Of a stretch of 64,000 nt of DNA, positions 1-64,000 are shown one piece after another (the first letter of the stretch is position 1; every line of letters begins with the position of its first letter). Source of the DNA: Erysipelotrichaceae bacterium (GTDB lineage: Bacteria; Bacillota_I; Bacilli_A; Erysipelotrichales; Erysipelotrichaceae); assembly GCA_030694975.1 (NCBI GenBank), contig JAUYTU010000035.1:124001-188000 (forward strand). Direction: 5' to 3'. Both the position numbers and the translations under genes were made by a program. The notes under the pieces were generated by a model. It was given only the letters and a program-made list of their open reading frames with translations. It did no database searches and was not told the origin of the DNA.

Positions 1-650
1 TTTGTGTAATCAGTTATCAAAATTTTCCCCCGGCTTAAATGAATCATATCTTCGGATTGAAGATACTTCAGAATGCGAGTGATGACTTCCCGGGCACTGC
101 CCAATTCCTTAGCGATGGTATCATGAGTCAATAGAGCAGCGGTCCCATCATTTTGGTTAGCACTGTCAATAATAAACCGTGCGATACGAGCCGGCATCGG
201 TGAAAAGGCAATTTGCTCCATCGTCCACATTACATCCGAAAAGCGCTGTGCCAAAAGATCGAGGGAGTATTGGCGAAAGATCGGATTGACCGGATTGATT
301 AATTCAATGGTTGCCGTGGGGATAATTAATACGGTCGTATCCATTTGAGCGGTCAGATGAATGTCAAATTGCATGTTTTTAAGAAGACATGAAGCACTCA
401 TCACGCATACATCATAATCATACAAGCGATATAACGTGACTTGCTTTCCGGTAGAAGACTGTATAAATGCTCGTAACTGACCGCTGATAACAGCGACCAA
501 GCCTGAACAGGCTTTACCACCGCGTAAAATCGTCTCATCCTTACGAAACCGCTTGATCAGCGCTGTATTATTGATCAATTGAATATGCTCGCCGATGCAG
601 TTAGCGGTCATTGGAAAATACGCAGAAACCAGGTTTTCTTGAGTTTTCAT
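1..650 (-). CDS. Crp/Fnr family transcriptional regulator (3' end cut by window edge)
   Basis: About 216 codons read on the minus strand from an ATG at 650 with no stop before base 1, so only the last few residues should be missing. The N-terminal part reads as a cyclic-nucleotide-binding-type beta roll and the C-terminal part as a Crp-type winged helix, with the recognition region TIAKELGSAREVITR and the wing RGKILITDY. I see no Fnr-type cysteine cluster at the N-terminus. A GAAAGGAG ribosome site lies just upstream. It diverges from a rhodanese operon and probably controls it in response to a redox or sulfur signal, which is inference from neighbourhood. Confidence 0.85.
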   Translation of the reverse strand, partial: MKTQENLVSAYFPMTANCIGEHIQLINNTALIKRFRKDETILRGGKACSGLVAVISGQLRAFIQSSTGKQVTLYRLYDYDVCVMSASCLLKNMQFDIHLTAQMDTTVLIIPTATIELINPVNPIFRQYSLDLLAQRFSDVMWTMEQIAFSPMPARIARFIIDSANQNDGTAALLTHDTIAKELGSAREVITRILKYLQSEDMIHLSRGKILITDYT

Positions 651-682
651 GCCATAAAACTCCTTTCAGAAAGAGGTCAATC

Positions 683-1006
683 ATGTTTAATTTTTTAAAG
701 AGTAATCGTTTAAATCAGGCTGAAGCCTATCAGATGTTAAAGGACGATTCGTCAATCGTCGTCATTGATGTACGTACACCTTCAGAATTTAGAGATGGAA
801 AAATCGCTAAGAGCATCAATGTGCCACTGGATCAGTTGGAAGCACTGATTGTAAAGAAAGTTCCGGATAAAAGTAAAAAAATGTTTGTTATTTGCTACAG
901 CGGTTCTCGAAGTGCCGCAGCGATGCGAATTCTAAAGCAAATGGGATATACCGATATTCACGATATCGGCGGCATTGCTTCTTGGTCATATGGTATCACA
1001 AGATGA
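683..1006 (+). CDS. Single-domain rhodanese-like protein
   Basis: A 107-residue cytoplasmic rhodanese (sulfurtransferase) domain. The active-site loop CYSGSRS carries the catalytic cysteine that would take up a persulfide, and the C-terminal signature IGGIASW is present. I chose ATG 683 because AAGAGGT sits six bases upstream; an in-frame ATG at 611 lies inside the divergent regulator gene and has no such site. The stop overlaps the next gene by ATGA, so the two are translationally coupled. First gene of a three-gene sulfur/redox operon. Confidence 0.9.
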   Translation: MFNFLKSNRLNQAEAYQMLKDDSSIVVIDVRTPSEFRDGKIAKSINVPLDQLEALIVKKVPDKSKKMFVICYSGSRSAAAMRILKQMGYTDIHDIGGIASWSYGITR

Positions 1007-1383
1007 CGATGAAAAAAAGTTTGATTCTGACAATGATGCTGTTTTTACTGTTGGCAGGCTGTACATCATCATCTTATAAGAAAATTACAGCGCAACAAGG
1101 CCAAGAACTGCTTCAAAGTGACTTATCCGTGATCTTAGTCGATGTAAGAACGATTGAGGAAAATAAAGATCTTCGCATACCCAATTCCTTGCTTATACCT
1201 TTAGACACACTGAAAGCCAAGGCAGGGGATTTACTATTGGATAAAAATGCGACGATCATCGTATATTGCCACAGTGGCAATCGCAGTAAAGAAGCATCTG
1301 ATCTTTTGATTGATTTAGGATATACCGATGTTTTGGATATGGGCGGGATCATTGATTGGCCTTATGAAACGGAGAGCGAGTAA
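1003..1383 (+). CDS. Rhodanese-like lipoprotein
   Basis: A 126-residue protein with a lysine-rich hydrophobic signal peptide ending in a lipobox (LLLAGC), so it should be diacylated and held on the outer face of the membrane. The rest is a rhodanese domain with active loop CHSGNRS and terminal signature MGGIIDW. The start at 1003 overlaps the previous stop; ATG 1009 is an equally usable alternative and neither has a strong ribosome site. An extracytoplasmic partner to the cytoplasmic rhodanese before it; the substrate (polysulfide, thiosulfate or a protein thiol) cannot be read from sequence. Confidence 0.88.
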   Translation: MTMKKSLILTMMLFLLLAGCTSSSYKKITAQQGQELLQSDLSVILVDVRTIEENKDLRIPNSLLIPLDTLKAKAGDLLLDKNATIIVYCHSGNRSKEASDLLIDLGYTDVLDMGGIIDWPYETESE

Positions 1384-3021
1384 ATGAAAGTCTGTATCGT
1401 TGGCGGAGTGGCCGGTGGAGCCGGTGTAGCTGCGCGTTTACGCCGACACGATGAAAATTATTCAATCATCATGTTTGAAAAAGGCGAACACATATCCTAT
1501 GCCAATTGCGGATTACCGTATTATATCGGAGATGTCATTACGGATGAAGAGGAACTTTATCTACAGACACCTACCGGCTTTTATGAGCGTTTTAACGTCG
1601 ATGTACGCGTTTTAAACGAGATTGTGAGTGTTGATCCTCAAAACAAACAATTGCTCGTCAGAAACGTTGTGAATGGCCAACAGTACCATGAATCGTACGA
1701 CGTACTGGTTCTGTCTCCAGGTGCTAAACCGATGATATTTCCTTTGCCGGGCATTGATCTGCCACACATATTTACCCTAAGAAACGTTCGCGATACACTG
1801 ACGATCAAGAAATTTATAAAAAACAATCGTGTTAAAAAGGCAGTCGTTATCGGGGGTGGTTACATTGGTTTAGAAATGGCTGAAAATCTTCATAAACTGA
1901 ATATTCAAACAACCATCGTTGAAGCAGCGTCTCATGTCGTTAATACGCTTGATGAGGATATGGCCGCGATATTACACAATCAGATTCGCGAGCAAGGTGT
2001 TAAACTTTTCCTTAACAGTAAAGCCGTAGCATTCAACCAACATCAGGTGATTCTTCATACCGGCGAACAGTTGCCAGCTGATATGGTGTTATTAAGCATT
2101 GGGGTATCTCCTGAAACTGGATTTCTTGCGGATAGCGGTATTGCGTTAGGATCCAGAAAAGAAATATTAACGGACGCTCAAGGGAAAACCAATGTAAAAG
2201 ATGTTTATGCTCTGGGTGATGCGGCAGGTGTTAACCATGTGGTTTCTAATACATCCACCATCATACCCTTGGCATCACCCGCAAACAAACAAGCCCGGGT
2301 CGTAGCGGATGCCATTGCCGGTAAAATCACGACGTATAAAGGTTCACAAGGAACGGCGATTGCTCAGGTGTTTGATAAAGTCGTTGCGGTTACCGGTGAA
2401 AACGAGCGATCACTTCAAATGCAAAACCGCCCCTATCTGACGTCGTTGTCGATTAATTATCATCACGCTTCTTATTATCCCGGCGCAGAGCGACTCATCA
2501 TCAAGTGTTACTTTACACCGATCGATGGAGTACTGTTGGGTGCCCAAATCATCGGATCGCAAGGGGTGGATAAACGCATTGACACTTTGGCTGTTGCTGT
2601 TCGTTACGGTATGAAGGTTACCGATCTTCAAGATTTTGAGTTGGCCTATGCGCCACCGTTTGGCTCCGCCAAAGATCCTGTCAATATGGCCGGTTATGTC
2701 GCTGAGAATGTGTTGATCGGTAAAACCCGACAAGTGTCGCCATTAGAAATCATGCACTCAGACGCCATAAAACTGGACGTTCGAGATGATGATGAAGTTG
2801 AAGAGGGGACCATTGTCAATTCTGTTCATATTCCTTTGCCTCAATTAAGAAACCGAATCAATGAATTGAACAAAGATCAGACATATATCATCTATTGTGC
2901 CGTCGGATTGCGTGGTTATTTGGCCGAACAAATTCTCAGGCACAACGGATATGACGTTTATAATGCGGCAGGCGGTTATTATTTCTATCACGAATATTTA
3001 AGTTCAACTACAAATAAATAG
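1384..3021 (+). CDS. CoA-disulfide reductase-like FAD oxidoreductase with C-terminal rhodanese domain
   Basis: A 545-residue pyridine nucleotide-disulfide oxidoreductase fused to a rhodanese. It opens with an FAD dinucleotide fold (VGGVAGGAGVAARLRR) and has the single redox cysteine of the CoADR/NADH oxidase class in SYANCGLPYYIG near residue 43. An NAD(P) fold (VIGGGYIGLEMAENL) follows near residue 155. The last 90 residues are a rhodanese domain with active loop CAVGLRG. This is the CoADR-RHD architecture, which reduces CoA disulfide, CoA persulfide or polysulfide. It starts directly after the previous stop (TAAATG) behind GGAG. With two stand-alone rhodaneses upstream it suggests handling of sulfane sulfur. 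Confidence 0.9.
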   Translation: MKVCIVGGVAGGAGVAARLRRHDENYSIIMFEKGEHISYANCGLPYYIGDVITDEEELYLQTPTGFYERFNVDVRVLNEIVSVDPQNKQLLVRNVVNGQQYHESYDVLVLSPGAKPMIFPLPGIDLPHIFTLRNVRDTLTIKKFIKNNRVKKAVVIGGGYIGLEMAENLHKLNIQTTIVEAASHVVNTLDEDMAAILHNQIREQGVKLFLNSKAVAFNQHQVILHTGEQLPADMVLLSIGVSPETGFLADSGIALGSRKEILTDAQGKTNVKDVYALGDAAGVNHVVSNTSTIIPLASPANKQARVVADAIAGKITTYKGSQGTAIAQVFDKVVAVTGENERSLQMQNRPYLTSLSINYHHASYYPGAERLIIKCYFTPIDGVLLGAQIIGSQGVDKRIDTLAVAVRYGMKVTDLQDFELAYAPPFGSAKDPVNMAGYVAENVLIGKTRQVSPLEIMHSDAIKLDVRDDDEVEEGTIVNSVHIPLPQLRNRINELNKDQTYIIYCAVGLRGYLAEQILRHNGYDVYNAAGGYYFYHEYLSSTTNK

Positions 3022-3040
3022 CACTGGGTGCTATTTTTTT
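3016..3040 (+). terminator. Rho-independent terminator after the rhodanese operon
   Basis: Perfect 9-bp stem (AAATAGCAC / GTGCTATTT) with a 3-base loop followed by a T run. The stop codon of the oxidoreductase lies inside the stem, and the stem also overlaps the end of the convergent HAD gene. Confidence 0.88.
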
Positions 3041-3690
3041 AATACAAAGTCATGCAACTGTTGAATCGTCTCAAAATAGAAGTCAGCTTCTGCTTTAAAG
3101 TATTCCTGAATATGTCTGCTTTCGATGGACCAGCCAGCCGCCGCAAATGGGATGTCCACTTGTTTCGCCATGATCAATCCCAGTTTCATATCATCGACCA
3201 TCAGACATTGTGAGGGCGAAAGTTTAAATTTCTGTAATATATGCTCACAGGGTCCGGCCTGCGGTTTTCGTAAATGCTCGGGTTGATCCCATCCAAAAAT
3301 AATATCTGGCTCAAAATTGAAATGATGCAGGTAGTCCCGACGGATCTCTTTGCTTTCGGAGTGTGAGACGACTGCGATGATTCCATCCGCCTTTTTAAAT
3401 TCTCGAATCAGTTCATCCATTTGCGGATAAAGGGTAGGTATGCTGGAAAACGTATGTTTTTTCCAAATAGCGTACTCAATTTTAAGCTCTGTGTCATCAA
3501 AGTGGTATATGTCGGTACACATGTTGATAAATCCGGGATCGAAGGTATAGGATGTATATTCACTAAAGGTAGGTGGTGTCAATTGCGGACGCAAAATGCT
3601 CATCGTTTCTAAAAAAGCGGGGTAATGTATTGTTTTGCTGCTTTGCACGACGGTATCATCGTGATCAAGGATCAAACATCGAATTTCCAT
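3031..3690 (-). CDS. HAD-superfamily hydrolase
   Basis: A 219-residue haloacid-dehalogenase-type phosphatase. Motif I is LDHDDTV with the nucleophilic and acid/base aspartates near the N-terminus, motif II is VVSHSES, and motif III is the DDMKLG region. The segment between is long enough for a helical cap. I chose ATG 3690, which has GAGGTC seven bases upstream, over a GTG at 3711. It converges on the rhodanese operon and diverges from murG. The substrate cannot be assigned. Confidence 0.85.
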   Translation of the reverse strand: MEIRCLILDHDDTVVQSSKTIHYPAFLETMSILRPQLTPPTFSEYTSYTFDPGFINMCTDIYHFDDTELKIEYAIWKKHTFSSIPTLYPQMDELIREFKKADGIIAVVSHSESKEIRRDYLHHFNFEPDIIFGWDQPEHLRKPQAGPCEHILQKFKLSPSQCLMVDDMKLGLIMAKQVDIPFAAAGWSIESRHIQEYFKAEADFYFETIQQLHDFVLKK

Positions 3691-3741
3691 ATCAGACCTC
3701 ACTGTTAACACAATTTTATCATAAAAGTGCTAAAATAATTG

Positions 3742-3750
3742 TGCTATAAT
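3742..3750 (+). promoter_or_regulatory. Extended -10 promoter for murG
   Basis: TGCTATAAT is a perfect extended -10 (TGnTATAAT) 19 bases before the murG start. No good -35 is seen, which is normal for this promoter class. Confidence 0.7.
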
Positions 3751-3768
3751 ACAAGCGGAGGTCAAATC

Positions 3769-4839
3769 ATGAAAGTTTGTATGACTGCCGGTGGTACCGG
3801 GGGACACATATTTCCGGCCATTGCTTTGGCGGATGCATGTAAAACAGCATCGATGGATGTCTTTTTTATCGGAAACAAAGACAAAATGGAAGCTTTGGAA
3901 GTACCTAAAGCGGGATACTCTATTTTCTTAATTGAAAATAAAGGATACCGAGGAAGTCTGATCGCAAAAGTCAACGTACTATTTGGGCAGTTCGGAGCCA
4001 TTGCTTCCGCTTATAAAATCATTAAGAAACAAAAACCGGACATCATCGTCGCCTTTGGCGGATATGTAACTGTTCCGGTCGTCATTGCTGCAAAATTGCT
4101 TCACAAGAAAGTTTTACTTCATGAGCAGAATGCCATTGCCGGCAAGGCCAATGTGTTTTTGAGTCGTTTTGCTGATGGAATTGCGGTTAGTTATCCTCAG
4201 TCATTAAGCCAGTTCAAACATTCGGATATCCGTCTGATCGGAAATCCCCGAGCTACACTTGCTCAAATGTCGAACAGTGAAGGTGGGCAAATCGAGTCGT
4301 TGGGATTGGATATTCATAAAAAAACAGCGTTAATCGTAATGGGTTCGCAAGGATCGGAAAGTGTTAACGAGGTATTGAAACGATTTATCGTTCTGACTAC
4401 GACAAGTCCACATCAATTCATTATTGCAACCGGCAGAAAGCATTATAAAGAGTTTATAGAGAATGTTACCTTTGAAAATAATGTCCGGGTCGTGGATTTT
4501 GTTGATCAGATAAAACTCTTGTCTGAAATTGACTTGCTGATCGCACGAGGCGGTGCAACTTCAGCTGCGGAAATGTTGGCCAAAGGTGTGGCATCGATTA
4601 TTATCCCATCGCCGTATGTCCCCAACAATCATCAGTTGCACAACGCGTTGGCTCTTTCGCAAAAAGGTGCCAGTGTGTGCATTGAGGAGAAGGACTTAAA
4701 TGAGCAAAAATTGCTTGATTCAGCCGAAGAGATATTGAATAATGACCCATTACGTTCTGAAATGGCTTCCGCCGCAAAATCATTAGGATTACCGGATGCT
4801 TTACACAAAATGGTGGATTGGGTGAAGGAAATTAAATGA
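3769..4839 (+). CDS. murG: UDP-GlcNAc:lipid I N-acetylglucosaminyltransferase MurG
   Basis: A 356-residue GT-B fold enzyme that adds GlcNAc to lipid I on the inner membrane face to make lipid II. The first glycine-rich loop is TAGGTGGHIFPA, and later landmarks include HEQNAIAGKAN and the C-terminal nucleotide-binding region RGGATSAAEMLA. Length is typical. ATG 3769 has GGAGG upstream; an earlier in-frame start lacks one. murB follows after one base and ftsQ overlaps murB, forming a short wall and division operon without the usual murD, ftsW or ftsAZ neighbours. Confidence 0.97.
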   Translation: MKVCMTAGGTGGHIFPAIALADACKTASMDVFFIGNKDKMEALEVPKAGYSIFLIENKGYRGSLIAKVNVLFGQFGAIASAYKIIKKQKPDIIVAFGGYVTVPVVIAAKLLHKKVLLHEQNAIAGKANVFLSRFADGIAVSYPQSLSQFKHSDIRLIGNPRATLAQMSNSEGGQIESLGLDIHKKTALIVMGSQGSESVNEVLKRFIVLTTTSPHQFIIATGRKHYKEFIENVTFENNVRVVDFVDQIKLLSEIDLLIARGGATSAAEMLAKGVASIIIPSPYVPNNHQLHNALALSQKGASVCIEEKDLNEQKLLDSAEEILNNDPLRSEMASAAKSLGLPDALHKMVDWVKEIK

Positions 4840-4840
4840 A

Positions 4841-5770
4841 ATGAATCAATTTATAGAACAGTTGGAGACATTCGGTCAAGTGGAACTGGGTGTCAGACTT
4901 AAAGATATGACGACCATGAGAATTGGCGGTAAGGTCGAATATGTCAGCTATCCGCGAAATATGTTTGCTTTAGCTCAACTGATTGAATATGTTAAGAAAA
5001 ACGACATAGATTATAAAATTATCGGTAAAGGATCAAATCTTTTATGCAGTGATGAAGATTATTATGGATTGATCATACGTTTGGATCGTACCATGAATCA
5101 TTGGTATATCGATGGTGAACATCTGATTGCCGAGGCCGGAAGCTCGATTATTGCATTAAGCGTATTTGCCGCAAGAAACGGCATGTCCGGGCTGGAATGG
5201 GCAAGTGGTATTCCGGCAACGGTTGGCGGTTGTGTGTTCAATAATGCCGGAGCATACAAAACCTCGATGAGCGATAATGTCTATCGGGTACTAATTTTGG
5301 ATAATGGCAATTTCCGTTGGTTAAGCAATGAAGAATGCGAGTTCGCTTATCGTTTTAGTGTATTTCATAAAAGAACTGATTGGATCATTTTGGCCGTTGA
5401 GTTTTCTTTAATCGAAAAAGATGAGAATGAGATTCGTCAAATGATGGATGAACGCAAAATCAGACGATTGGAAAGTCAGCCGCTGGAGTTTCCCAGTGCC
5501 GGAAGTGTTTTCAGAAATCCGAATTCACACAATGCCTGGTTTTTGATCGATCAAGCCGGATTGCGCGGAATGTCCTATGGCGGCGCACAGATTTCGGTAA
5601 AACATTGTAATTTTATCATCAATGTACAAGAGGCGACCAGTGAGGATGTTAAGAATTTAATTGATTTGGTTATTGGTAAAGTCGAAGCAAATACCGGTGT
5701 AAAGTTAACAACAGAAGTGGAGATGTTTAATTGGAATCATATGAAGATACCGCATCCATCAAAGCGGTAA
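4841..5770 (+). CDS. murB: UDP-N-acetylenolpyruvoylglucosamine reductase MurB
   Basis: A 309-residue FAD enzyme reducing UDP-GlcNAc-enolpyruvate to UDP-MurNAc with NADPH. FAD-binding landmarks are GKGSNLLC and the segment ASGIPATVGGCVFNNAGAY. The catalytic serine lies in PSAGSVFRNP, followed by GGAQISVKHCNFI. Length and spacing fit the shorter type II MurB. It begins one base after the murG stop, with its ribosome site inside murG. Confidence 0.96.
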   Translation: MNQFIEQLETFGQVELGVRLKDMTTMRIGGKVEYVSYPRNMFALAQLIEYVKKNDIDYKIIGKGSNLLCSDEDYYGLIIRLDRTMNHWYIDGEHLIAEAGSSIIALSVFAARNGMSGLEWASGIPATVGGCVFNNAGAYKTSMSDNVYRVLILDNGNFRWLSNEECEFAYRFSVFHKRTDWIILAVEFSLIEKDENEIRQMMDERKIRRLESQPLEFPSAGSVFRNPNSHNAWFLIDQAGLRGMSYGGAQISVKHCNFIINVQEATSEDVKNLIDLVIGKVEANTGVKLTTEVEMFNWNHMKIPHPSKR

Positions 5771-6507
5771 CACAAGCCATTAAAGACAAGAAAGTTCGCC
5801 ATAAGCAACGGCTGATCAAGATATATACACGCCGGTTGATTTTTCTTGTGCTTGTGATTGCGGTAGGTGCAAGTGCTTATCTGATTGACACATCCGATTT
5901 GTTTCGGGTCAAGTCCATTCGTATTGTCGGTAACATACATAACAGTGATGAAGAAATTATCGTGTTAAGTGAAATTCAACTAGGTGACCGTTTGTGGCTG
6001 TTATCGAACAGCTCGCTTAAAAAGAAAATATCACAATCACCTTGGGTTGCGGATGTACGTATTGTCAAAAAACAAAACATCGTAACTTTAGAGATTACGG
6101 AGCATCGCATTCTAGGATATAAAGTTTCAGATAAGATTTCATTGTTGCTTCAATCCGGAGATTTCATTGCTTTAAAAGAAAGTCAGCTGGATTGGATAGC
6201 AACTCATGCCCTTATCAGCGGATTTGACGAACAAGAACTTTTAAGTCGACTCGTTGAATCATTTGAGTCGGTCGATGACAGTATTATGATGTTTATTTCA
6301 GAAATCCATCAAAGTTCCGTTTCTTACGATAATGCGTTGATACGACTGATTATGTCCGATGGTAATCAGATTTTTACAGAGTTTGCAGCTTTGGATTTGA
6401 TCAATGAGTACAAACTCATTGTCAATCAGATCAGTCCGACCAACAAATGTATCTATTTTGATGCATTGCACAGGGCTTACAGCAGCCGGCCGTGTGAAAA
6501 TGAATAA
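5731..6507 (+). CDS. divIB: Cell-division protein FtsQ/DivIB
   Basis: A 258-residue bitopic divisome protein: a basic cytoplasmic tail, one membrane segment at about residues 33-52, then a POTRA domain at about 57-125 (starting FRVKSIRIVGN) and a C-terminal beta domain. It helps recruit and regulate the septal synthase with DivIC and FtsL. The only reasonable start is TTG 5731, preceded by GGAG and overlapping murB by 40 bases. The sequence is divergent, as is usual for this family. Confidence 0.88.
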   Translation: MESYEDTASIKAVTQAIKDKKVRHKQRLIKIYTRRLIFLVLVIAVGASAYLIDTSDLFRVKSIRIVGNIHNSDEEIIVLSEIQLGDRLWLLSNSSLKKKISQSPWVADVRIVKKQNIVTLEITEHRILGYKVSDKISLLLQSGDFIALKESQLDWIATHALISGFDEQELLSRLVESFESVDDSIMMFISEIHQSSVSYDNALIRLIMSDGNQIFTEFAALDLINEYKLIVNQISPTNKCIYFDALHRAYSSRPCENE

Positions 6508-6517
6508 ATCAAGTACT

Positions 6518-6545
6518 TTGACGAACAAAGAATATCTGTTATAAT
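6518..6545 (+). promoter_or_regulatory. Vegetative promoter for the gls24/fakA operon
   Basis: TTGACG, a 16-base spacer, then TATAAT preceded by TGT, so it is also an extended -10. It lies 26 bases before the next start, which has AAGGAGG. Confidence 0.85.
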
Positions 6546-6571
6546 AACTCTGCAACTTAAGGAGGATTCTT

Positions 6572-6931
6572 ATGGGAATTGAAAGAAGTACGAGTCTTGG
6601 AAATATTAATATCTCCGAAGAAGCAATCGCTACACTGGCCGGTGGCGTTGTCTCTGAATGCTACGGCGTAGTCGGTATGGCATCTCAAAAAGTACTAAAA
6701 GACGGTTTGGCTGAATTACTTAAAAAAGAAAATTATTCACGCGGTGTGGTTGTCCGCAAGACTGAAACGAGCTACGAGCTCGATCTTTACATTGTCATCA
6801 GTTTTGGCGTAAAGATCACGGAAGTTGTCGCTGAAGTTCAAAAGAAAGTGAAATACATGCTTGAAAAAACCTTGGAGCAGGATTTTGACAAAATCAATAT
6901 CTTTGTTCAAGGTGTGAAAGTAATCGGTTAA
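6572..6931 (+). CDS. Asp23/Gls24 family envelope stress protein (YloU-like)
   Basis: A 119-residue member of the Asp23/Gls24 (DUF322) family, the form encoded beside the DAK/FakA gene in many Bacillota (yloU-yloV order). Family landmarks are NINISEEAIATLAGGVVSECYGVVGMAS near the start and a valine-rich beta segment (YIVISFGVKITEVV). Relatives associate with the membrane and accumulate under envelope or alkaline stress; the molecular function is unsettled. Strong AAGGAGG and a consensus promoter suggest high expression. A second paralogue lies at 39463. Confidence 0.92.
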   Translation: MGIERSTSLGNINISEEAIATLAGGVVSECYGVVGMASQKVLKDGLAELLKKENYSRGVVVRKTETSYELDLYIVISFGVKITEVVAEVQKKVKYMLEKTLEQDFDKINIFVQGVKVIG

Positions 6932-6941
6932 CAGGTGAAAT

Positions 6942-8564
6942 ATGAATACATTAACAGGCAAACAGTTTAAGCTGATGCTTGATAGCGGTGCGAATCATTT
7001 ATCGAACCGCCATCATGAAATCGATGCTTTGAACGTATTCCCGGTGCCTGATGGCGATACGGGAACCAATATGCACCTGACATTTTCCGCAGGTGTAAAA
7101 GACGTTTTAGTTGCACACAACGAACATTTGGGCGATATTGCCAAGATTCTATCCAAGGGACTGCTAATGGGAGCACGGGGAAATTCCGGTGTAATCCTTT
7201 CGCAGATTTTCCGCGGCTTTTTTCAAAGTGTGGAAGGTCATAATGAAGTTAATGCCAAGCAAATGGCAGCGGCCTTTATTCGTGGCAGTGAAGTTGCTTA
7301 TAAAGCCGTCATGCGTCCGGTCGAAGGTACGATTTTGACTGTATTGCGAGAAAGTGCCGCAAACTCAGCTAAATATGTGGATAAAAATCCCAATATTACA
7401 ATTAATGAGTATTTGGATGTTTTAATCAAAGAAGCGCACATCTCCTTACAAAACACGCCCGAACTTTTACCGGTTTTAAAAGAAGTCGGTGTTGTTGACA
7501 GTGGTGGGGCAGGGCTGGTTGTTATTTTTGAAGGATTTCGCTATGCATTGGCCGGTAATCCGGTCGCAGTCATGGCGAATATCGACACTCATGCCAGCGC
7601 ACAGTTGGACATGGCCAATGATGAATTTGGTTACTGTACGGAATTCATTTTGCGATTAGAACACGAAAAGATGGATTACTTTTCTGAAGATAAACTAAAG
7701 CGGGATTTAGCCCGCATGGGTGATTCGATCGTTGTGGTTCAAGATGAAGACTTAGTCAAAGTTCATATACATACCTTGATTCCAGGCGACGCATTGAATC
7801 TAGCGCAGCGTTTTGGTGAATTTGTCAAACTTAAAATTGAAAACATGCAAGAACAGCATGCAGCGATTCTTGAGAATTCTCATGCCCACGGCATTGAAAA
7901 ACCTCGTAAAAAATATGGAATCATTGCGGTCGGTGCCGGTGAAGGTATCAAAGCGATGTTTGAGGAACTTCGGGCAGATGTCGTGATTAACGGCGGACAG
8001 ACGATGAATCCGTCTACCGAAGATTTTGTAGCTGCAATCCGCTCGTTAAATGCCGAACACATCTTCGTGTTACCGAATAACTCCAATATCATTTTGGCCG
8101 CTCAACAGGCTGAGTCAATTTGTGAAGATTTAGATGTTCATGTGTTAATTTCCAAAACGATTCCGCAAGGCTTGAGTGCTTGCATTATGTTTAATCCGGA
8201 AGTCAATATTGACAGTAATCTGGAGGAAATGAATGCGGCGATCGCTCATGTCAAGACCGGTCAGGTTACTTATGCAATTAAGGATACGACGATAGACGGT
8301 AAAGAAATCAAAGCCAATGATTATATGGGGATCGTAGAAAAACTCATCGTTGTCTGTATACCGAACAAGGTTGAAGCAGCCTGTCGGATGTTGGATCATT
8401 TAGTCGATGATGATGCTGAAATCGTGACAGTCATTGCGGGTGAAGATGCCAGTGATGAGGAAATTGCACAGGTAAGTGCGTATTTAAAAGAGAACTTTAA
8501 AGCTGAAGTTGAAGTGCACATAGGCAAACAGCCCGTGTACTCCTTTATCTTCGGCGTTGAATAA
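6942..8564 (+). CDS. fakA: Fatty acid kinase subunit A / DAK-domain protein FakA
   Basis: A 540-residue DhaL-like kinase that phosphorylates fatty acids held by a FakB (DegV-family) partner, feeding exogenous fatty acids into the PlsX/PlsY route. The nucleotide and metal site is VFPVPDGDTGTNM, with D37 and D39 as likely metal ligands, and GARGNSGVILSQ follows. The C-terminal half is the DegV-like FakA extension. No FakB gene is present in the window. It sits ten bases after the Gls24 gene and just upstream of recG and plsX, the usual neighbourhood. Confidence 0.93.
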   Translation: MNTLTGKQFKLMLDSGANHLSNRHHEIDALNVFPVPDGDTGTNMHLTFSAGVKDVLVAHNEHLGDIAKILSKGLLMGARGNSGVILSQIFRGFFQSVEGHNEVNAKQMAAAFIRGSEVAYKAVMRPVEGTILTVLRESAANSAKYVDKNPNITINEYLDVLIKEAHISLQNTPELLPVLKEVGVVDSGGAGLVVIFEGFRYALAGNPVAVMANIDTHASAQLDMANDEFGYCTEFILRLEHEKMDYFSEDKLKRDLARMGDSIVVVQDEDLVKVHIHTLIPGDALNLAQRFGEFVKLKIENMQEQHAAILENSHAHGIEKPRKKYGIIAVGAGEGIKAMFEELRADVVINGGQTMNPSTEDFVAAIRSLNAEHIFVLPNNSNIILAAQQAESICEDLDVHVLISKTIPQGLSACIMFNPEVNIDSNLEEMNAAIAHVKTGQVTYAIKDTTIDGKEIKANDYMGIVEKLIVVCIPNKVEAACRMLDHLVDDDAEIVTVIAGEDASDEEIAQVSAYLKENFKAEVEVHIGKQPVYSFIFGVE

Positions 8565-8584
8565 AAGGGCAGTTGCCCTTTTTT
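8563..8584 (+). terminator. Terminator between fakA and recG
   Basis: AAAAGGGC / GCCCTTTT stem with a short AGTT loop and a T run. The stem begins on the fakA stop codon, and the recG ribosome site follows within 15 bases, so some read-through into recG is likely. Confidence 0.8.
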
Positions 8585-8597
8585 CACAAGGGGAAAC

Positions 8598-10598
8598 ATG
8601 AAGAAGAGTGATTTAACGCAGCGACAATGGGAAATACTTGCAATGTATGATATAAGCCAGCTTTCAGAGTGTCTGCGCTTATATCCCTTTCGTTATGAGG
8701 TGATACAGAAGTCCGATGAGATTGCCCTTTTACCAAACACCAATGTAACCTTGGAAGGAATCATAACTTCAGCGGTATCGACCGTACGCTATCAGCGTAA
8801 TCGCAGTGTTACACGCTTTACCATGTGCACAGAACACGATTGTTATACAATCTCAGCCTTTAATCGTCCGTGGTTCAAAGCCTCACCTGAAGGACGTGTA
8901 ACAGTTATTGGACGATATGAAGGAAAAGGAAAAATTACAGCCGCTAATCTATACTTCAAATCGTTGGCGGAGCTAACCGGTGTCTATCCGGTTTATCCTT
9001 TAAAAGAGGGCGTCAAACAGACAGATATGCGTAAGATCATGCAGAAGATCATCATCAATACAGTTGATTCTGTTCCTGATGAAGTTCCTGAATCCTTACG
9101 AAATAAATATCGTTTACTGCATCGTAAAGAAGCACTGAGAAAACTACATTTACCCAAAAGCCTAACAGATGTCAGTGAAACTGCCCGTACGTTAAAATAT
9201 GAAGAGTTTTTGCGGTTCCAGATGTCATTGCTGTTAAAGAACCGCAGTCTGGGTGTTGGAAGTAAAATATATAAAGAATTCAATCGAACTGAAATTGAAA
9301 ATTTTATACATAAGCTTCCATTTCCCTTGACTGCCGACCAGCAAATTGCCGTCAGTGAGATTTTAGATGATATGAGTTCAACAAAACCGATGATGCGATT
9401 GCTTCAAGGAGATGTCGGCAGTGGTAAAACCATTGTCGGTGCGATCGCCATGTTTGCCGCGGTGAAGGCGGGTTATCAGGCCGCAATGATGGCACCCACC
9501 GAAATCTTAGTGTCTCAACATGTGCTTTCTTTGAGGAAATTCTTTCTCGATAGTGATACACGTGTCGAGGGGTTAACTTCATCACTCAGTCAGATAGAAA
9601 AAACTCGGATTCTTTCGGGATTGAGTGATGGATCAATTGACATGATCATCGGAACTCATGCACTTTTTCAGTCGGGCATTGAGTTTAAACAGTTGGGATT
9701 GGTTATTACCGATGAACAACATCGCTTCGGTGTAAATCAGCGAAGAGCATTGATTGAAAAAGGTGCTGACGTGGATGTTTTAACGATGAGCGCAACTCCG
9801 ATTCCCCGTACACTTGCGGCCGCATTGTTTGCGGATATGGATGTATCCACGATTGCTACGATGCCATCGGGAAGAATGAAAGTACAGACAATCTTAATTG
9901 AAGAGAACAGTATCAAGTCGATTCTTGATGATGTTCTCAAAGAAATCGCCGAAGGTAATCAAGTGTATGTCGTATGTCCGGCTATTGAAGAAAGCGATGC
10001 TTTGCAAATGCGCAATGTTACGGATATTTACCGCTCTTTGGAGAAAGTTATTGGTAAGAAAGTACGAATGGCCATGTTGCACGGTCAGTTGCGCAGTGAA
10101 CAAAAAGAGAAAATCATGAATGATTTTCATCAGGGACACCTTGATTTAATCGTTACAACGACGGTTATCGAAGTCGGTGTTCATGTTGAGAATGCCAATA
10201 TTATGATTATTTATGATGCTTATCGCTTTGGCTTGTCGCAGTTGCATCAGTTACGCGGTCGAATCGGACGGGGGAGTAAACAAGGCATATGTTATCTTTT
10301 GAGTGGTCAAACGGATGAAGAAAGCAAACAACGGCTGCTAACGCTGGTTTTAAGCAATGACGGTTTTGACATTGCCATGAAAGATTTATCGCTGCGAGGT
10401 CCTGGGGATCTGTTAGGCAAGCGTCAAAGCGGATTACCTCACTTCATTTTAGGAGATATTTTGGCCGATCAAAACATATTACTGACGGCCAAGGAGGATG
10501 CCAAGTTTATTCTAGATAACCAACAGTACACAGAGTATCAAGAGTTTGTGAAAAAGATGATGGTTATAAACAACGATTTAAATCAAGGGGTCGATTAG
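8598..10598 (+). CDS. recG: ATP-dependent DNA helicase RecG
   Basis: A 666-residue superfamily 2 helicase that remodels stalled forks and Holliday junctions. An N-terminal wedge/OB region is followed by helicase domains with Walker A GDVGSGKT at about residues 271-278, the DEQH box in TDEQHRFGVNQR, and the QLHQLRGRIGRGS motif near the C-terminus. Length is typical. ATG 8598 follows AAGGGGA. Confidence 0.96.
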   Translation: MKKSDLTQRQWEILAMYDISQLSECLRLYPFRYEVIQKSDEIALLPNTNVTLEGIITSAVSTVRYQRNRSVTRFTMCTEHDCYTISAFNRPWFKASPEGRVTVIGRYEGKGKITAANLYFKSLAELTGVYPVYPLKEGVKQTDMRKIMQKIIINTVDSVPDEVPESLRNKYRLLHRKEALRKLHLPKSLTDVSETARTLKYEEFLRFQMSLLLKNRSLGVGSKIYKEFNRTEIENFIHKLPFPLTADQQIAVSEILDDMSSTKPMMRLLQGDVGSGKTIVGAIAMFAAVKAGYQAAMMAPTEILVSQHVLSLRKFFLDSDTRVEGLTSSLSQIEKTRILSGLSDGSIDMIIGTHALFQSGIEFKQLGLVITDEQHRFGVNQRRALIEKGADVDVLTMSATPIPRTLAAALFADMDVSTIATMPSGRMKVQTILIEENSIKSILDDVLKEIAEGNQVYVVCPAIEESDALQMRNVTDIYRSLEKVIGKKVRMAMLHGQLRSEQKEKIMNDFHQGHLDLIVTTTVIEVGVHVENANIMIIYDAYRFGLSQLHQLRGRIGRGSKQGICYLLSGQTDEESKQRLLTLVLSNDGFDIAMKDLSLRGPGDLLGKRQSGLPHFILGDILADQNILLTAKEDAKFILDNQQYTEYQEFVKKMMVINNDLNQGVD

Positions 10599-10600
10599 TG

Positions 10601-10606
10601 TATAAT
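10601..10606 (+). promoter_or_regulatory. Possible -10 element for plsX
   Basis: A TATAAT begins three bases after the recG stop and 24 bases before the plsX start. No convincing -35 or TGn extension, so plsX may equally be read from recG. Confidence 0.35.
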
Positions 10607-10629
10607 ATGTTAAGCCAGGAGGGAATATT

Positions 10630-11598
10630 ATGAGAATCGGTGTAGATGTCATGGGATCCGATTTAGGTCCCAAAGAATTACTAAAATCGTGTCTGCGGTT
10701 TGTAAATGAAAATGACTCGGAATTGGCGGTCTATGGAAATAAGGAAGACCTAGATACCATTGACCATCCGCGCATTTTTAAAATACCCTCGAGCTACGTA
10801 CTGACGATGGACGATGGTCCTTTAGCAGTTAAGCGTCATCCGGATGCAAGCATGGTTAAGGCCATCAGCGATTGTGTCGCCGGTAAAAATGATGGGGTTG
10901 TCAGCGCTGGATCTTCGGCAGCACTTTTATCCAGCGGTGTAATGATATCGAAGATGATTCCAGGGATCGAACGACCGGCTTTTCTGGCTGCGATTCCAAA
11001 CACAATAGGGACATCGACCGTATTGCTTGATATGGGAGCTAACTCCGAAAACAGCAGTGATCATTTGTGCCAATTTGCTGTATTGGGACATGCATTTGCT
11101 CAAACCACGATGAACATCGACCGACCGACCATCGGCCTGCTTAATATTGGAACAGAGGACAAAAAGGGCGATTTGATCCATAAAGATGCGGTAGTAAAAT
11201 TGAGAGCGATGGAGAAACTGAATTTTGTCGGTAATATCGAGGGCCGTGATGTTTTAAACGGTGTCGTCGATGTGTTGGTTGCGGATGGGTTTAGCGGTAA
11301 TATTGCGCTTAAAACCGTTGAGGGTACGGTCGTTGCTTTTAATCAGATGATTAAAGAAGTCATCAAGACCAATCAGCTAACTATGATTGGTGGGTTTTTA
11401 ATTAAAAAAGAGCTCACCCTTATGAAGGATAAAATGAATTATCAAAAGTATGGCGGTGCACTGTTAGCCGGATTGAATCATGTAATTATTAAGGCTCATG
11501 GTTCGAGTAATGATGAGGCTTTCTACAATGCCATCCGTCAGGCACATAAACTTTCATCGGGTGGAGTTGTTGAGAAAATTAAGAGGGATTTATTATGA
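10630..11598 (+). CDS. plsX: Phosphate acyltransferase PlsX
   Basis: A 322-residue enzyme that makes acyl-phosphate from acyl-ACP for PlsY at the membrane surface. The N-terminal signature RIGVDVMGSDLGP and the conserved SAGSSAALL and ALLDMGAN-like segments (here VLLDMGANSEN) are present. AGGAGG lies upstream. The usual fapR before it and fabD/fabG/acpP after it are absent, so fatty-acid synthesis genes must lie elsewhere or be missing. It overlaps rnc by ATGA. Confidence 0.95.
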   Translation: MRIGVDVMGSDLGPKELLKSCLRFVNENDSELAVYGNKEDLDTIDHPRIFKIPSSYVLTMDDGPLAVKRHPDASMVKAISDCVAGKNDGVVSAGSSAALLSSGVMISKMIPGIERPAFLAAIPNTIGTSTVLLDMGANSENSSDHLCQFAVLGHAFAQTTMNIDRPTIGLLNIGTEDKKGDLIHKDAVVKLRAMEKLNFVGNIEGRDVLNGVVDVLVADGFSGNIALKTVEGTVVAFNQMIKEVIKTNQLTMIGGFLIKKELTLMKDKMNYQKYGGALLAGLNHVIIKAHGSSNDEAFYNAIRQAHKLSSGGVVEKIKRDLL

Positions 11599-12275
11599 GT
11601 ATCATCGCATATTTAAAAAAGTTGGGTATTGAATGTCAAAGCGGAGGATATATAGAACAAGCGTTTGTTCATACTTCTTTTGTTAATGAAAATAAAAATG
11701 CCAAGACTGACAATGAACGGCTTGAATTTATGGGTGATGCTGTGTTACAGCAATGGGTTTCGAATCAACTCTTTTTAATCAAACCGGTATTAGCCGAAGG
11801 GCAGATGACAACCTTGCGTGCCCATTTGGTCAATGAACCGTCTTTGGCTAATTACGCACGTCACTTGGACTTGGCTCGCTTTTTGAAGTTGGGTGTCGGT
11901 GAAGAAAAAACAGGGGGCAGAGATCGTGATTCTAATTTGGCCAATATGTTTGAGGCCTTTTTGGGAGCACTTTTTTTACAGTGTACGCCTGAGGCTGTTG
12001 ATATTATTCTTGGGAAAGTAATAACTCCACAGTTGATCAATGTTGACAGCATCAAAAATACCGACTTTAAAACGCGTTTACAAGAAGTCATTCAATCGGA
12101 TGCACGAAAAACGGTGGTGTATGAAGTTGTCCGAATGATGGGTCCATCGAACAAACCGGAATTTGAGGTTGTGGTCAAACTGGATGAAATCATTTTGGGC
12201 AGAGGTCGGGGTTTGAGTAAAAAGAAAGCCGAGCAAGAAGCTGCGCGCAATGCTTTTGACAAAATGGTTCGCTAG
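11595..12275 (+). CDS. rnc: Ribonuclease III
   Basis: A 226-residue double-strand-specific endonuclease for rRNA and mRNA processing. The RNase III signature NERLEFMGDAVLQ with its catalytic acidic residues is near residue 40, and the second acidic cluster is ANMFEAFLGALF. The C-terminal third is a double-stranded RNA-binding domain ending with the basic GRGLSKKKAEQEAARNAF. The start overlaps plsX by ATGA. In most Bacillota smc follows; here galM does. Confidence 0.96.
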   Translation: MSIIAYLKKLGIECQSGGYIEQAFVHTSFVNENKNAKTDNERLEFMGDAVLQQWVSNQLFLIKPVLAEGQMTTLRAHLVNEPSLANYARHLDLARFLKLGVGEEKTGGRDRDSNLANMFEAFLGALFLQCTPEAVDIILGKVITPQLINVDSIKNTDFKTRLQEVIQSDARKTVVYEVVRMMGPSNKPEFEVVVKLDEIILGRGRGLSKKKAEQEAARNAFDKMVR

Positions 12276-13246
12276 TGAATAAGCTAACCTTGGAAAATCA
12301 ATGGTTATGTGTCACCGTACTTTCTTATGGGGCAACAATCGCATCAATCGTTGACAAAACCTTGCAAAAAGAACTTGTACTGGGATTTGACGATGATCAG
12401 AAATATTTGTCATCCGACAAGTACTTTGGCTGTACCGTCGGTCGGGGGGCCAATCGGATATCCAATGGTCACTTTTATTTGAACGATCAGCCATATCAGC
12501 TGTCAATCAACAATGGACCCAATCATTTGCATGGCGGAACATTCGGATTTGACAAAAAAGAATTTGACTGCAAAAGGGAAGATAACGCAATTATTTGTAC
12601 GTACTTCAGTACGCATCTGGAAGAAGGATATCCGGGGAATGTGACAGTTAGAATCACCTATACACTTGAAGGTCATCGAGTGACGATTCGTTCAACCTGT
12701 CAAAGCGACAGAGATACGTTGATTAATTTGACCAATCACACGTATTTTAATCTAGATCAAAAAAAGGGTACAATCGAGAATCATCTTCTTGAAATTAACG
12801 CGGATCGGGTTTATCCTGTCGATGAAAATGGCTGTACATTGAATCGTCCATTCGATGTTAATCAAACACCTTTTGACTTTACGAAACAAAAATCACTTTC
12901 CGAATGTCTTCAAAGTGATCATCCCCAAATCATGATAGCTAGAGGTTTGGATCATCATTTCAAAATTAAAGGTTTGGGTTTGCGCCTGGCAACAACACTG
13001 ATATATCAGGGAAGTGTACTTAATGTTTATACTGACAAACCAGGCGTTCACATCTACACAGGGAACTATTTAAATGAGGAGGATATCGGTCATGACAATA
13101 TTCCCTATATTCGACAGAGTGGTATTTGTTTTGAGGCGCAGTATGTTCCGAACAGTATCAACTTTGACACAACCATCGCTCCGATTGTAAAAGCGGGACA
13201 ACTACAGGAGCATCTAACGATATTTGAGTTTGAGAACATGAGGTAA
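12275..13246 (+). CDS. galM: Aldose 1-epimerase (galactose mutarotase) GalM
   Basis: A 323-residue mutarotase interconverting alpha and beta anomers of galactose or glucose. Substrate loop GRGANRI, the NGPNHLHGG segment, the catalytic histidine in LTNHTYFNL and the catalytic base glutamate in CFEAQYVPNSIN are all present. The start is GTG 12275, sharing a base with the rnc stop (TAGTG), with no good ribosome site, so it depends on translational coupling to rnc. galK follows three bases later; no galT or galE is in the window. Confidence 0.93.
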   Translation: MNKLTLENQWLCVTVLSYGATIASIVDKTLQKELVLGFDDDQKYLSSDKYFGCTVGRGANRISNGHFYLNDQPYQLSINNGPNHLHGGTFGFDKKEFDCKREDNAIICTYFSTHLEEGYPGNVTVRITYTLEGHRVTIRSTCQSDRDTLINLTNHTYFNLDQKKGTIENHLLEINADRVYPVDENGCTLNRPFDVNQTPFDFTKQKSLSECLQSDHPQIMIARGLDHHFKIKGLGLRLATTLIYQGSVLNVYTDKPGVHIYTGNYLNEEDIGHDNIPYIRQSGICFEAQYVPNSINFDTTIAPIVKAGQLQEHLTIFEFENMR

Positions 13247-13249
13247 ATT

Positions 13250-14521
13250 ATGAACATTGAAAACTGTAAAACAAGCATTAATCAGGGTCAGTTGGATGAA
13301 GCATTTAAAAAACTGACCGTCACAGATCAGCAGATTCTTACTAGAAACCGTTGGTTGAATTTGATTGATGACTTTAGCGAGTACTTCAATGAAACAGAAA
13401 TTTACGGATTCAGTGCTCCTGGACGCACGGAAATCGGCGGTAACCATACCGATCATCAACAGGGCAGAGTACTAGCGGCTGCGGTGAACTTGGATACGAT
13501 CGCTATCGTATCGAAAAATGTTTCATCTGAAATCCGAATTATTTCGAAAGGTTACGATGTTAAGACTGTCAATCTTGGTGATCTGAATGTAAAAACTGAA
13601 GAAAAACACACAACCGCAGCACTTGTTCGTGGTGTATGTGCAGGTTTTGTGCAAAGAGGATATTCGATTGGCGGATTTAATGCGGTTATTGACTCACAAG
13701 TACTATCAGGTTCGGGTATTTCTTCATCCGCCGCCTTTGAAGTTCTTATCGGTCAAATACTTTCGGATTTATTTAATCAAGGGAATGTTTCTGCTCAAGC
13801 GATCGCAAAAATCGGTCAGTATGCGGAGAATGAATACTTCAAAAAACCATGCGGTCTTATGGATCAGATGGCAAGTGCGATAGGCGGATTTGTGTTTATT
13901 GATTTCTATGATCTCAATGATCCGGTCGTTGAACCCATTGATTATAATTTAGAGAAGGCCGGATATGTCCTGTGTCTGACGGATACCGGCGGATCTCATG
14001 AGAATCTTTCGGAAGCCTATGGGTTGATGGTTAAGGAAATGAAAGATGTAGCCGATTACTTTGGACATCCGGTGCTATCTAGGGTAACGATGGATATTTT
14101 TCTTGAACATCTTCCGCAGATCAAAGAGAAATTTGGTGATCGGTCATGCTTGCGTGCATTTCATTTTCTAGATGAGACGAATCGCGTCATTGAACAGAAA
14201 AATTCACTGAAAGCCAACGATCTTCAGTCATTCTTGAAGCTAGTCATTGAATCGGGTCATTCCTCTTACATGTATCTTCAGAATGTCTACATGCCGACGG
14301 ATTCAATGAATCAACCGCTTGCATTAGCCTTGGCAGTCAGTCAACATACGCTGATTCAAGGGGCTTATCGGGTTCACGGCGGTGGTTTGGCAGGTACGAT
14401 TCAAGCTTTTGTGCAAAAAGAACAGCTAGTCGAGTATAACCATTCGATGGAGCACATTTTTAAAGTAGGATGTACGTATAATCTTGCGATCCGCTCTGTT
14501 GGATCCTTGCAAGTTTTCTAG
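13250..14521 (+). CDS. galK: Galactokinase
   Basis: A 423-residue GHMP kinase phosphorylating galactose at C1. The sugar signature is SAPGRTEIGGNHTDHQQG near residue 50, the ATP loop is SGSGISSSAAFE, and the third motif is VHGGGLAGTIQAFV near the C-terminus. The 45-residue N-terminal extension before the signature is longer than in E. coli GalK, but it resembles the long N-terminal arm found in many Bacillota homologues. It forms a two-gene unit with galM. Lack of galT here means the rest of the Leloir pathway lies elsewhere or the product has another fate. Confidence 0.94.
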   Translation: MNIENCKTSINQGQLDEAFKKLTVTDQQILTRNRWLNLIDDFSEYFNETEIYGFSAPGRTEIGGNHTDHQQGRVLAAAVNLDTIAIVSKNVSSEIRIISKGYDVKTVNLGDLNVKTEEKHTTAALVRGVCAGFVQRGYSIGGFNAVIDSQVLSGSGISSSAAFEVLIGQILSDLFNQGNVSAQAIAKIGQYAENEYFKKPCGLMDQMASAIGGFVFIDFYDLNDPVVEPIDYNLEKAGYVLCLTDTGGSHENLSEAYGLMVKEMKDVADYFGHPVLSRVTMDIFLEHLPQIKEKFGDRSCLRAFHFLDETNRVIEQKNSLKANDLQSFLKLVIESGHSSYMYLQNVYMPTDSMNQPLALALAVSQHTLIQGAYRVHGGGLAGTIQAFVQKEQLVEYNHSMEHIFKVGCTYNLAIRSVGSLQVF

Positions 14522-14533
14522 AGAGGGAAATGT

Positions 14534-15364
14534 ATGGCCAAAATCATTAAGAAAGATATACTGAATTCTGGAGTCGTTTCAATGGAGATCGAAGCAACTC
14601 GTATTGCTTCAAAAGCTCAGGCAGGTCATTTTGTGATGATTCGTGTGGACCAACACGGAGAACGTTTTCCGCTGACGATTGCGGATGCAAACAAAGAAAC
14701 CGGTACGATCCGAATCATTTTTCAAGTGGTCGGCGGCAGTACGATTAAACTGAATCGTCTGAAAGTTGGTGATGATGTTCTTGATATCGTAGGACCTCTG
14801 GGGATGCCGCTGCATCATGAAAATATCCGACATGCCATTGTAATTGGCGGAGGTGTGGGATGTGCGATTGCTTATCCTCACGCTAAGGCATTGAAACAGC
14901 AGGGCAGCAAAGTCAGTTTTATTGCCGGTTTTCGCAACAAGGATTTGTTCATTCTAAAAGAAGATATTGAAGCGACCGCGGATCATGTCTACTTTACCAC
15001 GGACGATGGATCGGCATATCGCAAAGGGTTTGTAACCGATGTGCTGAAGGAGTTGCTTGAATCAGAAAAAGATGTTGATTTAGTCATTGCTATCGGACCG
15101 GTCGTTATGATGAAAGCGGTAAGCAATGTAACAAGATTATTAAACATTAAAACCGTCGTCAGTTTGAATCCGATCATGATTGATGGTACAGGTATGTGCG
15201 GGGGTTGTCGTGTTAAAGTCGGAAATGAGTATAAATTTGCTTGTGTCGATGGACCGGAATTTGATGGTCATCAGGTCGATTTTAATGAATTGATGTTGAG
15301 AAATTCAGCGTATATCCAACAGGAAAAACATACTTGCAAGCTGATTGAGGAGGAAACACAATGA
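14534..15364 (+). CDS. NfnA/SudB-type FAD- and [2Fe-2S]-binding reductase subunit
   Basis: A 276-residue ferredoxin-NADP-reductase-type subunit. It has an FAD-binding barrel (region ERFPLTIAD) and an NAD(P) fold (AIVIGGGVGCAIAYP). The C-terminal cysteine cluster is GTGMCGGCRV with a later FACVDGPEFDGHQVDF, the [2Fe-2S] ligand region of the PyrK/NfnA family. It overlaps the next gene by ATGA. The pair is most like NADH-dependent reduced ferredoxin:NADP oxidoreductase or sulfide dehydrogenase. An obligate partner rather than a pyrimidine gene, since no pyrD is near. Confidence 0.88.
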   Translation: MAKIIKKDILNSGVVSMEIEATRIASKAQAGHFVMIRVDQHGERFPLTIADANKETGTIRIIFQVVGGSTIKLNRLKVGDDVLDIVGPLGMPLHHENIRHAIVIGGGVGCAIAYPHAKALKQQGSKVSFIAGFRNKDLFILKEDIEATADHVYFTTDDGSAYRKGFVTDVLKELLESEKDVDLVIAIGPVVMMKAVSNVTRLLNIKTVVSLNPIMIDGTGMCGGCRVKVGNEYKFACVDGPEFDGHQVDFNELMLRNSAYIQQEKHTCKLIEEETQ

Positions 15365-16737
15365 TTCAACCATCAAAAACGCCGATGCCCTTGGCGGATG
15401 CTGAAGAGCGCAATAAGAATTTTTCGGAAGTTGCTCTGGGTTACTCCCTTGACGATGCGATCAACGAGGCCAGCCGATGCCTCCAATGTCTGCATAAACC
15501 CTGTGTTGTCAGTTGTCCGGTCAATGTTGACATTCCCCGATTTATCATGGCAGTTAAGGAAAATCGCTTGGATGATGCGCTGAGCATCATCCATCAAACC
15601 AATTGTTTCCCTTCAATTTGCGGTCGGGTGTGTCCTCAGGAAGTTCAATGTGAGAGCACATGTGTTATGACAAAACGTTATCAGGCCGTGGCTATCGGCC
15701 GACTTGAACGTTACGTGGGTGATCACGCTCAGATAAGACTGGATGTACAACCGCTGAATCAGCAATTCAAAGTAGCCATCGTCGGGAGCGGACCTTCAGG
15801 GTTGGCTTGTGCTTATGACTGTGCCAAAGCCGGGATCGCTGTGACGGTGTATGAAGCTTGGCACGATTTGGGTGGTGTATTGCGCTATGGAATACCGGAA
15901 TTCAGATTGCCCAAGGCAACGGTAGACAAGGAAATCGATGTCTTACGTCAGTTAGGTATCGAGTTTGAGTGTAATGTCGTTATCGGCAAAACGATTGAAT
16001 GCGCCGAATTGTTTGATATGGGATACAAAGCTGTATTTATCGGAACAGGCGCTGGATTACCGACGTTTATGAACATCGAAGGCGAAGGTTCAATTGGCGT
16101 GTTCTCAGCCAATGAATTTCTGACCAGAGTCAATTTTATGAAGGCAGGTCAACCGAAGTATGATACCCCGCTATTGACTGGGAAGAGGGTCGTAGTCGTG
16201 GGTGGTGGCAATGTCGCCATGGATGCTGCCCGCTGTGCCAAGCGATTGGGTTATCAAACGACCATCGTCTACCGAAGATCATTGAATGAACTGCCGGCAC
16301 GCCAGGAAGAAGTCGAACATGCCATGGAAGAAGGCATTGTATTTGAACTTTTGGCCGCGCCTTTGAAAGTATTTGCCAATGAACAGGGAAGAGTGCGTTC
16401 GATCTTTTGTCAACGCATGCAACTGACAGAACCGGGTCCGGATGGACGCTGTAAAGTGGTTCCTACAGAGGATGTACCCTTTGAAATCGAAACCGATACG
16501 GTGGTTGTGGCTATCGGGACTTCACCTAATCCTATACTGATACGTAGCACAAAAGAACTGAAAACCGGCAAGTGGGGAACGATTATGGTTGATGAAAATC
16601 AGCAGACATCGATTGAACATGTTTATGCCGGTGGTGATGCGGTGACCGGTGCGGCCACAGTTATCGAGGCACTCGGTGCCGGTAAAAAAGCAGCCGCTGC
16701 CATTATTGATTATTTCACGAAAGAACAAGCCGGTTAA
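15361..16737 (+). CDS. NfnB / glutamate-synthase small-subunit-like NADPH oxidoreductase
   Basis: A 458-residue flavoprotein. The N-terminal 110 residues hold two cysteine clusters for [4Fe-4S] centres (CLQCLHKPCVVSCPVN and CGRVCPQEVQCESTC). An FAD fold (VAIVGSGPSGLACAYD) and an NADPH fold (VVVVGGGNVAMDAARCA) follow, with a second FAD-contact motif (HVYAGGDAVTGAAT) at the end. This is the GltD/NfnB/SudA architecture. Coupled to the preceding subunit, it would balance NADH, NADPH and ferredoxin by electron bifurcation; glutamate synthase is less likely because no large subunit is present. Confidence 0.9.
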   Translation: MIQPSKTPMPLADAEERNKNFSEVALGYSLDDAINEASRCLQCLHKPCVVSCPVNVDIPRFIMAVKENRLDDALSIIHQTNCFPSICGRVCPQEVQCESTCVMTKRYQAVAIGRLERYVGDHAQIRLDVQPLNQQFKVAIVGSGPSGLACAYDCAKAGIAVTVYEAWHDLGGVLRYGIPEFRLPKATVDKEIDVLRQLGIEFECNVVIGKTIECAELFDMGYKAVFIGTGAGLPTFMNIEGEGSIGVFSANEFLTRVNFMKAGQPKYDTPLLTGKRVVVVGGGNVAMDAARCAKRLGYQTTIVYRRSLNELPARQEEVEHAMEEGIVFELLAAPLKVFANEQGRVRSIFCQRMQLTEPGPDGRCKVVPTEDVPFEIETDTVVVAIGTSPNPILIRSTKELKTGKWGTIMVDENQQTSIEHVYAGGDAVTGAATVIEALGAGKKAAAAIIDYFTKEQAG

Positions 16738-16746
16738 CCCGGCTTT
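16727..16746 (+). terminator. Stem-loop after the NfnAB pair
   Basis: AAGCCGG / CCGGCTT with a five-base loop spanning the stop codon. The following T run is only three bases, so termination may be weak. Confidence 0.5.
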
Positions 16747-16778
16747 GCCATGTCAAGACTGTAAATTAAATAAAAAAA

Positions 16779-16787
16779 TGATATGAT
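16779..16787 (+). promoter_or_regulatory. Extended -10 promoter for polC
   Basis: TGATATGAT fits TGnTATGAT and lies about 15 bases before the polC start region. No clear -35. Confidence 0.55.
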
Positions 16788-16801
16788 AGTGATTAAAGGA
16801 T

Positions 16802-19800
16802 GTGAACCTGTTGCAAACATTGCAGTTAAGTAAAGTTATTGAACAAATCGGGTTGACCGTTGAAGAGAAGCAACGGGTCGAAAATGCCGTGATGGAACGT
16901 CCGATGTTCATTGTAAACCGTAAAATTCTGCGGATTATTTTGAAAAACGACCGACCTTTACCTTTTTTGACTTGGAAAAAAATTCAAGACGGCTTAATAA
17001 AACTGACTCACTCCAATGTTGAGTTACAAATCATCAGCGAACCTTCGGATATTGATATCAGGGAAGTTGAGCAATATGTCCGTTATTATTCCGGCTATAT
17101 CCCAAACGGTCGGATCTTAAATGATACGTATTTAAATTTGATGAAAGATGAAATAGAGTGTCTTTGCACACTCACCCATCTTAAGGAAGATATAGACGGT
17201 TTGTTGCCTGATTTAAATATATTTTTAAGTCAATGCGGATTTCTTTTACCGATTCGCAGTAAAATCGTTGAGCGAAACGGTAAGTCAAATGATGTTGAAA
17301 TGCCTCTTAATGTGGAAAAACCTGCAGAAGTTAAAAAAGACTTCAAGGATTACCGACGCAAAAAGCGAACGTACACACTTGTCAAAATTAAAGATGTTGC
17401 AGAAAATATCAATGATATTCAAGTGGAAGGTACGATTTTTCAGATTGAAAACCGCGATATCATGGGCGGTGAACAATTGATGCAGCTTGTATATCTGTCG
17501 GATGATACGGATTCTATTTCGGTAAAACGTTATGCACGCAAACCGGAGGATAAGGAAGAATTTAAAAATTTGGCGATCGGTGACGTCATCGTTGTCAAAG
17601 GACGTTCCTCATACGATCAATATGCAAAAGATGTGGTTTTGCTGTCCGATGAAATCACCAAATCCGTCAAACCGGCACAACGATGTGACGATGCCGTATT
17701 TAAGCGCATTGAATGGCATTCCCATTCCAAAATGTCAGAAATGGATGGTGTTTGTGATATAGAAGAATTGGTTGAAACTGCCTTTGCATTTGGCCATGGG
17801 GGTTTAGCCATCACCGATCATATGGTCGTTCAGTCCTTTCCCAAAGCACAGTATACCGTAAGCAGACTTAAGAAACAGTTTCCGGATCAACCGTTTAAAA
17901 TGATTTATGGTGTCGAAATGAACATGGTCGACCCCATATTAAAGATTATGACTAATCCCAAAGAACAAAATCTTGAAGAAATGACGATTGTTGCCTTTGA
18001 CCTTGAAACAACCGGACTATCTTCGCGTTACGATGAAATCATTGAATTTGGTGCTGTAAAAATACGTTATGGTGAAATTGTTGACCGTTTGCAGTTTTTT
18101 GTCAAACCCATCGGCGAAATTTCACAGTTTATCAGTGAAAAGACCAATATCCGTCAGGAACATGTTGAAAATGCTCTGTCAATTCAGATACTGATGCCAA
18201 GGATCCTTGAGTTTTTCAGCGATCATGTACTTGTTGCACATAATGCTGGCTTTGATGTGCGTTTCATTAATGAAAATCTTAAACGTTTAAATAAACAGCC
18301 GTTGTCAAATACGATTATTGATACCCTCGACTGTGCTCGTGCCCTGATTAAGGATCGCAAGGCTTTTAAACTTGGTAAAGTTGCCAGGTACTATGCGATA
18401 CCTTACGATGAAGAGGTTGCTCACAGAGCCGATTATGATGCTGAAATAGCCGGTATGGTCGTGGTTAATCTGCTAAAGGATGCTCGGGATAAAAATTGTC
18501 AGACGGTTGAAGACTTACAGAATGTTCAGGATTCGGATTCGTTTAAAAGCGTGATGAAGAATCATGTAAATGTGATTGCGAAAAATCAGCTTGGACTGAA
18601 AAGTCTGTTTGAACTGGTGACTTTGTCGCACACCGATTATTTGGCATTTTTTGGTAAAGCCAACAGTAAAAAAGATGAGGATGAGTTTATGGCAGAACCG
18701 CGGATCATCCGAGATGAAATCATCAATCGTCGCAACAATCTGCTGATCGGTTCGAGCTGTTACAACGGTGAGATTTTTGAGATAGCAGCGAATCAAAGTC
18801 ATGATGATTTGGTCCAGGCGATGAAGTTTTACGATTATATTGAAGTTCAGCCGCCAAGAAATTATCAGCCTCTGATTGATCAGCATTCTATCGCTTCTTT
18901 AAAGCGACTGATTACGATACTTACCGATATCATAGAGACTGCGATGAGTCTTAATATTCCGGTGTTGGCAACGGGGGATGTTCACTATGCAAACCCACAG
19001 CAGAAGCAATTTAGAGAAATATATGTTCAGGCACAAGGGATTGGCGGTGTTCGCCATCCGTTATACATTTACAACGCTCAGCGCAGAATGAGTACAACTT
19101 CACCGGATCAGCACTTGCGTACGACCGAGGAAATGCTTGAAGCATTTAGTTTTCTAGACGAAAAGACAGCACATCGCATTGTTGTTGATAATACACAATC
19201 CATGTTAACAAAAGTCGATGAGGTATTTCCGATTCAAAAAGGTTTATATACGCCAACGATAGAAGGTGCTGATGCCAAATTGAGTGAGGTATGCTATAAA
19301 AATGCTTATAAACAATATGGCAAGGTTTTACCCAAACCGGTTGAAGACCGTTTAGCAAAAGAACTGACCGCAATCATTTCCAATGGCTTTGGTGTTATTT
19401 ATTACATTGCTCATTTGCTCGTTAAAAAATCGCTGGAAGATGGGTATTTGGTGGGTTCACGGGGATCGGTCGGATCTTCTCTGGTTGCTACCATGGCACA
19501 AATTACGGAGGTCAATCCGTTGCCTCCACACTACAGTTGTCCAAACTGCAGTTATAGTGAATTCTTTTTTGATGGAAAAGTTAGCAGCGGTTATGATCTT
19601 CCGGATAAGTTCTGTCCTCATTGCTCTACATTGATGCAAGGAGACGGTCAGGACATTCCTTTTGAAACATTCTTGGGCTTTGAAGGGGATAAAGTACCCG
19701 ATATTGATTTAAATTTTTCGGGTGATTATCAGGAAAAAGCACATGCCTATACCAAAGTACTGTTTGGTGAAGACAATGTTTTTCGAGCAGGTACCATTGG

Positions 19801-21148
19801 GACCGTAGCCCAAAAAACAGCCTTTGGATATGTCAGCGGCTATTGTGAGGAGAAGGGCATTGATGCCAATATGCGTCAGGCACAGCGGATTCGCTTGGCC
19901 ACAGGTTGTGAAGGTGTTAAACGAACGACCGGTCAGCATCCAGGCGGAATCATTGTCATTCCGGGTGAAATCGATGTGCATCAGTTTACTCCCGTCCAGT
20001 ATCCGGCCAACAATCCGACCTCGGATTGGAAGACGACCCACTTTGATTACAATGATTTGCATGACAATTTGCTTAAACTCGATATACTCGGGCACGTTGA
20101 TCCTACGGCTATCAAGCTTTTGGAGAGAGTGACAGGTATCGATCCAAAGACGATTCCGATGAATGATGCCAAAGTAATCTCTGTGTTCTCCGATTTATCA
20201 ACGCTTAATATCGATAATCGCAATTACTCAGAATCCAACGGAGCGGTCGGTTTACCGGAATTTGGAACTTCATTTGTCAGAGATATCCTTAAGATTACAA
20301 AGCCTCAGTCATTTTCTGATTTGGTGAGAATTTCCGGATTATCCCACGGAACGGATGTTTGGCTGAATAATGCCAAAGATTTGATACTTAACGGGTATCA
20401 TTTATCCGATGTCATCGGTTGCCGTGATGATATTATGGTTTATTTGATTCATAAAGGTCTCAAGCCCAAGCAGGCTTTTGATATTATGGAGTTTGTGCGT
20501 AAAGGCAAAGGGTTGAAGCCGGAGTGGGAAGAGTTGATGCGTCAGCACCAAATCGATCAGTGGTATATCGATTCTTGCAAGCGGATTAAATACATGTTTC
20601 CAAAGGCTCATGCAGTTGCTTATGTCATCATGGCTGTTCGGGTCGCTTGGTTTAAAGTTTATCATCCGCTGGCCTATTATGTTTCATACTTCACCTTGCG
20701 CTGCAATGCTTATGACATCGATGTAATGCGCAAGGGAAGTCAGTCAATCATCGCTAAAATGACAGAGATTGATAAGCGTTTGCGTGATAACAATACAAAA
20801 TTTCAAGTTACAAACAAAGAACGAGAATTATACAATACTTTAGAAGTTGCTTTAGAAATGACGTTACGTGGTTATCGCTTCGATAACATCGATCTGAGTT
20901 TATCTTTGGCCGATGAATTTATGATACATCCCAAGGACTCACGAATACTGGTTCCTCCGTTTAAAGTATTGGATGGATTAGGTGAAAACGTGGCCCGATC
21001 GATTGTAGAAGCACGTCAGAAATGTTTCTTTCTGTCAAAAGAAGATTTGCAAAGCCGCACTCAAATCAATGGTACCCATGTCCGTAAACTTGAGATCATG
21101 GGTGTATTGGATGACTTACAGGATGAGAATCAGTTATCGTTGTTCTAG
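16802..21148 (+). CDS. polC: DNA polymerase III alpha subunit, PolC type
   Basis: A 1448-residue replicative polymerase of low-GC Gram-positives. An OB domain is followed by a PHP domain (HSH at about 306-308) interrupted by a DnaQ-type proofreading exonuclease (FDLETTG with D400 and E402). The polymerase core follows, with the zinc-knuckle CPNC...CPHC and the catalytic PDIDLNFSGD near residue 967. The start is GTG 16802 or TTG 16811: AAAGGA ends at 16800, one base before GTG but ten before TTG, so TTG may be the true start and the protein three residues shorter. It follows its own promoter and stands alone. Confidence 0.96.
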   Translation: MNLLQTLQLSKVIEQIGLTVEEKQRVENAVMERPMFIVNRKILRIILKNDRPLPFLTWKKIQDGLIKLTHSNVELQIISEPSDIDIREVEQYVRYYSGYIPNGRILNDTYLNLMKDEIECLCTLTHLKEDIDGLLPDLNIFLSQCGFLLPIRSKIVERNGKSNDVEMPLNVEKPAEVKKDFKDYRRKKRTYTLVKIKDVAENINDIQVEGTIFQIENRDIMGGEQLMQLVYLSDDTDSISVKRYARKPEDKEEFKNLAIGDVIVVKGRSSYDQYAKDVVLLSDEITKSVKPAQRCDDAVFKRIEWHSHSKMSEMDGVCDIEELVETAFAFGHGGLAITDHMVVQSFPKAQYTVSRLKKQFPDQPFKMIYGVEMNMVDPILKIMTNPKEQNLEEMTIVAFDLETTGLSSRYDEIIEFGAVKIRYGEIVDRLQFFVKPIGEISQFISEKTNIRQEHVENALSIQILMPRILEFFSDHVLVAHNAGFDVRFINENLKRLNKQPLSNTIIDTLDCARALIKDRKAFKLGKVARYYAIPYDEEVAHRADYDAEIAGMVVVNLLKDARDKNCQTVEDLQNVQDSDSFKSVMKNHVNVIAKNQLGLKSLFELVTLSHTDYLAFFGKANSKKDEDEFMAEPRIIRDEIINRRNNLLIGSSCYNGEIFEIAANQSHDDLVQAMKFYDYIEVQPPRNYQPLIDQHSIASLKRLITILTDIIETAMSLNIPVLATGDVHYANPQQKQFREIYVQAQGIGGVRHPLYIYNAQRRMSTTSPDQHLRTTEEMLEAFSFLDEKTAHRIVVDNTQSMLTKVDEVFPIQKGLYTPTIEGADAKLSEVCYKNAYKQYGKVLPKPVEDRLAKELTAIISNGFGVIYYIAHLLVKKSLEDGYLVGSRGSVGSSLVATMAQITEVNPLPPHYSCPNCSYSEFFFDGKVSSGYDLPDKFCPHCSTLMQGDGQDIPFETFLGFEGDKVPDIDLNFSGDYQEKAHAYTKVLFGEDNVFRAGTIGTVAQKTAFGYVSGYCEEKGIDANMRQAQRIRLATGCEGVKRTTGQHPGGIIVIPGEIDVHQFTPVQYPANNPTSDWKTTHFDYNDLHDNLLKLDILGHVDPTAIKLLERVTGIDPKTIPMNDAKVISVFSDLSTLNIDNRNYSESNGAVGLPEFGTSFVRDILKITKPQSFSDLVRISGLSHGTDVWLNNAKDLILNGYHLSDVIGCRDDIMVYLIHKGLKPKQAFDIMEFVRKGKGLKPEWEELMRQHQIDQWYIDSCKRIKYMFPKAHAVAYVIMAVRVAWFKVYHPLAYYVSYFTLRCNAYDIDVMRKGSQSIIAKMTEIDKRLRDNNTKFQVTNKERELYNTLEVALEMTLRGYRFDNIDLSLSLADEFMIHPKDSRILVPPFKVLDGLGENVARSIVEARQKCFFLSKEDLQSRTQINGTHVRKLEIMGVLDDLQDENQLSLF

Positions 21149-21159
21149 TGTACAAATTC

Positions 21160-21188
21160 TTGCAATTAGCAGCATCTTGTAGTAAAAT
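21160..21188 (+). promoter_or_regulatory. Promoter of the rimP-nusA-infB operon
   Basis: TTGCAA, a 17-base spacer and TAAAAT, 64 bases before rimP. It is positioned so that the following hairpin is in the leader. Confidence 0.75.
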
Positions 21189-21206
21189 ATACATGCGAAG
21201 TAAACT

Positions 21207-21228
21207 AGGAGTGGTAAAAACCACTCCT
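21207..21228 (+). promoter_or_regulatory. Leader hairpin upstream of rimP
   Basis: Perfect 9-bp stem (AGGAGTGGT / ACCACTCCT) with an AAAA loop, then a broken T-rich stretch. It lies between the promoter and the rimP ribosome site (AAGGAGG). It could be a weak attenuator, perhaps sensitive to NusA encoded downstream, or an mRNA-stabilising hairpin. Confidence 0.55.
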
Positions 21229-21251
21229 TCGTGTTTGTTTAAGGAGGTACT

Positions 21252-21719
21252 ATGTCTTCAATATCTGCCATCAAATCCTTGATTGATCCTATACTGACGA
21301 AACATGATGTTTTGTGTTATGAGTGTAAATGGACCAATGAAGGCAAAATGCGTATCCTGCAAGTGGCCATCATGCGAAATGACGGATCAATGGATTTAGA
21401 CACCTGCCAGTTGGTGTCAAATGATGTATCTGAAGTACTGGATGTTAATGATTTAATTTCGTTTGAATACTACTTGGAAGTATGTTCAGCCGGAGCTGAA
21501 CGGGAGTTGCGCAGTGATGCAGAAATCGCTGGCGTTATCGGTGCTAACATTTTTGTGCGGTTTGAAAAGCCGGTTGACAAAAAGCTGGATGTTACCGGAG
21601 AATTGCTGAGTTTTGAGGATGGAGTCTTGGTCGTCGCTTATCGCGATAAACAGAAAAAAGTAAAAATTACAGTTGAAAAGAGCAACATTACGCTTATTCG
21701 CTTAGCGGTTGCTTTGTAA
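21252..21719 (+). CDS. rimP: Ribosome maturation factor RimP
   Basis: A 155-residue factor needed for 30S subunit maturation. It has the RimP N-terminal alpha/beta domain (signature YYLEVCSAGAERELRSD, the equivalent of the family YxLEVSSPG region, with Cys-Ser-Ala in place of Ser-Ser-Pro) and a C-terminal SH3-like domain. It is the first gene of the classic nusA operon and is followed 13 bases later by nusA. Confidence 0.93.
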   Translation: MSSISAIKSLIDPILTKHDVLCYECKWTNEGKMRILQVAIMRNDGSMDLDTCQLVSNDVSEVLDVNDLISFEYYLEVCSAGAERELRSDAEIAGVIGANIFVRFEKPVDKKLDVTGELLSFEDGVLVVAYRDKQKKVKITVEKSNITLIRLAVAL

Positions 21720-21732
21720 TGAAGGAGTACGA

Positions 21733-23427
21733 ATGAACGTAAAAGAGTTATTGATTGCGATTAAGGCAATCGAAAGCGAACGCAACATTTCCAAAGAAAT
21801 CATATTATCAGCACTTCAAGATGCACTTGCTAAAGCCTATCGCAAGCATATTGAAATTCCTGATGCTTTGGTACGTGTTGATATTGATGAAAAAACCGGT
21901 GATGTCAATGTTTACCAACAGTATACTGTGGTTGAGACCGTCGAGGACGATGAGTTAGAAATCTCATTGGAAATGGCGAAACGCCGCAATGCCGATTTGA
22001 ACATCGAGGATTTGTATGAGGAAAAAGTCAGTATCGACGATTTAGGCCGGGCTGCGGCTTTATTGGCTAAAAATGTCATGAAACAGAAAATTCGTGAAGC
22101 TGAGAAATTTTCGATCTATCAAGAGTATATTGATAAGCTGGATGAAATGGTTATTGGCCAAATCGAATCCGTCGAAGAAAAATTTATCGTTGTCAACTTA
22201 GGTAAAACGTTGGCAATGATGCCTAAAGCAGCGCAAATGCCCAATGAACGTTATGTTGAAGGGCAAAAAATGCGCGTTGTAATTACAGAAGTCAATCGTG
22301 AAACCAAAGGGGCACAAGTATTGGTGTCCCGAGCAGATGCCAAACTGGTAAAGCGCCTGTTTGAACGAGAAGTCCCGGAAATATATCAGGGTATCGTTGA
22401 GATCAAAGCGATCGCCCGTGAACCGGGTGAGCGTACCAAAATTGCTGTTTCTTCAAAGCGCAGCGATGTCGATCCCATCGGTGCATGCATCGGACCGCGC
22501 GGACAACGGGTTCAAGTGGTCATTGAAGAACTCAAAGGTGAAAAAATCGATATTTTTGAGTGGAGTGAAAACATTCCGGAACTGATCAAAAATGCTTTAT
22601 CCCCGGCACAGATCCTTGCAGTTTTTCCAACAGAGGAAAAACGTGGATTAATGGTCGTTGTCGAAGACAATCAACTGTCGCTTGCCATTGGTAAAAAGGG
22701 TAAAAATGCCCGTTTAGCCGTTCGTCTGACCGGTTTGAAGATTGACATTAAATCTCGTACGGATGTCGAAGAGAAAAATCTTGATTGGCAAGGTCGTTTC
22801 AATGACTATTTGGAAGAGTTGAAGGTTAAAGAAGCTGAAAAACGTCAAAAGGCTTTGGATGAGGCTTCGGCTGAAGAGAATGCCCGCTTGGCTGATATCG
22901 CACAGAAACAAGCTGAGCAAGAAGCCATTCGCTTTGCTCAAAACGAGGCTGCCCGATTTGCGCGTGAAGCACAGGAATATGCAGCAAAAGAAGCAGCTGC
23001 GAAGGTTGTTGAAATCGTAGAGAAAGAGCCTGAACCTGTAAAACCGGTGGTCGAAGAAGTGAAACCGGTTGAAAAGCCCGTGGTTGTACCGGTTGAAACA
23101 CCGATTGAGAAAAAAGAATCGGAAAAACGCGTGAAGCGCGAAATCAAAGAACGCAAAGATTATGTATCGCGATTTGAAAAATTAGCTTCAGCACCAAAGC
23201 CGGTGGAAAAGAAAAAAGATGACTATCGTAAGAAGAAGAAAGAGGAAACAGAAGCACGCATTAATGTGGCTGAGTTACTGAAAACTAAAGATTATGACAT
23301 CAAACCGACGTATTCAGAGGAAGAGTTGGATGAAATCCGTCGCTTGGAAGAAGAAGAAGCCAAGAAGACTTGGATTGAAGATGAAATTGATTTTGATGAG
23401 TTTGATGATTATTACGATACAGAATAA
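21733..23427 (+). CDS. nusA: Transcription termination/antitermination factor NusA
   Basis: 564 residues. An RNA-polymerase-binding N-terminal domain is followed by S1 (region around DEMVIGQIESVEEKFIVV) and two KH domains (GACIGPRGQRVQVV and LAIGKKGKNARLAVRL). From about residue 360 the protein continues as a 200-residue highly charged tail rich in Glu, Lys, Ala and Pro-Val repeats that is not part of the core fold and replaces the acidic repeats of proteobacterial NusA. I chose ATG 21733 (GAAGGAG upstream). Confidence 0.95.
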   Translation: MNVKELLIAIKAIESERNISKEIILSALQDALAKAYRKHIEIPDALVRVDIDEKTGDVNVYQQYTVVETVEDDELEISLEMAKRRNADLNIEDLYEEKVSIDDLGRAAALLAKNVMKQKIREAEKFSIYQEYIDKLDEMVIGQIESVEEKFIVVNLGKTLAMMPKAAQMPNERYVEGQKMRVVITEVNRETKGAQVLVSRADAKLVKRLFEREVPEIYQGIVEIKAIAREPGERTKIAVSSKRSDVDPIGACIGPRGQRVQVVIEELKGEKIDIFEWSENIPELIKNALSPAQILAVFPTEEKRGLMVVVEDNQLSLAIGKKGKNARLAVRLTGLKIDIKSRTDVEEKNLDWQGRFNDYLEELKVKEAEKRQKALDEASAEENARLADIAQKQAEQEAIRFAQNEAARFAREAQEYAAKEAAAKVVEIVEKEPEPVKPVVEEVKPVEKPVVVPVETPIEKKESEKRVKREIKERKDYVSRFEKLASAPKPVEKKKDDYRKKKKEETEARINVAELLKTKDYDIKPTYSEEELDEIRRLEEEEAKKTWIEDEIDFDEFDDYYDTE

Positions 23428-23445
23428 CGATTGGAGGTTGGTCAT

Positions 23446-23703
23446 ATGAAGAAAATTCCGATGCGCAAATGTGTTGCGACTTTCGAACAACTACCCAAAA
23501 AAGAGCTATTGCGCATTGTAAAAACGCCAGATGGCAATGTCGTCATTGATCTGACTGGCAGAGCCAATGGTCGTGGAGCTTATTTGAAGAAAAGCCGTGA
23601 AGCAGTTGAAGTTGCTGCTAAAAAAGGAGCTTTGCAGCGTGCCTTGGAATGTCCGATCCCGCCTGAAATTTTTGAACAACTGCGGGAAATGTTCCCACAG
23701 TGA
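23446..23703 (+). CDS. ylxR: YlxR family RNA-binding protein (DUF448)
   Basis: An 85-residue basic protein. It has the family signature PMRKCVATFEQLPKKELLRIV and the RANGRGAYLKK segment. ATG 23446 has GGAGG upstream; the TTG at 23431 is less likely. YlxR proteins sit between nusA and infB in most Bacillota and bind nucleic acid or RNase P; the exact role is not settled. It overlaps the next gene by GTGA. Confidence 0.93.
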   Translation: MKKIPMRKCVATFEQLPKKELLRIVKTPDGNVVIDLTGRANGRGAYLKKSREAVEVAAKKGALQRALECPIPPEIFEQLREMFPQ

Positions 23704-23993
23704 GTACTGTTGCCGGTTATTTGGGAATTGCGGCTCGGGCGAGAAAAACTGTTTCCGGAGCTATGCTGATGGAAGCTGTAAGAAAAAAACGTGTATCATT
23801 GGTTTTGGTTGCATCCGATGCGTCGGATCGTACTAAAAAACAGTTTCAGGACAAGTGCACGTCGTATCAGATTCCTTGTCTGATATGGGGGTCTATCGAA
23901 GAGATATCAACGGCTACAGGCATGCATATGCGTGTTGCTATTGGAGTCGATGATCGAGGACTAGCCAGAAACATCCTGGAATGCTTGAAATGA
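23700..23993 (+). CDS. ylxQ: L7Ae-family ribosomal protein-like YlxQ
   Basis: A 97-residue L7Ae/L30e-fold protein that binds kink-turn RNA in relatives. Landmarks are GYLGIAARARKTVSGA and LVLVASDASDRTKK. GTG start at 23700 overlapping the ylxR stop. Position in the nusA-ylxR-ylxQ-infB block is conserved. Confidence 0.9.
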   Translation: MSTVAGYLGIAARARKTVSGAMLMEAVRKKRVSLVLVASDASDRTKKQFQDKCTSYQIPCLIWGSIEEISTATGMHMRVAIGVDDRGLARNILECLK

Positions 23994-24002
23994 GGTGAAA
24001 GT

Positions 24003-25850
24003 ATGGGAAGAAAACCCACACAAAGAAGAAAACCGCAAGTTCAACAACAACGCGGAAGGACGGCTTATCCACAACCGACAGTCCGTGCTAAAGGTGAACA
24101 AGTTAGTAAGATTACCTATACGGAAGGTCTTACGGTAGGAGAGTTGGCTGAATTACTTAAGAAAAATGCCAGCGAAATCATTAAATTATTATTTATGTTA
24201 GGAAAATTGGTCACCATCAATACTTCAATGGATGAAGAACTTATCCAGTTGGTATGTATGGAGTATAATGTAGAGACGAAAAAAGAAGAAATTCTTGATG
24301 AAACCAGTCTTGAAGACACGACGGTTGATAATCCGGAAGATTTAGAAGCACGTCCGCCGATCGTTACCATCATGGGGCATGTTGACCATGGTAAAACCAC
24401 ACTTTTGGATACGATTCGTAAAACGAAGGTCGTAGCCGGTGAATTTGGCGGTATTACTCAGCACATCGGTGCTTATCAGGTAACGGTAAACGGGAAGAAA
24501 GTATCTTTCCTTGACACTCCCGGACATGAAGCCTTTACGGCGATGCGTGCCCGCGGTGCCAAAGTAACCGACGTCGCAATCATCGTCGTCGCTGCGGATG
24601 ATGGTGTGATGCCTCAAACGCGTGAAGCCGTCGACCATGCAAAAGCAGCCAATGTACCGATTATCATCGCTGTCAATAAAATGGATAAGCCTTACATTAA
24701 TCCGGACAAAATTATGAGTTCTATGGCTGATTTAGGTCTTATGCCGGAAGAATGGGGCGGAGATACGATTTTTTGTAAAATATCGGCTCTGACCGGATTG
24801 GGAGTACAAGAGCTGCTCGAGACGATTTTGATTGTTTCCGAAGTGTCTGAACTGAATGCAAATCCGAAACGTCTTGCCTCCGGTACGGTCGTTGAAGCAC
24901 GTCTTGATAAAGGACGCGGTCCGGTAACGACGTTACTGGTGCAAAACGGTACCTTAAAAACAGGAGATGCCGTGGTTGTTGGTGCTTGTTTCGGTCGGGT
25001 TCGTCGTATGACGGATGATCGCGGCAAAGAAATCAAGGAAGCCAAGCCATCAACACCGGTTGAAATCATTGGTTTAAATGATGTTCCGGTGGCTGGGGAT
25101 ATATTTAAAGTATTTGCCAATGAGCGTCATGCACGTATGATTGCTGATAAGCGTTCTCAAACGAAAATCGAAGCTGAGCGTAAAGTGAGCAGTGCGTTGA
25201 GTTTGGATGATTTATCCAATCAGATCAAAGCAGGTCATGTACAGGAAATTCCGGTTATTGTTAAGGCTGATGTTCAGGGAAGTGCCGAAGCTGTAAAGAG
25301 CTCTTTGGAGAAAATTGATGTTGAGACGGTTAAAGTCAATGTCATTCGTTCGACAGCCGGAGCGATCAGTGAGTCAGACATCATGCTTGCCAGTGCATCA
25401 AAAGCCATTATCATCGGATTCAATGTCCGTCCGGATGCGAATATTCGTAAAAAAGCTCAAGAAGAAGGAGTAGATATCCGTCTTCATAACATCATTTACA
25501 AAGCGGTCGAACAAATGGAAGCCGCGATGAAGGGTATGTTGGAGCCGGTATTTGAAGAAGTGATTCTTGGTCAGGCCAATGTGCGTGCGATATTCAAAGT
25601 TTCGAAAATCGGAACGATTGCCGGATGTATGGTAACGGATGGTAAGTTGGTTCGTGATTGTGAAGTTCGTTTAATACGTAACGGCATCGTCGCTTATACC
25701 GGTCGTTTAGGATCGCTCAAGCGTTTCCAAAACGATACGAAAGAAGTTTCCGCAGGATTTGAGTGCGGTATTACCATTAAGAATTTTAATGATATTAAAG
25801 AAGGCGATATTATTGAAGCCTTTGGAGAAATTGAAGTCGAAAGAGAATAG
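24003..25850 (+). CDS. infB: Translation initiation factor IF-2
   Basis: A 615-residue GTPase that delivers fMet-tRNA to the 30S subunit. A short basic N-terminus precedes the IF2N domain ([20 protein letters not shown]). The G domain has G1 GHVDHGKT at residues 125-132, G3 DTPGHEAF and G4 NKMD, followed by domains II-IV. The N-terminal region is much shorter than in enterobacterial IF-2 alpha, as is usual in this lineage. Start ATG 24003 follows GAGGTG. Confidence 0.97.
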
Positions 25851-25861
25851 GAGGTTGTTTT

Positions 25862-26194
25862 ATGACAATCAAACAAGAGCGTCTGGAACAGATTATTCGC
25901 AAAGAAGTTTCCGAAATCATTCAGTTTAAGGTCAAAGATCCGAATATTTCATTTGTGACAGTGACCGATGTAGAAGTCACCCGTGATTATTCAATTGCGA
26001 CGATTTATGTCACATTTTTCAATCGTGAGAGTGGCGACGATATGCAGTTGCAAGCTTTGAATAGAGCCAAAGGGTATATTCGCAGTGAACTTGGTTCTAC
26101 GCTGACGGTTCGCAAAGTACCGGAACTGTTGTTTAGGGTTGATGATTCTTTAGATAAAGGAAATCGGATCGATCAGTTGCTGAAGAATATTTAA
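25862..26194 (+). CDS. rbfA: Ribosome-binding factor A
   Basis: A 110-residue KH-type factor for 16S rRNA 5'-end maturation. Family landmarks are IRKEVSEIIQFKVKDPNISFVTVTDV (split across two beta/alpha units) and the C-terminal PELLFRVDDSLDKGNRID. It is the last gene of the rimP operon here and ends in a terminator; truB, its usual follower, lies 8.9 kb away. Confidence 0.95.
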   Translation: MTIKQERLEQIIRKEVSEIIQFKVKDPNISFVTVTDVEVTRDYSIATIYVTFFNRESGDDMQLQALNRAKGYIRSELGSTLTVRKVPELLFRVDDSLDKGNRIDQLLKNI

Positions 26195-26213
26195 GAGGAG
26201 AAATCCTCTTTTT
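26193..26213 (+). terminator. Terminator of the rimP-rbfA operon
   Basis: AAGAGGA / TCCTCTT stem closed by a GAAA tetraloop and followed by a T run, beginning on the rbfA stop codon. Confidence 0.88.
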
Positions 26214-26231
26214 AATTTCACGACTTAGAAT

Positions 26232-26251
26232 ATTATAATAATTATTATAAT
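26232..26251. promoter_or_regulatory. 20-bp perfect AT palindrome upstream of cassette copy 1
   Basis: ATTATAATAATTATTATAAT equals its own reverse complement. It lies 29 bases before the -35 box of the copy-1 promoter. It resembles PerR/Fur-type or antitoxin operators in spacing, but composition alone makes chance palindromes likely in such AT-rich DNA. Confidence 0.4.
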
Positions 26252-26280
26252 TATATGTATAATAATAATATGAATAAAAC

Positions 26281-26309
26281 TTGACATATTTGCCTCTAGC
26301 ACTTATAAT
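26281..26309 (+). promoter_or_regulatory. Consensus promoter of cassette copy 1
   Basis: TTGACA, exactly 17 bases, TATAAT: a perfect sigma-A promoter, 18 bases before the first gene, which has AGGAGG. Confidence 0.9.
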
Positions 26310-26327
26310 GGTAATAGGAGGTATTAT

Positions 26328-26600
26328 ATGAAAATACTCAAAGAGGGTATTGTCTCAAACTCTATCATGATCAGAAGTTACAAATCATGCAGAGAAAGAG
26401 CAGAAATTACAGGCAGACTGTTTATCTTCAAAAATAACAAGTTGGATGCTGTGTTATTCTCACAAAGTGAATTTGAAAGGCTTACACCCATATTGGAATA
26501 TTTTGAAAGTTTAAGTTATGAAGACAACATAACAGCTTTAAATCTATTACAAAGTATGACTCGTCCCACTAAAATCAAAACCCTTGTTTTTAGTGAATGA
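26328..26600 (+). CDS. Small Phd/YefM antitoxin-like protein, copy 1
   Basis: A 90-residue cytoplasmic protein. Its N-terminal two thirds resemble the Phd/YefM fold: a short strand and helix (IVSNSIMIRSYKSCRERAE) followed by the strand-turn pattern LFIFKNNKLDAVLFSQSEFERL, which mirrors the family pattern of a strand, a polar turn, a strand, then an acidic helix. The C-terminal part lacks a recognisable toxin-binding tail, and no toxin gene is adjacent. Two close copies lie at 28413 and 30424. It may be an autoregulatory DNA-binding protein controlling the cassette; this is inferred from fold resemblance and a consensus promoter. The family call is moderate. Confidence 0.65.
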   Translation: MKILKEGIVSNSIMIRSYKSCRERAEITGRLFIFKNNKLDAVLFSQSEFERLTPILEYFESLSYEDNITALNLLQSMTRPTKIKTLVFSE

Positions 26601-26643
26601 AGAGTTCGTAACGTATTGTAGTAGAGTCAATGATTTACTGTAT

Positions 26644-26680
26644 AGGTGAGATTTAGGTTAACGGGTCTCCCTTTTTATTT
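26644..26680 (+). terminator. Intra-cassette terminator, copy 1
   Basis: Imperfect GGTGAGA / TCTCCC stem with a GGTTAACG-containing loop followed by a T run, between the first and second cassette genes. The same element follows each of the three copies of the first gene. Confidence 0.7.
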
Positions 26681-26730
26681 TTAAAAATTTAAAGTTACCA
26701 AATGGCTAACCGCTAGAAAGTAGAGTATTT

Positions 26731-27063
26731 ATGAAATCATTTAAATCAGCATTTAATTTAGGAGTATTTGCGACGATCACTGTTGCCGCAACAGGTTACT
26801 ATTTTTTGAAGAAAAATAATCAGACGGCTGGAGCATTGCTAGACAGAAGCATCAATTCAATTGAGAAAGCAGCCAATCAAGCGAACATTGCTTTGAAAGA
26901 TGCTCAAGTGTTCGCACAAAACAAAGCAAGAAATGCATTTAAGAATGTCAATTATCATGTTGAGAATTTAAAAGATGATGTTAAAGAAACTATTGAAGGC
27001 GTTGATAACGGAATTGATGAACTAGCCCTAGACGCTAAGAAAAATGTCGAAAAGGGAATATAA
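26731..27063 (+). CDS. YtxH-like single-pass membrane protein, copy 1
   Basis: 110 residues. One N-terminal membrane segment at about 7-25 (GVFATITVAATGYYFLKK) is followed by a long polar, alanine- and asparagine-rich helix predicted to form an amphipathic or coiled stretch on one side of the membrane. This layout matches YtxH/DUF3042-type small stress proteins, though I do not see a diagnostic motif. No promoter of its own is evident, so it is probably read through the preceding terminator. The homologue in copy 2 is at 28817. Confidence 0.6.
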   Translation: MKSFKSAFNLGVFATITVAATGYYFLKKNNQTAGALLDRSINSIEKAANQANIALKDAQVFAQNKARNAFKNVNYHVENLKDDVKETIEGVDNGIDELALDAKKNVEKGI

Positions 27064-27118
27064 CAACTTCAGTTTGACGTCGATTTCTTATGTTAAGAAT
27101 AGAAAGGAGGGGAAGAAT

Positions 27119-27268
27119 ATGTTAGGAACAATTGCAATCATACTTATCATATTGTGGTTACTCGGTGTTGTATCGTCGGTCACTATGGGTGGATTTGTAC
27201 ATGTCTTGCTTGTTATTGCTGTTGTAATTATATTACTAAGACTTATTGGCGGTAGAAGAATCATTTAG
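27119..27268 (+). CDS. 49-residue lmo0937-family membrane protein, copy 1
   Basis: A tiny hydrophobic protein, MLGTIAIILIILWLLGVVSS at the start, with two membrane segments separated by TMGGFVHV and ending in the basic LRLIGGRRII. This pattern is typical of the lmo0937/DUF5670 family, found widely in Bacillota near stress genes and of unknown function. ATG 27119 has AAAGGAGGGG seven bases upstream, which fixes the start and excludes an upstream in-frame start at 27044. Copy 2 at 29190 differs at few positions. Confidence 0.8.
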   Translation: MLGTIAIILIILWLLGVVSSVTMGGFVHVLLVIAVVIILLRLIGGRRII

Positions 27269-27301
27269 TTAAATCACAAATCTAGAAAAAAAGGAGAAAG
27301 T

Positions 27302-28138
27302 ATGATGCGTATTCTTATAAGTCGCATTCTAAAAACACTAGCCACTGTTTCAGTGTTTGTGTTCTTTATATCGACAGCTTTTGCACAACAGGCACCCGTA
27401 CAAATTGGTGATACAGAGAACTTTGCGATCTTGGCAGGTTCAACCATTACCAATACTGGGAGTTCGGTTGTTTATGGAGACATTGGATTATTTCCGGGAA
27501 CTTCGTTTACCGGATCTGAAAACATCGTTTTGGATGGTAAAATACATTTAACCAACACGGATGCAAGTAAAGCGAAAGACGCCCTTACACTCGCTTACAA
27601 TGATGTGGCTGGCAGAACCCCGGTTACCATTATTGCTACTGAATTGGGCGGACAAACCTTACTTCCGGGTGTATATGCTTCCGAAAGCGGAACATTTGAA
27701 ATCACAGGAACCTTGACGTTGGATGCTAAAGGCGATAAAGATGCTATGTTTATCTTCCAAATGGCTTCGACACTTGTAACCGCATCCAACAGCAACGTTG
27801 AGTTAATCAATGCTGCAACTAGTTGTGCAATCTATTGGCAGGTGGGTAGTTCATCAACCCTAGGTGTGAACTCGAAATTCGTCGGACGAATATATGCGTC
27901 TGAATCGATCACACTAAACAACGGAGTAAAAGTTACTGGTCAATTATTAGCTATGACAGGTGCAGTTACTCTTGATAAAAATGTTGTATCAAATCAACTC
28001 TGTATGGCATCTCAAACAGATAATGAATTACCGAATACTTCCGATAATCCGGCAAATCAAGTCTTACTTGTAATTGCATTGTTGTTAATTGGAATCTCGT
28101 TATTGTATGTAGCTAGAGATACGTATAAGAAAGACTAG
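27302..28138 (+). CDS. DUF3494 ice-binding-like surface protein with LPxTS sorting signal, copy 1
   Basis: 278 residues. A signal peptide ends near AFA-QQ (about residue 29). A DUF3494 beta-solenoid domain runs from about 30 to 235, opening with NFAILAGSTITNTGSSVVYG and containing GGQTLLPGVY and FIFQMASTLVTAS, all family hallmarks. The last 36 residues form a sorting signal: LPNTSDN at about 243, a hydrophobic stretch and the tail YKKD. The motif has Ser where LPxTG has Gly. DUF3494 proteins bind ice or act as adhesin-like surface modules; which applies here is unknown. It starts behind AAAGGAG; ATG 27305 is an alternative. Confidence 0.88.
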   Translation: MMRILISRILKTLATVSVFVFFISTAFAQQAPVQIGDTENFAILAGSTITNTGSSVVYGDIGLFPGTSFTGSENIVLDGKIHLTNTDASKAKDALTLAYNDVAGRTPVTIIATELGGQTLLPGVYASESGTFEITGTLTLDAKGDKDAMFIFQMASTLVTASNSNVELINAATSCAIYWQVGSSSTLGVNSKFVGRIYASESITLNNGVKVTGQLLAMTGAVTLDKNVVSNQLCMASQTDNELPNTSDNPANQVLLVIALLLIGISLLYVARDTYKKD

Positions 28139-28155
28139 CTTTATCATAAAGTTAG

Positions 28156-28187
28156 AAACCGACCTTCAATTGGAGGTCGGTTTTTTG
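28156..28187 (+). terminator. Terminator of cassette copy 1
   Basis: Perfect 10-bp stem (AAACCGACCT / AGGTCGGTTT) followed by a T run. Confidence 0.93.
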
Positions 28188-28365
28188 TATTTAAACATCG
28201 CAAAAATCATTATAAAATTTATTTTTGAAGCCAAAGCATCAATGATTGTCATTAAGATCAGTGTTGTATATGATGAGTAATTCGCTTTATTGGAAGAAAA
28301 CTAAATATGCATAATAAATAATATATAATGTATAATGATTATTATAATAATAATATGAATAAAAC

Positions 28366-28394
28366 TTGACATTTTAGCATTAGTAGTGCATAAT
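28366..28394 (+). promoter_or_regulatory. Promoter of cassette copy 2
   Basis: TTGACA, 17 bases, CATAAT, in the same place relative to the first gene as in copy 1. Confidence 0.88.
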
Positions 28395-28412
28395 GTTATA
28401 AAGGAGCAACAA

Positions 28413-28685
28413 ATGAAAATACTCAAAGAGGGTATCGTTTCAAACTCAGACATGATTAAGAATTACAGATCATGTCGAGACAGAGCTGAAAGCACTGGAA
28501 GATTATTTATTTTCAAGAATAACCAACTTGACGCAGTGTTATTCTCGCTCACTGAAATTGAAAAACTCACACCAATATTGGAATATTTTGAAACATTAAG
28601 TAAAGAAGACAATGTAACTGCTTTAAATCTATTGCAAAGTTTAACTCATCCGACGAAGATCAAGACCCTTGATTTTAACGAATGA
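28413..28685 (+). CDS. Small Phd/YefM antitoxin-like protein, copy 2
   Basis: 90 residues, clearly homologous along its whole length to the proteins at 26328 and 30424: MKILKEGIVSNSDMIKNYRS at the start and LFIFKNNQLDAVLFSLTEIE in the centre. ATG 28413 follows AAAGGAG; an in-frame upstream ATG at 28386 overlaps the -10 region and is unlikely. No toxin-like gene is adjacent. Proposed role as for copy 1. Confidence 0.65.
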   Translation: MKILKEGIVSNSDMIKNYRSCRDRAESTGRLFIFKNNQLDAVLFSLTEIEKLTPILEYFETLSKEDNVTALNLLQSLTHPTKIKTLDFNE

Positions 28686-28729
28686 AGGAACAGGAACTTA
28701 TTGTAATATAGTCAACAATCTATTAGCAA

Positions 28730-28765
28730 GGGGAGATTTATGGTTAACGGGTCTCCCTTTTTATT
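28730..28765 (+). terminator. Intra-cassette terminator, copy 2
   Basis: GGGAGA / TCTCCC stem with a loop containing GGTTAACG, then a T run; the same element as in copy 1 but with a perfect outer stem. Confidence 0.78.
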
Positions 28766-28816
28766 ATAAATGTTTATGTTAATCATTTAGCTTAAAAGCT
28801 AGAAAGCAGGTTTATG

Positions 28817-29134
28817 ATGAAGTCAGCAATTAAAACAGCGTTTAGATTAGGAGTTTTTGCAACGATCACTGTCGCAGGCACTGTGTATTACTATTTTAAG
28901 AAAAATAGCGATACGCCAGGTGCATTGTTAGACAGAAGTATTGATTCACTTGAAAATGCTGCATATGAAGCAAACATTGCATTTCGTGATGCTCAAACCT
29001 ATGCTCAAAACAAAGCAAGAAATGAGTACAAGAATGTGAATTATCATGCAGTAAATTTGGGCGATAACGTAAAAGAGGGTATAAGAATTATGGACAGCGA
29101 AGCTTTTAAAAAGAATGTCGAAAAGAGAGTATAA
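28817..29134 (+). CDS. YtxH-like single-pass membrane protein, copy 2
   Basis: 105 residues, homologous to the protein at 26731. An N-terminal membrane segment (GVFATITVAGTVYYYFKK) is followed by a polar helical region in which GALLDRSIDSLENAA and AQNKARNEYKNVNYH match copy 1. The C-terminal third is shorter and more diverged. ATG 28817 is chosen over the adjacent ATG 28814 because its distance to GCAGG is better and it matches the copy-1 start. Confidence 0.6.
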   Translation: MKSAIKTAFRLGVFATITVAGTVYYYFKKNSDTPGALLDRSIDSLENAAYEANIAFRDAQTYAQNKARNEYKNVNYHAVNLGDNVKEGIRIMDSEAFKKNVEKRV

Positions 29135-29189
29135 CAACTTCAGTTTACTTTCCGTCTCTTACGTAAAGAAGAGAAAGGATGGAGATATC

Positions 29190-29339
29190 ATGTTAGGCAC
29201 AATTGCAATCATCTTGATTATCTTATGGCTCCTTGGTGTAGTATCAGCGACGACAATGGGTGGTTTCGTCCATGTATTGTTAGTTATTGCTATCGTTCTT
29301 ATTTTACTCAGACTTATCGGTAACCGAAGAATCGTTTAG
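29190..29339 (+). CDS. 49-residue lmo0937-family membrane protein, copy 2
   Basis: Nearly identical to the copy-1 protein at 27119: the first 19 residues match, followed by TTMGGFVHVLLVIAIV and the basic end RLIGNRRIV. Two membrane segments, function unknown. The start is fixed by AAAGGATGGAG upstream. Confidence 0.8.
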   Translation: MLGTIAIILIILWLLGVVSATTMGGFVHVLLVIAIVLILLRLIGNRRIV

Positions 29340-29379
29340 TTTCATTGCTTAAATGCAATTATAAAAAAGGAGAAAGTAT

Positions 29380-30213
29380 ATGCGAAAATTCAACAGTCAT
29401 ATTATAAAAACTTTAGCCTCTTTGTTTGTGTTTGTATTCTTTGTTTCCACAGCGTTTGCACAACAAGCTGCCGTTCAAGTTGGTGATACCAAGAACTTTG
29501 CGATCTTGGCCGGTTCAACCATTACCAACACCGGTAGCACAGTTGTCTACGGTGACATCGGGTTATCTCCGGGAACATCGTTTACCGGATCTGCAGATGT
29601 CGTATTGGATGGCGAAATACATTTAACCAACACGGATGCAAGTAAAGCGAAAGACGCGCTTACACAAGCATACAATGATGTGGCAGGAAGAATTCCAGTT
29701 ACCATTATTGCTACTGAATTGGGCGGACAGACCTTACTTCCGGGAGTATATGCATCAGAGAGTGGAACTTTTGAAATCACCGGAACATTGACGTTGGATG
29801 CTCAGGGTGATTCTAGCGCAATATTCATCTTTCAAATGGCATCAACGTTAGTTACGGCATCAAACAGTAAAGTAGAACTGTTAAAATCCGCATCCAGCTG
29901 TAAAGTATATTGGCAGGTAGGCAGCTCTGCCACATTAGGGGTAAATTCAGATTTTGCTGGTCGCATTTATGCTTCTGAGTCGATCACACTTAACAATGGT
30001 GCAAAAGTCATTGGACAGGTGCTTGCGATGACCTCAGCTGTAACACTCGACAACAATGTTATTTCAAATCAAGTTTGTATGGCAAGTCAAGACAATAACG
30101 GACTGCCTAATACATCAGACAATCTTGTTAATCAAGTTTTGCTAGCCTTATCACTGCTTCTTATCGGGATCTCGCTGTTGTACGTAGCTAAAGATACTTA
30201 TAAAAAGGACTAA
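29380..30213 (+). CDS. DUF3494 ice-binding-like surface protein with LPxTS sorting signal, copy 2
   Basis: 277 residues with the same architecture as the copy-1 protein: signal peptide ending at AFA-QQ, a DUF3494 domain, and a C-terminal LPNTSDN (about residue 242), hydrophobic stretch and YKKD. Most differences lie in the signal peptide and the last third of the domain. Retention of the exact sorting motif in both copies argues that both are surface-anchored and functional. AAAAAGGAG lies upstream. Confidence 0.88.
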   Translation: MRKFNSHIIKTLASLFVFVFFVSTAFAQQAAVQVGDTKNFAILAGSTITNTGSTVVYGDIGLSPGTSFTGSADVVLDGEIHLTNTDASKAKDALTQAYNDVAGRIPVTIIATELGGQTLLPGVYASESGTFEITGTLTLDAQGDSSAIFIFQMASTLVTASNSKVELLKSASSCKVYWQVGSSATLGVNSDFAGRIYASESITLNNGAKVIGQVLAMTSAVTLDNNVISNQVCMASQDNNGLPNTSDNLVNQVLLALSLLLIGISLLYVAKDTYKKD

Positions 30214-30222
30214 TCGATAACT

Positions 30223-30260
30223 AAAAAAACAGGATCAAATATATTTGGTTCTGTTTTTTT
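30223..30260 (+). terminator. Terminator of cassette copy 2
   Basis: Long stem beginning AAAAAACAG and ending CTGTTTTTT with two G-U pairs in the RNA, and a T run. Confidence 0.85.
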
Positions 30261-30375
30261 GCGTCTGTACCCAATCGAATAAAATGCAAAGCAATCAAAA
30301 TGATGCACAAAATAATTGGTTAAAATTAGCGAACTATAAGTTTAATAATTATTTATTATAAAATGTGAATATTAA

Positions 30376-30404
30376 TTGACATTAATTTTCGTTTGAAGTA
30401 TAAT
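30376..30404 (+). promoter_or_regulatory. Consensus promoter of the third Phd-like gene
   Basis: TTGACA, 17 bases, TATAAT: perfect match, with the same spacing to its gene as in the two full cassettes. Confidence 0.9.
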
Positions 30405-30423
30405 ATCCTAAAAGGAGACACAA

Positions 30424-30696
30424 ATGAAAATCTTCAAAGAGGGCATTGTTTCAAACTCAGACATGATAAAAAATTACAGAACTTGTCGAGAAAAATCTGA
30501 AAAAACCGGAAGATTATATATCTTCAAGAACAACCAACTTGATGCAGTGTTATTCTCACTTATTGAATTTGAGAAACTTACACCGATATTAGAATATTTT
30601 GAAAGTTTAAGCATAGAAGACAATGTAACTGCCCTTAATTTATTGCAGAGCTTAACTCATCCTGCCAAAATCAAATCCCCTGATTTTAATGAATGA
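30424..30696 (+). CDS. Small Phd/YefM antitoxin-like protein, copy 3 (orphan)
   Basis: 90 residues, homologous to 26328 and 28413 (GIVSNSDMIKNYRT, IFKNNQLDAVLFSLIEFEKL). It has its own promoter, AAAGGAG and following terminator, but no YtxH-like, membrane or DUF3494 genes come after it, so it is either a remnant of a third cassette or evidence that this gene is an independent module. It converges on a radical SAM gene. Confidence 0.65.
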   Translation: MKIFKEGIVSNSDMIKNYRTCREKSEKTGRLYIFKNNQLDAVLFSLIEFEKLTPILEYFESLSIEDNVTALNLLQSLTHPAKIKSPDFNE

Positions 30697-30739
30697 AGTT
30701 TAAAACTTATTGTAGTATGTTCAATAATCGATTGTTATT

Positions 30740-30773
30740 GGGAGATTTGTGGCTAACCGATCTCCCTTTTTAC
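30740..30773 (+). terminator. Terminator after the third Phd-like gene
   Basis: GGGAGAT / ATCTCCC perfect stem, with an inner GG-CTAA-CC pairing in the loop, then a T run. Homologous to the intra-cassette terminators. Confidence 0.85.
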
Positions 30774-30787
30774 TTTAAAAAATCAAT

Positions 30788-31624
30788 TTAATCAAAACGA
30801 CTTCGAAATTCGCAATGCTGACAAAAAGATTCAATGAGTTTTCGATTGTTAAAGCCATCGTACATAATCTTTAGGCGAGAGGAGTCAATCAACTCTGAAA
30901 ACGGTGAAGAAAATACATTACCCAGAGCAATCGCACCATCATGGTCTAGACAGCAGGGGACTAATGTTCCGTCACTTAATATACCCAACATCGTTCGAGT
31001 ACCATAACATGTACCGACCCTACTTGAACTTACCGGATCACTGGGCCATTGAAACTTTTTGTCCAATGAAAAATAGACATTCTTGGTGTTAGTCAAATAA
31101 CGCTTTTTTTCAATAAAGAGATCGTCCATCTCAATATTAAAAAAAGATAAACAATTGTTTAAGCCATTTGTAAACACTTGCTCACTGAAGTTCCATAACC
31201 TAATTTGGACTATTTTTCCTGATTCAGCAAGCTGAGTAAGTTGGTTCAACAGACGGGCACGGTTATTTGAATCTTCAAGATAACCGATTGTCTGCATGGA
31301 CTGAAGAGATATGGATACTTGTCGGATGGCGGGAGAATTGATAAGTGAATCTATTTTTTCATGAAGCATTGTACCATTGGTAACCAACTGTACTTGTAAT
31401 TTGTTTTGATTAGCGATTTCAAGTATTTCCTTAAGATCAGGATGTAATAGTGGTTCTCCTTGAACATGAAGATAAATGTAGTCCGTAAAAAAACGGATCT
31501 GGTCGCAAATCATTTTGAATTCAACAACCGACATAAAACGCTTTGGTCGATGACTTTTGGCACAAAAATCGCATGTCAGGTTGCATTGATTCGTGATTTC
31601 GATGTAGATCCGTTTATATTTCAT
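30788..31624 (-). CDS. Radical SAM protein with SPASM-like C-terminus
   Basis: 278 residues. The radical SAM iron-sulfur motif CNLTCDFC is at residues 14-21, followed by conserved HVQGEPLLHPDL and LVTNGTML segments. The C-terminal third carries further cysteines (GTCYG, VPCCLD, CQHC) in the order expected for a SPASM-type auxiliary cluster, within the usual dG.l.pC..lGNv pattern. Such enzymes modify peptides or act in cofactor pathways; the substrate is unknown and no precursor peptide is visible. It lies 37 bases downstream of the lysine-type transporter ATPase gene, with its own likely promoter. Confidence 0.85.
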   Translation of the reverse strand: MKYKRIYIEITNQCNLTCDFCAKSHRPKRFMSVVEFKMICDQIRFFTDYIYLHVQGEPLLHPDLKEILEIANQNKLQVQLVTNGTMLHEKIDSLINSPAIRQVSISLQSMQTIGYLEDSNNRARLLNQLTQLAESGKIVQIRLWNFSEQVFTNGLNNCLSFFNIEMDDLFIEKKRYLTNTKNVYFSLDKKFQWPSDPVSSSRVGTCYGTRTMLGILSDGTLVPCCLDHDGAIALGNVFSSPFSELIDSSRLKIMYDGFNNRKLIESFCQHCEFRSRFD

Positions 31625-31641
31625 AGGTATCCTCGATGGAT

Positions 31642-31650
31642 ATCATAGCA
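31642..31650 (-). promoter_or_regulatory. Extended -10 promoter for the radical SAM gene
   Basis: On the minus strand TGCTATGAT fits the extended -10 pattern, 18 bases before the start. Only a weak TTACGT stands 17 bases upstream, inside the ATPase gene. Confidence 0.5.
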
Positions 31651-31661
31651 CACTTTAAAAA

Positions 31662-32393
31662 TTAACGTAAGACACGGGCCAGAAACTCTTTGGTCCGTTG
31701 ATGTTTTGGATTTGAGAACATTTCTTTCGGTGATCCTTGTTCACAGACAACTCCCTGATCCATAAATACGACTAAATCAGCCACATCATTGGCAAAGGAC
31801 ATTTCATGAGTCACAATCAGCATAGTTAAACCCTCATCTGCAAGTTGCTTGATGACTTCCAATACCTCCCCAACCATTTCTGGGTCAAGTGCACTGGTTG
31901 GTTCATCCAGAAGCAGAATACGCGGTTCCATGCATAATGCACGAGCGATGGCCACGCGTTGCTTTTGACCGCCGGAAAGGCTTTTGACGGATTGATTCGC
32001 AAAATCAAGCATGCCAACTTTCTCGAGATATTTCAATGCCACTGTTTTAGCCTCATCTTTTGAACGTTTAAGAACCTCTGTCTGACCAATCATACAATTT
32101 TGAATAGCATTCATATGACTGAACAGATTGAATGACTGAAAGATCATACCCACATGAGAGCGATATTGATTGATATTAAAATCTGCGGTCATAATATTTT
32201 GACCGTCAACAACGATTTCGCCGCCATTGGGTGTTTCCAGTAAGTTAATGCAGCGAAGAAGCGTACTTTTACCTGAACCGGAAGAACCAATCAGACAGAC
32301 GACTTGTTTCTCATCGACAGTTAAATTTATATCCTTTAAGACCAGATTGGAGCCAAAAGATTTGTTTAAATTTTTGATATCAATCAGACTCAT
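31662..32393 (-). CDS. Polar amino-acid ABC transporter ATP-binding protein (lysine-regulated)
   Basis: A 243-residue GlnQ/HisP-type ATPase. Walker A is GSSGSGKST, the Q-loop is MIFQSFNLF, the signature is [15 protein letters not shown] and Walker B is [13 protein letters not shown], with the switch histidine in VTHEMSF. It overlaps the permease gene by ATGA and has AAGGAG upstream. It energises the uptake system encoded by the three-gene operon downstream of the lysine riboswitch. Confidence 0.95.
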
Positions 32394-33184
32394 GCTTTTT
32401 GCTCCTTTCTTTTAAGCGACGGAAAACTGCCGGGCATCGATTGCGATGCTCCGCCAAAACCTTTTGGGGAGTCCAACTTTCGTTCAATTATACGTAAGAT
32501 TTGGGTTGTGGTGAACGTTAAAAACAGATAGATTACGGCTGTAACCAAAAATGTATCGCGGTATCTGAAGACAATTCCGGCGACTGAGTTGGATTGGAAA
32601 AAGAGTTCAGTTACGCTGATAACATTTAATACGGATGTATCTTTGATATTGACCACGAATTCATTGCCGATGGCCGGAAATGCATTGCGAATTGCTTGGG
32701 GTAGTATGATTTTAATCATGGCCTGTGTGTTATTCATCCCAATGGATCGGGCTGCTTCATACTGACCGTCATCAATGGACTGAATCCCAGCCCGGATGAT
32801 TTCAGCCATATACGCACCGGTATTAACGGAAACAATAAAGATGCCGGCTTGAATTGGGCTCCACATGATGTACTGACGCAAACCGTGGTACATAAATACC
32901 GCTTGTACCATCATCGGCGTTCCGCGAAACACTTCAATGTAGATAGTTGCGATCAGGCGCATGAACTTCTTAATGAATCTAGAAAAAAGAGAATCTTTGG
33001 GTGTGAACTTTACGTTGCGAATACTGGCAACGATTAAACCGATAATCAAACCGATGATGGTAGCGCTTAAGGAGATAAGTAATGTCGTCCTAGCTCCGGC
33101 CCAAAAGAGGGGAGCATAGCGCTGATAGATATACCAAGACCCGCCAAGCAAGTCGGCGGGTATTTTACTGCCTAAAAGAAACAC
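32390..33184 (-). CDS. Polar amino-acid ABC transporter permease (lysine-regulated)
   Basis: A 264-residue HisM/GlnP-type inner-membrane permease. The EAA loop that docks the ATPase reads [23 protein letters not shown]. Several membrane segments are visible, including one at [21 protein letters not shown] place the start at GTG 33184, which shares a base with the preceding TAG stop and has GGAAGG six bases upstream. The longer reading frame would overlap the binding-protein gene by 43 bases with no ribosome site. Confidence 0.92.
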
Positions 33185-33996
33185 TAGTTGCCTTCCGGTT
33201 GACGTTCTAGAGCATCCGCCATCCACAGATTGCGGGTATCATCGGTAATACCGGCAAGAATCGTGTTGATAGAAGCTAGCAAGTCTGTATCTGTTTTACG
33301 AACCGCAACAGAAACCGTCGTATCTTCAAAGGAAGTCGCAAAACCCAAACCTTCTTCAAAGGAAACAATCACTAAATCGCTGTTGGTTGCCACGATGGAA
33401 ATCGCGACCGGCCGCTCGGATACCATGGCATCCGCATCTTTTGTGCTAACCGAGTTAACCAGCAAAGGGAAGGATGATAATGGTGTCATGTGAACGACAT
33501 TTGGAATCTGATCAATAATGTCATCATGAAACGTACTTAATTGAGCAATGACCTTGGCTCCGTTAAAGTTTGCGAGTGACGTGGCACTGGCATAAGCAGA
33601 GTCCTTACGAACGATCAATACCATGTCTGAAGCATAATAAGGTGTTGAAAAACTGACGCTCTCACGACGCTCGGCAGTGTCGGTCATCCCGGCAACGATC
33701 ATGTCGATTTCATTGGAGTTGAGGGCAGGTTCCAAACCTTCCCAAGCTATTTTCTTAACGATCAGTGTTTTGTCTAGACCATCCGCAATGGCTTGAGCGA
33801 TCGCAATGTCATAGCCATCACAGTAGGCTGCATCACCTTCAATTTTAACGGCAGGGGCTGCACTTTCAATTTGGGTCCAGTTAAACGGAGCATAGTTGCA
33901 TTCAAGACCGACGATAATCGAATCATCTGTGGAAGCCGGCGCACAACCTGCCAGCAAGAGTGTTAATAAACTTAAGGTTGCAATAATTTTTCTCAT
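33184..33996 (-). CDS. Amino-acid ABC transporter substrate-binding lipoprotein (probable lysine)
   Basis: A 270-residue type II periplasmic-binding-fold protein. The lipobox LLLAGC near residue 17 marks a lipoprotein. The family segments VGLECNYAPFNW, GYDIAIAQAIAD and DMIVAGMTDTAERRESVSFSTPYY follow. ATG 33996 has AGGAGG upstream, which excludes an earlier in-frame start. Lysine is the likely ligand because the operon sits directly under a lysine riboswitch; sequence alone would say only polar or basic amino acid. Confidence 0.93.
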   Translation of the reverse strand: MRKIIATLSLLTLLLAGCAPASTDDSIIVGLECNYAPFNWTQIESAAPAVKIEGDAAYCDGYDIAIAQAIADGLDKTLIVKKIAWEGLEPALNSNEIDMIVAGMTDTAERRESVSFSTPYYASDMVLIVRKDSAYASATSLANFNGAKVIAQLSTFHDDIIDQIPNVVHMTPLSSFPLLVNSVSTKDADAMVSERPVAISIVATNSDLVIVSFEEGLGFATSFEDTTVSVAVRKTDTDLLASINTILAGITDDTRNLWMADALERQPEGN

Positions 33997-34023
33997 AATT
34001 TCCTCCTGAGTGCTGCTGATATA

Positions 34024-34054
34024 AAAAAGATCGTGCTCTACACACGACCTGTTA
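34024..34054 (-). terminator. Expression-platform terminator of the lysine riboswitch
   Basis: On the minus strand GGTCGTG / CACGATC (one G-U pair) followed by six T residues, between the aptamer and the binding-protein gene. Lysine binding would favour this hairpin and stop transcription. Confidence 0.85.
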
Positions 34055-34067
34055 ACAACCAAGGTTT

Positions 34068-34223
34068 TTGTAGCGCCACTTCAGTAACTGAAGGAGTGTT
34101 TCAAGTGTTTCCTGAAACCCCACAAGCGGCCATGCCTTGCCATCTTGTTCGGCGGTGATTGCCTTTCACTGAAATCATCGCCCGCCGGCTCCTTCAGCTA
34201 CTTTTCTGCACCGCTACCTCTAA
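34068..34223 (-). ncRNA. Lysine riboswitch (L box)
   Basis: The minus-strand leader carries the L-box core: TAGAGG at its 5' end, AGTAG, then GTGAAAGG ... CACCGCCGAA, the conserved junction segments of the lysine aptamer. The closing helix P1 can pair 34212-34217 with 34070-34075 (GTAGCG with CGCTAC). The order and spacing match RF00168 as I know it. It precedes a polar amino-acid ABC transporter, an expected target. Confidence 0.9.
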
Positions 34224-34241
34224 TCTTTTTTATTCTCGTAA

Positions 34242-34270
34242 ACTATACTAAAACTTGATGTTGTTGTCAA
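34242..34270 (-). promoter_or_regulatory. Promoter of the lysine-riboswitch operon
   Basis: Minus-strand TTGACA, 17 bases, TATAGT, ending about 20 bases before the first aptamer helix. Confidence 0.88.
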
Positions 34271-34277
34271 TGCTATT

Positions 34278-35003
34278 TTACTTATTTTTATGCCACAAAT
34301 CGATCTGCTCCTGATTTGAAAGCATTGTCATAAAGTTATCACGTGCGGTAGGATATTGCTTATACATCGACGAAAGCAATTGCTTAATCTCTTCGCGCTG
34401 TGTATGTTTATCCATCGGACAGGTAGATGTCACAACCGGTAAATGTTCATGATCTACGGCGCGCCGGATATCGTTTTCAAATACATAAAGCAAAGGGCGG
34501 ATAAAGGTTACTTTCTTTCGGGTTAAATACATTTTCGGACGAAAGGTTGCAATTCGACCGCCGTAAATCATATTCATAAATAACGTTTCTACAGCATCGT
34601 CACCATGATGAGCAAAAGCAATCTTATTGCAACCGTGCTTCAAAGCTTCATCAATGACATAACCTTTTTTAAATCTCGAACAAAGCGAACAGGGCAGGCG
34701 ACCTTCGTCATTGGCTTGAATCTTCAATATTTTATAAACATCTGTTTCTACTTGAATCAACTCAATTTTCAACTCATCACACCAACTTGCGATCGGTGTC
34801 ATGTCCATGCCTTCAAATCCTAATTTCAGATGGATTGCGAGAATATCAAAGTTCTTCTGACTCATTTGCTTATACAAATACAGTCCGTATAATAAAACGA
34901 TGGAATCTTTACCCCCGGAAATTCCGATGGCAATTTTATCGTTATCATCGATTAACTCAAAATCATGATCGGCTTTACGGATATTACTTAGAACCTTGCG
35001 CAT
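34278..35003 (-). CDS. TtcA-like tRNA 2-thiocytidine biosynthesis protein
   Basis: A 241-residue PP-loop ATPase. SGGKDS at residues 29-34 binds ATP; CSLC in PCSLCSRFKKG at about 108-111 and the later cysteine in TSTCPMDKHTQRE are the expected [4Fe-4S] ligands of the TtcA/TtuA class; AHHGDDAVETLFMN is the second conserved motif. It would activate C32 of certain tRNAs for thiolation, but the family includes other tRNA thiolases. GAGGGAG lies upstream of ATG 35003. Confidence 0.85.
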   Translation of the reverse strand: MRKVLSNIRKADHDFELIDDNDKIAIGISGGKDSIVLLYGLYLYKQMSQKNFDILAIHLKLGFEGMDMTPIASWCDELKIELIQVETDVYKILKIQANDEGRLPCSLCSRFKKGYVIDEALKHGCNKIAFAHHGDDAVETLFMNMIYGGRIATFRPKMYLTRKKVTFIRPLLYVFENDIRRAVDHEHLPVVTSTCPMDKHTQREEIKQLLSSMYKQYPTARDNFMTMLSNQEQIDLWHKNK

Positions 35004-35024
35004 AACTCCCTCGTTTCTTTTGCT

Positions 35025-35052
35025 TTAACATTATAGCATGATTTGATATAAT
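35025..35052 (+). promoter_or_regulatory. Promoter of truB-ribF
   Basis: TTAACA, 16 bases, TATAAT with TG one base before it (extended -10). It lies in the 70-base gap between the divergent ttcA-like gene and truB, and gives truB-ribF their own transcript now that they are separated from rbfA. Confidence 0.8.
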
Positions 35053-35074
35053 AACTAAGAAATGCGGTGGCAAA

Positions 35075-35914
35075 ATGGACGGAATATTATGTATAAACAA
35101 ACCGGCAAATATGACTTCATTTGACGTTTGTGCGCAAATTCGAAGGAAGTTTCATTGTAAAGTCGGTCATACCGGAACCTTAGATCCGATGGCAACCGGA
35201 GTGATGATGATTACCTTGGGCAAGTCAACCAAACTTGTCCAGTATTTGACGCATGCCAGGAAAACGTATCAAGCTGTTTGTCGATTGGGAGTTAAAACCA
35301 ATACCGGTGATATATGGGGTGAAGTCACGGAGCGAGGTCCTATTCCAGAACTTATGGAAGGGTCGATTGAGCCTGTATTAGCCTCATTTCTTGGTAAAAG
35401 CATGCAACAACCTCCGATGATTTCAGCAATAAAAATCGATGGAAAAAAGTTGTATGAATATGCAAGAAAGAATCAGACCATTGACGTTCCCATGCGTCCA
35501 ATCGAAGTGTTCTCAATAAAACTTGATGGAATAAGAGAAAATGAACTGGTGTTTACGATTGAAGTTTCGGCTGGAACATATATACGGACGATATGCGAAG
35601 ACATCGGCGTTCGCATGAACACGGTTGCAACCTTAAGCGGACTTGAGCGATTGGCAATTGAGGATATTACCATTAATCAGACAATGGAATTGGATGAAGT
35701 ACTTGGCACTTCCGACCTAATGTTTGTAGATCCGCTGATTGCGTTAAAAAAGTACCGTCAGATCACGGTAGAAGACCCGACTTTTATTTATCATGGTAAA
35801 AAGGTTGACCTTCCATTTCAAGATGATAAAATATTGTTTGTATTCAATAACGAGCCGCTGGCTTTTTATAAAAAGGAAGATAATTTGTATCGAAGTGAAA
35901 GAGGGTTATGGTAA
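35075..35914 (+). CDS. truB: tRNA pseudouridine-55 synthase TruB
   Basis: A 279-residue enzyme isomerising U55 in the T-loop of tRNAs. The catalytic aspartate is in GHTGTLDPMATGVM, followed by KTYQAVCRLG and the SAGTYIRTICEDIG segment. It ends in a PUA-like region. It overlaps ribF by TAATG, as in many Bacillota. Confidence 0.96.
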   Translation: MDGILCINKPANMTSFDVCAQIRRKFHCKVGHTGTLDPMATGVMMITLGKSTKLVQYLTHARKTYQAVCRLGVKTNTGDIWGEVTERGPIPELMEGSIEPVLASFLGKSMQQPPMISAIKIDGKKLYEYARKNQTIDVPMRPIEVFSIKLDGIRENELVFTIEVSAGTYIRTICEDIGVRMNTVATLSGLERLAIEDITINQTMELDEVLGTSDLMFVDPLIALKKYRQITVEDPTFIYHGKKVDLPFQDDKILFVFNNEPLAFYKKEDNLYRSERGLW

Positions 35915-36843
35915 TGGAAAAATTCGTTGTTGACATAAATCATGTACCACACATTGAAACACGTTTAGCCGCATGTATCGGTTATTTTGACGGTATTCAT
36001 TTGGGACATCGTCAGTTAATCGATGAAACAATCAGACAGGCTAAGTTAAGAGGTATTAAAAGTGCAATGATCACTTTTCATCCCGATCCTTGGGTGGTTA
36101 TAAAGAATATTAAGAAAGTTGAACATCTGACGACGATGAAAGATCGAATGGATGTCGTTGAAAGTCTGGGAATCGATGTTTGGATTATTTTAAATTTTAC
36201 CAAAGAACTCTCCGAATGCAGTCCGCAACTGTTTCTAGAGAATATATTGTGTCAATTACCCATCGACGCATTGATTTTCGGATATGACTTCCGATTCGGA
36301 CACCGTGGTTTAGGAGATGGAAAATTTCTCAAAGAAGCCGGTAAACAATGTTTTGAAGCAATTGAAATCGATCAAATCAGTGATGATGACAAGAAAATCA
36401 GCAGTACACGCATCAGTGAAGCAATTACAGAAGGTGATATGGAAACAGCTGCCCGTTTACTGGCGCGACCATATTCTCTTTCAGGTATCGTGGTTGGCGG
36501 ACGTCACAAAGGCAGAGAGATCGGATTCCCAACCGCAAACCTTGACTATCCGCAAGAATATATCTTGCCGAAGATCGGTGTTTATATCGGAGAAGCAGAG
36601 GTTCCACAGGGAAGATTCAAAACCATGATCAATATCGGACACAATCCGACATTCAATACCCGTAACGAGATTTCTATTGAAGCGTATTTACTGGATTTCA
36701 ATGATCTTCTCTATGGACAAAAAATAACATTAACCTTTTTGCACCGAATTCGGGACGAAATGAAGTTCGATAGTATTCAGCGATTGATTGAACAAATGTT
36801 ACAAGATTATCAGACTACCCGAGAATATTTTGATAAACAATAG
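35914..36843 (+). CDS. ribF: Bifunctional riboflavin kinase / FAD synthetase
   Basis: 309 residues. The N-terminal nucleotidyl-transferase half has GYFDGIHLGHRQLI and makes FAD from FMN and ATP. The C-terminal kinase half begins at SLSGIVVGGRHKGREIGFPTANL, with the PTAN motif of riboflavin kinases. ATG 35914 is eight bases after GAGGG and overlaps the truB stop, and is preferred to ATG 35908. It converts the riboflavin imported by RibU (57644). Confidence 0.95.
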   Translation: MEKFVVDINHVPHIETRLAACIGYFDGIHLGHRQLIDETIRQAKLRGIKSAMITFHPDPWVVIKNIKKVEHLTTMKDRMDVVESLGIDVWIILNFTKELSECSPQLFLENILCQLPIDALIFGYDFRFGHRGLGDGKFLKEAGKQCFEAIEIDQISDDDKKISSTRISEAITEGDMETAARLLARPYSLSGIVVGGRHKGREIGFPTANLDYPQEYILPKIGVYIGEAEVPQGRFKTMINIGHNPTFNTRNEISIEAYLLDFNDLLYGQKITLTFLHRIRDEMKFDSIQRLIEQMLQDYQTTREYFDKQ

Positions 36844-36858
36844 AAAATAGAAAAACTG

Positions 36859-36890
36859 AATGCGTCCATGAGGATGCATTTTGTTATTTG
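36859..36890 (+). terminator. Terminator after ribF
   Basis: AATGCGTCC / GGATGCATT stem with one G-U pair, ATGA loop, followed by TTTTGTTATTT. Confidence 0.75.
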
Positions 36891-36898
36891 ATTCGTGC

Positions 36899-36912
36899 TG
36901 GAAGCGTTTACA
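36899..36912. promoter_or_regulatory. Candidate catabolite-responsive element (cre)
   Basis: TGGAAGCGTTTACA matches the cre consensus TGNAANCGNWNNCA at every fixed position. It is centred about 70 bases upstream of the -35 box of the T-box operon promoter, a position compatible with CcpA activation rather than a roadblock. One chance match in 64 kb is plausible. Confidence 0.45.
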
Positions 36913-36976
36913 ACAACAAATGACGTGCTATATGACAATTTTCATGAATATTTATGAAAATATTTATAAATATCTA

Positions 36977-37004
36977 TTGATTTTCAAATAATAGAATGTA
37001 TAAT
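36977..37004 (+). promoter_or_regulatory. Promoter of the T-box transporter operon
   Basis: TTGATT, 16 bases, TATAAT, about 10 bases before the first helix of the T-box leader. Confidence 0.8.
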
Positions 37005-37011
37005 AACCCTC

Positions 37012-37238
37012 ATAGCAAAGAAAAAGAGTAGTAACACGAAACTCTTCAAACCAGCGACTTGTGAATTGGTGAAAGACAAGCTGAAGAAAGTGTGAACGTG
37101 CTTTGGAGCCGGACTATCGAAATTTGAGATAGTTCCCGTAGATCGGCGTTAACGATTTGAGTGCATAAAGGGATTCCTTTATGAATTAAGGTGGTACCGC
37201 GTTAACACGTCCTTATTTTTAAAATAAGGACGTTTTTT
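37012..37238 (+). ncRNA. T-box riboswitch leader (candidate arginine specifier)
   Basis: The invariant T-box AAGGTGGTACCGCG is at 37188-37201, followed by a terminator stem CGTCCTTATTT / AAATAAGGACG with a T run (37208-37238). Stem I shows AGTA (37027-37030), the GGTGAAAG segment near 37068 and the GAA that follows the second strand of the specifier loop (37094-37096). The next three bases are CGT (37097-37099) followed by a purine, so the best reading is an Arg codon; GTG (Val) one base on is the alternative. It controls an amino-acid ABC transporter. Confidence 0.92.
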
Positions 37239-37252
37239 ATTGGAGGATAACT

Positions 37253-37921
37253 ATGATCGATTTTACCAAAATTTACGAATACATTCCATTCATTATCCAA
37301 GGAGTTTTGATTACCATTCAACTGGCACTGGTCGGCGCAGTTGGCGGATCTATACTTGGATTTATCTTTGGACTCACCAGCCGCAAGAAAAATATATTTG
37401 GCTATATCGTCCGAGGAATCATTGACTTCTTCAGAGGAACACCTTTAGTATTCCAGTTGGCGTTTTTCCACTATGGAATTCCGCAAATGGTAAAGGCATT
37501 TTTAGGAGTAAGTTTTGTACCGACCGCAATGTTCTCCGCCAGTGTAATCTTTATCATCAACTCATCTGCCTACCTAGCCGAAATACTTCGGGCTGGAATC
37601 GAGTCGATTGACAAAGGTCAAATCGAAGCCGCCAAAGCTTTGGGTGTAAAATCGTCAGACTACATGTTGCACATCATCATTCCACAGGCTGTTCGGAATG
37701 TGCTTCCGGCTATAGTTAATGAGTTTATCACACTGACTAAGGAAACTTCGATTGCTTCAATCATCGGTGTATCTGAACTGATGAGGCGAGCGACCATCAT
37801 CACCGGAACGACCTTCAGATATTTCGAACCGCTTCTGATCGTCGGAATAACGTATTACATCATGAATAAAATTTTGTCTAATGTCGGAAAAGCCGTTGAG
37901 AAGAGGTTGAAATATGATTAA
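37253..37921 (+). CDS. Amino-acid ABC transporter permease (T-box regulated)
   Basis: A 222-residue HisM/ArtQ-type permease with about five membrane segments. The ATPase-docking EAA loop is IEAAKALGVKSSDYMLHIII, and FRGTPLVFQLAFF is the family N-terminal signature. GGAGG lies upstream. It overlaps the ATPase gene by eight bases. It is the first gene after the T-box, so uptake is induced when the matching tRNA is uncharged. Confidence 0.94.
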   Translation: MIDFTKIYEYIPFIIQGVLITIQLALVGAVGGSILGFIFGLTSRKKNIFGYIVRGIIDFFRGTPLVFQLAFFHYGIPQMVKAFLGVSFVPTAMFSASVIFIINSSAYLAEILRAGIESIDKGQIEAAKALGVKSSDYMLHIIIPQAVRNVLPAIVNEFITLTKETSIASIIGVSELMRRATIITGTTFRYFEPLLIVGITYYIMNKILSNVGKAVEKRLKYD

Positions 37922-38636
37922 AGTTGAAAATCTGTTTAAACAGTTTGATCAGACGGAAGTTCTGAAGAACATAAACATAGAGTTTGAGGACGGTAAAACC
38001 TACGCAATCATCGGATCTTCTGGCAGCGGGAAAAGCACATTGCTACGTTGTCTTAACGGATTAGAAAAGCCAACATCCGGAAAAATCGTGATTGATGGGG
38101 TAGATATCGTTCACAATGAGAAAACACTTCCTGTCTTACGTCAGAAAATCGGTATGGTGTTTCAATCATTTAATCTGTTTGCTCACATGAACGCAACAGA
38201 TAACATTACTTTCGCCTTAATGAAAGTAAAGAAGATGAGTGAAGCCGACGCAAAACAACTGGCTCTTGAAAAACTTACGGAAGTCGGCTGTGATCATCGC
38301 ACAACCCATTATCCTCATCAGCTGTCCGGGGGTGAAAAACAGAGGGTTGCAATTGCACGTGCTTTGGCTATGAAGCCAACGGTCATTCTGTTTGATGAAC
38401 CAACCAGTGCCCTCGATCCGGAGATGACGGTTGAAGTGCTTAAAGTTATGAAAAATCTGACAAATTCAGGCATGACGATCATTGTGGTCACTCATGAAAT
38501 GAATTTTGCCAAAGAAGTTTCAGATTTGATTATTTATATGGACAACGGAGAAATTGTTGAAATCAATCCGCCCAAAATATTCTTTGAACAGACGCAAAGC
38601 GAACGGGCAAAGAAATTCTTGAACAACATGTTATAA
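37914..38636 (+). CDS. Amino-acid ABC transporter ATP-binding protein (T-box regulated)
   Basis: A 240-residue GlnQ/ArtP-type ATPase. Walker A is GSSGSGKST, the Q-loop is MVFQSFNLF, the signature is [15 protein letters not shown], Walker B is [13 protein letters not shown], and the switch histidine is in VTHEMNF. A paralogue of the ATPase at 31662, but the two operons differ in gene order (permease first here, binding protein first there). Confidence 0.95.
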   Translation: MIKVENLFKQFDQTEVLKNINIEFEDGKTYAIIGSSGSGKSTLLRCLNGLEKPTSGKIVIDGVDIVHNEKTLPVLRQKIGMVFQSFNLFAHMNATDNITFALMKVKKMSEADAKQLALEKLTEVGCDHRTTHYPHQLSGGEKQRVAIARALAMKPTVILFDEPTSALDPEMTVEVLKVMKNLTNSGMTIIVVTHEMNFAKEVSDLIIYMDNGEIVEINPPKIFFEQTQSERAKKFLNNML

Positions 38637-38655
38637 GAAAGAAAGGAACTAAAAC

Positions 38656-39411
38656 ATGAAAAAATTAATTGCACTATTACTTGTTCTTCTCATTTTGGTC
38701 GGTTGTGCACCAAAAGTTGAGGAAGAAAAACTATTGAAAGTCTTGACCTCGAGCGGTTATCCTCCGTATGAAATGACTAAGCCGGATGGAACTCTTGAAG
38801 GATTTGACATTGATTTCGCTGAAGCTTTGGCTATTGAAATGGGTTATGATGGCGTTGAATGGGTCGATATGGACTTTGGCGGAATCATCGCTGCCCTAAA
38901 CAACGAAGGAGCTGATATGGCAATTGCCGGAATGTCTGCTGATCCGGAACGGGATGTTCTATTTTCGATTCCTTATTTGATTCGAGATGAAGAAAGTCCT
39001 TTCTATGTATTAACAAAAAAGGACAGTGGTATTGTAGATACAGCTACATTAGCGGATAAAATCGTCGGAGTACAAATCGGCACGATTCAAGAAGGCGCTG
39101 TTAATGCAATGAAAGATGAACTGAATCTGACAATTGATCCTCGAAATGACATTGGTCAAATGGTTCAGGAAATCATTGTCGGTCGGATTGACTTCATTAT
39201 CGTCGAAGGATTGGTCGCCAAAGAATACGTTACCCAATTTACCGATTTATCGATGTTCTTGTTAGAACATGAAGCTGCTGATTCGGTACCAGGTGTGGTT
39301 GTGACACTACCGAAAAACAGTTCATTGAAAGCTGCGGTCGATGCAGCGATCGAAAAGCTGATTTCAAATGGCACATTGGCTGCGTTAGAAACCAAATGGT
39401 TTGGTGAATAA
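38656..39411 (+). CDS. Amino-acid ABC transporter substrate-binding lipoprotein (T-box regulated)
   Basis: A 251-residue type II binding-fold lipoprotein with lipobox LILVGC at about residue 17. Family segments are TSSGYPPYEMTKPDG, GFDIDFAEALAIEMG and ADMAIAGMSADPERDVLFSIPYL. AAGGAAC lies upstream. The ligand should match the T-box amino acid, probably arginine, by inference from the leader. Confidence 0.93.
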   Translation: MKKLIALLLVLLILVGCAPKVEEEKLLKVLTSSGYPPYEMTKPDGTLEGFDIDFAEALAIEMGYDGVEWVDMDFGGIIAALNNEGADMAIAGMSADPERDVLFSIPYLIRDEESPFYVLTKKDSGIVDTATLADKIVGVQIGTIQEGAVNAMKDELNLTIDPRNDIGQMVQEIIVGRIDFIIVEGLVAKEYVTQFTDLSMFLLEHEAADSVPGVVVTLPKNSSLKAAVDAAIEKLISNGTLAALETKWFGE

Positions 39412-39436
39412 TCTAGTTAGAAATTGTTGATGGGTG

Positions 39437-39445
39437 TGCTATAAT
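39437..39445 (+). promoter_or_regulatory. Extended -10 promoter for the YqhY-like gene
   Basis: TGCTATAAT, a perfect extended -10, 18 bases before ATG 39463. Confidence 0.7.
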
Positions 39446-39462
39446 ATCCTCAGGTGATAAAT

Positions 39463-39801
39463 ATGGCACATGAGTATATCTTATTGAAACAAAACGGCTC
39501 ACATCCGATTGGGCAGATTGCCCTGACCAAAGAAGCATTTGAAATGATTACACGTTTTTCAGTGGAAGATGACGAAGGTCTTATATTAGACACCACGCCG
39601 CTGAAAAAGTCAATCGTTTGTAAAATCGGTCAGAACAAATTGAATATATGCGTTGATGTACGTGTTCGCTATGGTAAAAACGTCAATCAGTCGATTGAGT
39701 CCTTGCAATCGCGAATTGCTAACAATGTGTTTACGATGACCGATTACCGGTGCAGCCGGATCGATGTCAATGTCGTAGGTTTCGTGTTTAACACCCAATA
39801 G
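39463..39801 (+). CDS. yqhY: Asp23/Gls24 family protein (YqhY-like)
   Basis: A 112-residue paralogue of the protein at 6572, in the position next to nusB where yqhY is found in Bacillus. The family core runs from IGQIALTKEAFEMITRF to the valine-rich strand LNICVDVRVRYGKNVNQSI. Start ATG 39463 uses AGGTGA upstream; GTG 39454 would lie inside that site. The usual accB-accC genes are missing upstream, so any link with acetyl-CoA carboxylase must be elsewhere. Confidence 0.82.
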   Translation: MAHEYILLKQNGSHPIGQIALTKEAFEMITRFSVEDDEGLILDTTPLKKSIVCKIGQNKLNICVDVRVRYGKNVNQSIESLQSRIANNVFTMTDYRCSRIDVNVVGFVFNTQ

Positions 39802-39836
39802 GGTGTTTTTCATTGTTGTATACCCAAAAGAGGGTT
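39790..39836 (+). terminator. Two tandem hairpins after the YqhY-like gene
   Basis: AACACCC-AATA-GGGTGTT with five T residues begins at 39790 on the coding end, and a weaker ACCC / GGGT hairpin at 39822-39835 with TTTT follows. Confidence 0.82.
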
Positions 39837-39840
39837 TTTA

Positions 39841-39849
39841 TGCTAAAAT
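39841..39849 (+). promoter_or_regulatory. Extended -10 promoter for nusB operon
   Basis: TGCTAAAAT fits TGnTAnAAT, 25 bases before nusB, which has CGGAGG. Confidence 0.6.
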
Positions 39850-39873
39850 TGTAACGTCTATCGGAGGTATTTT

Positions 39874-40281
39874 ATGACAAGTCGACGCAAACAACGTGTA
39901 AATGCGATGCTAGCCCTGTATCAGGTCTTTTTATTGAATCGTGATATTGAGGATGTCTTTGAAGACATCGATTATATACTTAGTGAAGGGGAGCCTGCCT
40001 TTTTGCCATTTTCCGAATTGGAGGAACCCATTAAGACGATGTTAATCGATGCTTATGAACATCAAAGCATCGTAATTGATAAAATAAATGAACAGCTTTC
40101 CGACTGGGATTTTGTTCGTTTGGGAGTGTTGGAACAGGCAATCTTGTTTTTAGCGGTCAGTGAGATGGTCTACGAAACCGCAGATCGGGCCGTCATCATC
40201 AATGAAGCGGTGGACATTGCGAAACAGTACTGTGATGATGATGCCTTTAAATTGGTCAATGGCGTGTTGGATAAACTATGA
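39874..40281 (+). CDS. nusB: Transcription antitermination factor NusB
   Basis: A 135-residue all-helical RNA-binding factor that acts with S10 on rRNA operon boxA. Landmarks are an arginine-rich start (TSRRKQRVNAMLALYQ) and the C-terminal AVIINEAVDIAKQYCDDDAFKLVNGVLDKL segment of the family. It overlaps xseA by ATGA and heads the nusB-xseAB-ispA-dxs-tlyA-recN run. Confidence 0.94.
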   Translation: MTSRRKQRVNAMLALYQVFLLNRDIEDVFEDIDYILSEGEPAFLPFSELEEPIKTMLIDAYEHQSIVIDKINEQLSDWDFVRLGVLEQAILFLAVSEMVYETADRAVIINEAVDIAKQYCDDDAFKLVNGVLDKL

Positions 40282-41627
40282 GTCAATCCATTTGGACGGT
40301 AACAACCCTGGTCCGCTTTATCAAAAAGCACCTAGAAGCTGAATCATCGATTCAGTCTGTTGCCGTGCAAGGAGAAATATCAAACTTTACCGCTCATCGC
40401 AGCGGTCATTGGTATTTTACTTTAAAAGACAATCAATCTCGTTGCAGTTGCGTCATGTTTGCGGCTGCCGCATCGAAAGTTTCACTACTTCCCAAAGATG
40501 GCGACCAGGTCATTGTGGTTGGAAGTGTTTCAGTATTTGAAGCCAGCGGACAATTGCAGTTGTATGTCAATCGACTGATTCCTCAGGGATTGGGTGCGTT
40601 ATATGCAAAATTGGAAGCATTAAAGAAGAAACTGTCATTGGCAGGTCTTTTTGATGAACAACGGAAAATGCCGTTGCCATCCTATCCCGAATCAATGGGC
40701 GTGATAACCTCTAAAAATACAGCGGCTTATCAAGATGTCATGTCTACCTTAAAGCGTCGGTGGCCATTAGCATCGATCATGCATTATCACAGTGCAGTGC
40801 AAGGGGAAGGTTCGGTTGAGCAGTTGGTGGAAGCACTGAATGCAGCTGACAACAATAGCCATGATGTCATTCTTTTAGTGCGAGGCGGCGGTTCGATTGA
40901 GGATTTGTGGTCGTTCAATGAAGAAGCCGTTGTTATGGCAGTTTCACGATGTAAAACGCCTATAATTACCGGTGTCGGACATCAAAGTGATGTAACCCTG
41001 GTGGATTTTGTTGCGGATGTGCGGGCACCAACGCCAACAGGGGCTGCAGAATTGGCGACACCGGATCAAAACGAGGTTCGTTCTGTATTAATGAAGAGCT
41101 ATAATCTTTTGAATAATCGCATAACTTCGTTAATTATTGATAAAAACAGACAATTAGGCCAACTTCGAAACCATCGTTACCTGATCGATCCTTATCGACT
41201 ATTGGGAGAATATCAACTCTCCTTGTCTTTTGTCTATCAACAGTTTGACAAACAACAGCTGAGAATCGCACGCTACCATAAACTTGTGGATGATTACCGA
41301 AAACTTTTGGTTCAACACAGTCGAAACAGGGTAGATATCAATCAAATCAGGATCGATAAGCTGCAAGTACATATGAAACATCAACTGTTGTTACACATTG
41401 AGCGTAATAGTGATAAAATTAAACTACGCAGACAACTATTGGAATCCTTATCGCCTTTAGCGGTATTGAATCGAGGATATGCGATTACTTATCAACAGGC
41501 ACAATTGATTACTTCAATTCATCAGTTGGATAAAGATGAAGAATTGACCATCCGTTACGCTGACGGTTCAGCACAGGCGCGTATCTTACACATAAAGGAG
41601 TCAGACCATGGAAAAACTAACCTTTGA
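40278..41627 (+). CDS. xseA: Exodeoxyribonuclease VII large subunit
   Basis: 449 residues. An N-terminal OB fold (VQGEISNFTAHRSGHWYFTL) precedes the catalytic core with PESMGVITSKNTAAYQDV, LLVRGGGSIEDLWSFNEEAV and the conserved TGVGHQSDVTLVDFVADVRAPTP region split over two loops, then a long coiled-coil stretch. It overlaps xseB by 20 bases. Confidence 0.96.
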   Translation: MSQSIWTVTTLVRFIKKHLEAESSIQSVAVQGEISNFTAHRSGHWYFTLKDNQSRCSCVMFAAAASKVSLLPKDGDQVIVVGSVSVFEASGQLQLYVNRLIPQGLGALYAKLEALKKKLSLAGLFDEQRKMPLPSYPESMGVITSKNTAAYQDVMSTLKRRWPLASIMHYHSAVQGEGSVEQLVEALNAADNNSHDVILLVRGGGSIEDLWSFNEEAVVMAVSRCKTPIITGVGHQSDVTLVDFVADVRAPTPTGAAELATPDQNEVRSVLMKSYNLLNNRITSLIIDKNRQLGQLRNHRYLIDPYRLLGEYQLSLSFVYQQFDKQQLRIARYHKLVDDYRKLLVQHSRNRVDINQIRIDKLQVHMKHQLLLHIERNSDKIKLRRQLLESLSPLAVLNRGYAITYQQAQLITSIHQLDKDEELTIRYADGSAQARILHIKESDHGKTNL

Positions 41628-41832
41628 TCAAGCGATGAAACGATTGAATGAAATCGTTGCTGCATTGGACAAAAATGAATTAGAATTAGAAAAAGCGATT
41701 ACTCTTTTTGAAGAAGGACTGCAATTGGTTACTTTTTGCGAAGGAAAACTGAAAGGTTTTGAAGGCAAAATCGAACAGTTACTGAAGACTAGTGACAGCG
41801 AGAAGGAGAATCAACATGAAACTGACCTTTGA
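41608..41832 (+). CDS. xseB: Exodeoxyribonuclease VII small subunit
   Basis: A 74-residue helical hairpin protein with the family signature FDQAMKRLNEIVAALDKNEL followed by LEKAITLFEEGLQLV. It binds the XseA coiled coil. It overlaps both neighbours, as is usual. Confidence 0.95.
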   Translation: MEKLTFDQAMKRLNEIVAALDKNELELEKAITLFEEGLQLVTFCEGKLKGFEGKIEQLLKTSDSEKENQHETDL

Positions 41833-42658
41833 AGAGTATTTATATGAATCATTTGGTCCTTTGACCGATTCAAGAATCAAGGAATCGGCAATGTATTCTT
41901 TAATGGCACCGGGCAAGCGAATCCGACCGCTTCTATTGTTGGCGGTTTTAAAGGACTACGGCTGTAATCCGGAAATCGGTCTGGATGCTGCTGCAGCCTT
42001 GGAAATGGTTCATACGTATTCATTGATTCACGATGATCTGCCGGCCATGGACGATGACGATTACCGTCGCGGACGACTGACCAATCATAAAATGTTTGAT
42101 GAAGCTACGGCGATTTTAGCAGGGGATGCCTTGCTGACGCAGGCGTTTGCGCAGATTGTCAGTTCACAATTAAGTGGTGACATTAAAATTCAACTAATCG
42201 GTGAACTTGCTGACAGTGCCGGAGGCGAAGGGATGATCCTTGGGCAGATTCGCGATATCGAGGCGGAAGATCAAGCCATTGGCTGGGACCAGCTACTGAT
42301 GATCTATTTGCTTAAAACCGGTAAACTTTTGGCAACGGCGCTTGTGATGGGCGCAATCATTGCACGCAGAAGCAGCGATGTCGCTCTTTGGCGGCGCATT
42401 GGCGAGAATCTAGGCTTGGCTTTTCAAATTCAGGACGATATCCTTGATGTAACAAAATCGACGGAAGAGCTTGGGAAAACAGCAAACAGTGACATCGTCA
42501 ATCATAAATCGACGGCCATTACTCATTTGGGTTTAAAAGCCGCAAAGGAAAAAATGATTCTGATTTATCAAGACGTTCTTGATGATTTAAAAGAAATATC
42601 ATTGAACGGATCGGAAGTGCGCAATATTATTGAACTATGTAGTAACCGTCAAATCTAG
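41816..42658 (+). CDS. ispA: Geranyl/farnesyl diphosphate synthase
   Basis: A 280-residue trans-prenyltransferase extending DMAPP with IPP. The first aspartate-rich motif is in HDDLPAMDDDDYRRG and the second is QIQDDILDVT. GKRIRPLL supplies substrate-binding basic residues. ATG 41816 has AAGGAG upstream; the in-frame start at 41792 is within xseB and less likely. It lies next to dxs, the entry enzyme of the same isoprenoid route. Confidence 0.94.
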   Translation: MKLTFEEYLYESFGPLTDSRIKESAMYSLMAPGKRIRPLLLLAVLKDYGCNPEIGLDAAAALEMVHTYSLIHDDLPAMDDDDYRRGRLTNHKMFDEATAILAGDALLTQAFAQIVSSQLSGDIKIQLIGELADSAGGEGMILGQIRDIEAEDQAIGWDQLLMIYLLKTGKLLATALVMGAIIARRSSDVALWRRIGENLGLAFQIQDDILDVTKSTEELGKTANSDIVNHKSTAITHLGLKAAKEKMILIYQDVLDDLKEISLNGSEVRNIIELCSNRQI

Positions 42659-42666
42659 GAGGAAAT

Positions 42667-44532
42667 ATGGATCTACGATCAATCCAACATCCGGATTTTC
42701 TAAAAGTACTTTCAGTAAAACATTGCAATGAACTGGCGAAGCACATTCGTGCTTTTCTCATTGATAATGTGTCAAAAACCGGAGGACATTTGTCGAGTAA
42801 TCTTGGTGTTGTTGAAGTAACTATCGCTATGCATAAGGTATTTGATTCTCCCAAGGATAAATTAATCTTTGATGTTGGACATCAGAGTTATGTTCACAAA
42901 ATTCTGACCGGAAGAGCCGACCGCTTTTTAACACTTCGTCAGTATGAAGGACTTTCGGGCTTCAATAAACGAAGTGAAAGTGTACACGATGTTTGGGAAG
43001 CCGGACATTCTTCGACATCTTTATCAGCAGCGTTGGGAATGGCGGTTGCCCGTGATCTGAATCATGAAAATCACCATATTGTGGCATTGATCGGGGATGG
43101 TTCCATTATCAACGGTATGGCATTTGAAGCACTGAATCATATCGGTGAACTGGGAAAAAATATAATCATTATTTTCAACGACAATAACATGTCCATATCT
43201 AAAAATGTAGGAGCTATGAGCAATGCGTTTGCCCGTTTGCGAGCCAGTAAGCCTTATAACACGTTAAAACAGGATGTTAAAGACGTATTAAAGACCAATG
43301 TTGTTGGAAGTTCAGTTTTAAAAGGAATTACGGCTGTCAGGGACACACTGAAGTCGCACATTGTTGATTCTTCGATTTTCGGCGAATTGGGTATTGAGTA
43401 CTTAGGACCAGTCGATGGTCACAGTTTAAAAGAGTTGATCCGTGCTTTTGAAACAGCCAAAGAACATCAGGGACCCATTGTCATCCATGCGATAACAAGT
43501 AAAGGAAAAGGGTATACACCTAGCGAATCAGATAAGGACGGATCATGGCATGGTGTAAATCAGTTTGATCCCGATACAGGGATTCTGAACAATAATCTGC
43601 CTCCCTCACATTCCTCTTGGTCAGCGATTTACAGTGAGACATTGGTTCGTTTAGCTAAACACAACCCAAAGATAACTGCAATCACACCGGCAATGATCGG
43701 AGGATCAAAACTTGAGCGATTTTTTGAATTGTTTAAAGACCGCAGTTTTGATACCGGCATTGCGGAAGAGCATGCGGTAACATTTGCGGCCGCGATGGCC
43801 CTGGAAGGTTATCGTCCGTTCTTATCGATGTATTCCACCTTTTTACAACGTGGTTATGATCAGATCAATCACGATGTATGTCGAATGGATTTACCAGTCG
43901 TTTTCGGTGTAGATCGCGCCGGTTTGGTCGGGGAAGACGGTGATACTCATCACGGTGTATTTGATATCGGAATATTGCGTCCGCTACCGAATTTAGTAAT
44001 TGCAACCGCAAAAGATGCAGATGAAGCACAGGATATGCTATTTACAGCTTTTAATCAGAAACACCCGTTTGCTATTCGCTATCCCCGTGGTTCTGCACCT
44101 TTTCAGCCAAAAGCAGAGTTAAAAGAAATCCGGGTCGGTCAATGGGAGATTTTGAATAAAAATATTGAGAGCAAGGCTGTGATCATCGGTTATGGTCCGG
44201 ATGTCGAACGCATCCTTCAGAAAACGACCATCAATGATCTTCCGATTTCAATCATTAATGCCCGGTTTATTAAGCCGTTGGATGAAGATATGATCAAAGA
44301 AATCGCTAGCTGGCAGCTACCTGTTTTTGTATATCAACCCGATTTGGAGATGGGCGGACTTGCATCTGCAATCTTGGAGTTTTTAGCGAAAGAACATTTG
44401 TCCCTTGATTGTACGCCGATTGGTTTAAAAGATGAATATATTCCCCATGGCGCTGTCGGTATTTTACGTAAGAAATATGGAATTGATATCAACAGCCTGT
44501 TTGAACAGGTTTTAAAGGTCATAGGTGAATAA
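42667..44532 (+). CDS. dxs: 1-deoxy-D-xylulose-5-phosphate synthase
   Basis: A 621-residue thiamine-diphosphate enzyme joining pyruvate and glyceraldehyde-3-phosphate. The ThDP/metal motif is GDGSIINGMAFEALNHIG followed by FNDNNMSIS. The catalytic glutamate region is GIAEEHAVTFAA, and a transketolase C-terminal domain closes the protein. It shows that isoprenoid precursors are made by the MEP pathway. AGGAGG lies upstream. Confidence 0.96.
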   Translation: MDLRSIQHPDFLKVLSVKHCNELAKHIRAFLIDNVSKTGGHLSSNLGVVEVTIAMHKVFDSPKDKLIFDVGHQSYVHKILTGRADRFLTLRQYEGLSGFNKRSESVHDVWEAGHSSTSLSAALGMAVARDLNHENHHIVALIGDGSIINGMAFEALNHIGELGKNIIIIFNDNNMSISKNVGAMSNAFARLRASKPYNTLKQDVKDVLKTNVVGSSVLKGITAVRDTLKSHIVDSSIFGELGIEYLGPVDGHSLKELIRAFETAKEHQGPIVIHAITSKGKGYTPSESDKDGSWHGVNQFDPDTGILNNNLPPSHSSWSAIYSETLVRLAKHNPKITAITPAMIGGSKLERFFELFKDRSFDTGIAEEHAVTFAAAMALEGYRPFLSMYSTFLQRGYDQINHDVCRMDLPVVFGVDRAGLVGEDGDTHHGVFDIGILRPLPNLVIATAKDADEAQDMLFTAFNQKHPFAIRYPRGSAPFQPKAELKEIRVGQWEILNKNIESKAVIIGYGPDVERILQKTTINDLPISIINARFIKPLDEDMIKEIASWQLPVFVYQPDLEMGGLASAILEFLAKEHLSLDCTPIGLKDEYIPHGAVGILRKKYGIDINSLFEQVLKVIGE

Positions 44533-44533
44533 A

Positions 44534-45256
44534 ATGCGTCTAGATGTTAAGTTATCTCAACTTTATGATATTTCGCGTCAGAAGGCTCAGGATGCGTTAA
44601 AGGACGAACGTGTTTTAGTTAACGGTAGCGTCGTTACAAAAAGTTCAACAGAAATCAATGACATTGATGTCATCGAGATGACAAATCTCAAAAAGACATT
44701 TGTTTCTCGGGCCGGATTTAAGCTTGAGGAAATAATTGAAAAGCATCATGTGGATATAAACGGATTAAACTGTATCGATATTGGCGCATCCACCGGAGGA
44801 TTTACAGATTGTCTTTTGCAAAGAAATGCACAATCGGTTACAGCCGTGGATGTCGGAACCATGCAACTTCATCTTTCGCTCAAAGAGAACCCAAGAGTCG
44901 TTGTGATGGAGAACACAAATGCAAGAAATCTCAATGCTGAACAGTTCGAATATCTGTTTGATGTATTAGTGATGGATGTGTCATTTATATCAATTAAACT
45001 ACTGATTAAAAATATGGTCGAATTGGTAAAAGCTCAAGGCAAATTATTCATTTTGGTCAAACCGCAATTTGAAGTCGGTGAGAAATATCTGAATAAACAT
45101 GGGGTCGTTACGGATGAAAAGCAGGTGATTAGGATCCTTAATGAGTATCGGGTATTGTTTAAACAACTGAACATTTCAATCGTTGATTGTCTTAAATCTT
45201 CCGTAACCGGACGTGAGGGTAATCAAGAATATATCTTTTACTTAGTAAAGCGCTAG
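44534..45256 (+). CDS. tlyA: TlyA family rRNA 2'-O-methyltransferase
   Basis: 240 residues. An N-terminal S4 RNA-binding domain (RLDVKLSQLYDISRQKAQD) precedes an FtsJ-type SAM methyltransferase with DIGASTGGFTDCLLQ as the SAM loop. Such proteins methylate cytidines in 16S and 23S rRNA. I prefer ATG 44534, six bases after AGGTGA, to GTG 44525. In most Bacillota argR lies between tlyA and recN; here recN follows directly. Confidence 0.92.
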   Translation: MRLDVKLSQLYDISRQKAQDALKDERVLVNGSVVTKSSTEINDIDVIEMTNLKKTFVSRAGFKLEEIIEKHHVDINGLNCIDIGASTGGFTDCLLQRNAQSVTAVDVGTMQLHLSLKENPRVVVMENTNARNLNAEQFEYLFDVLVMDVSFISIKLLIKNMVELVKAQGKLFILVKPQFEVGEKYLNKHGVVTDEKQVIRILNEYRVLFKQLNISIVDCLKSSVTGREGNQEYIFYLVKR

Positions 45257-45271
45257 AGGGAGGATTTGCCA

Positions 45272-46927
45272 TTGATTCGCCAGATAACTGTAAAAAACTT
45301 TGTTTTAATTGATGAGGTCAGCTTAGATCTGTCTTTGGGTATGAGCGTTTTTACCGGTGAAACCGGAGCAGGGAAGTCCTTGTTGATTGACGCGATCGGA
45401 TTGCTCTGCGGGGATCGGGCTTCCAGTCAGTTAATTCGTAAAAATGCGCAATCAGCTTTCGTTGAAGGCGTTTTTGAAATTTTGCCTTTCTCAAAAGCCG
45501 GACGTCTATGCAAAGAATTTGATATCGATTCTTCCGATCTTATCATTATCAGTCGTGAGATATTTTCAGATGGTAAATCCACATCTAAAATCAATCATCG
45601 ACTGACTCCTTTGTCGGTGGTAAGAGAATTAACGGCTGCAATTATTGATATTCACAGTCAGCACGATTCGCAATATCTGTTAAATGATAAATATCATTTG
45701 TCGCTGTTGGATGAGTTCATTGGTGAAAATGAGACGTTTGGAACAGTTAAAGAAAAGTACAAAGAGTGGAATGCTCTGGTTTTGGAAGTTAATGAGAAAT
45801 CATCAACCGAATATAATGTTTCGGACCTTGATTATCTGAATTTTCAAATCCAGGAAATCGAAGCATTCAATCCGTCTCAAGATGATTTTGATGCGTTGGA
45901 ACAAAAACAGCGACAGTTAATGGCTTTTGAGAAAATCAGTAAACTGGCGAATGCTTCCATGAATCTGCTTGATGAGTCGGATGGTGTCAAAGAAAAACTG
46001 TTTGAATCCTACAAGAGTCTTTCAGGATGTCATGAAGATGGTACACTTGTGGATATGAGCAGTCAGCTGGAATCGCTATATTATCAAATTGAGGATGTTG
46101 CCGAAGAACTTAATCACCATTTATCAACGTTGGAGTTTAGTGAAGATGATCTCAATATCATTCAGCAGCGATTGTTTGAGTATGGAAAACTTAAGCGCAA
46201 GTATGGCAATGCGATTGATTTAATTGTGAAGAAGAAAGATGAATTTAAAGAACGTGTATACACCATCGAGAATCGCCAGGACGTTTTAGAAGCTTTGATT
46301 AAAAGGCGGGATTCTGCGTATGATACGTATCAAAAAGCATCGATACGTTTGACCGACTTGCGAAAAGACCGTGCCAAACATCTTCAAAGCGAAATTTTGA
46401 ATCATTTGAATGATTTACAATTGGAAAATACTCGATTTGTGATTGAAGTCAGCGAAAGCAAGCCAAGTGCATATGGTATGGATAAAGTCGTCTTTGTCAT
46501 ATCGACCAATCCCGGAGAACCTTTGCGTCCGCTCAGCAAGGTTGCCAGCGGCGGAGAATTATCGCGCATCATGCTTGGACTTAAAGCGATTTTTACCAAA
46601 CTTCAAGGCATTTCAACCATAATATTTGATGAAATAGATACGGGAGTGTCCGGATTGATAGCGACTAAAATCGGTCAGAAAATGCATTCGCTCAGTAAAG
46701 ACGCCCAGATTCTTACAGTGACTCATTTGGCTCAGGTCGCAGCGTGTGGTGATGAACATTATCTGGTCAGCAAAGTTGCGAAAGAAGAAACGACCTTGAC
46801 CTTTATTGAGAATCTAAGCGAATCAAAACGTATTGAACAATTAGCATTGATTTCCTCGGGTACCACCAGTGAGAAAGCGTTAACAGCCGCCCGGGAACTT
46901 TACTTGCGGAATAAAAGTACAAATTAA
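45272..46927 (+). CDS. recN: DNA repair protein RecN
   Basis: A 551-residue SMC-like ATPase of double-strand-break repair. Walker A is TGETGAGKSLLIDAI near the N-terminus. A long coiled-coil region is broken by the hinge-like centre. The C-terminal half carries the signature SGGELSRIMLGLKAI and Walker B IIFDEIDTGVSG. The start should be TTG 45272, seven bases after GGGAGGA; TTG 45266 would leave only one base. Confidence 0.95.
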   Translation: MIRQITVKNFVLIDEVSLDLSLGMSVFTGETGAGKSLLIDAIGLLCGDRASSQLIRKNAQSAFVEGVFEILPFSKAGRLCKEFDIDSSDLIIISREIFSDGKSTSKINHRLTPLSVVRELTAAIIDIHSQHDSQYLLNDKYHLSLLDEFIGENETFGTVKEKYKEWNALVLEVNEKSSTEYNVSDLDYLNFQIQEIEAFNPSQDDFDALEQKQRQLMAFEKISKLANASMNLLDESDGVKEKLFESYKSLSGCHEDGTLVDMSSQLESLYYQIEDVAEELNHHLSTLEFSEDDLNIIQQRLFEYGKLKRKYGNAIDLIVKKKDEFKERVYTIENRQDVLEALIKRRDSAYDTYQKASIRLTDLRKDRAKHLQSEILNHLNDLQLENTRFVIEVSESKPSAYGMDKVVFVISTNPGEPLRPLSKVASGGELSRIMLGLKAIFTKLQGISTIIFDEIDTGVSGLIATKIGQKMHSLSKDAQILTVTHLAQVAACGDEHYLVSKVAKEETTLTFIENLSESKRIEQLALISSGTTSEKALTAARELYLRNKSTN

Positions 46928-46948
46928 TCTTCTTTTGAAGATTTTTTT
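46926..46948 (+). terminator. Terminator of the nusB-recN run
   Basis: AATCTTC / GAAGATT stem with a TTTT loop and a T run, starting on the recN stop codon. Confidence 0.87.
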
Positions 46949-46964
46949 GTAAGGAGGATCAGCC

Positions 46965-48023
46965 TTGGGAAAAATTATCTTTCATATTGATATCAATGCC
47001 TTTTTCGCTTCGGCAGAGACACTGCGTGACCCATCTCTGAGAAACAAGCCGATTGCGGTTTGTTCAAATAAAAGAGGCTCGGTTGTTACCACCGCTAATT
47101 ACATTGCTCGGGATTATGGGGTCAGAAGTGCGATGCCCTTGGTAGAAGCGTTGAAGCTTTGTCCGCATCTGGTGGTTACCGGTGTTCATTTTGATTTGTA
47201 CGAGAAAATATCGGAGCAGTTTGTGGCTTTATGCAAGAAGTATACGGATATTGTTGAGGTTGCAAGTGTGGATGAATGCTATCTCGATGTTACAGAAGCC
47301 ATCAAGGCTTACAAACGGCCTTTGGATTTAGCTTTGACAGTACGGAAAGATATCAAAAAAACGATCGGTCTGGATGTCAGCATCGGGATCGCTCCCAATC
47401 GTTTCCTGGCGAAGATGGCTTCAGATTTGAAGAAGCCCAATGGCATGACGGTTTTACGTCAGAAAGAAGTACAAAGTAAACTTTGGCCATTGCCAATCGA
47501 ACGAATGCATGGTGTAGGCACAAAATCCGCAGAATATTTAAAGAATATCAATATACTGACCATCGGTGATTTGGCAACCTGCGACAGCAATCGAATTGTG
47601 GCTATTTTCAAGAAAAGTACAGATGCTATGATTAAACGTGCTAATGGTGAAGATGACAGTGAGCTGGAGGTCGATCAGATCGTTAAATCACTTTCTCAGT
47701 CAACGACATTGATGAATGCGACCAGTGATTATGAAGAAATCTCCTTTGTTTTGGAGAAACTGTGCAAAGAGTTACAGCAAAGGTGTCTGGATGAAGGGGT
47801 TTTAGCGCAACAGGTCACGATCACAGTGAAGAATGATGATTTTCAATCGTATACGCGAACCATGAAATTACCAAATCCGAGCAATATGCATCAAGAATTC
47901 TTTGAAAATGCAATGCTCTTGTTTGATGCCAATTTTTCTGAGATGAATGTTAAGTTGCTGGGTGTCGGGTGTTCTCAATTTATCTTTCGTGATATAATCA
48001 GTGAACAAATGAAACTGTTCTAG
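46965..48023 (+). CDS. dinB: DNA polymerase IV
   Basis: A 352-residue Y-family translesion polymerase. The catalytic aspartate is in FHIDINAFFASAE and the second acidic pair is in ASVDECYLDVT. An HhH segment (MHGVGTKSAEYLKNI) and a little-finger domain follow. TTG start 46965 after AAGGAGG. No beta-clamp peptide is obvious beyond the final EQMKLF, which resembles a QxxLF clamp motif. Confidence 0.95.
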   Translation: MGKIIFHIDINAFFASAETLRDPSLRNKPIAVCSNKRGSVVTTANYIARDYGVRSAMPLVEALKLCPHLVVTGVHFDLYEKISEQFVALCKKYTDIVEVASVDECYLDVTEAIKAYKRPLDLALTVRKDIKKTIGLDVSIGIAPNRFLAKMASDLKKPNGMTVLRQKEVQSKLWPLPIERMHGVGTKSAEYLKNINILTIGDLATCDSNRIVAIFKKSTDAMIKRANGEDDSELEVDQIVKSLSQSTTLMNATSDYEEISFVLEKLCKELQQRCLDEGVLAQQVTITVKNDDFQSYTRTMKLPNPSNMHQEFFENAMLLFDANFSEMNVKLLGVGCSQFIFRDIISEQMKLF

Positions 48024-48032
48024 GAGCCAACT

Positions 48033-48938
48033 ATGGAATTTATTGAAGCTGTAGAGGATTTTTTGCATCATTGTCAGTTGAATGAAGGAAAAGCTAAAAA
48101 TACAGTCGATGCCTACCGTCAAGATTTGGCGGATTATCGACGTTTTATGAGCAGAAACAAAATCGGACTGGATCAAATCGCTTACAAAGATCTGATTGAA
48201 TGGGTGAATCATTTGAAACTGACAAAAAAACCGACAACAGTGAACCGTTTGGTTAGCAGTGTGACCGGATTTCACCGTTATTTATCAAGTCAATACAAGT
48301 TTGCTGATCCAACCGTCAAATTATCTATTTCCCGGGCGAAAAATCCGCTTCCCAAAACACTGGGCAGATCGGATATCAATCGCTTGCTTAAAAGTTTTCC
48401 AGTAACGGCGTTGGGAGAATATCAGCGAACGATTTGTGAGATGCTGTTTGCTACCGGATTGCGCGTAAGTGAGCTGTGCGAATTGCAGTTTCAGCAGGTT
48501 TATTCGCAGGAGGGTCTTCTGCGGATTATCGGTAAAGGGGACAAAGAAAGAATCGTTCCTATCGGAAAATCTGCACTTTCTGCTTATAAAAATTATCTTG
48601 AACATGTTCGGCCAAATTGGGTTAAAAAGGGAAGTTCGGCTGTATTCATTGGCCCTAACGGCAAGCAACTGTCTCGTCAATATGTTTGGGCTATGCTAAA
48701 ATGTAAGTCGACAGAGTTGGGTTTTGATCCCAAAATATCTCCGCATACCCTTAGACACAGCTTTGCCTCAGCATTATTGGAAGGGGGCGCTGATTTGCGA
48801 GTCATACAAGAATTATTGGGTCACAGTGACATTTCAACAACGCAGATTTACACGCATATCGAAAGCAGTCGGCTTCATAAGAATTATGATCAATTTCATC
48901 CCGGACGTCTGTTGGACAAGGAGAATGATGATGAATAA
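48033..48938 (+). CDS. xerD: Tyrosine recombinase XerD
   Basis: 301 residues. An N-terminal SAM-like core-binding domain is followed by the catalytic domain with the first arginine in [12 protein letters not shown], the HTLRHSFA box, the second histidine in [15 protein letters not shown] and the nucleophilic tyrosine in the same segment. It resolves chromosome dimers with XerC. Location beside deoB matches Bacillus ripX-drm and supports XerD rather than a phage integrase. Confidence 0.92.
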
Positions 48939-50127
48939 CAATAACTTAAATTATAAAAGAATTATTACGATCGTAATGGATTCGGTTGGTGTTGGTGCTG
49001 CACCGGATGCTGATACGTACGATGACTTAGGATCTGATACCTTTGGAAACATCGCCAAAGCCGTGGGTGGCTTGCATATGCCAAACATCGCAACCCTCGG
49101 TATGGGCAATTTGCATCCAATTCTAGGGGTAGAACCTACAAAATCACCGTTGGGTTATTTTGGCAAGATGGCTGAAGCCTCTGCAGGTAAAGATACGATG
49201 ACCGGCCATTGGGAAATGATGGGTTTATACATTGAAAAACCTTTTCAGACATTTACAGATAACGGTTTTCCTGATGAACTAATTAATGAATTAGTAAAGC
49301 GAACCGGTCATAACATTTTGTGTAATCGTTCAGCCTCTGGTACAGAGGTATTGGATGAGTATGGCGAAGAACATATGAAAACCAATGATATGATCGTATA
49401 TACATCTGCTGATTCTGTGTTGCAAATTGCGGCACATGAAGAAACATTCGGTTTGCAAGAGCTGTATCGCTGTTGTGAGATTGCCCGAGAGCTAACGATG
49501 CAGCCAAAGTGGCTGGTTGGCCGCGTTATTGCCCGTCCGTTTGTCGGGCCTGGAGTAGGGGAGTTTAAAAGAACGTCTAACAGACATGATTATGCATTAA
49601 AACCTTATGGTAAAACAGCCTTGGATTACTTAAAAGAAGCCAATTATGATGTCATCAGTGTCGGCAAAATCGTTGATATTTTCGATGGTGAAGGGGTTAC
49701 TGAGTTTTACAAGAGCAAAAGCAACCAACACGGAATGCAAACGACCACTGATTTACTTGACAAAGATTTCACAGGTTTACTTTTTACTAATTTAGTCGAT
49801 TTTGATGCGCTTTGGGGTCATCGCCGTAATCCATCGGGTTATGGTAATGAGTTGGAACAATTTGATGTACAGCTTGGAGCACTATTGAAAAAGCTTAAAA
49901 ATGATGATTTATTGGTCTTAACGGCAGATCACGGAAATGATCCACTGCACAAAGGAACCGACCATACGCGCGAAATGGTGTTTCAAGTATATTATTCGCC
50001 ATCATTTACCGGTAGTGGTTTATTGCCGGTCAGCGATACATTTGCGGATATCGGAGCAACCATTACGGATAACTTTAAAACCAAGATGACATCCTATGGT
50101 AAATCCGTATTAAGTTACTTAAAGTAA
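48931..50127 (+). CDS. deoB: Phosphopentomutase
   Basis: A 398-residue alkaline-phosphatase-superfamily mutase interconverting (deoxy)ribose 1- and 5-phosphates. The N-terminal metal ligand is in [13 protein letters not shown], the phosphoacceptor threonine in [11 protein letters not shown], and the C-terminal ligands in [19 protein letters not shown]. Of three consecutive ATGs, 48931 is the best placed, seven bases after AAGGAG; it overlaps the xerD stop. Confidence 0.95.
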
Positions 50128-50220
50128 GATAAAGCAAAGTAGAATAAATTAAAGAGTAAATTGCTATCAATTATCTATTAATTAGTTATTATATTTACAT
50201 AATATACATTATACGAAGTA

Positions 50221-51690
50221 CTATTTAACTGTTTTACTAATATAAGGGATCACATTTAGCAGTTCCCTTTCAATAACCGTTGTAAGATACTGCCAAGGGT
50301 ATTTGGCAGTATTTTTTGCGGAATGACTGATAAATCGAATGCTGTTGTTTGGATTCTTGATGACCGTAACAAGGATACATTTATTCGAAGTTGCGCCATG
50401 TGTGTCTGTCGCATTATAACAAACGACGTTTTCACCGAGTTTAGTTGTATCTACATTTCCAGTGGCTGTCAATCGATCGGTAATATTACCGTCTTCAAGA
50501 TCAAAGGCATATACATTTTCATAAATATCAAAATCATAATATCGATAGATTGATCGATTATTTGCTGTAATTGTCGGTGGTGTGTTGGCTGGCGCAATAA
50601 CCGTGACAGTCATAATTCCCGTGGCTTTGAACCCATATTTATCGGATATTTCAAACCTAAGCGAATATACTCCGATTTTATTGACAAAAGGATTACTTAA
50701 AACCTTAATTTTTGGGGTCAACTCCCCTTCTTCTTTATCAAAAGCCCGAATGTATTTTGTGTAATCAAATGGTTCTTTTTCGACGATGGTCGGATTCACT
50801 ATTTCCAACCAAGGTGCTGAATTAATCAGCTGACTGGTCACAATAAGTGGTGTTCCGCCGTATTGAATAAAACTGGAAACAATCCAAACCGGTTTAATGG
50901 TAGTACCTTCAACGATTCTTCTTCGACTCAAAAAGCATACACTCGGATTTGCTGATACCCTATAATACGTATTCGTACCATCAAAGTAACGCTCCAACAC
51001 TTGTTTATATAGAGTATTCTCTCTAAAATAAGCACGATTCAAATAAGCACTTGAACAATTTGCTCCAGATGTATGAATTGGATAACTTGTCGAAGGTCCT
51101 GATCTGGCATAAACATGTTGTGCAATGATTGAGATTTCCGTATCTTTCAAATTTGAAATACTCTGATACTCTATGTCACCGATCTTTGCCTTAATCGGTT
51201 GATCCAACGGAAAATATAGTGGTATTTTCTTAAATACATTAATTTTTTTACCATGAATTATCAGATAAGCCGTATAGTTTTGACCCAACTCAAAAGTACT
51301 CAAAGGAACGGTTACTGTAAATCCGACATTAGCATAGTCATAATAGCACGTGTTTGACAGTTGGTAAAAAGCTGTATCACTGCAACGCGGTACATTGCCA
51401 TAACGTAACAGTTGAGTCTGATCAATGGACTGTAGAGTCGCCTGATGACGGCTGGTTTTGAGTGGATTTTCAAACTGAATAAATATATCGTGAGTTGAAG
51501 AATTTGTAAAGTGCTGTTGCATGTACATGAAACCCCATCCGGTCAGCTTTATATTGTTATTGAGATAACTTATATCCGTGATTTCATATCGTAGTTCCCT
51601 GCGTGTCACGACTTCCATCGATTTAACCGGAATGTATTTTGCAAATAATGTTCCGATGATCCAACTAACGATGAATACGATTTTTAGCAT
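50221..51690 (-). CDS. Secreted or membrane-anchored SH3b/DUF5011 protein
   Basis: 489 residues. The N-terminal hydrophobic segment (about 3-19) is a signal peptide or anchor. Residues about 185-260 look like an SH3b domain (HVYARSGPSTSYPI, then YYRVSAN). Two DUF5011 Ig-like repeats follow at about 305-385 and 390-465, each with the A-D-x-E-D/E-G signature (AFDKEEGELTP, AFDLEDGNITD) and a later SDKYG or TDTHG turn. The N-terminal 180 residues are unrecognised. There is no LPxT motif. It overlaps the small membrane-protein gene upstream, so the two probably act together at the cell surface. Confidence 0.75.
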   Translation of the reverse strand: MLKIVFIVSWIIGTLFAKYIPVKSMEVVTRRELRYEITDISYLNNNIKLTGWGFMYMQQHFTNSSTHDIFIQFENPLKTSRHQATLQSIDQTQLLRYGNVPRCSDTAFYQLSNTCYYDYANVGFTVTVPLSTFELGQNYTAYLIIHGKKINVFKKIPLYFPLDQPIKAKIGDIEYQSISNLKDTEISIIAQHVYARSGPSTSYPIHTSGANCSSAYLNRAYFRENTLYKQVLERYFDGTNTYYRVSANPSVCFLSRRRIVEGTTIKPVWIVSSFIQYGGTPLIVTSQLINSAPWLEIVNPTIVEKEPFDYTKYIRAFDKEEGELTPKIKVLSNPFVNKIGVYSLRFEISDKYGFKATGIMTVTVIAPANTPPTITANNRSIYRYYDFDIYENVYAFDLEDGNITDRLTATGNVDTTKLGENVVCYNATDTHGATSNKCILVTVIKNPNNSIRFISHSAKNTAKYPWQYLTTVIERELLNVIPYISKTVK

Positions 51691-52054
51691 GTTTTTGCCT
51701 CCTTTGCGTGAAAATGATTAGTATTAGAACCGAAAATAAGAATGTTAAAAATAAAGTTTCAACTGAACTGTCCTTTTGCTTCCTCTGCTCGTTCACTGGA
51801 CTCTCAATCGTTTGACACTCCGTTATAAATGTCAAATTGAATGTTTCAATCAGTTTATGATTATGATCGAAATATCCAAATGTTTTTGTCTGATTTGAAA
51901 CAGTAAGATGCCCGTTGGATGAACTGAAAAAATATGGAATATCTGATTTTAGATAGTGCTTTTCGTTGAGCCCGAAAACATAAACTTCTTCAAAAGCACA
52001 GTCATTTCTGTTAAAGATGTTCTTTGGCTGAAAGTCGCCATTATGGAAGTACAT
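51665..52054 (-). CDS. Small protein with C-terminal membrane anchor, unknown function
   Basis: 129 residues I do not recognise. The N-terminal 85 residues are soluble and rich in aromatic residues and asparagine, and one membrane segment (VETLFLTFLFSVLILIIF) lies at about 95-115 before a strongly basic tail. I place the start at ATG 52054, preceded by GGTGAT, rather than TTG 52072. The tail overlaps the start of the DUF5011 protein by 26 bases, a sign of coupling. No signal peptide, so the soluble part could be on either side. Confidence 0.6.
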   Translation of the reverse strand: MYFHNGDFQPKNIFNRNDCAFEEVYVFGLNEKHYLKSDIPYFFSSSNGHLTVSNQTKTFGYFDHNHKLIETFNLTFITECQTIESPVNEQRKQKDSSVETLFLTFLFSVLILIIFTQRRQKHAKNRIHR

Positions 52055-52084
52055 GTTGATCACCACTACCAAATACCTAATAAA

Positions 52085-52107
52085 TAAAAAAACTCCCGAA
52101 GGAGTCA
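52085..52107 (-). terminator. Terminator after the short CCA enzyme gene
   Basis: On the minus strand ACTCC-TTCG-GGAGT followed by seven T residues. The stem begins inside the stop codon of the CCA gene, so this gene end is deliberate and not a sequencing frameshift. Confidence 0.9.
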
Positions 52108-52791
52108 GAAAAATTTGCTTAGTGTCGGAATGATTTTTCTGTAGTATTCAAGCATTTCTTTTTGATTGCCTGTTATAACATTCTCAAATAGTTTCTTGCG
52201 TTCAAGTTCTATTGCGTTCATTTTAAGAAAATTTAATGTATCCGACAAGTCGATGCAGGCGTTTAACAGATTGTCTTCCAGTCTAAATCCTAAGGTAACG
52301 CTAAATCGAATTGCTCTCAAGATGCGTAATGCATCTTCATTTATACGCAACAAGGGATCACCAATGCAGCGCAGAACGCCGTTTTTTAGATCTGTGATAC
52401 CATGATAAGGGTCATACAAATTCATGTTTTTATCCATGTACAGAGCATTTACGGTAAAATCGCGACGCATGGCATCCTTGGAAACATCATCTGTAAAACT
52501 GATTTTTGTGGGATAACGGTGACAATGGTATTCACTTTCCATACGAAAAGTCGTGATTTGACATATAACGGGCTCTGTGAGGGTCACAACGCCAAAATAC
52601 GAGGAACTCAAATCCATATCTGAATCGCTAAAAAGTTGCTGTACGCGCAATTGTGGAGCGCTGGTTGCAATATCTACATCCGTGATGCGATTACCTAAGA
52701 AAAAATCACGGACACAACCGCCTACAAAATAGGCGGTATAACCGTGATCATTTAAACGCTTTAAAATAAAGAGATACGAATCAAATTCCAT
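52105..52791 (-). CDS. cca: CCA-adding enzyme / poly(A) polymerase family, head and neck only
   Basis: 228 residues. The class II nucleotidyltransferase head is intact: GGCVRDFFLG (motif A loop), TDVDIA (the metal-binding Asp pair), RRDFTVNALY (motif B) and EDALRILRAIRFSVTLG (motif D). The protein stops right after the neck helix, where normal CCA enzymes (370-450 residues) continue with body and tail domains that hold tRNA. The stop is followed at once by a terminator. It may be a naturally short enzyme or a reduced paralogue. Confidence 0.82.
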   Translation of the reverse strand: MEFDSYLFILKRLNDHGYTAYFVGGCVRDFFLGNRITDVDIATSAPQLRVQQLFSDSDMDLSSSYFGVVTLTEPVICQITTFRMESEYHCHRYPTKISFTDDVSKDAMRRDFTVNALYMDKNMNLYDPYHGITDLKNGVLRCIGDPLLRINEDALRILRAIRFSVTLGFRLEDNLLNACIDLSDTLNFLKMNAIELERKKLFENVITGNQKEMLEYYRKIIPTLSKFF

Positions 52792-52792
52792 G

Positions 52793-53467
52793 TTAGCGAC
52801 GTCTGCCGCGAATCAGCAATAAACGCATGATTTGTGCCAATGTCGCAATTAACGCGGCTACATAAGTGAAAGCTGCGGCTGATAACATATCTTTCGCATA
52901 AGACTGCTCGTCGCTATTTAAAATATTCATATCGGCTAACAGATTCATTGCGCGGCTTGACGCATTGAATTCGACCGGTAAAGTAACCGTCTGAAATAAT
53001 GCGATGACGCCTAGCATTGCGACTCCTAAATAGAATATTGCCGGAACTGTGAAAAAGCCGATCATGATCACAACCCATGCAAGATGTCCTGAAATGATGG
53101 CAGCCGGCAAGAGTGTATTCCTTAATGCGATACCGCCGTAGTTTTCAGCATGTTGTATGGCATGTCCGACTTCATGAGCAGCAATGGAAACAGCTGCAAT
53201 CGAGTTGGTGTTAAAAACATTGGGAGAAAGTCGGACGATTTTTGCCTTCGGATCATAATGATCACTTAGCAATCCTTGTCCCATTTCAACTTCTACATCC
53301 GTGATGCCTTTGTTCTTCAGAATTATTTTTGCAACATCTGCACCGGTATACCGAGTGTTGGCTGCAACGCGGGAGTATTGTTCGTACTTTCCCTTAACCT
53401 TGCTTTGTGACCACATAACCAAAAACATTGCTCCAAATAATAAAGCATATTCAAAAAATATTTCCAT
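52793..53467 (-). CDS. YugP-type zinc metallopeptidase
   Basis: A 224-residue membrane protein of the neutral zinc metallopeptidase family (YugP). The zinc motif HEVGH is in SIAAHEVGHAIQHAENYG at about residue 102. An N-terminal membrane segment and two or three further ones at about 120-165 and 195-215 flank it. The physiological substrate is unknown. It lies one base before the CCA gene and just after the HU terminator, with no clear promoter of its own. Confidence 0.88.
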   Translation of the reverse strand: MEIFFEYALLFGAMFLVMWSQSKVKGKYEQYSRVAANTRYTGADVAKIILKNKGITDVEVEMGQGLLSDHYDPKAKIVRLSPNVFNTNSIAAVSIAAHEVGHAIQHAENYGGIALRNTLLPAAIISGHLAWVVIMIGFFTVPAIFYLGVAMLGVIALFQTVTLPVEFNASSRAMNLLADMNILNSDEQSYAKDMLSAAAFTYVAALIATLAQIMRLLLIRGRRR

Positions 53468-53485
53468 GTTTATTCTCCTTTAGAA

Positions 53486-53506
53486 AAAGAAGCAATGTGC
53501 TTCTTT
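53486..53506 (-). terminator. Terminator after HU
   Basis: AAAGAAGCA / TGCTTCTTT inverted repeat overlapping the HU stop codon, followed on the minus strand by TTTCT. The T run is short, so read-through to the peptidase gene is likely. Confidence 0.68.
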
Positions 53507-53789
53507 ACTTGACAGCTTCTTTAAGCGCTTTGGCAGGTCTGAAAGCCGGTGCTTTCGAAGCAGGCACAGTAATGGCTTCCTTCGTTACCGGATTGTAACC
53601 CGTCCGTTCGTTTCTGGTTTTTACGGAGAACCGTCCAAAACCGCTGATATCAACTTTTCCGCCATCAATCAAAACCTCAGAAATCTCCGCGAAAACCACA
53701 TCAACAATTTCACTGGCATGTTTCTTGGTAATTTCTAATCGTTCAGCTACAATTTCAGCTAAGGCCTTCTTATTAATAGATTCAGACAT
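53505..53789 (-). CDS. hup: HU family DNA-binding protein
   Basis: A 94-residue histone-like protein. The family signature GKVDISGFGRFSVKTRNERTGYNPVTKE covers the DNA-binding arms, split here as FGRFSVKTR and TGYNPVTKEAI. The N-terminus INKKALAEIVAERLEITKKHA is the dimerising helix pair. ATG 53789 follows GGAGG. Its consensus promoter and place after gpsA fit the Bacillus hbs locus. Confidence 0.96.
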   Translation of the reverse strand: MSESINKKALAEIVAERLEITKKHASEIVDVVFAEISEVLIDGGKVDISGFGRFSVKTRNERTGYNPVTKEAITVPASKAPAFRPAKALKEAVK

Positions 53790-53813
53790 AGGTATTCCTC
53801 CAATCGCATATTT

Positions 53814-53842
53814 ATCATATCATTGCGCACGGCTATTTTCAA
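53814..53842 (-). promoter_or_regulatory. Promoter of the HU gene
   Basis: Minus-strand TTGAAA, 17 bases, TATGAT, between gpsA and the HU start. Confidence 0.82.
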
Positions 53843-53850
53843 GTAAACGA

Positions 53851-54852
53851 CTACTTTGTAAACTCTTGTTTCAAATCTCGGCTCATTAAAGCCACAACTG
53901 CGTCCTTTGGTGTGACATTTTCGTACAAAACACGGTATACCTGCTCACAGATCGGCATTGTGATGCCCGACTTCAAAGACTCTTCATAAATGACCTTGGC
54001 AGCCTTAACACCTTCAACTGTTTTAGTATTCATGTCCCAAAAAGGTTTTGCGTTATTCAGCTTGCCAATTAAAAGTCCTGCTTGATAGTTTCTTGAATGC
54101 ACTGAAGTGCAAGTTACGATCAAATCCCCTACCCCGGTCAGTCCCAAATAAGTTTCCGGTTTTCCGCCCATGGCAATACCAAAACGTGACATTTCCGCCA
54201 AGCCGCGTGTCATTAACGCAGCTCGGGCGTTGTCACCCAATCCCAAACCACTTAAAATACCACTGGCAATGGCAATGATGTTTTTTATTCCTACACCCAT
54301 TTCAGCACCGATGACATCGGATGAGCGATAGACACGGAAATAAGAGTTTGAAAAAGTCCCTTGTACAATCGAGGCGAAAGTTTCATTTTCGCAAACAGCA
54401 TTAACTGAAGTCAATAATCGCACAATCACTTCTTCAGCATGACTGGGTCCGATCAAAGAGACGACATCTTTTAAATATTTCGGAAAAACAGTTTCCTTGA
54501 TAATGACCGAAAGTCGCTTGTGTGAATCCGGATGAAATCCCTTGGCTACATTGACGATGATAATCGGATGGTTAAGTATTGAATTTAGCAAGACACATAC
54601 TTGCTCAATAGCATCTGCGGGTACGGATAAAACGATGATTTCACGATCGCTAAGAGCACTCAAATCATTGGTTGCGCGGATGTTTTCATTAAGGTGTACC
54701 CCCGGAAAGTATTTTTCATTCTGATGATAACGAGCTATATCTACGATTTCATCCAAAGATCGTCCCCAGATCAGCGAATCGTGACCATTGTCACAACATA
54801 CTTGCGCTAGCGCCGTACCCCAACTTCCACTTCCGACAAAGCCAACTTTCAT
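53851..54852 (-). CDS. gpsA: NAD(P)H-dependent glycerol-3-phosphate dehydrogenase
   Basis: A 333-residue enzyme making sn-glycerol-3-phosphate for phospholipids. The dinucleotide fold is VGFVGSGSWGTALAQV. The conserved lysine region is GPSHAEEV and EMGVGIKNIIAIASG, with GLTGVGDLIVTCTS further on. It follows der by 11 bases, the der-gpsA-hup order known from Bacillus. Confidence 0.96.
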   Translation of the reverse strand: MKVGFVGSGSWGTALAQVCCDNGHDSLIWGRSLDEIVDIARYHQNEKYFPGVHLNENIRATNDLSALSDREIIVLSVPADAIEQVCVLLNSILNHPIIIVNVAKGFHPDSHKRLSVIIKETVFPKYLKDVVSLIGPSHAEEVIVRLLTSVNAVCENETFASIVQGTFSNSYFRVYRSSDVIGAEMGVGIKNIIAIASGILSGLGLGDNARAALMTRGLAEMSRFGIAMGGKPETYLGLTGVGDLIVTCTSVHSRNYQAGLLIGKLNNAKPFWDMNTKTVEGVKAAKVIYEESLKSGITMPICEQVYRVLYENVTPKDAVVALMSRDLKQEFTK

Positions 54853-54863
54853 GTTCAGTTCTC

Positions 54864-56171
54864 CTATTCTTTGGGTCGAGCCATGATATGGATCGGTGTC
54901 CCATCAAAATTAAACGCTTCACGTAAGCGGTTCTCAATGTGACGACGATATGAAAAATGCATCAGTTCAGGCTCATTAACAAACAATATAAACGTTGGTG
55001 GCGCTACGGCAACCTGTGCTGAGTAATAAATCTTCAAACGTTTTCCATTGTGTGTCGGAGCCGGTGTAATGGCTTGAGCATCCAAGATAACTTCATTAAG
55101 GACACTGGTCGTGATTCGACGGGTACTGTTTTCAAAGACTTCTTCAATCTTTGGTATCAACGTATGAATTCGTTGTTTTGTCAATGCGGAGACAAACATG
55201 ATCGGAGCATAAGATAAATACAAAAACTCCTTGCGAATCGTTTGTGTTACCGTATTAATGGTATGCTCATCTTTTTCAACGGCATCCCACTTGTTATAAA
55301 CAATGATGATCGGTTTTCCGGCTTCATGTGCATATCCGGCCACATGTTTATCTTGTTCACGGATTCCGGTAATTCCATCCATCATAAACAATACGACATC
55401 GCTGCGCTCTATTGCACTCATGGCCCGAAGAACTGAGTATTTCTCGATATTCTCATATACTTTACCGCGTTTACGAATACCCGCAGTATCAATTACCACA
55501 TAATTTTTATCATCTTTGATAAAAGGCGTGTCAATTGCATCTCGGGTTGTACCTTCAATTTCCGAAACGATGACTCGTTCCTGATTGAGAATTGCATTGA
55601 CCAATGAAGATTTACCGACATTGGGACGTCCGATAACCGAAAATTTCAACATTCCTTCATAACTTGGAATACTGCGTTTGCCAAGCTTTGCGACGATTGC
55701 ATCCAGTAAGTCCCCTACTCCGATTCCATGAGCGGAAGAAACGATAATGTAATCTTCAAAACCAAGGGAATAAAATTCGTATTGCGCATCTTGAAAGGAT
55801 ACATCATCAATTTTATTGATAGCCAAAATGACTTGTTTTTTTGATTTTTGAAGCATACGGGAAATGTATTGATCATCGGAAGTCAAACCTTCCCTGCCAT
55901 CTGTCACAAAAATGATGACATCAGCTTCTTCAATAGCGATTTCAACTTGCATCTTAATTTCTTTTTGAAACGGCTGGTCCAATAATTGGATACCACCGGT
56001 ATCTATGACTCGCAATTGCTTGGTAAGCCATGTAGCAATACCATAAATTCTATCCCGCGTTACTCCGGGTGTATCTTCGACAATCGACAGCCTTTCGCCA
56101 ATTAACCGGTTAAACAAGGTTGATTTACCGGTATTCGGGCGTCCGACGATTGCTACAACTCCATCAATCAT
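54864..56171 (-). CDS. der: Ribosome assembly GTPase Der (EngA)
   Basis: 435 residues with two tandem GTPase domains and a C-terminal KH-like domain. The first G1 is GRPNTGKST at residues 10-18 and the first G4 is NKID. The second G1 is GRPNVGKSS and the second G4 NKWD. It acts in 50S assembly. ATG 56171 follows GAGAGG and overlaps cmk by eight bases; the in-frame upstream start at 56192 lies within cmk. Confidence 0.97.
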
Positions 56172-56832
56172 AAAAATAATTCCTCTCTGCAATGTACGAT
56201 ATAATCAGATTAACGACTTGTTCTACGGTCATTTCGGAAGTATCGATCTCAATTGCGTCCTCCGCTTTTTTCAACGGTGACTCTTTGCGATGCGTGTCCT
56301 GATAGTCACGCTGCTCTATTTCATTTTTTAACAACTCAAAATCACTATCAATCCCTTTGTTTTGATTTTCCTTAAACCGCCGCATAGCCCGGGATTCAAC
56401 CGTTGCGGTTTGAAATATTTTAACTTCTGCATCCGGCAATACAACGGTACCGATATCTCGACCGTCAACGATAAAACCTTTGGCTAGCGCCATTGCTTGT
56501 TGCCGTTTGACCATCGCTTTACGAACATTTGCATATATTGACACTTTAGAAGCACCCACTGAAATTTCTTCTTGGCGCAGTTCTTCCGTTACGTTCTTTT
56601 GGTTCAGAAATACTTTTCCATCAACGGATAATCGAATGTCCATAGTTTCTGCCATTTCACCCAATGATTGTTCATCCGTCAAATCAATATTCGAATTTAT
56701 CGCCAAATAGGCAACACACCGGTACATCGCACCGGTATCGATATGAACATAATCGAGTTGTTGGGCCAGACGCTTGGCTATCGTACTTTTCCCTGAGGCG
56801 CTTGGTCCGTCAATGGCAATATTAATCTTCAT
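56164..56832 (-). CDS. cmk: Cytidylate kinase
   Basis: A 222-residue NMP kinase. The P-loop is [17 protein letters not shown] at residues 6-22, the CMP-binding segments include [15 protein letters not shown] and [14 protein letters not shown], and the lid region is [10 protein letters not shown] chose ATG 56832, which has GAGGGG upstream and shares a base with the preceding stop (TAATG). Confidence 0.96.
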
Positions 56833-57542
56833 TAAATAATACCCCTCACTAACAATATCCAATAAATGACAACCCCCATTACGACTACAAGTCCCAAAAT
56901 CAGCAAGGCTATCAAAAAATTTAACAACCTGTTCGTATTGATGACTCGGTCGTTGACTTCTGTCATTTCATGTTGATAAGCTTCAAGTTTCATGTTTAAT
57001 TCTTGAGTCTTCTGCAAGAATTCGTTGTTTATTTCATTAAAATCGACGACAGGCAAAATCTCATCCTCAAAATCCTCATCATTGACCAATTGTTGAACTT
57101 GCATGGAAATCGTCTGCTGGTTCTCTGTAAAATCTTCAGTTTCGACTTCATGTTTAATTACCGGTGGTTGTGTTTGCGATTTTTGTGGTTCAGATACTTC
57201 TTTTACCTTTAACAATACCTCACTTTTAGTGTCATCACTTTTACGATAACCTTTGCGCATGTTGTACTGTTTTACTTCCTCAATAAATTGATCGAGGTAT
57301 TCATTGTTAAATGTTGACTCCTCAAAAGTTACAGGTTCATCTACCGGTGCATAGGCGGCGTTGCGGGAGTGTAACGGCGAATGGGTTGCTTTCGCTGTTT
57401 CCATCGGCTGATAACGAGTATCGATTCTGCTCAACCGATCAGCATAAGGAGCAAGCGCTTCCGATTTTACTTCACTCTCATTGTCATTGGCTAATTCTTC
57501 GCGCAACTGCGCATATTTCTTAACTCTGGAAAATTCACTCAT
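56832..57542 (-). CDS. Single-pass membrane protein of unknown function upstream of cmk
   Basis: 236 residues I do not recognise. A long, charged, probably disordered cytoplasmic region (residues 1-150, rich in Glu, Lys, Ser and Gln) is followed by a predicted coiled coil at about 160-200 (NNEFLQKTQELNMKLEAYQ). One C-terminal membrane segment follows (LLNFLIALLILGLVVVMGVV). The start at 57542 is fixed by AAGGAGG. It is translationally coupled to cmk by TAATG and heads the cmk-der-gpsA operon. It could be a tail-anchored scaffold; no enzyme motif is visible. Confidence 0.75.
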   Translation of the reverse strand: MSEFSRVKKYAQLREELANDNESEVKSEALAPYADRLSRIDTRYQPMETAKATHSPLHSRNAAYAPVDEPVTFEESTFNNEYLDQFIEEVKQYNMRKGYRKSDDTKSEVLLKVKEVSEPQKSQTQPPVIKHEVETEDFTENQQTISMQVQQLVNDEDFEDEILPVVDFNEINNEFLQKTQELNMKLEAYQHEMTEVNDRVINTNRLLNFLIALLILGLVVVMGVVIYWILLVRGII

Positions 57543-57567
57543 CACAAATACCTCCTTAATCTTCAAT

Positions 57568-57576
57568 ATTATAGCA
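57568..57576 (-). promoter_or_regulatory. Extended -10 promoter of the cmk-der-gpsA operon
   Basis: Minus-strand TGCTATAAT, a perfect extended -10, 26 bases before the start at 57542. Confidence 0.75.
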
Positions 57577-57601
57577 TATCTCTATCTTGTTATCATCTGC
57601 G

Positions 57602-57628
57602 AAAAAAATATACCTCTTTCGAGGTATA
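57602..57628 (-). terminator. Terminator after ribU
   Basis: Minus-strand TATACCTC-GAAA-GAGGTATA with a seven-T tail; a GAAA tetraloop closes an 8-bp stem. Confidence 0.92.
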
Positions 57629-57643
57629 AGGAAGGAAGCAAAT

Positions 57644-58198
57644 CTATTTACTAACGAAGCGATCGATAACCGTTCGCAACTTAGGATAAAGCAATGAGAA
57701 TACCAGACCGACAACCGCACCTTTTAACAGATTGAACGGTGTAAATGTCGTTACGATCAGATTCCAGCGAATCTCCTCTGGAATACCGTACAGTGGAAAG
57801 GTAATGTAAAGATTGACGACGACCATAACCAAGGTTGCCAATAAGGTACCTACCGCTATGCCTAACCAACCGAATTTTTTTGCATTGGTGCGGTATGCGA
57901 ATAGAATGGGCAACATCAGCGCAACTCCGGCAAAGAAATTCGCAATTTCTCCAGATGCCGCCGGTTCTTTTGAGATTATCAGAAGATGTAGGATGTTTTT
58001 AAAAAGCTGAACAAGAATGCCACCGACAGGACCTACAGCAATTCCGGTCAAAATTGCCGGGATGTCGCTGAAATCAATCTTCAAATATGGTGCCACAGGA
58101 AATAAGAAAGCCACCGGAACCTCTAGATAGTAGAGTGCGAAGGCCAGACCGGTCATAATGCCGATCAATGCATAATAGCGGGTAGTCGTTTTTTTCAT
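57644..58198 (-). CDS. ribU: ECF transporter riboflavin-binding S component RibU
   Basis: A 184-residue integral membrane protein with about six hydrophobic segments. RibU landmarks are FLFPVAPYLKIDFSDIPAIL in the first loop and the SKEPAASGEIANFFAGVA segment. It captures riboflavin and works with a shared EcfAA'T module that is not in the window. ATG 58198 follows AGGAGG. The FMN riboswitch directly upstream confirms the substrate class. Confidence 0.95.
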   Translation of the reverse strand: MKKTTTRYYALIGIMTGLAFALYYLEVPVAFLFPVAPYLKIDFSDIPAILTGIAVGPVGGILVQLFKNILHLLIISKEPAASGEIANFFAGVALMLPILFAYRTNAKKFGWLGIAVGTLLATLVMVVVNLYITFPLYGIPEEIRWNLIVTTFTPFNLLKGAVVGLVFSLLYPKLRTVIDRFVSK

Positions 58199-58213
58199 TT
58201 TTTTACCTCCTAA

Positions 58214-58238
58214 CAAAAAAAACCGGACTCATACCCGG
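58214..58238 (-). terminator. Expression-platform terminator of the FMN riboswitch
   Basis: In the minus-strand RNA CCGGGU-AUGA-GUCCGG, closed with two G-U pairs, followed by eight U residues, just before the ribU ribosome site. Confidence 0.82.
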
Positions 58239-58262
58239 GCTAGACAGCTAAAAAAATTAGCG

Positions 58263-58374
58263 TCACTTCTTTCATCCAGACTTTACAGTCGCCTTCGGAA
58301 TTGAACCGAATCATGCCAAAATACTGGCTCGCGGGGTTTACCGCCGGTCGGTAATTTCACCCTGCCCTGAAGTA
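58263..58374 (-). ncRNA. FMN riboswitch (RFN element)
   Basis: The minus strand carries the RFN core in order: CTTCAGGGCAGGGTGAAATT, the ACCGGCGGT arm, AGCCAG, the TTCGGTTCAATTCCGAA arm, and finally GACTGTAAAGTCTGGATG followed by GAAGTG. The closing helix pairs ACTTC with GAAGT. It would shut off ribU when FMN is abundant. Confidence 0.96.
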
Positions 58375-58384
58375 TTACGTTGTC

Positions 58385-58413
58385 ATTATACACAACACTT
58401 GTTAATTTGTAAA
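58385..58413 (-). promoter_or_regulatory. Promoter of the FMN riboswitch / ribU transcript
   Basis: Minus-strand TTTACA, 17 bases, TATAAT, ten bases before the aptamer. Confidence 0.83.
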
Positions 58414-58582
58414 CAACAAATATACTTTTATAATAGACAGTACATATAATGAGGTTTTTGTGAAAAGCAAAACCAAACATTTACTTGCTCTTACTTTACT
58501 TTAATAAGTCGACGTATGATTTACTTAATAACGATTGAGAAATAAAAAAGCTGTTATCTTAAACATTGATATCAGCTTTTTA
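58407..58582 (+). other. Possible short divergent transcript with a 14-codon reading frame
   Basis: The plus strand has TTGTAA, 16 bases, TATAAT at 58407-58434, overlapping the divergent ribU promoter. A GAGG and GTG at 58460 open a 14-codon frame (VKSKTKHLLALTLL) that looks like the start of a signal peptide, then stops at 58504. The hairpin at 58543-58582 has T-rich ends on both strands and could end this transcript too. It may be a small RNA, a gene remnant, or chance. Confidence 0.25.
58543..58582 (-). terminator. Terminator after efp
   Basis: Minus-strand AAAAAGCTG-ATATC ... GATAACAGCTTTTTT stem with one mismatch and a T run, just after the efp stop. Confidence 0.82.
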
Positions 58583-58585
58583 AGT

Positions 58586-59143
58586 TTATGCCCGAGAAGA
58601 GTACTTCCCATCCGCCGTAGTAACTAAGACCATTTCATCTTGCCCGATAAACAAGGGCACTTTAACCTGTAAACCCGTTTCCAAAATAGCATTTTTCGAA
58701 GCACTGGTCGCAGTGTCACCTTTAACTGCGGGTTCACACTCAACAATCTGAAGTGCGACTTTATCCGGAAGAATAACGCCTAGAATCTCACCTTCGAATG
58801 TTGTAATGTTCACATTGTCGTTTGGCTTTAAGAAATTCATCTCCCATTTCAAATTTTCTTTTTGAATTTCAATTTGATCATAGGTATCTGTGTCCATAAA
58901 TACCAAAGCTTCACCCGCATCGTACAGATATTGCATTTCACGTTTATCGATGTGTGCAGGTTCTACCTTATCACCGCCGGTAAAAGAAATCTCCACAATC
59001 GCCTGCGAACGTAAATTTCTTACTTTTGCTTTTATGACCATCTGACGCATCGCTGTTTTATTATGTGATGCATCAATGACGACAAATATGTTACTTTCAT
59101 ACTGGAAAGTTATGCCGGGACGAAAATCATTTACTAAAATCAT
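58586..59143 (-). CDS. efp: Elongation factor P with atypical tip loop
   Basis: A 185-residue three-domain factor that rescues ribosomes stalled at polyproline. The fold is complete, from VNDFRPGITFQYE to the C-terminal GLQVKVPLFIGQDEMVLV. The domain I tip, usually PGKG with a modified lysine at position 32 in Bacillus, reads T30-A31-M32-R33 with no gap against Bacillus EF-P; the nearest lysine is K29. So the normal acceptor lysine is absent and rescue must work unmodified, through Arg33 or Lys29, or by another route. It follows a Xaa-Pro peptidase gene, the usual neighbour. Confidence 0.93.
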   Translation of the reverse strand: MILVNDFRPGITFQYESNIFVVIDASHNKTAMRQMVIKAKVRNLRSQAIVEISFTGGDKVEPAHIDKREMQYLYDAGEALVFMDTDTYDQIEIQKENLKWEMNFLKPNDNVNITTFEGEILGVILPDKVALQIVECEPAVKGDTATSASKNAILETGLQVKVPLFIGQDEMVLVTTADGKYSSRA

Positions 59144-59154
59144 TCGTTCACCTC

Positions 59155-60228
59155 CTACCGTATATATTTTAACTGCTTGTCCGATTTTGTCAATCGAATA
59201 CAGCCATCTTTGGTAATAAGGATATCATCTTCGATGCGAACACCACCTAAACCAGGAATATATATTCCAGGTTCAATGGTAACAACCATACCTTCCTTCA
59301 ATACTTCCGTACTCAGTTGGTTCAGACGTGGTGCTTCATGAATCAAAACACCCAAACCATGTCCTGTTCCATGTTGAAAGTATTCACCATATCCGGCTTC
59401 AGTAATGATATCACGCGCAATCTTATCAACTTCTCTTGTTGCAACATCGGGCTTGCAAGCCTCTAATGCACGGGTCTGAGCTTTGAGAACAATCTCATAG
59501 ATTTCTATAAGTCTTTTGTCAACTCCATGGCTCATTGCAAAGGTTCTGGTCAGATCCGAACAATAACCTTGATATACAGCGCCGAAATCGATCGTGACAA
59601 ATTCATTTTCTTCAATGATTTTGTCACTGGCAACTCCATGTGGCATAGCTCCTCGCCAGCCCGATGCTACGATCGTATTAAATGAGAAAGACTTTGCACC
59701 GAGTTGGCGTATTTTGTTATAGAGTAATAAATCAACTTCAGATTCACTCATCCCCGGTTTTATGACTTCCATGATGTATCCGATCGCTTCATCAGCAATA
59801 TCGGCAGCTTTCTGCATGATTTCAACTTCCTCAGGCAGTTTATATAATCGTAATTCACTCAAGTTCAAACCGATCAATTCTGCATGAACAGCTGATTTAA
59901 ACATCTCATGCTCGGCAACCGTCAGTTGGTCCTTCTCAAATCCTAAAGAGCCAATCTTCTGCGAATCAACGATTCCGTTAATTAGGTTCGTCACGGTATT
60001 GTCAATATCATCCGTTAACAAAACAATGGAAGATTCGCACTGACTCTTGGCCTGATCAATATAACGAAAATCCACCAGAATATACTGATCTTTTTCAGTT
60101 AACAACACTGTTGCGGTCGTACCGGTAAAGCCGGTTAAGTAATACTTGTTATGCGCAGATGTGACAAGTACGGCATGCGCGTCTTGATTTTGTGCGATTT
60201 CTAAACATTTTCTTGCTTTTATATTCAT
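59155..60228 (-). CDS. M24 family Xaa-Pro aminopeptidase / dipeptidase
   Basis: A 357-residue metallopeptidase releasing residues next to proline. After a creatinase-type N-terminal domain (about 1-130) comes the pita-bread catalytic domain with the five metal ligands: two Asp in TIDFGAVYQGYCSDLTRTF, His in GTGHGLGVLIHEAPR, and Glu in TIEPGIYIPG and in RIEDDILIT. The place directly upstream of efp matches Bacillus yqhT. It ends 11 bases before efp. Confidence 0.94.
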   Translation of the reverse strand: MNIKARKCLEIAQNQDAHAVLVTSAHNKYYLTGFTGTTATVLLTEKDQYILVDFRYIDQAKSQCESSIVLLTDDIDNTVTNLINGIVDSQKIGSLGFEKDQLTVAEHEMFKSAVHAELIGLNLSELRLYKLPEEVEIMQKAADIADEAIGYIMEVIKPGMSESEVDLLLYNKIRQLGAKSFSFNTIVASGWRGAMPHGVASDKIIEENEFVTIDFGAVYQGYCSDLTRTFAMSHGVDKRLIEIYEIVLKAQTRALEACKPDVATREVDKIARDIITEAGYGEYFQHGTGHGLGVLIHEAPRLNQLSTEVLKEGMVVTIEPGIYIPGLGGVRIEDDILITKDGCIRLTKSDKQLKYIR

Positions 60229-60284
60229 ACATTCACCACTTTCAATGTACTAATTATAAAACCAGATGATATTTGTTACAACTA

Positions 60285-60653
60285 TTATTCATAATCAATA
60301 CTCAATATTCGATGACTCATTTGATCATACTCAATCAACAAGGAGTAACACACTTCACCACAGATCCGAGCTTTAACAGGATCTCCATATGTAATTAAAA
60401 TAGGTTGTCCCGCGATGGTCAGTTTTTCTTCCATCGGAAAAACATCATGATTTCTAATAATTGAGATAATTTCCCTCTCTGTTTTGATCCGAGTCTCAGC
60501 CATTTTATAGAAAATGTTTTGTTGTATTGACAGATTCTTCTCAATGAGTACTGCGGCTATTGTTGAAGTAAAAAGCATATAAAAAAGTAAAACGTGTAAG
60601 AGTATAAATCCTTCAGTTGATTCGAATAACAACAGTGAACGGATTTTGATCAT
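60285..60653 (-). CDS. ComGG-like minor pseudopilin
   Basis: 122 residues, last of the comG-type operon. A prepilin-like start (ESTEGFILLHVLLFYML) has the cleavage glycine followed by Phe, but His where the usual Glu+5 stands, as tolerated in some minor pseudopilins. A single hydrophobic helix is followed by a basic and then soluble region. ATG 60653 gives the prepilin leader and overlaps the previous gene by 41 bases. Family call rests on position and the leader only. Confidence 0.55.
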   Translation of the reverse strand: MIKIRSLLLFESTEGFILLHVLLFYMLFTSTIAAVLIEKNLSIQQNIFYKMAETRIKTEREIISIIRNHDVFPMEEKLTIAGQPILITYGDPVKARICGEVCYSLLIEYDQMSHRILSIDYE

Positions 60654-60999
60654 AAACACCGCGAATACTGAACTCATTTTCGACTATCCCCCATTGAACT
60701 TCACTAACATCATCCAGCAATATTTCATATCCTGGTGTTTTTACGATTCGGTTAGCATCAGTTATGATACAAAACCTTCGTATATCCAAATCAAAACAGA
60801 ACTGAGAATCTTCAATCTTATGATTAAAACTTAGTGTCAACAGCTGTTCAATTTGTAATTTGAAAACATCGAGCTGCGATATAAACTGAATTTCAGGCAG
60901 TTTGGTAAGTACTTGTGCTATTGCTGATAAACTGATTGTAAAAAAACTCATGGCAACCAAGCAAATCAGAGTTTCAATAAGTATGTAACCTCGGTTCAT
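60613..60999 (-). CDS. ComGF-like minor pseudopilin
   Basis: 128 residues. It starts with the prepilin signal NRGYILIETLICLVA (cleavage after Gly, Glu at +5), a single hydrophobic helix, and ends in beta-rich segments (CFDLDIRRFCIITD, YEILLDDVSEVQWGIV) typical of ComGF. It overlaps the 46-residue ComGE-like gene by ATGA. Two cysteines may form the disulfide reported for this family. Confidence 0.72.
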   Translation of the reverse strand: MNRGYILIETLICLVAMSFFTISLSAIAQVLTKLPEIQFISQLDVFKLQIEQLLTLSFNHKIEDSQFCFDLDIRRFCIITDANRIVKTPGYEILLDDVSEVQWGIVENEFSIRGVYDQNPFTVVIRIN

Positions 61000-61136
61000 T
61001 TCGTCAAAATCAGCACTGTCTGATAAAGCAACAAGACCATTATGGAAATAATCATTGAAGCAATGAGGACCTCAATCATCAGAAAGCCTTTCTGTAATTT
61101 TAAAACGTCCAAATCCAAGCCAAATGACCAATTCAT
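60996..61136 (-). CDS. ComGE-like tiny pseudopilin (46 residues)
   Basis: A small frame nested in the comG operon. ATG 61136 lies inside the comGD-like gene behind AGAGGTG, and the TGA stop overlaps the comGF-like start by ATGA. The product has a prepilin leader and cleavage region KGFLMIEVLIASMI (Gly-Phe, Glu at +5), a hydrophobic helix to about residue 43, then ends LTK. Most ComGE proteins are about 100 residues, so this one is essentially only the helix. Ribosome site, coupling on both sides and the class III signal support it. Confidence 0.72.
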   Translation of the reverse strand: MNWSFGLDLDVLKLQKGFLMIEVLIASMIISIMVLLLYQTVLILTK

Positions 61137-61419
61137 ATTGCACCTCTCTTCGCTCAATTTTTATTGTTTTTGATTTATTAATGTTTCCACGCGGATTATA
61201 CCAGCAGTTTCTCAACGGACAAATAACTGTGTCTATCAAGACGGTTTTTCGATTTGCCATAGCTTCAAGTTGACTCAAGATGATTTTATTCTCAATGTTT
61301 GTGAACTTACTTTCAAAGTCTTTGATATTTATTGGCAACAATAGCGAGATAACAAGCAAAACGATGAGTAACTCAGTCAGTATAAATCCTCTATTTGATG
61401 ATTGCCTGATTATTTTCAA
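61072..61419 (-). CDS. ComGD-like minor pseudopilin
   Basis: 115 residues. The prepilin signal NRGFILTELLIVLLVISL (cleavage after Gly, Glu at +5) lies at residues 9-26, followed by a soluble C-terminal domain with a CPLRNC cysteine pair. It overlaps comGC by 29 bases and encloses the start of the ComGE-like gene. Confidence 0.75.
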   Translation of the reverse strand: MKIIRQSSNRGFILTELLIVLLVISLLLPINIKDFESKFTNIENKIILSQLEAMANRKTVLIDTVICPLRNCWYNPRGNINKSKTIKIERREVQYELVIWLGFGRFKITERLSDD

Positions 61420-61684
61420 TCGTGATCTCCCTTCCGTTTTGACAATATCGCTGGTCTTCGTTTAAAAATCCGGAATTGATCAAATGATCTATCTGTGACG
61501 GAAAGCGATTGTTCTCAAGTTTATATTGTAAAATCGCGGTGTTAACCAGACTGACCTGCGATTTGCACCCGCTGGTTTCAATAACATCTATCGTTTTCGC
61601 AATATTGGGTATCGTCAACATAAAGAGCAGTGCGATAGCCATCATGACAATCATCATTTCAATTAATGTAAATCCATTTTTCAT
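61391..61684 (-). CDS. comGC: ComGC-like major pseudopilin
   Basis: 97 residues. The class III prepilin signal KNGFTLIEMMIVMMAIALLF is at the very start, with cleavage after Gly4 and Glu at +5. The helix is followed by a short globular domain with two cysteines (SGCKSQ and RYCQNG) expected to form the intramolecular disulfide seen in ComGC. It would polymerise into the transformation pseudopilus. No ribosome site problem: ATG 61684 follows GGAGAT. Confidence 0.88.
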   Translation of the reverse strand: MKNGFTLIEMMIVMMAIALLFMLTIPNIAKTIDVIETSGCKSQVSLVNTAILQYKLENNRFPSQIDHLINSGFLNEDQRYCQNGREITIENNQAIIK

Positions 61685-61694
61685 TTCAGATCTC

Positions 61695-62672
61695 CTATAT
61701 TTTTGAACTTATAGCTGCCATCGGTATTTGAATAATTTGATATATCAATATTACCGCTATGAAAAACTGTACATATACAAAAGCATAGAATAGTGAAAGC
61801 AGTTTTTTCATCTTACTGTCAAAAAGATTTATATTAAAAGTACAATAATTACTTAATTGTTCAATAACTTTATTTGCATACAAGCCCAATTGAATGAATA
61901 TTTTAAAAGATGAATCAGTTTCGATGGTGGTTATCGCATGCGTAAATGTATTTCCTTCGAATAAACGTAAAGAACAGTTTCTTGCCAACAGCATAACAAA
62001 TGGAAATTCAGAAAATTTGCCCAGTATATCCAATGAATTTTGCGTAGAAATGCCTGCCCGGAAGCACTCAAGTAGAATTTTTGAAAATAGACCGGAAGAA
62101 TGGACGGTTAATAAATTATCTTTGAATTTCGCAAACAACGTCAGGTATAAATAGTTTCTTGTATTGGGATTGTATAGAAAATATCGAATTATCAGATATA
62201 GTAAAATCAAAAACATATATAACGTTAACAATGCATAACACATGAAATTGAAGAGGCTAAATGTTAAGTCATTACCGCCATAGTCAAACATTGTACGAAC
62301 TTTTGATAGTAAGGTAAATTTAAAAAATAAAAGTGAAACGAAGGTGAATATACAGATAAAGCATGGATAAATAAGCTTCGTAATGTATTTTCGCTCTAAT
62401 TCAGCCTTTTCATTCTGTATCATCAACCAGATTCTCAGACACTGTTCATCACTCAGAGCCTTTCGAATATTTTCATACACAGATTTTGATTTACCAAAAT
62501 AGTGAGATACCAGAGCATGCATTGAATTTTGTTTACAGCCGATGATTTTCTTGGTCTGTTCATATGTACAGCCATTGGAAATTAAGGCCAATACGAGTGA
62601 CATCTCAGAAAGCTGACGCTCACGATTCATGAAAAATGAATTCAAACTGTGCACCTCTTCCCTTTTTGTCAT
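61695..62672 (-). CDS. comGB: ComGB-like pilus assembly platform protein
   Basis: A 325-residue GspF/PilC-type inner-membrane protein with three hydrophobic regions (about 105-120, 145-170 and the C-terminus). The core helical bundle appears twice, as is usual (VLALISNGCTYEQTKK and LLECFRAGISTQNSLDIL). Sequence is divergent and the second half is short. The start at 62672 overlaps comGA by 53 bases without a good ribosome site; ATG 62630, overlapping by 11, is a possible alternative that removes 14 residues. Confidence 0.82.
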   Translation of the reverse strand: MTKREEVHSLNSFFMNRERQLSEMSLVLALISNGCTYEQTKKIIGCKQNSMHALVSHYFGKSKSVYENIRKALSDEQCLRIWLMIQNEKAELERKYITKLIYPCFICIFTFVSLLFFKFTLLSKVRTMFDYGGNDLTFSLFNFMCYALLTLYMFLILLYLIIRYFLYNPNTRNYLYLTLFAKFKDNLLTVHSSGLFSKILLECFRAGISTQNSLDILGKFSEFPFVMLLARNCSLRLFEGNTFTHAITTIETDSSFKIFIQLGLYANKVIEQLSNYCTFNINLFDSKMKKLLSLFYAFVYVQFFIAVILIYQIIQIPMAAISSKI

Positions 62673-63474
62673 TTCTTAAAAGAAGTCTTTGAAACACCGT
62701 TACTTTGAGTGTCTGTTCTATATCTGTTTCAGTAATACCGAAATCCATCAGTCTGAATTTCGTTTGATTGATAGTCGCTGCGTGAATCGTTGCAACAACA
62801 AGATGACCGCCATATGCCGATCGTATGGCTGCCTTTGCCTCATTCGGTCCGCGTATTTCGCCAATAACAATGATATCCGGATCATGACGTAACAGTTGAA
62901 AAACAGCTTCGTCAAAAGTGAGCCCTTGTTTCATATTGACTTGAACTTGCATAAAATCAGTGAATATCTGTTCGATTGGATCTTCAATTGTATAAATTCG
63001 CTTCTTTTTTAATGTTTTTAACCATGTAAACATCGATGTACTCTTACCGCTGCCCGTTGATCCGCAAAACAGGATCAATCCATTGTCAACGGCTGAAAGT
63101 TTACTGAATTCGTCACTAAAGTCATTACTCGATAGGTCTTTCAGATTTTCTGCTCGGTGTAAGTTCAAGATACGAAGCACTCCACTTTTTGTATGATAGG
63201 TCTCGATAGCAGAGAAACGTAAGTTAAGCTTTTGTTTACGTAAAATGATCTCAAAACTGCCTGTTTGTGGGATCATATTCAACGACAGATCCAGATTGGC
63301 TTTGAATTTGCAATATTCATACAAATCACTGAGATTGTCGGTAAAAGTCAAAGGTACCAGACCATTCAATGATCGAAGTAGAATCATTTGTTTATTGTCT
63401 TCAATCTGAAAGTGAATATCGGTTGATCGCTTGGACAAAGCGGATACGACGAGATTTTCAAGTATTCTTTCCAT
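62620..63474 (-). CDS. comGA: ComGA-like traffic ATPase
   Basis: A 284-residue GspE/PilB-type ATPase that powers pseudopilus assembly. Walker A is FCGSTGSGKSTSMFTWL at about residue 133, the Asp box is IYTIEDPIEQI, Walker B is DPDIIVIGEIRGPNEAKAAIRS, and the His box is HLVVATIHAAT. It is shorter than Bacillus ComGA at both ends. ATG 63474 is preceded by GGTGATG. Confidence 0.9.
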   Translation of the reverse strand: MERILENLVVSALSKRSTDIHFQIEDNKQMILLRSLNGLVPLTFTDNLSDLYEYCKFKANLDLSLNMIPQTGSFEIILRKQKLNLRFSAIETYHTKSGVLRILNLHRAENLKDLSSNDFSDEFSKLSAVDNGLILFCGSTGSGKSTSMFTWLKTLKKKRIYTIEDPIEQIFTDFMQVQVNMKQGLTFDEAVFQLLRHDPDIIVIGEIRGPNEAKAAIRSAYGGHLVVATIHAATINQTKFRLMDFGITETDIEQTLKVTVFQRLLLRNDKKGRGAQFEFIFHES

Positions 63475-63524
63475 AACATCACCACTATCAAATACTGTAT
63501 TGATTAAATAAACCCTAAAAGAAA

Positions 63525-63554
63525 ACAAAAAAAGACGGAGTTTTTAACTCCGTC
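63525..63554 (-). terminator. Terminator after the LPxTS surface protein
   Basis: Minus-strand GACGGAGTT / AACTCCGTC, a perfect 9-bp stem with a 3-base loop and a seven-T run. It separates this gene from the comG operon. Confidence 0.92.
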
Positions 63555-63571
63555 CCTTTATTCATAATCTT

Positions 63572-64000
63572 CTAGTTTTTTGCTTCTTTCTTCTTTGAGA
63601 AGAGCAACAGAATCAAACCTAATGCCAATGCGCCTAATCCAATGTATCCGCTGTTATTGTCGGATGTATCCGGTAAAGTAGCATTAATCAAAACCGTAAC
63701 TGTTGCAACATCCGAATCAGCTTCACCATCATTTACTTTGAATGTAAAGCTGTCTTCGTAGTTTTCGGAATCATCGTGTGTATATGTAAATGTTCCATCA
63801 GCATTAAATACGAGTACGCCGTATGCTGGGCCATTTACCAGAATAAATGTAATTTCATCATCATCTTCATCACTGCCTGTAACCATACCGTTATACTCTT
63901 CGCCTTGATCGACATCAAATTCTGAATCATCAGCGATCGGCGCAGCATTTGCATCCGGTAAAGTAGCATTGATCAAAATCGTTACGGAAGCAACATTTGA
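63572..64000 (-). CDS. Repeat-containing surface protein with LPxTS sorting signal (N-terminal part outside window)
   Basis: The last 143 residues or so of a large protein read into the right edge, so the start is missing. It shows the end of one and the whole of a second cadherin-like tandem repeat of about 95 residues (aspartate- and glutamate-rich, DADGTFTYTHDD-type strand, VNDGEADSDVATVTV end). Each repeat boundary reads INATLPD. The C-terminus is LPDTSDN, a hydrophobic stretch and KKKEAKN, a cell-wall sorting signal with Ser in place of Gly. Repeats of this class occur in adhesins. Confidence 0.85.
   Translation of the reverse strand, partial: SNVASVTILINATLPDANAAPIADDSEFDVDQGEEYNGMVTGSDEDDDEITFILVNGPAYGVLVFNADGTFTYTHDDSENYEDSFTFKVNDGEADSDVATVTVLINATLPDTSDNNSGYIGLGALALGLILLLFSKKKEAKN

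Follow-up and report, generated by a model that had tools for sequence, protein, structure and literature searches.

The efp locus

The stretch of DNA analysed here (the window) comprises 64,000 nucleotides from an Erysipelotrichaceae bacterium and carries on its minus strand efp, the gene of elongation factor P (EF-P), at the position assigned by an earlier sequence-only reading (Table 1). A pepQ-like gene lies directly upstream of efp, with a spacing of about 12 bases, and is preceded by competence-type pseudopilin genes, the names of the latter being recognised from the translations. We take this order of pseudopilin genes, pepQ-like gene and efp to resemble the arrangement comG-yqhT-efp of Bacillus. 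The only RNA feature near efp is an ordinary FMN riboswitch just downstream, which belongs to the next gene. Farther away in the window, a T-box leader and a lysine riboswitch exceeded the Rfam gathering score.

Table 1. Features of the efp locus, other features of the window, and second efp loci in related genomes
Feature	Sequence	Positions	Strand	Basis or remark
efp (elongation factor P), 185 aa	window	58586..59143	minus	ORF and translation; ATG at 59143, stop at 58586
β3-β4 loop, residues 28-36 NKTAMRQMV, M32 and R33 in place of PGKG	window	59036..59062	minus	translation and gapless alignment
Candidate promoter TTGACA-16-TAAAAT	window	59193..59166	minus	at 3' end of pepQ-like gene; consensus scan only
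Ribosome-binding site GGAGG	window	within 59144..59193	minus	before efp start, after candidate promoter
Xaa-Pro peptidase gene (pepQ-like)	window	59155..60228	minus	ORF list; name recognised from translation
FMN riboswitch	window	58260-58378	minus	ahead of riboflavin-transporter-like gene
Riboflavin-transporter-like gene	window	57644-58216	minus	
T-box leader	window	37009-37217	plus	over Rfam gathering score
Lysine riboswitch	window	34063-34230	minus	over Rfam gathering score
PnuC-like transporter/K-tip EF-P/FabG-like SDR cassette	L166	7816-10433		
The same cassette	L167	8798-11445		
The same cassette	L171	8212-10868		
The same cassette	L173	7754-10380		
The same cassette	L176			

Pfam searches clearly indicate the three domains of EF-P in the encoded protein, namely the KOW-like, OB and C-terminal domains (PF08207, PF01132 and PF09285), with 55.8, 77.5 and 82.0 bits against cut-offs of 23, 27 and 25, and the NCBIfam equivalog model TIGR00038 "efp" was matched with 221.3 bits (cut-off 185.8). 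The models of the EfpL/YeiP proteins, NF003392 and TIGR02178, were matched far below their cut-offs (117.6 of 216 and 103.5 of 264 bits). AlphaFold 2 modelling with 41 sequences gave a pLDDT of 86.2 and a pTM score of 0.60; the first 12 solved structures listed as matches to the model are all EF-P or EfpL (Z-score 17–24 over 175–185 residues), and the predicted overall fold is that of solved EF-Ps (Z-score 20.5 to PDB code 1ueb and 19.7 to 6rk3, over 178–185 residues). Residues G142, T144, Y181 and R184 are invariant or nearly so in two EF-P alignments.

The genome containing the window (G000; 2.19 Mb, 99.6% complete) encodes one EF-P according to searches at both the domain and the protein level, and a second, canonical copy, which had been named as a finding that would speak against an EF-P lacking the usual acceptor, is absent from it. 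Among named relatives, the closest proteins are encoded in metagenome genomes of Erysipelotrichaceae (94–99% identity), followed by proteins with 78–83% identity and those of Holdemania (75–76%). As regards a phage origin, 15 records of phage collections match the window EF-P at less than 60% identity, and some of them are bacterial contigs.

The tip loop of the window EF-P

The tip loop reads H27-N28-K29-T30-A31-M32-R33-Q34-M35, in contrast to H-V-K-P-G-K-G of lysine-type EF-Ps. A phmmer search aligned residues 1–184 to the EF-P of Staphylococcus aureus (6rk3, 6rji) without gaps, so T30-A31-M32-R33 sits on P-G-K-G, as the sequence-only reading had it, and position 32, occupied by Met, is unable to carry a lysine or arginine modification. 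The likeness to the lysine-type EF-Ps of Bacillus subtilis and S. aureus is otherwise extensive and includes the three domains, K29, the GDT motif and the C-terminal Y..R, along with gene neighbours that recall Bacillus, but P30, G31, K32 and G33 of those proteins are T, A, M and R here. The window EF-P has M32 and T30 where the lysine type has a lysine tip with proline at −2, and Met32 followed by Arg33 where the EarP type has arginine at position 32. The lysine K29 is not peculiar to this protein, being invariant in an alignment of 34 sequences that includes lysine-tip EF-Ps.

The same loop was found in separate genomes of the genus, in the proteins that are 94–99% identical, and NKTAMR recurs in 59 sequences. 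The codons of N28, K29, T30, A31 and R33 vary freely among them (four alanine, four threonine and five arginine codons are used) and the residues are constant, which argues that these residues are held by selection. This recurrence with synonymous variation rules out sequencing error and chance as the source of the motif.

Distribution and origin of the loop

The set of relatives comprised 60 genomes (G000 and 59 others), and EF-P was found in 57; the three without a match were G001, G021 and G032, and G021 seems unreadable rather than simply devoid of EF-P, as it was also matchless for YmfI, EpmA, the ValS PPP motif, DHS, SDR and ABCF. Window-type (NK-type) loops were read in 51 of the 56 genomes having this type, with G042, G043, G049, G051 and G058 left out, and the tip lysine is absent in all 51. 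The forms of the loop are NKTAMRQM and close variants, NKTARSAM, NKTARAAAN, NKQGRLSG, NKTAMAKM and NKQARGAM. The NK-type is the only EF-P in 36 of the 57 EF-P-bearing genomes; 20 genomes of the 60 have both this and a lysine-tip EF-P (K-type), and a single genome, G044, has the K-type only.

A survey of the class covered 296 genomes and added 40 loops from other families; in most of these families the tip is a lysine. Non-lysine tips of the NKTAM form are present in families f8 and f19, and the small genomes of f5 and f16 encode SKSGRGQA, SKTGRQQG and SKQGRGQA; these two families are presumably Mycoplasma-like, because in-frame TGA codons are found in f5 and some f16 genes.

Phylogenetic analysis used 179 of 198 EF-P rows, 19 actinobacterial and other distant rows being left out. 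In a careful tree of 87 of these rows, calculated with the loop columns removed, 52 non-lysine (NK/SK-type) rows form one branch with a support of 100/99, which was recovered in every one of 200 bootstrap trees; the bootstrap itself had not fully converged. A quick tree of all 179 rows agrees with this, placing 113 non-lysine rows on one branch (SH-aLRT 99) next to two lysine-tip sequences of f10 and requiring a total of six switches from or to a lysine tip. Judging by the trees, the P-G-K-G loop was replaced once in this clade, and the loss of the lysine is old and common to a large group of relatives.

All 113 clade rows have K29 and none has P30; at the same time, a basic residue is present at positions 32–34 in every row, as R32 in 48, as M32-R33 in 60 and as M32-A33-K34 in five. 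None of the 48 R32 rows has a basic residue at position 33. The tree requires at least three exchanges between R32 and M32, which means that the compensation did not arise in a single event. The positive charge of the window EF-P has moved one place, to R33, and has not been lost. The interpretation offered by the sequence-only reading, an EF-P with an unmodified or differently modified tip, is partly supported: residue 32 cannot carry a lysine or arginine modification and there is no second EF-P. That reading had not foreseen that the loop is shared across a clade and arose once, nor the shift of the charge to R33, nor the separate lysine-tip EF-P with a reductase gene that about a third of the relatives possess.

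Modification enzymes and a proposed role of the basic residue

Searches for the known modification enzymes gave mainly negative results. Deoxyhypusine synthase (DHS, PF01916) was not found in any of the 60 genomes (control matches in seven), and no EpmA/GenX match exceeded the TIGR00462 cut-off in them, with controls over the cut-off in two; the best matches below it fall in frames of some 500 codons, as expected of a lysyl-tRNA synthetase in size. G000 also has no YmfI over the NF047420 cut-off of 238 bits, so that, of the genes proposed for inspection, ymfI and epmA are not represented there by a match over cut-off; in lacking such a YmfI match the genome differs from the 5-aminopentanol system of Bacillus. 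The best G000 match to the YmfI model, with 217.3 bits, is a FabG within a fatty-acid (fab) operon, which exceeds the FabG equivalog cut-off. The YmfI model was matched over cut-off, with 248–331 bits, in five of nine other genomes. One of the 60 genomes (G033) contains a match over the YmfI cut-off, with 239 against 238 bits, and this ORF adjoins FabH- and ACP-like ORFs and falls, in a tree, among further ORFs of that kind. No YnbB-family match was found within 539 kb of G000, a quarter of the genome, and the immediate neighbours of efp in the window include no gene resembling a modification enzyme. EarP was matched in none of the 60 genomes, a result to be read together with the equally matchless 14 control genomes.

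More than half of bacteria lack any known EF-P modification enzyme, as stated in the accessible text of PMC6544042, and, according to the available part of PMC4014445, Mollicutes retain EF-P without the enzymes of the E. coli type. In B. subtilis, a K32R variant of EF-P that is unmodified sustains swarming (PMC5885033), methionine is listed among the known tip residues in the accessible part of PMC11611912, and the same source reports R33 of EfpL to be unmodified by mass spectrometry. As regards the residue at −2, the accessible text of PMC6544042 describes Met tips as never occurring together with proline and arginine-type loops as going badly with it; it also reports that many loop changes lower the activity of the E. 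coli and Pseudomonas putida factors.

Taken together, these data make it probable that the window gene encodes a working EF-P that can dispense with tip modification and whose displaced Arg33 contacts the P-site tRNA. On this reading, a single exchange turned KPGKG into an arginine-type loop, (N/S)-K-(T/S/Q)-(A/G)-R, unaccompanied by any known arginine-modifying enzyme; in part of the clade, including G000, Met occupies position 32 and the basic residue follows at 33 (or 34). The protein would still dock between the P and E sites via its unchanged domains II and III, and the unmodified loop would aid peptide-bond formation, presumably also at polyproline sequences, with Arg33 touching the CCA end of the P-site tRNA; this role is modelled on the unmodified tip arginine of EfpL. 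The main reason to favour the action of a basic residue over an enzyme with an exact acceptor is that such a residue is kept at positions 32–34 and the loop residues are under selection.

Alternatively, an undescribed enzyme could modify Arg33 or K29, the modification site being displaced by one residue. The loop does resemble the Pseudomonas arginine type, in which EarP rhamnosylates the tip: the clade lacks proline at −2, K29 is followed by S/T, R32 completes a K-x-x-R pattern in 48 of the 113 members, similar to K29-S30-G31-R32-N33-S34-A35 of P. putida (PMC6544042), and NKTAMR is strictly conserved. However, the window EF-P has M32/R33, the clade sits among EF-Ps of Bacillota in trees that hold no Pseudomonas row, and, since EarP was not matched in the 60 genomes (nor in any control), the enzyme would have to be new. 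The replacement of R32 by M32-R33 or M32-A33-K34 in relatives would hardly be tolerable for a residue-specific enzyme, and the surroundings of efp in the window offer no candidate for one; a displaced modification site is unlikely on these grounds.

A comparison with EfpL (YeiP) of E. coli, the model for the proposed Arg33 contact, shows T-A-R of the R32 relatives in its loop as well (SPTARGAAT, PMC11611912), but the EfpL loop is longer than seven residues and the window loop aligns without gaps. The window EF-P is, moreover, the sole copy in its genome.

Polyproline demand

Valyl-tRNA synthetase (ValS) has its PPPNVTG motif in 53 of the 60 genomes, G000 among them, whatever the EF-P type, and this retained PPP indicates that EF-P function is still needed. 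Other stalling motifs are scarce. PPP does not occur in 443 sampled ORFs of G000 (539 kb, at least 150 codons each), compared to about six in shuffled proteins, and PP[PGDNEW] was seen 14 times against 50.3 expected from the shuffles. The latter set of motifs was picked from the literature after the first count and before the second, PPP alone being too rare. In seven pooled genomes of the order, 43 PP[PGDNEW] were seen against 136.8 expected (0.31), compared to 26 against 40.6 (0.64) in two Bacillales with a K-tip EF-P and YmfI; the binomial p is 0.006, with these two genomes as the only yardstick. Samples of efp flanks gave 13 against 69.8 expected in the family and 19 against 28.9 in K-tip Bacilli, but PPP alone runs the opposite way there, with six against 12.8 in the family and none against 4.7 in K-tip Bacilli.

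This scarcity may reflect weaker rescue, and it would be compatible with an EF-P that is feeble or has lost part of its activity. In that case, avoidance of strong stalling motifs would be an adaptation of the proteome, and ABCF proteins would take care of the remaining stalls; a protein with an ABCF C-terminal domain is present in G000. Against this, three genomes with the NK-type only and four with both types are equally depleted (0.31 and 0.32, p 1.0), so the presence of a K-type EF-P makes no visible difference, and the avoidance belongs to the order and separates the hypotheses poorly; nor did it prove usable as a marker of the K-type factor. Given also the conserved ValS motif and a loop under purifying selection, which a decaying loop would not be, a weakened factor seems rather improbable.

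A second, lysine-tip EF-P in relatives

The K-type EF-P (EF-P2) is encoded in 21 of the 60 genomes and is 34–40% identical to the window EF-P. The two are three-domain EF-Ps of the same families of bacteria, but EF-P2 forms a deep separate branch and has the loop HVKPGKGAA, found in all 17 proteins in which it was read; the remaining four (G043, G049, G052 and G056) were assigned by identity and an adjoining gene of a FabG-like short-chain reductase (SDR). This SDR gene directly follows EF-P2 in 17 of 17 and 14 of 14 loci of two overlapping sets, and a genome search found the SDR, with 65–100% identity, in exactly the 21 EF-P2 genomes of the 60. The only other match, with 44% identity, is in G053, a genome without a second EF-P. 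G000 has neither EF-P2 nor its SDR, and no SDR match was found in the examined flanks of 109 window-type loci, which include some repeated genomes and short flanks.

Most EF-P2 loci have a PnuC-like transporter gene (PF04973) upstream. A gene for a PF06838 protein, a family that we take to include YnbB, is near EF-P2 in all four loci covered far downstream and in seven of 14 with a view of about 0.7 kb, once on the transporter side; the view of the G044 locus ends just after the SDR gene. The SDR was rejected as a YmfI ortholog, scoring about 158–169 of the required 238 bits in most cases and forming its own starred tree branch that does not include the Terribacillus and Pontibacillus YmfI, and it would be YmfI-like in its presumed role only. 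Its linkage to EF-P2 makes the cassette look like a portable unit for K32 modification, because the 5-aminopentanol group on K32 of the B. subtilis factor strictly depends on ynbB, gsaB and ymfI (PMC5885033). A case from family f17 (G107), where EF-P2 is 60% identical and accompanied by the SDR, hints at transfer of the cassette.

Since roughly one relative in three also encodes a K-tip EF-P, the NK-type might cover only part of the task. A shift of the NK-type to other slow peptide bonds, with polyproline left to the K-type where present, would find support in the 20 genomes having both types, in the K-type as sole factor of G044 and in EfpL, described in the accessible part of PMC11611912 as a paralog that has a tip arginine and a distinct range of motifs, but it is highly improbable, as the NK-type stands alone in 36 genomes, ValS keeps its PPP regardless of EF-P type and G044 manages without the NK-type. 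The last case suggests that the two types are able to stand in for each other.

On the preferred reading of a factor active without tip modification, a wider scenario can be tentatively drawn. A branch of Bacillota and its small-genome relatives might have dropped tip modification in one step, while keeping one basic residue free to slide from position 32 to 34; roughly one in three of the relatives sampled might hold a self-contained EF-P2 cassette with its own 5-aminopentanol-like chemistry, based on a reductase not orthologous to YmfI, and either factor might serve as the sole EF-P. The literature searched contained no description of the loop of this clade, its lineage, its single origin or the EF-P2 cassette; the Met tip is already in print, as a residue count, and the lineage of the clade, its origin and the cassette appear new within that literature.

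The sole EF-P of a gut-type bacterium lacking a modifiable tip lysine bears on how the factor works without the usual chemical extension, and on the wider question of why EF-P needs such an extension and, in many bacteria, which one. A clade in which the lysine was lost once, R and M were switched repeatedly and genomes contain the new type alone, the old type alone or both makes this question accessible to comparison and swaps, and the EF-P2 cassette points to candidate lysine-modification enzymes outside Bacillus.

Other EF-Ps without a tip lysine

Several further EF-Ps depart from the lysine-type loop. The f9 proteins (L233, L236 and L239) have HVKSARSAA and that of one f17 genome (L224) has HVKSANSMA; in the quick tree, both losses of PGKG are separate from the main non-lysine clade. 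A third, very divergent EF-P-like protein (L071), about 23% identical and with the Asn tip KAGNGAG, is encoded in G027, which carries both other EF-P types beside it. Finally, a Zixibacteria record (L141) encodes an EF-P with the loop NARTAQRRAN, with Gln at the tip and no proline, and represents another lineage with an EF-P devoid of the tip lysine.
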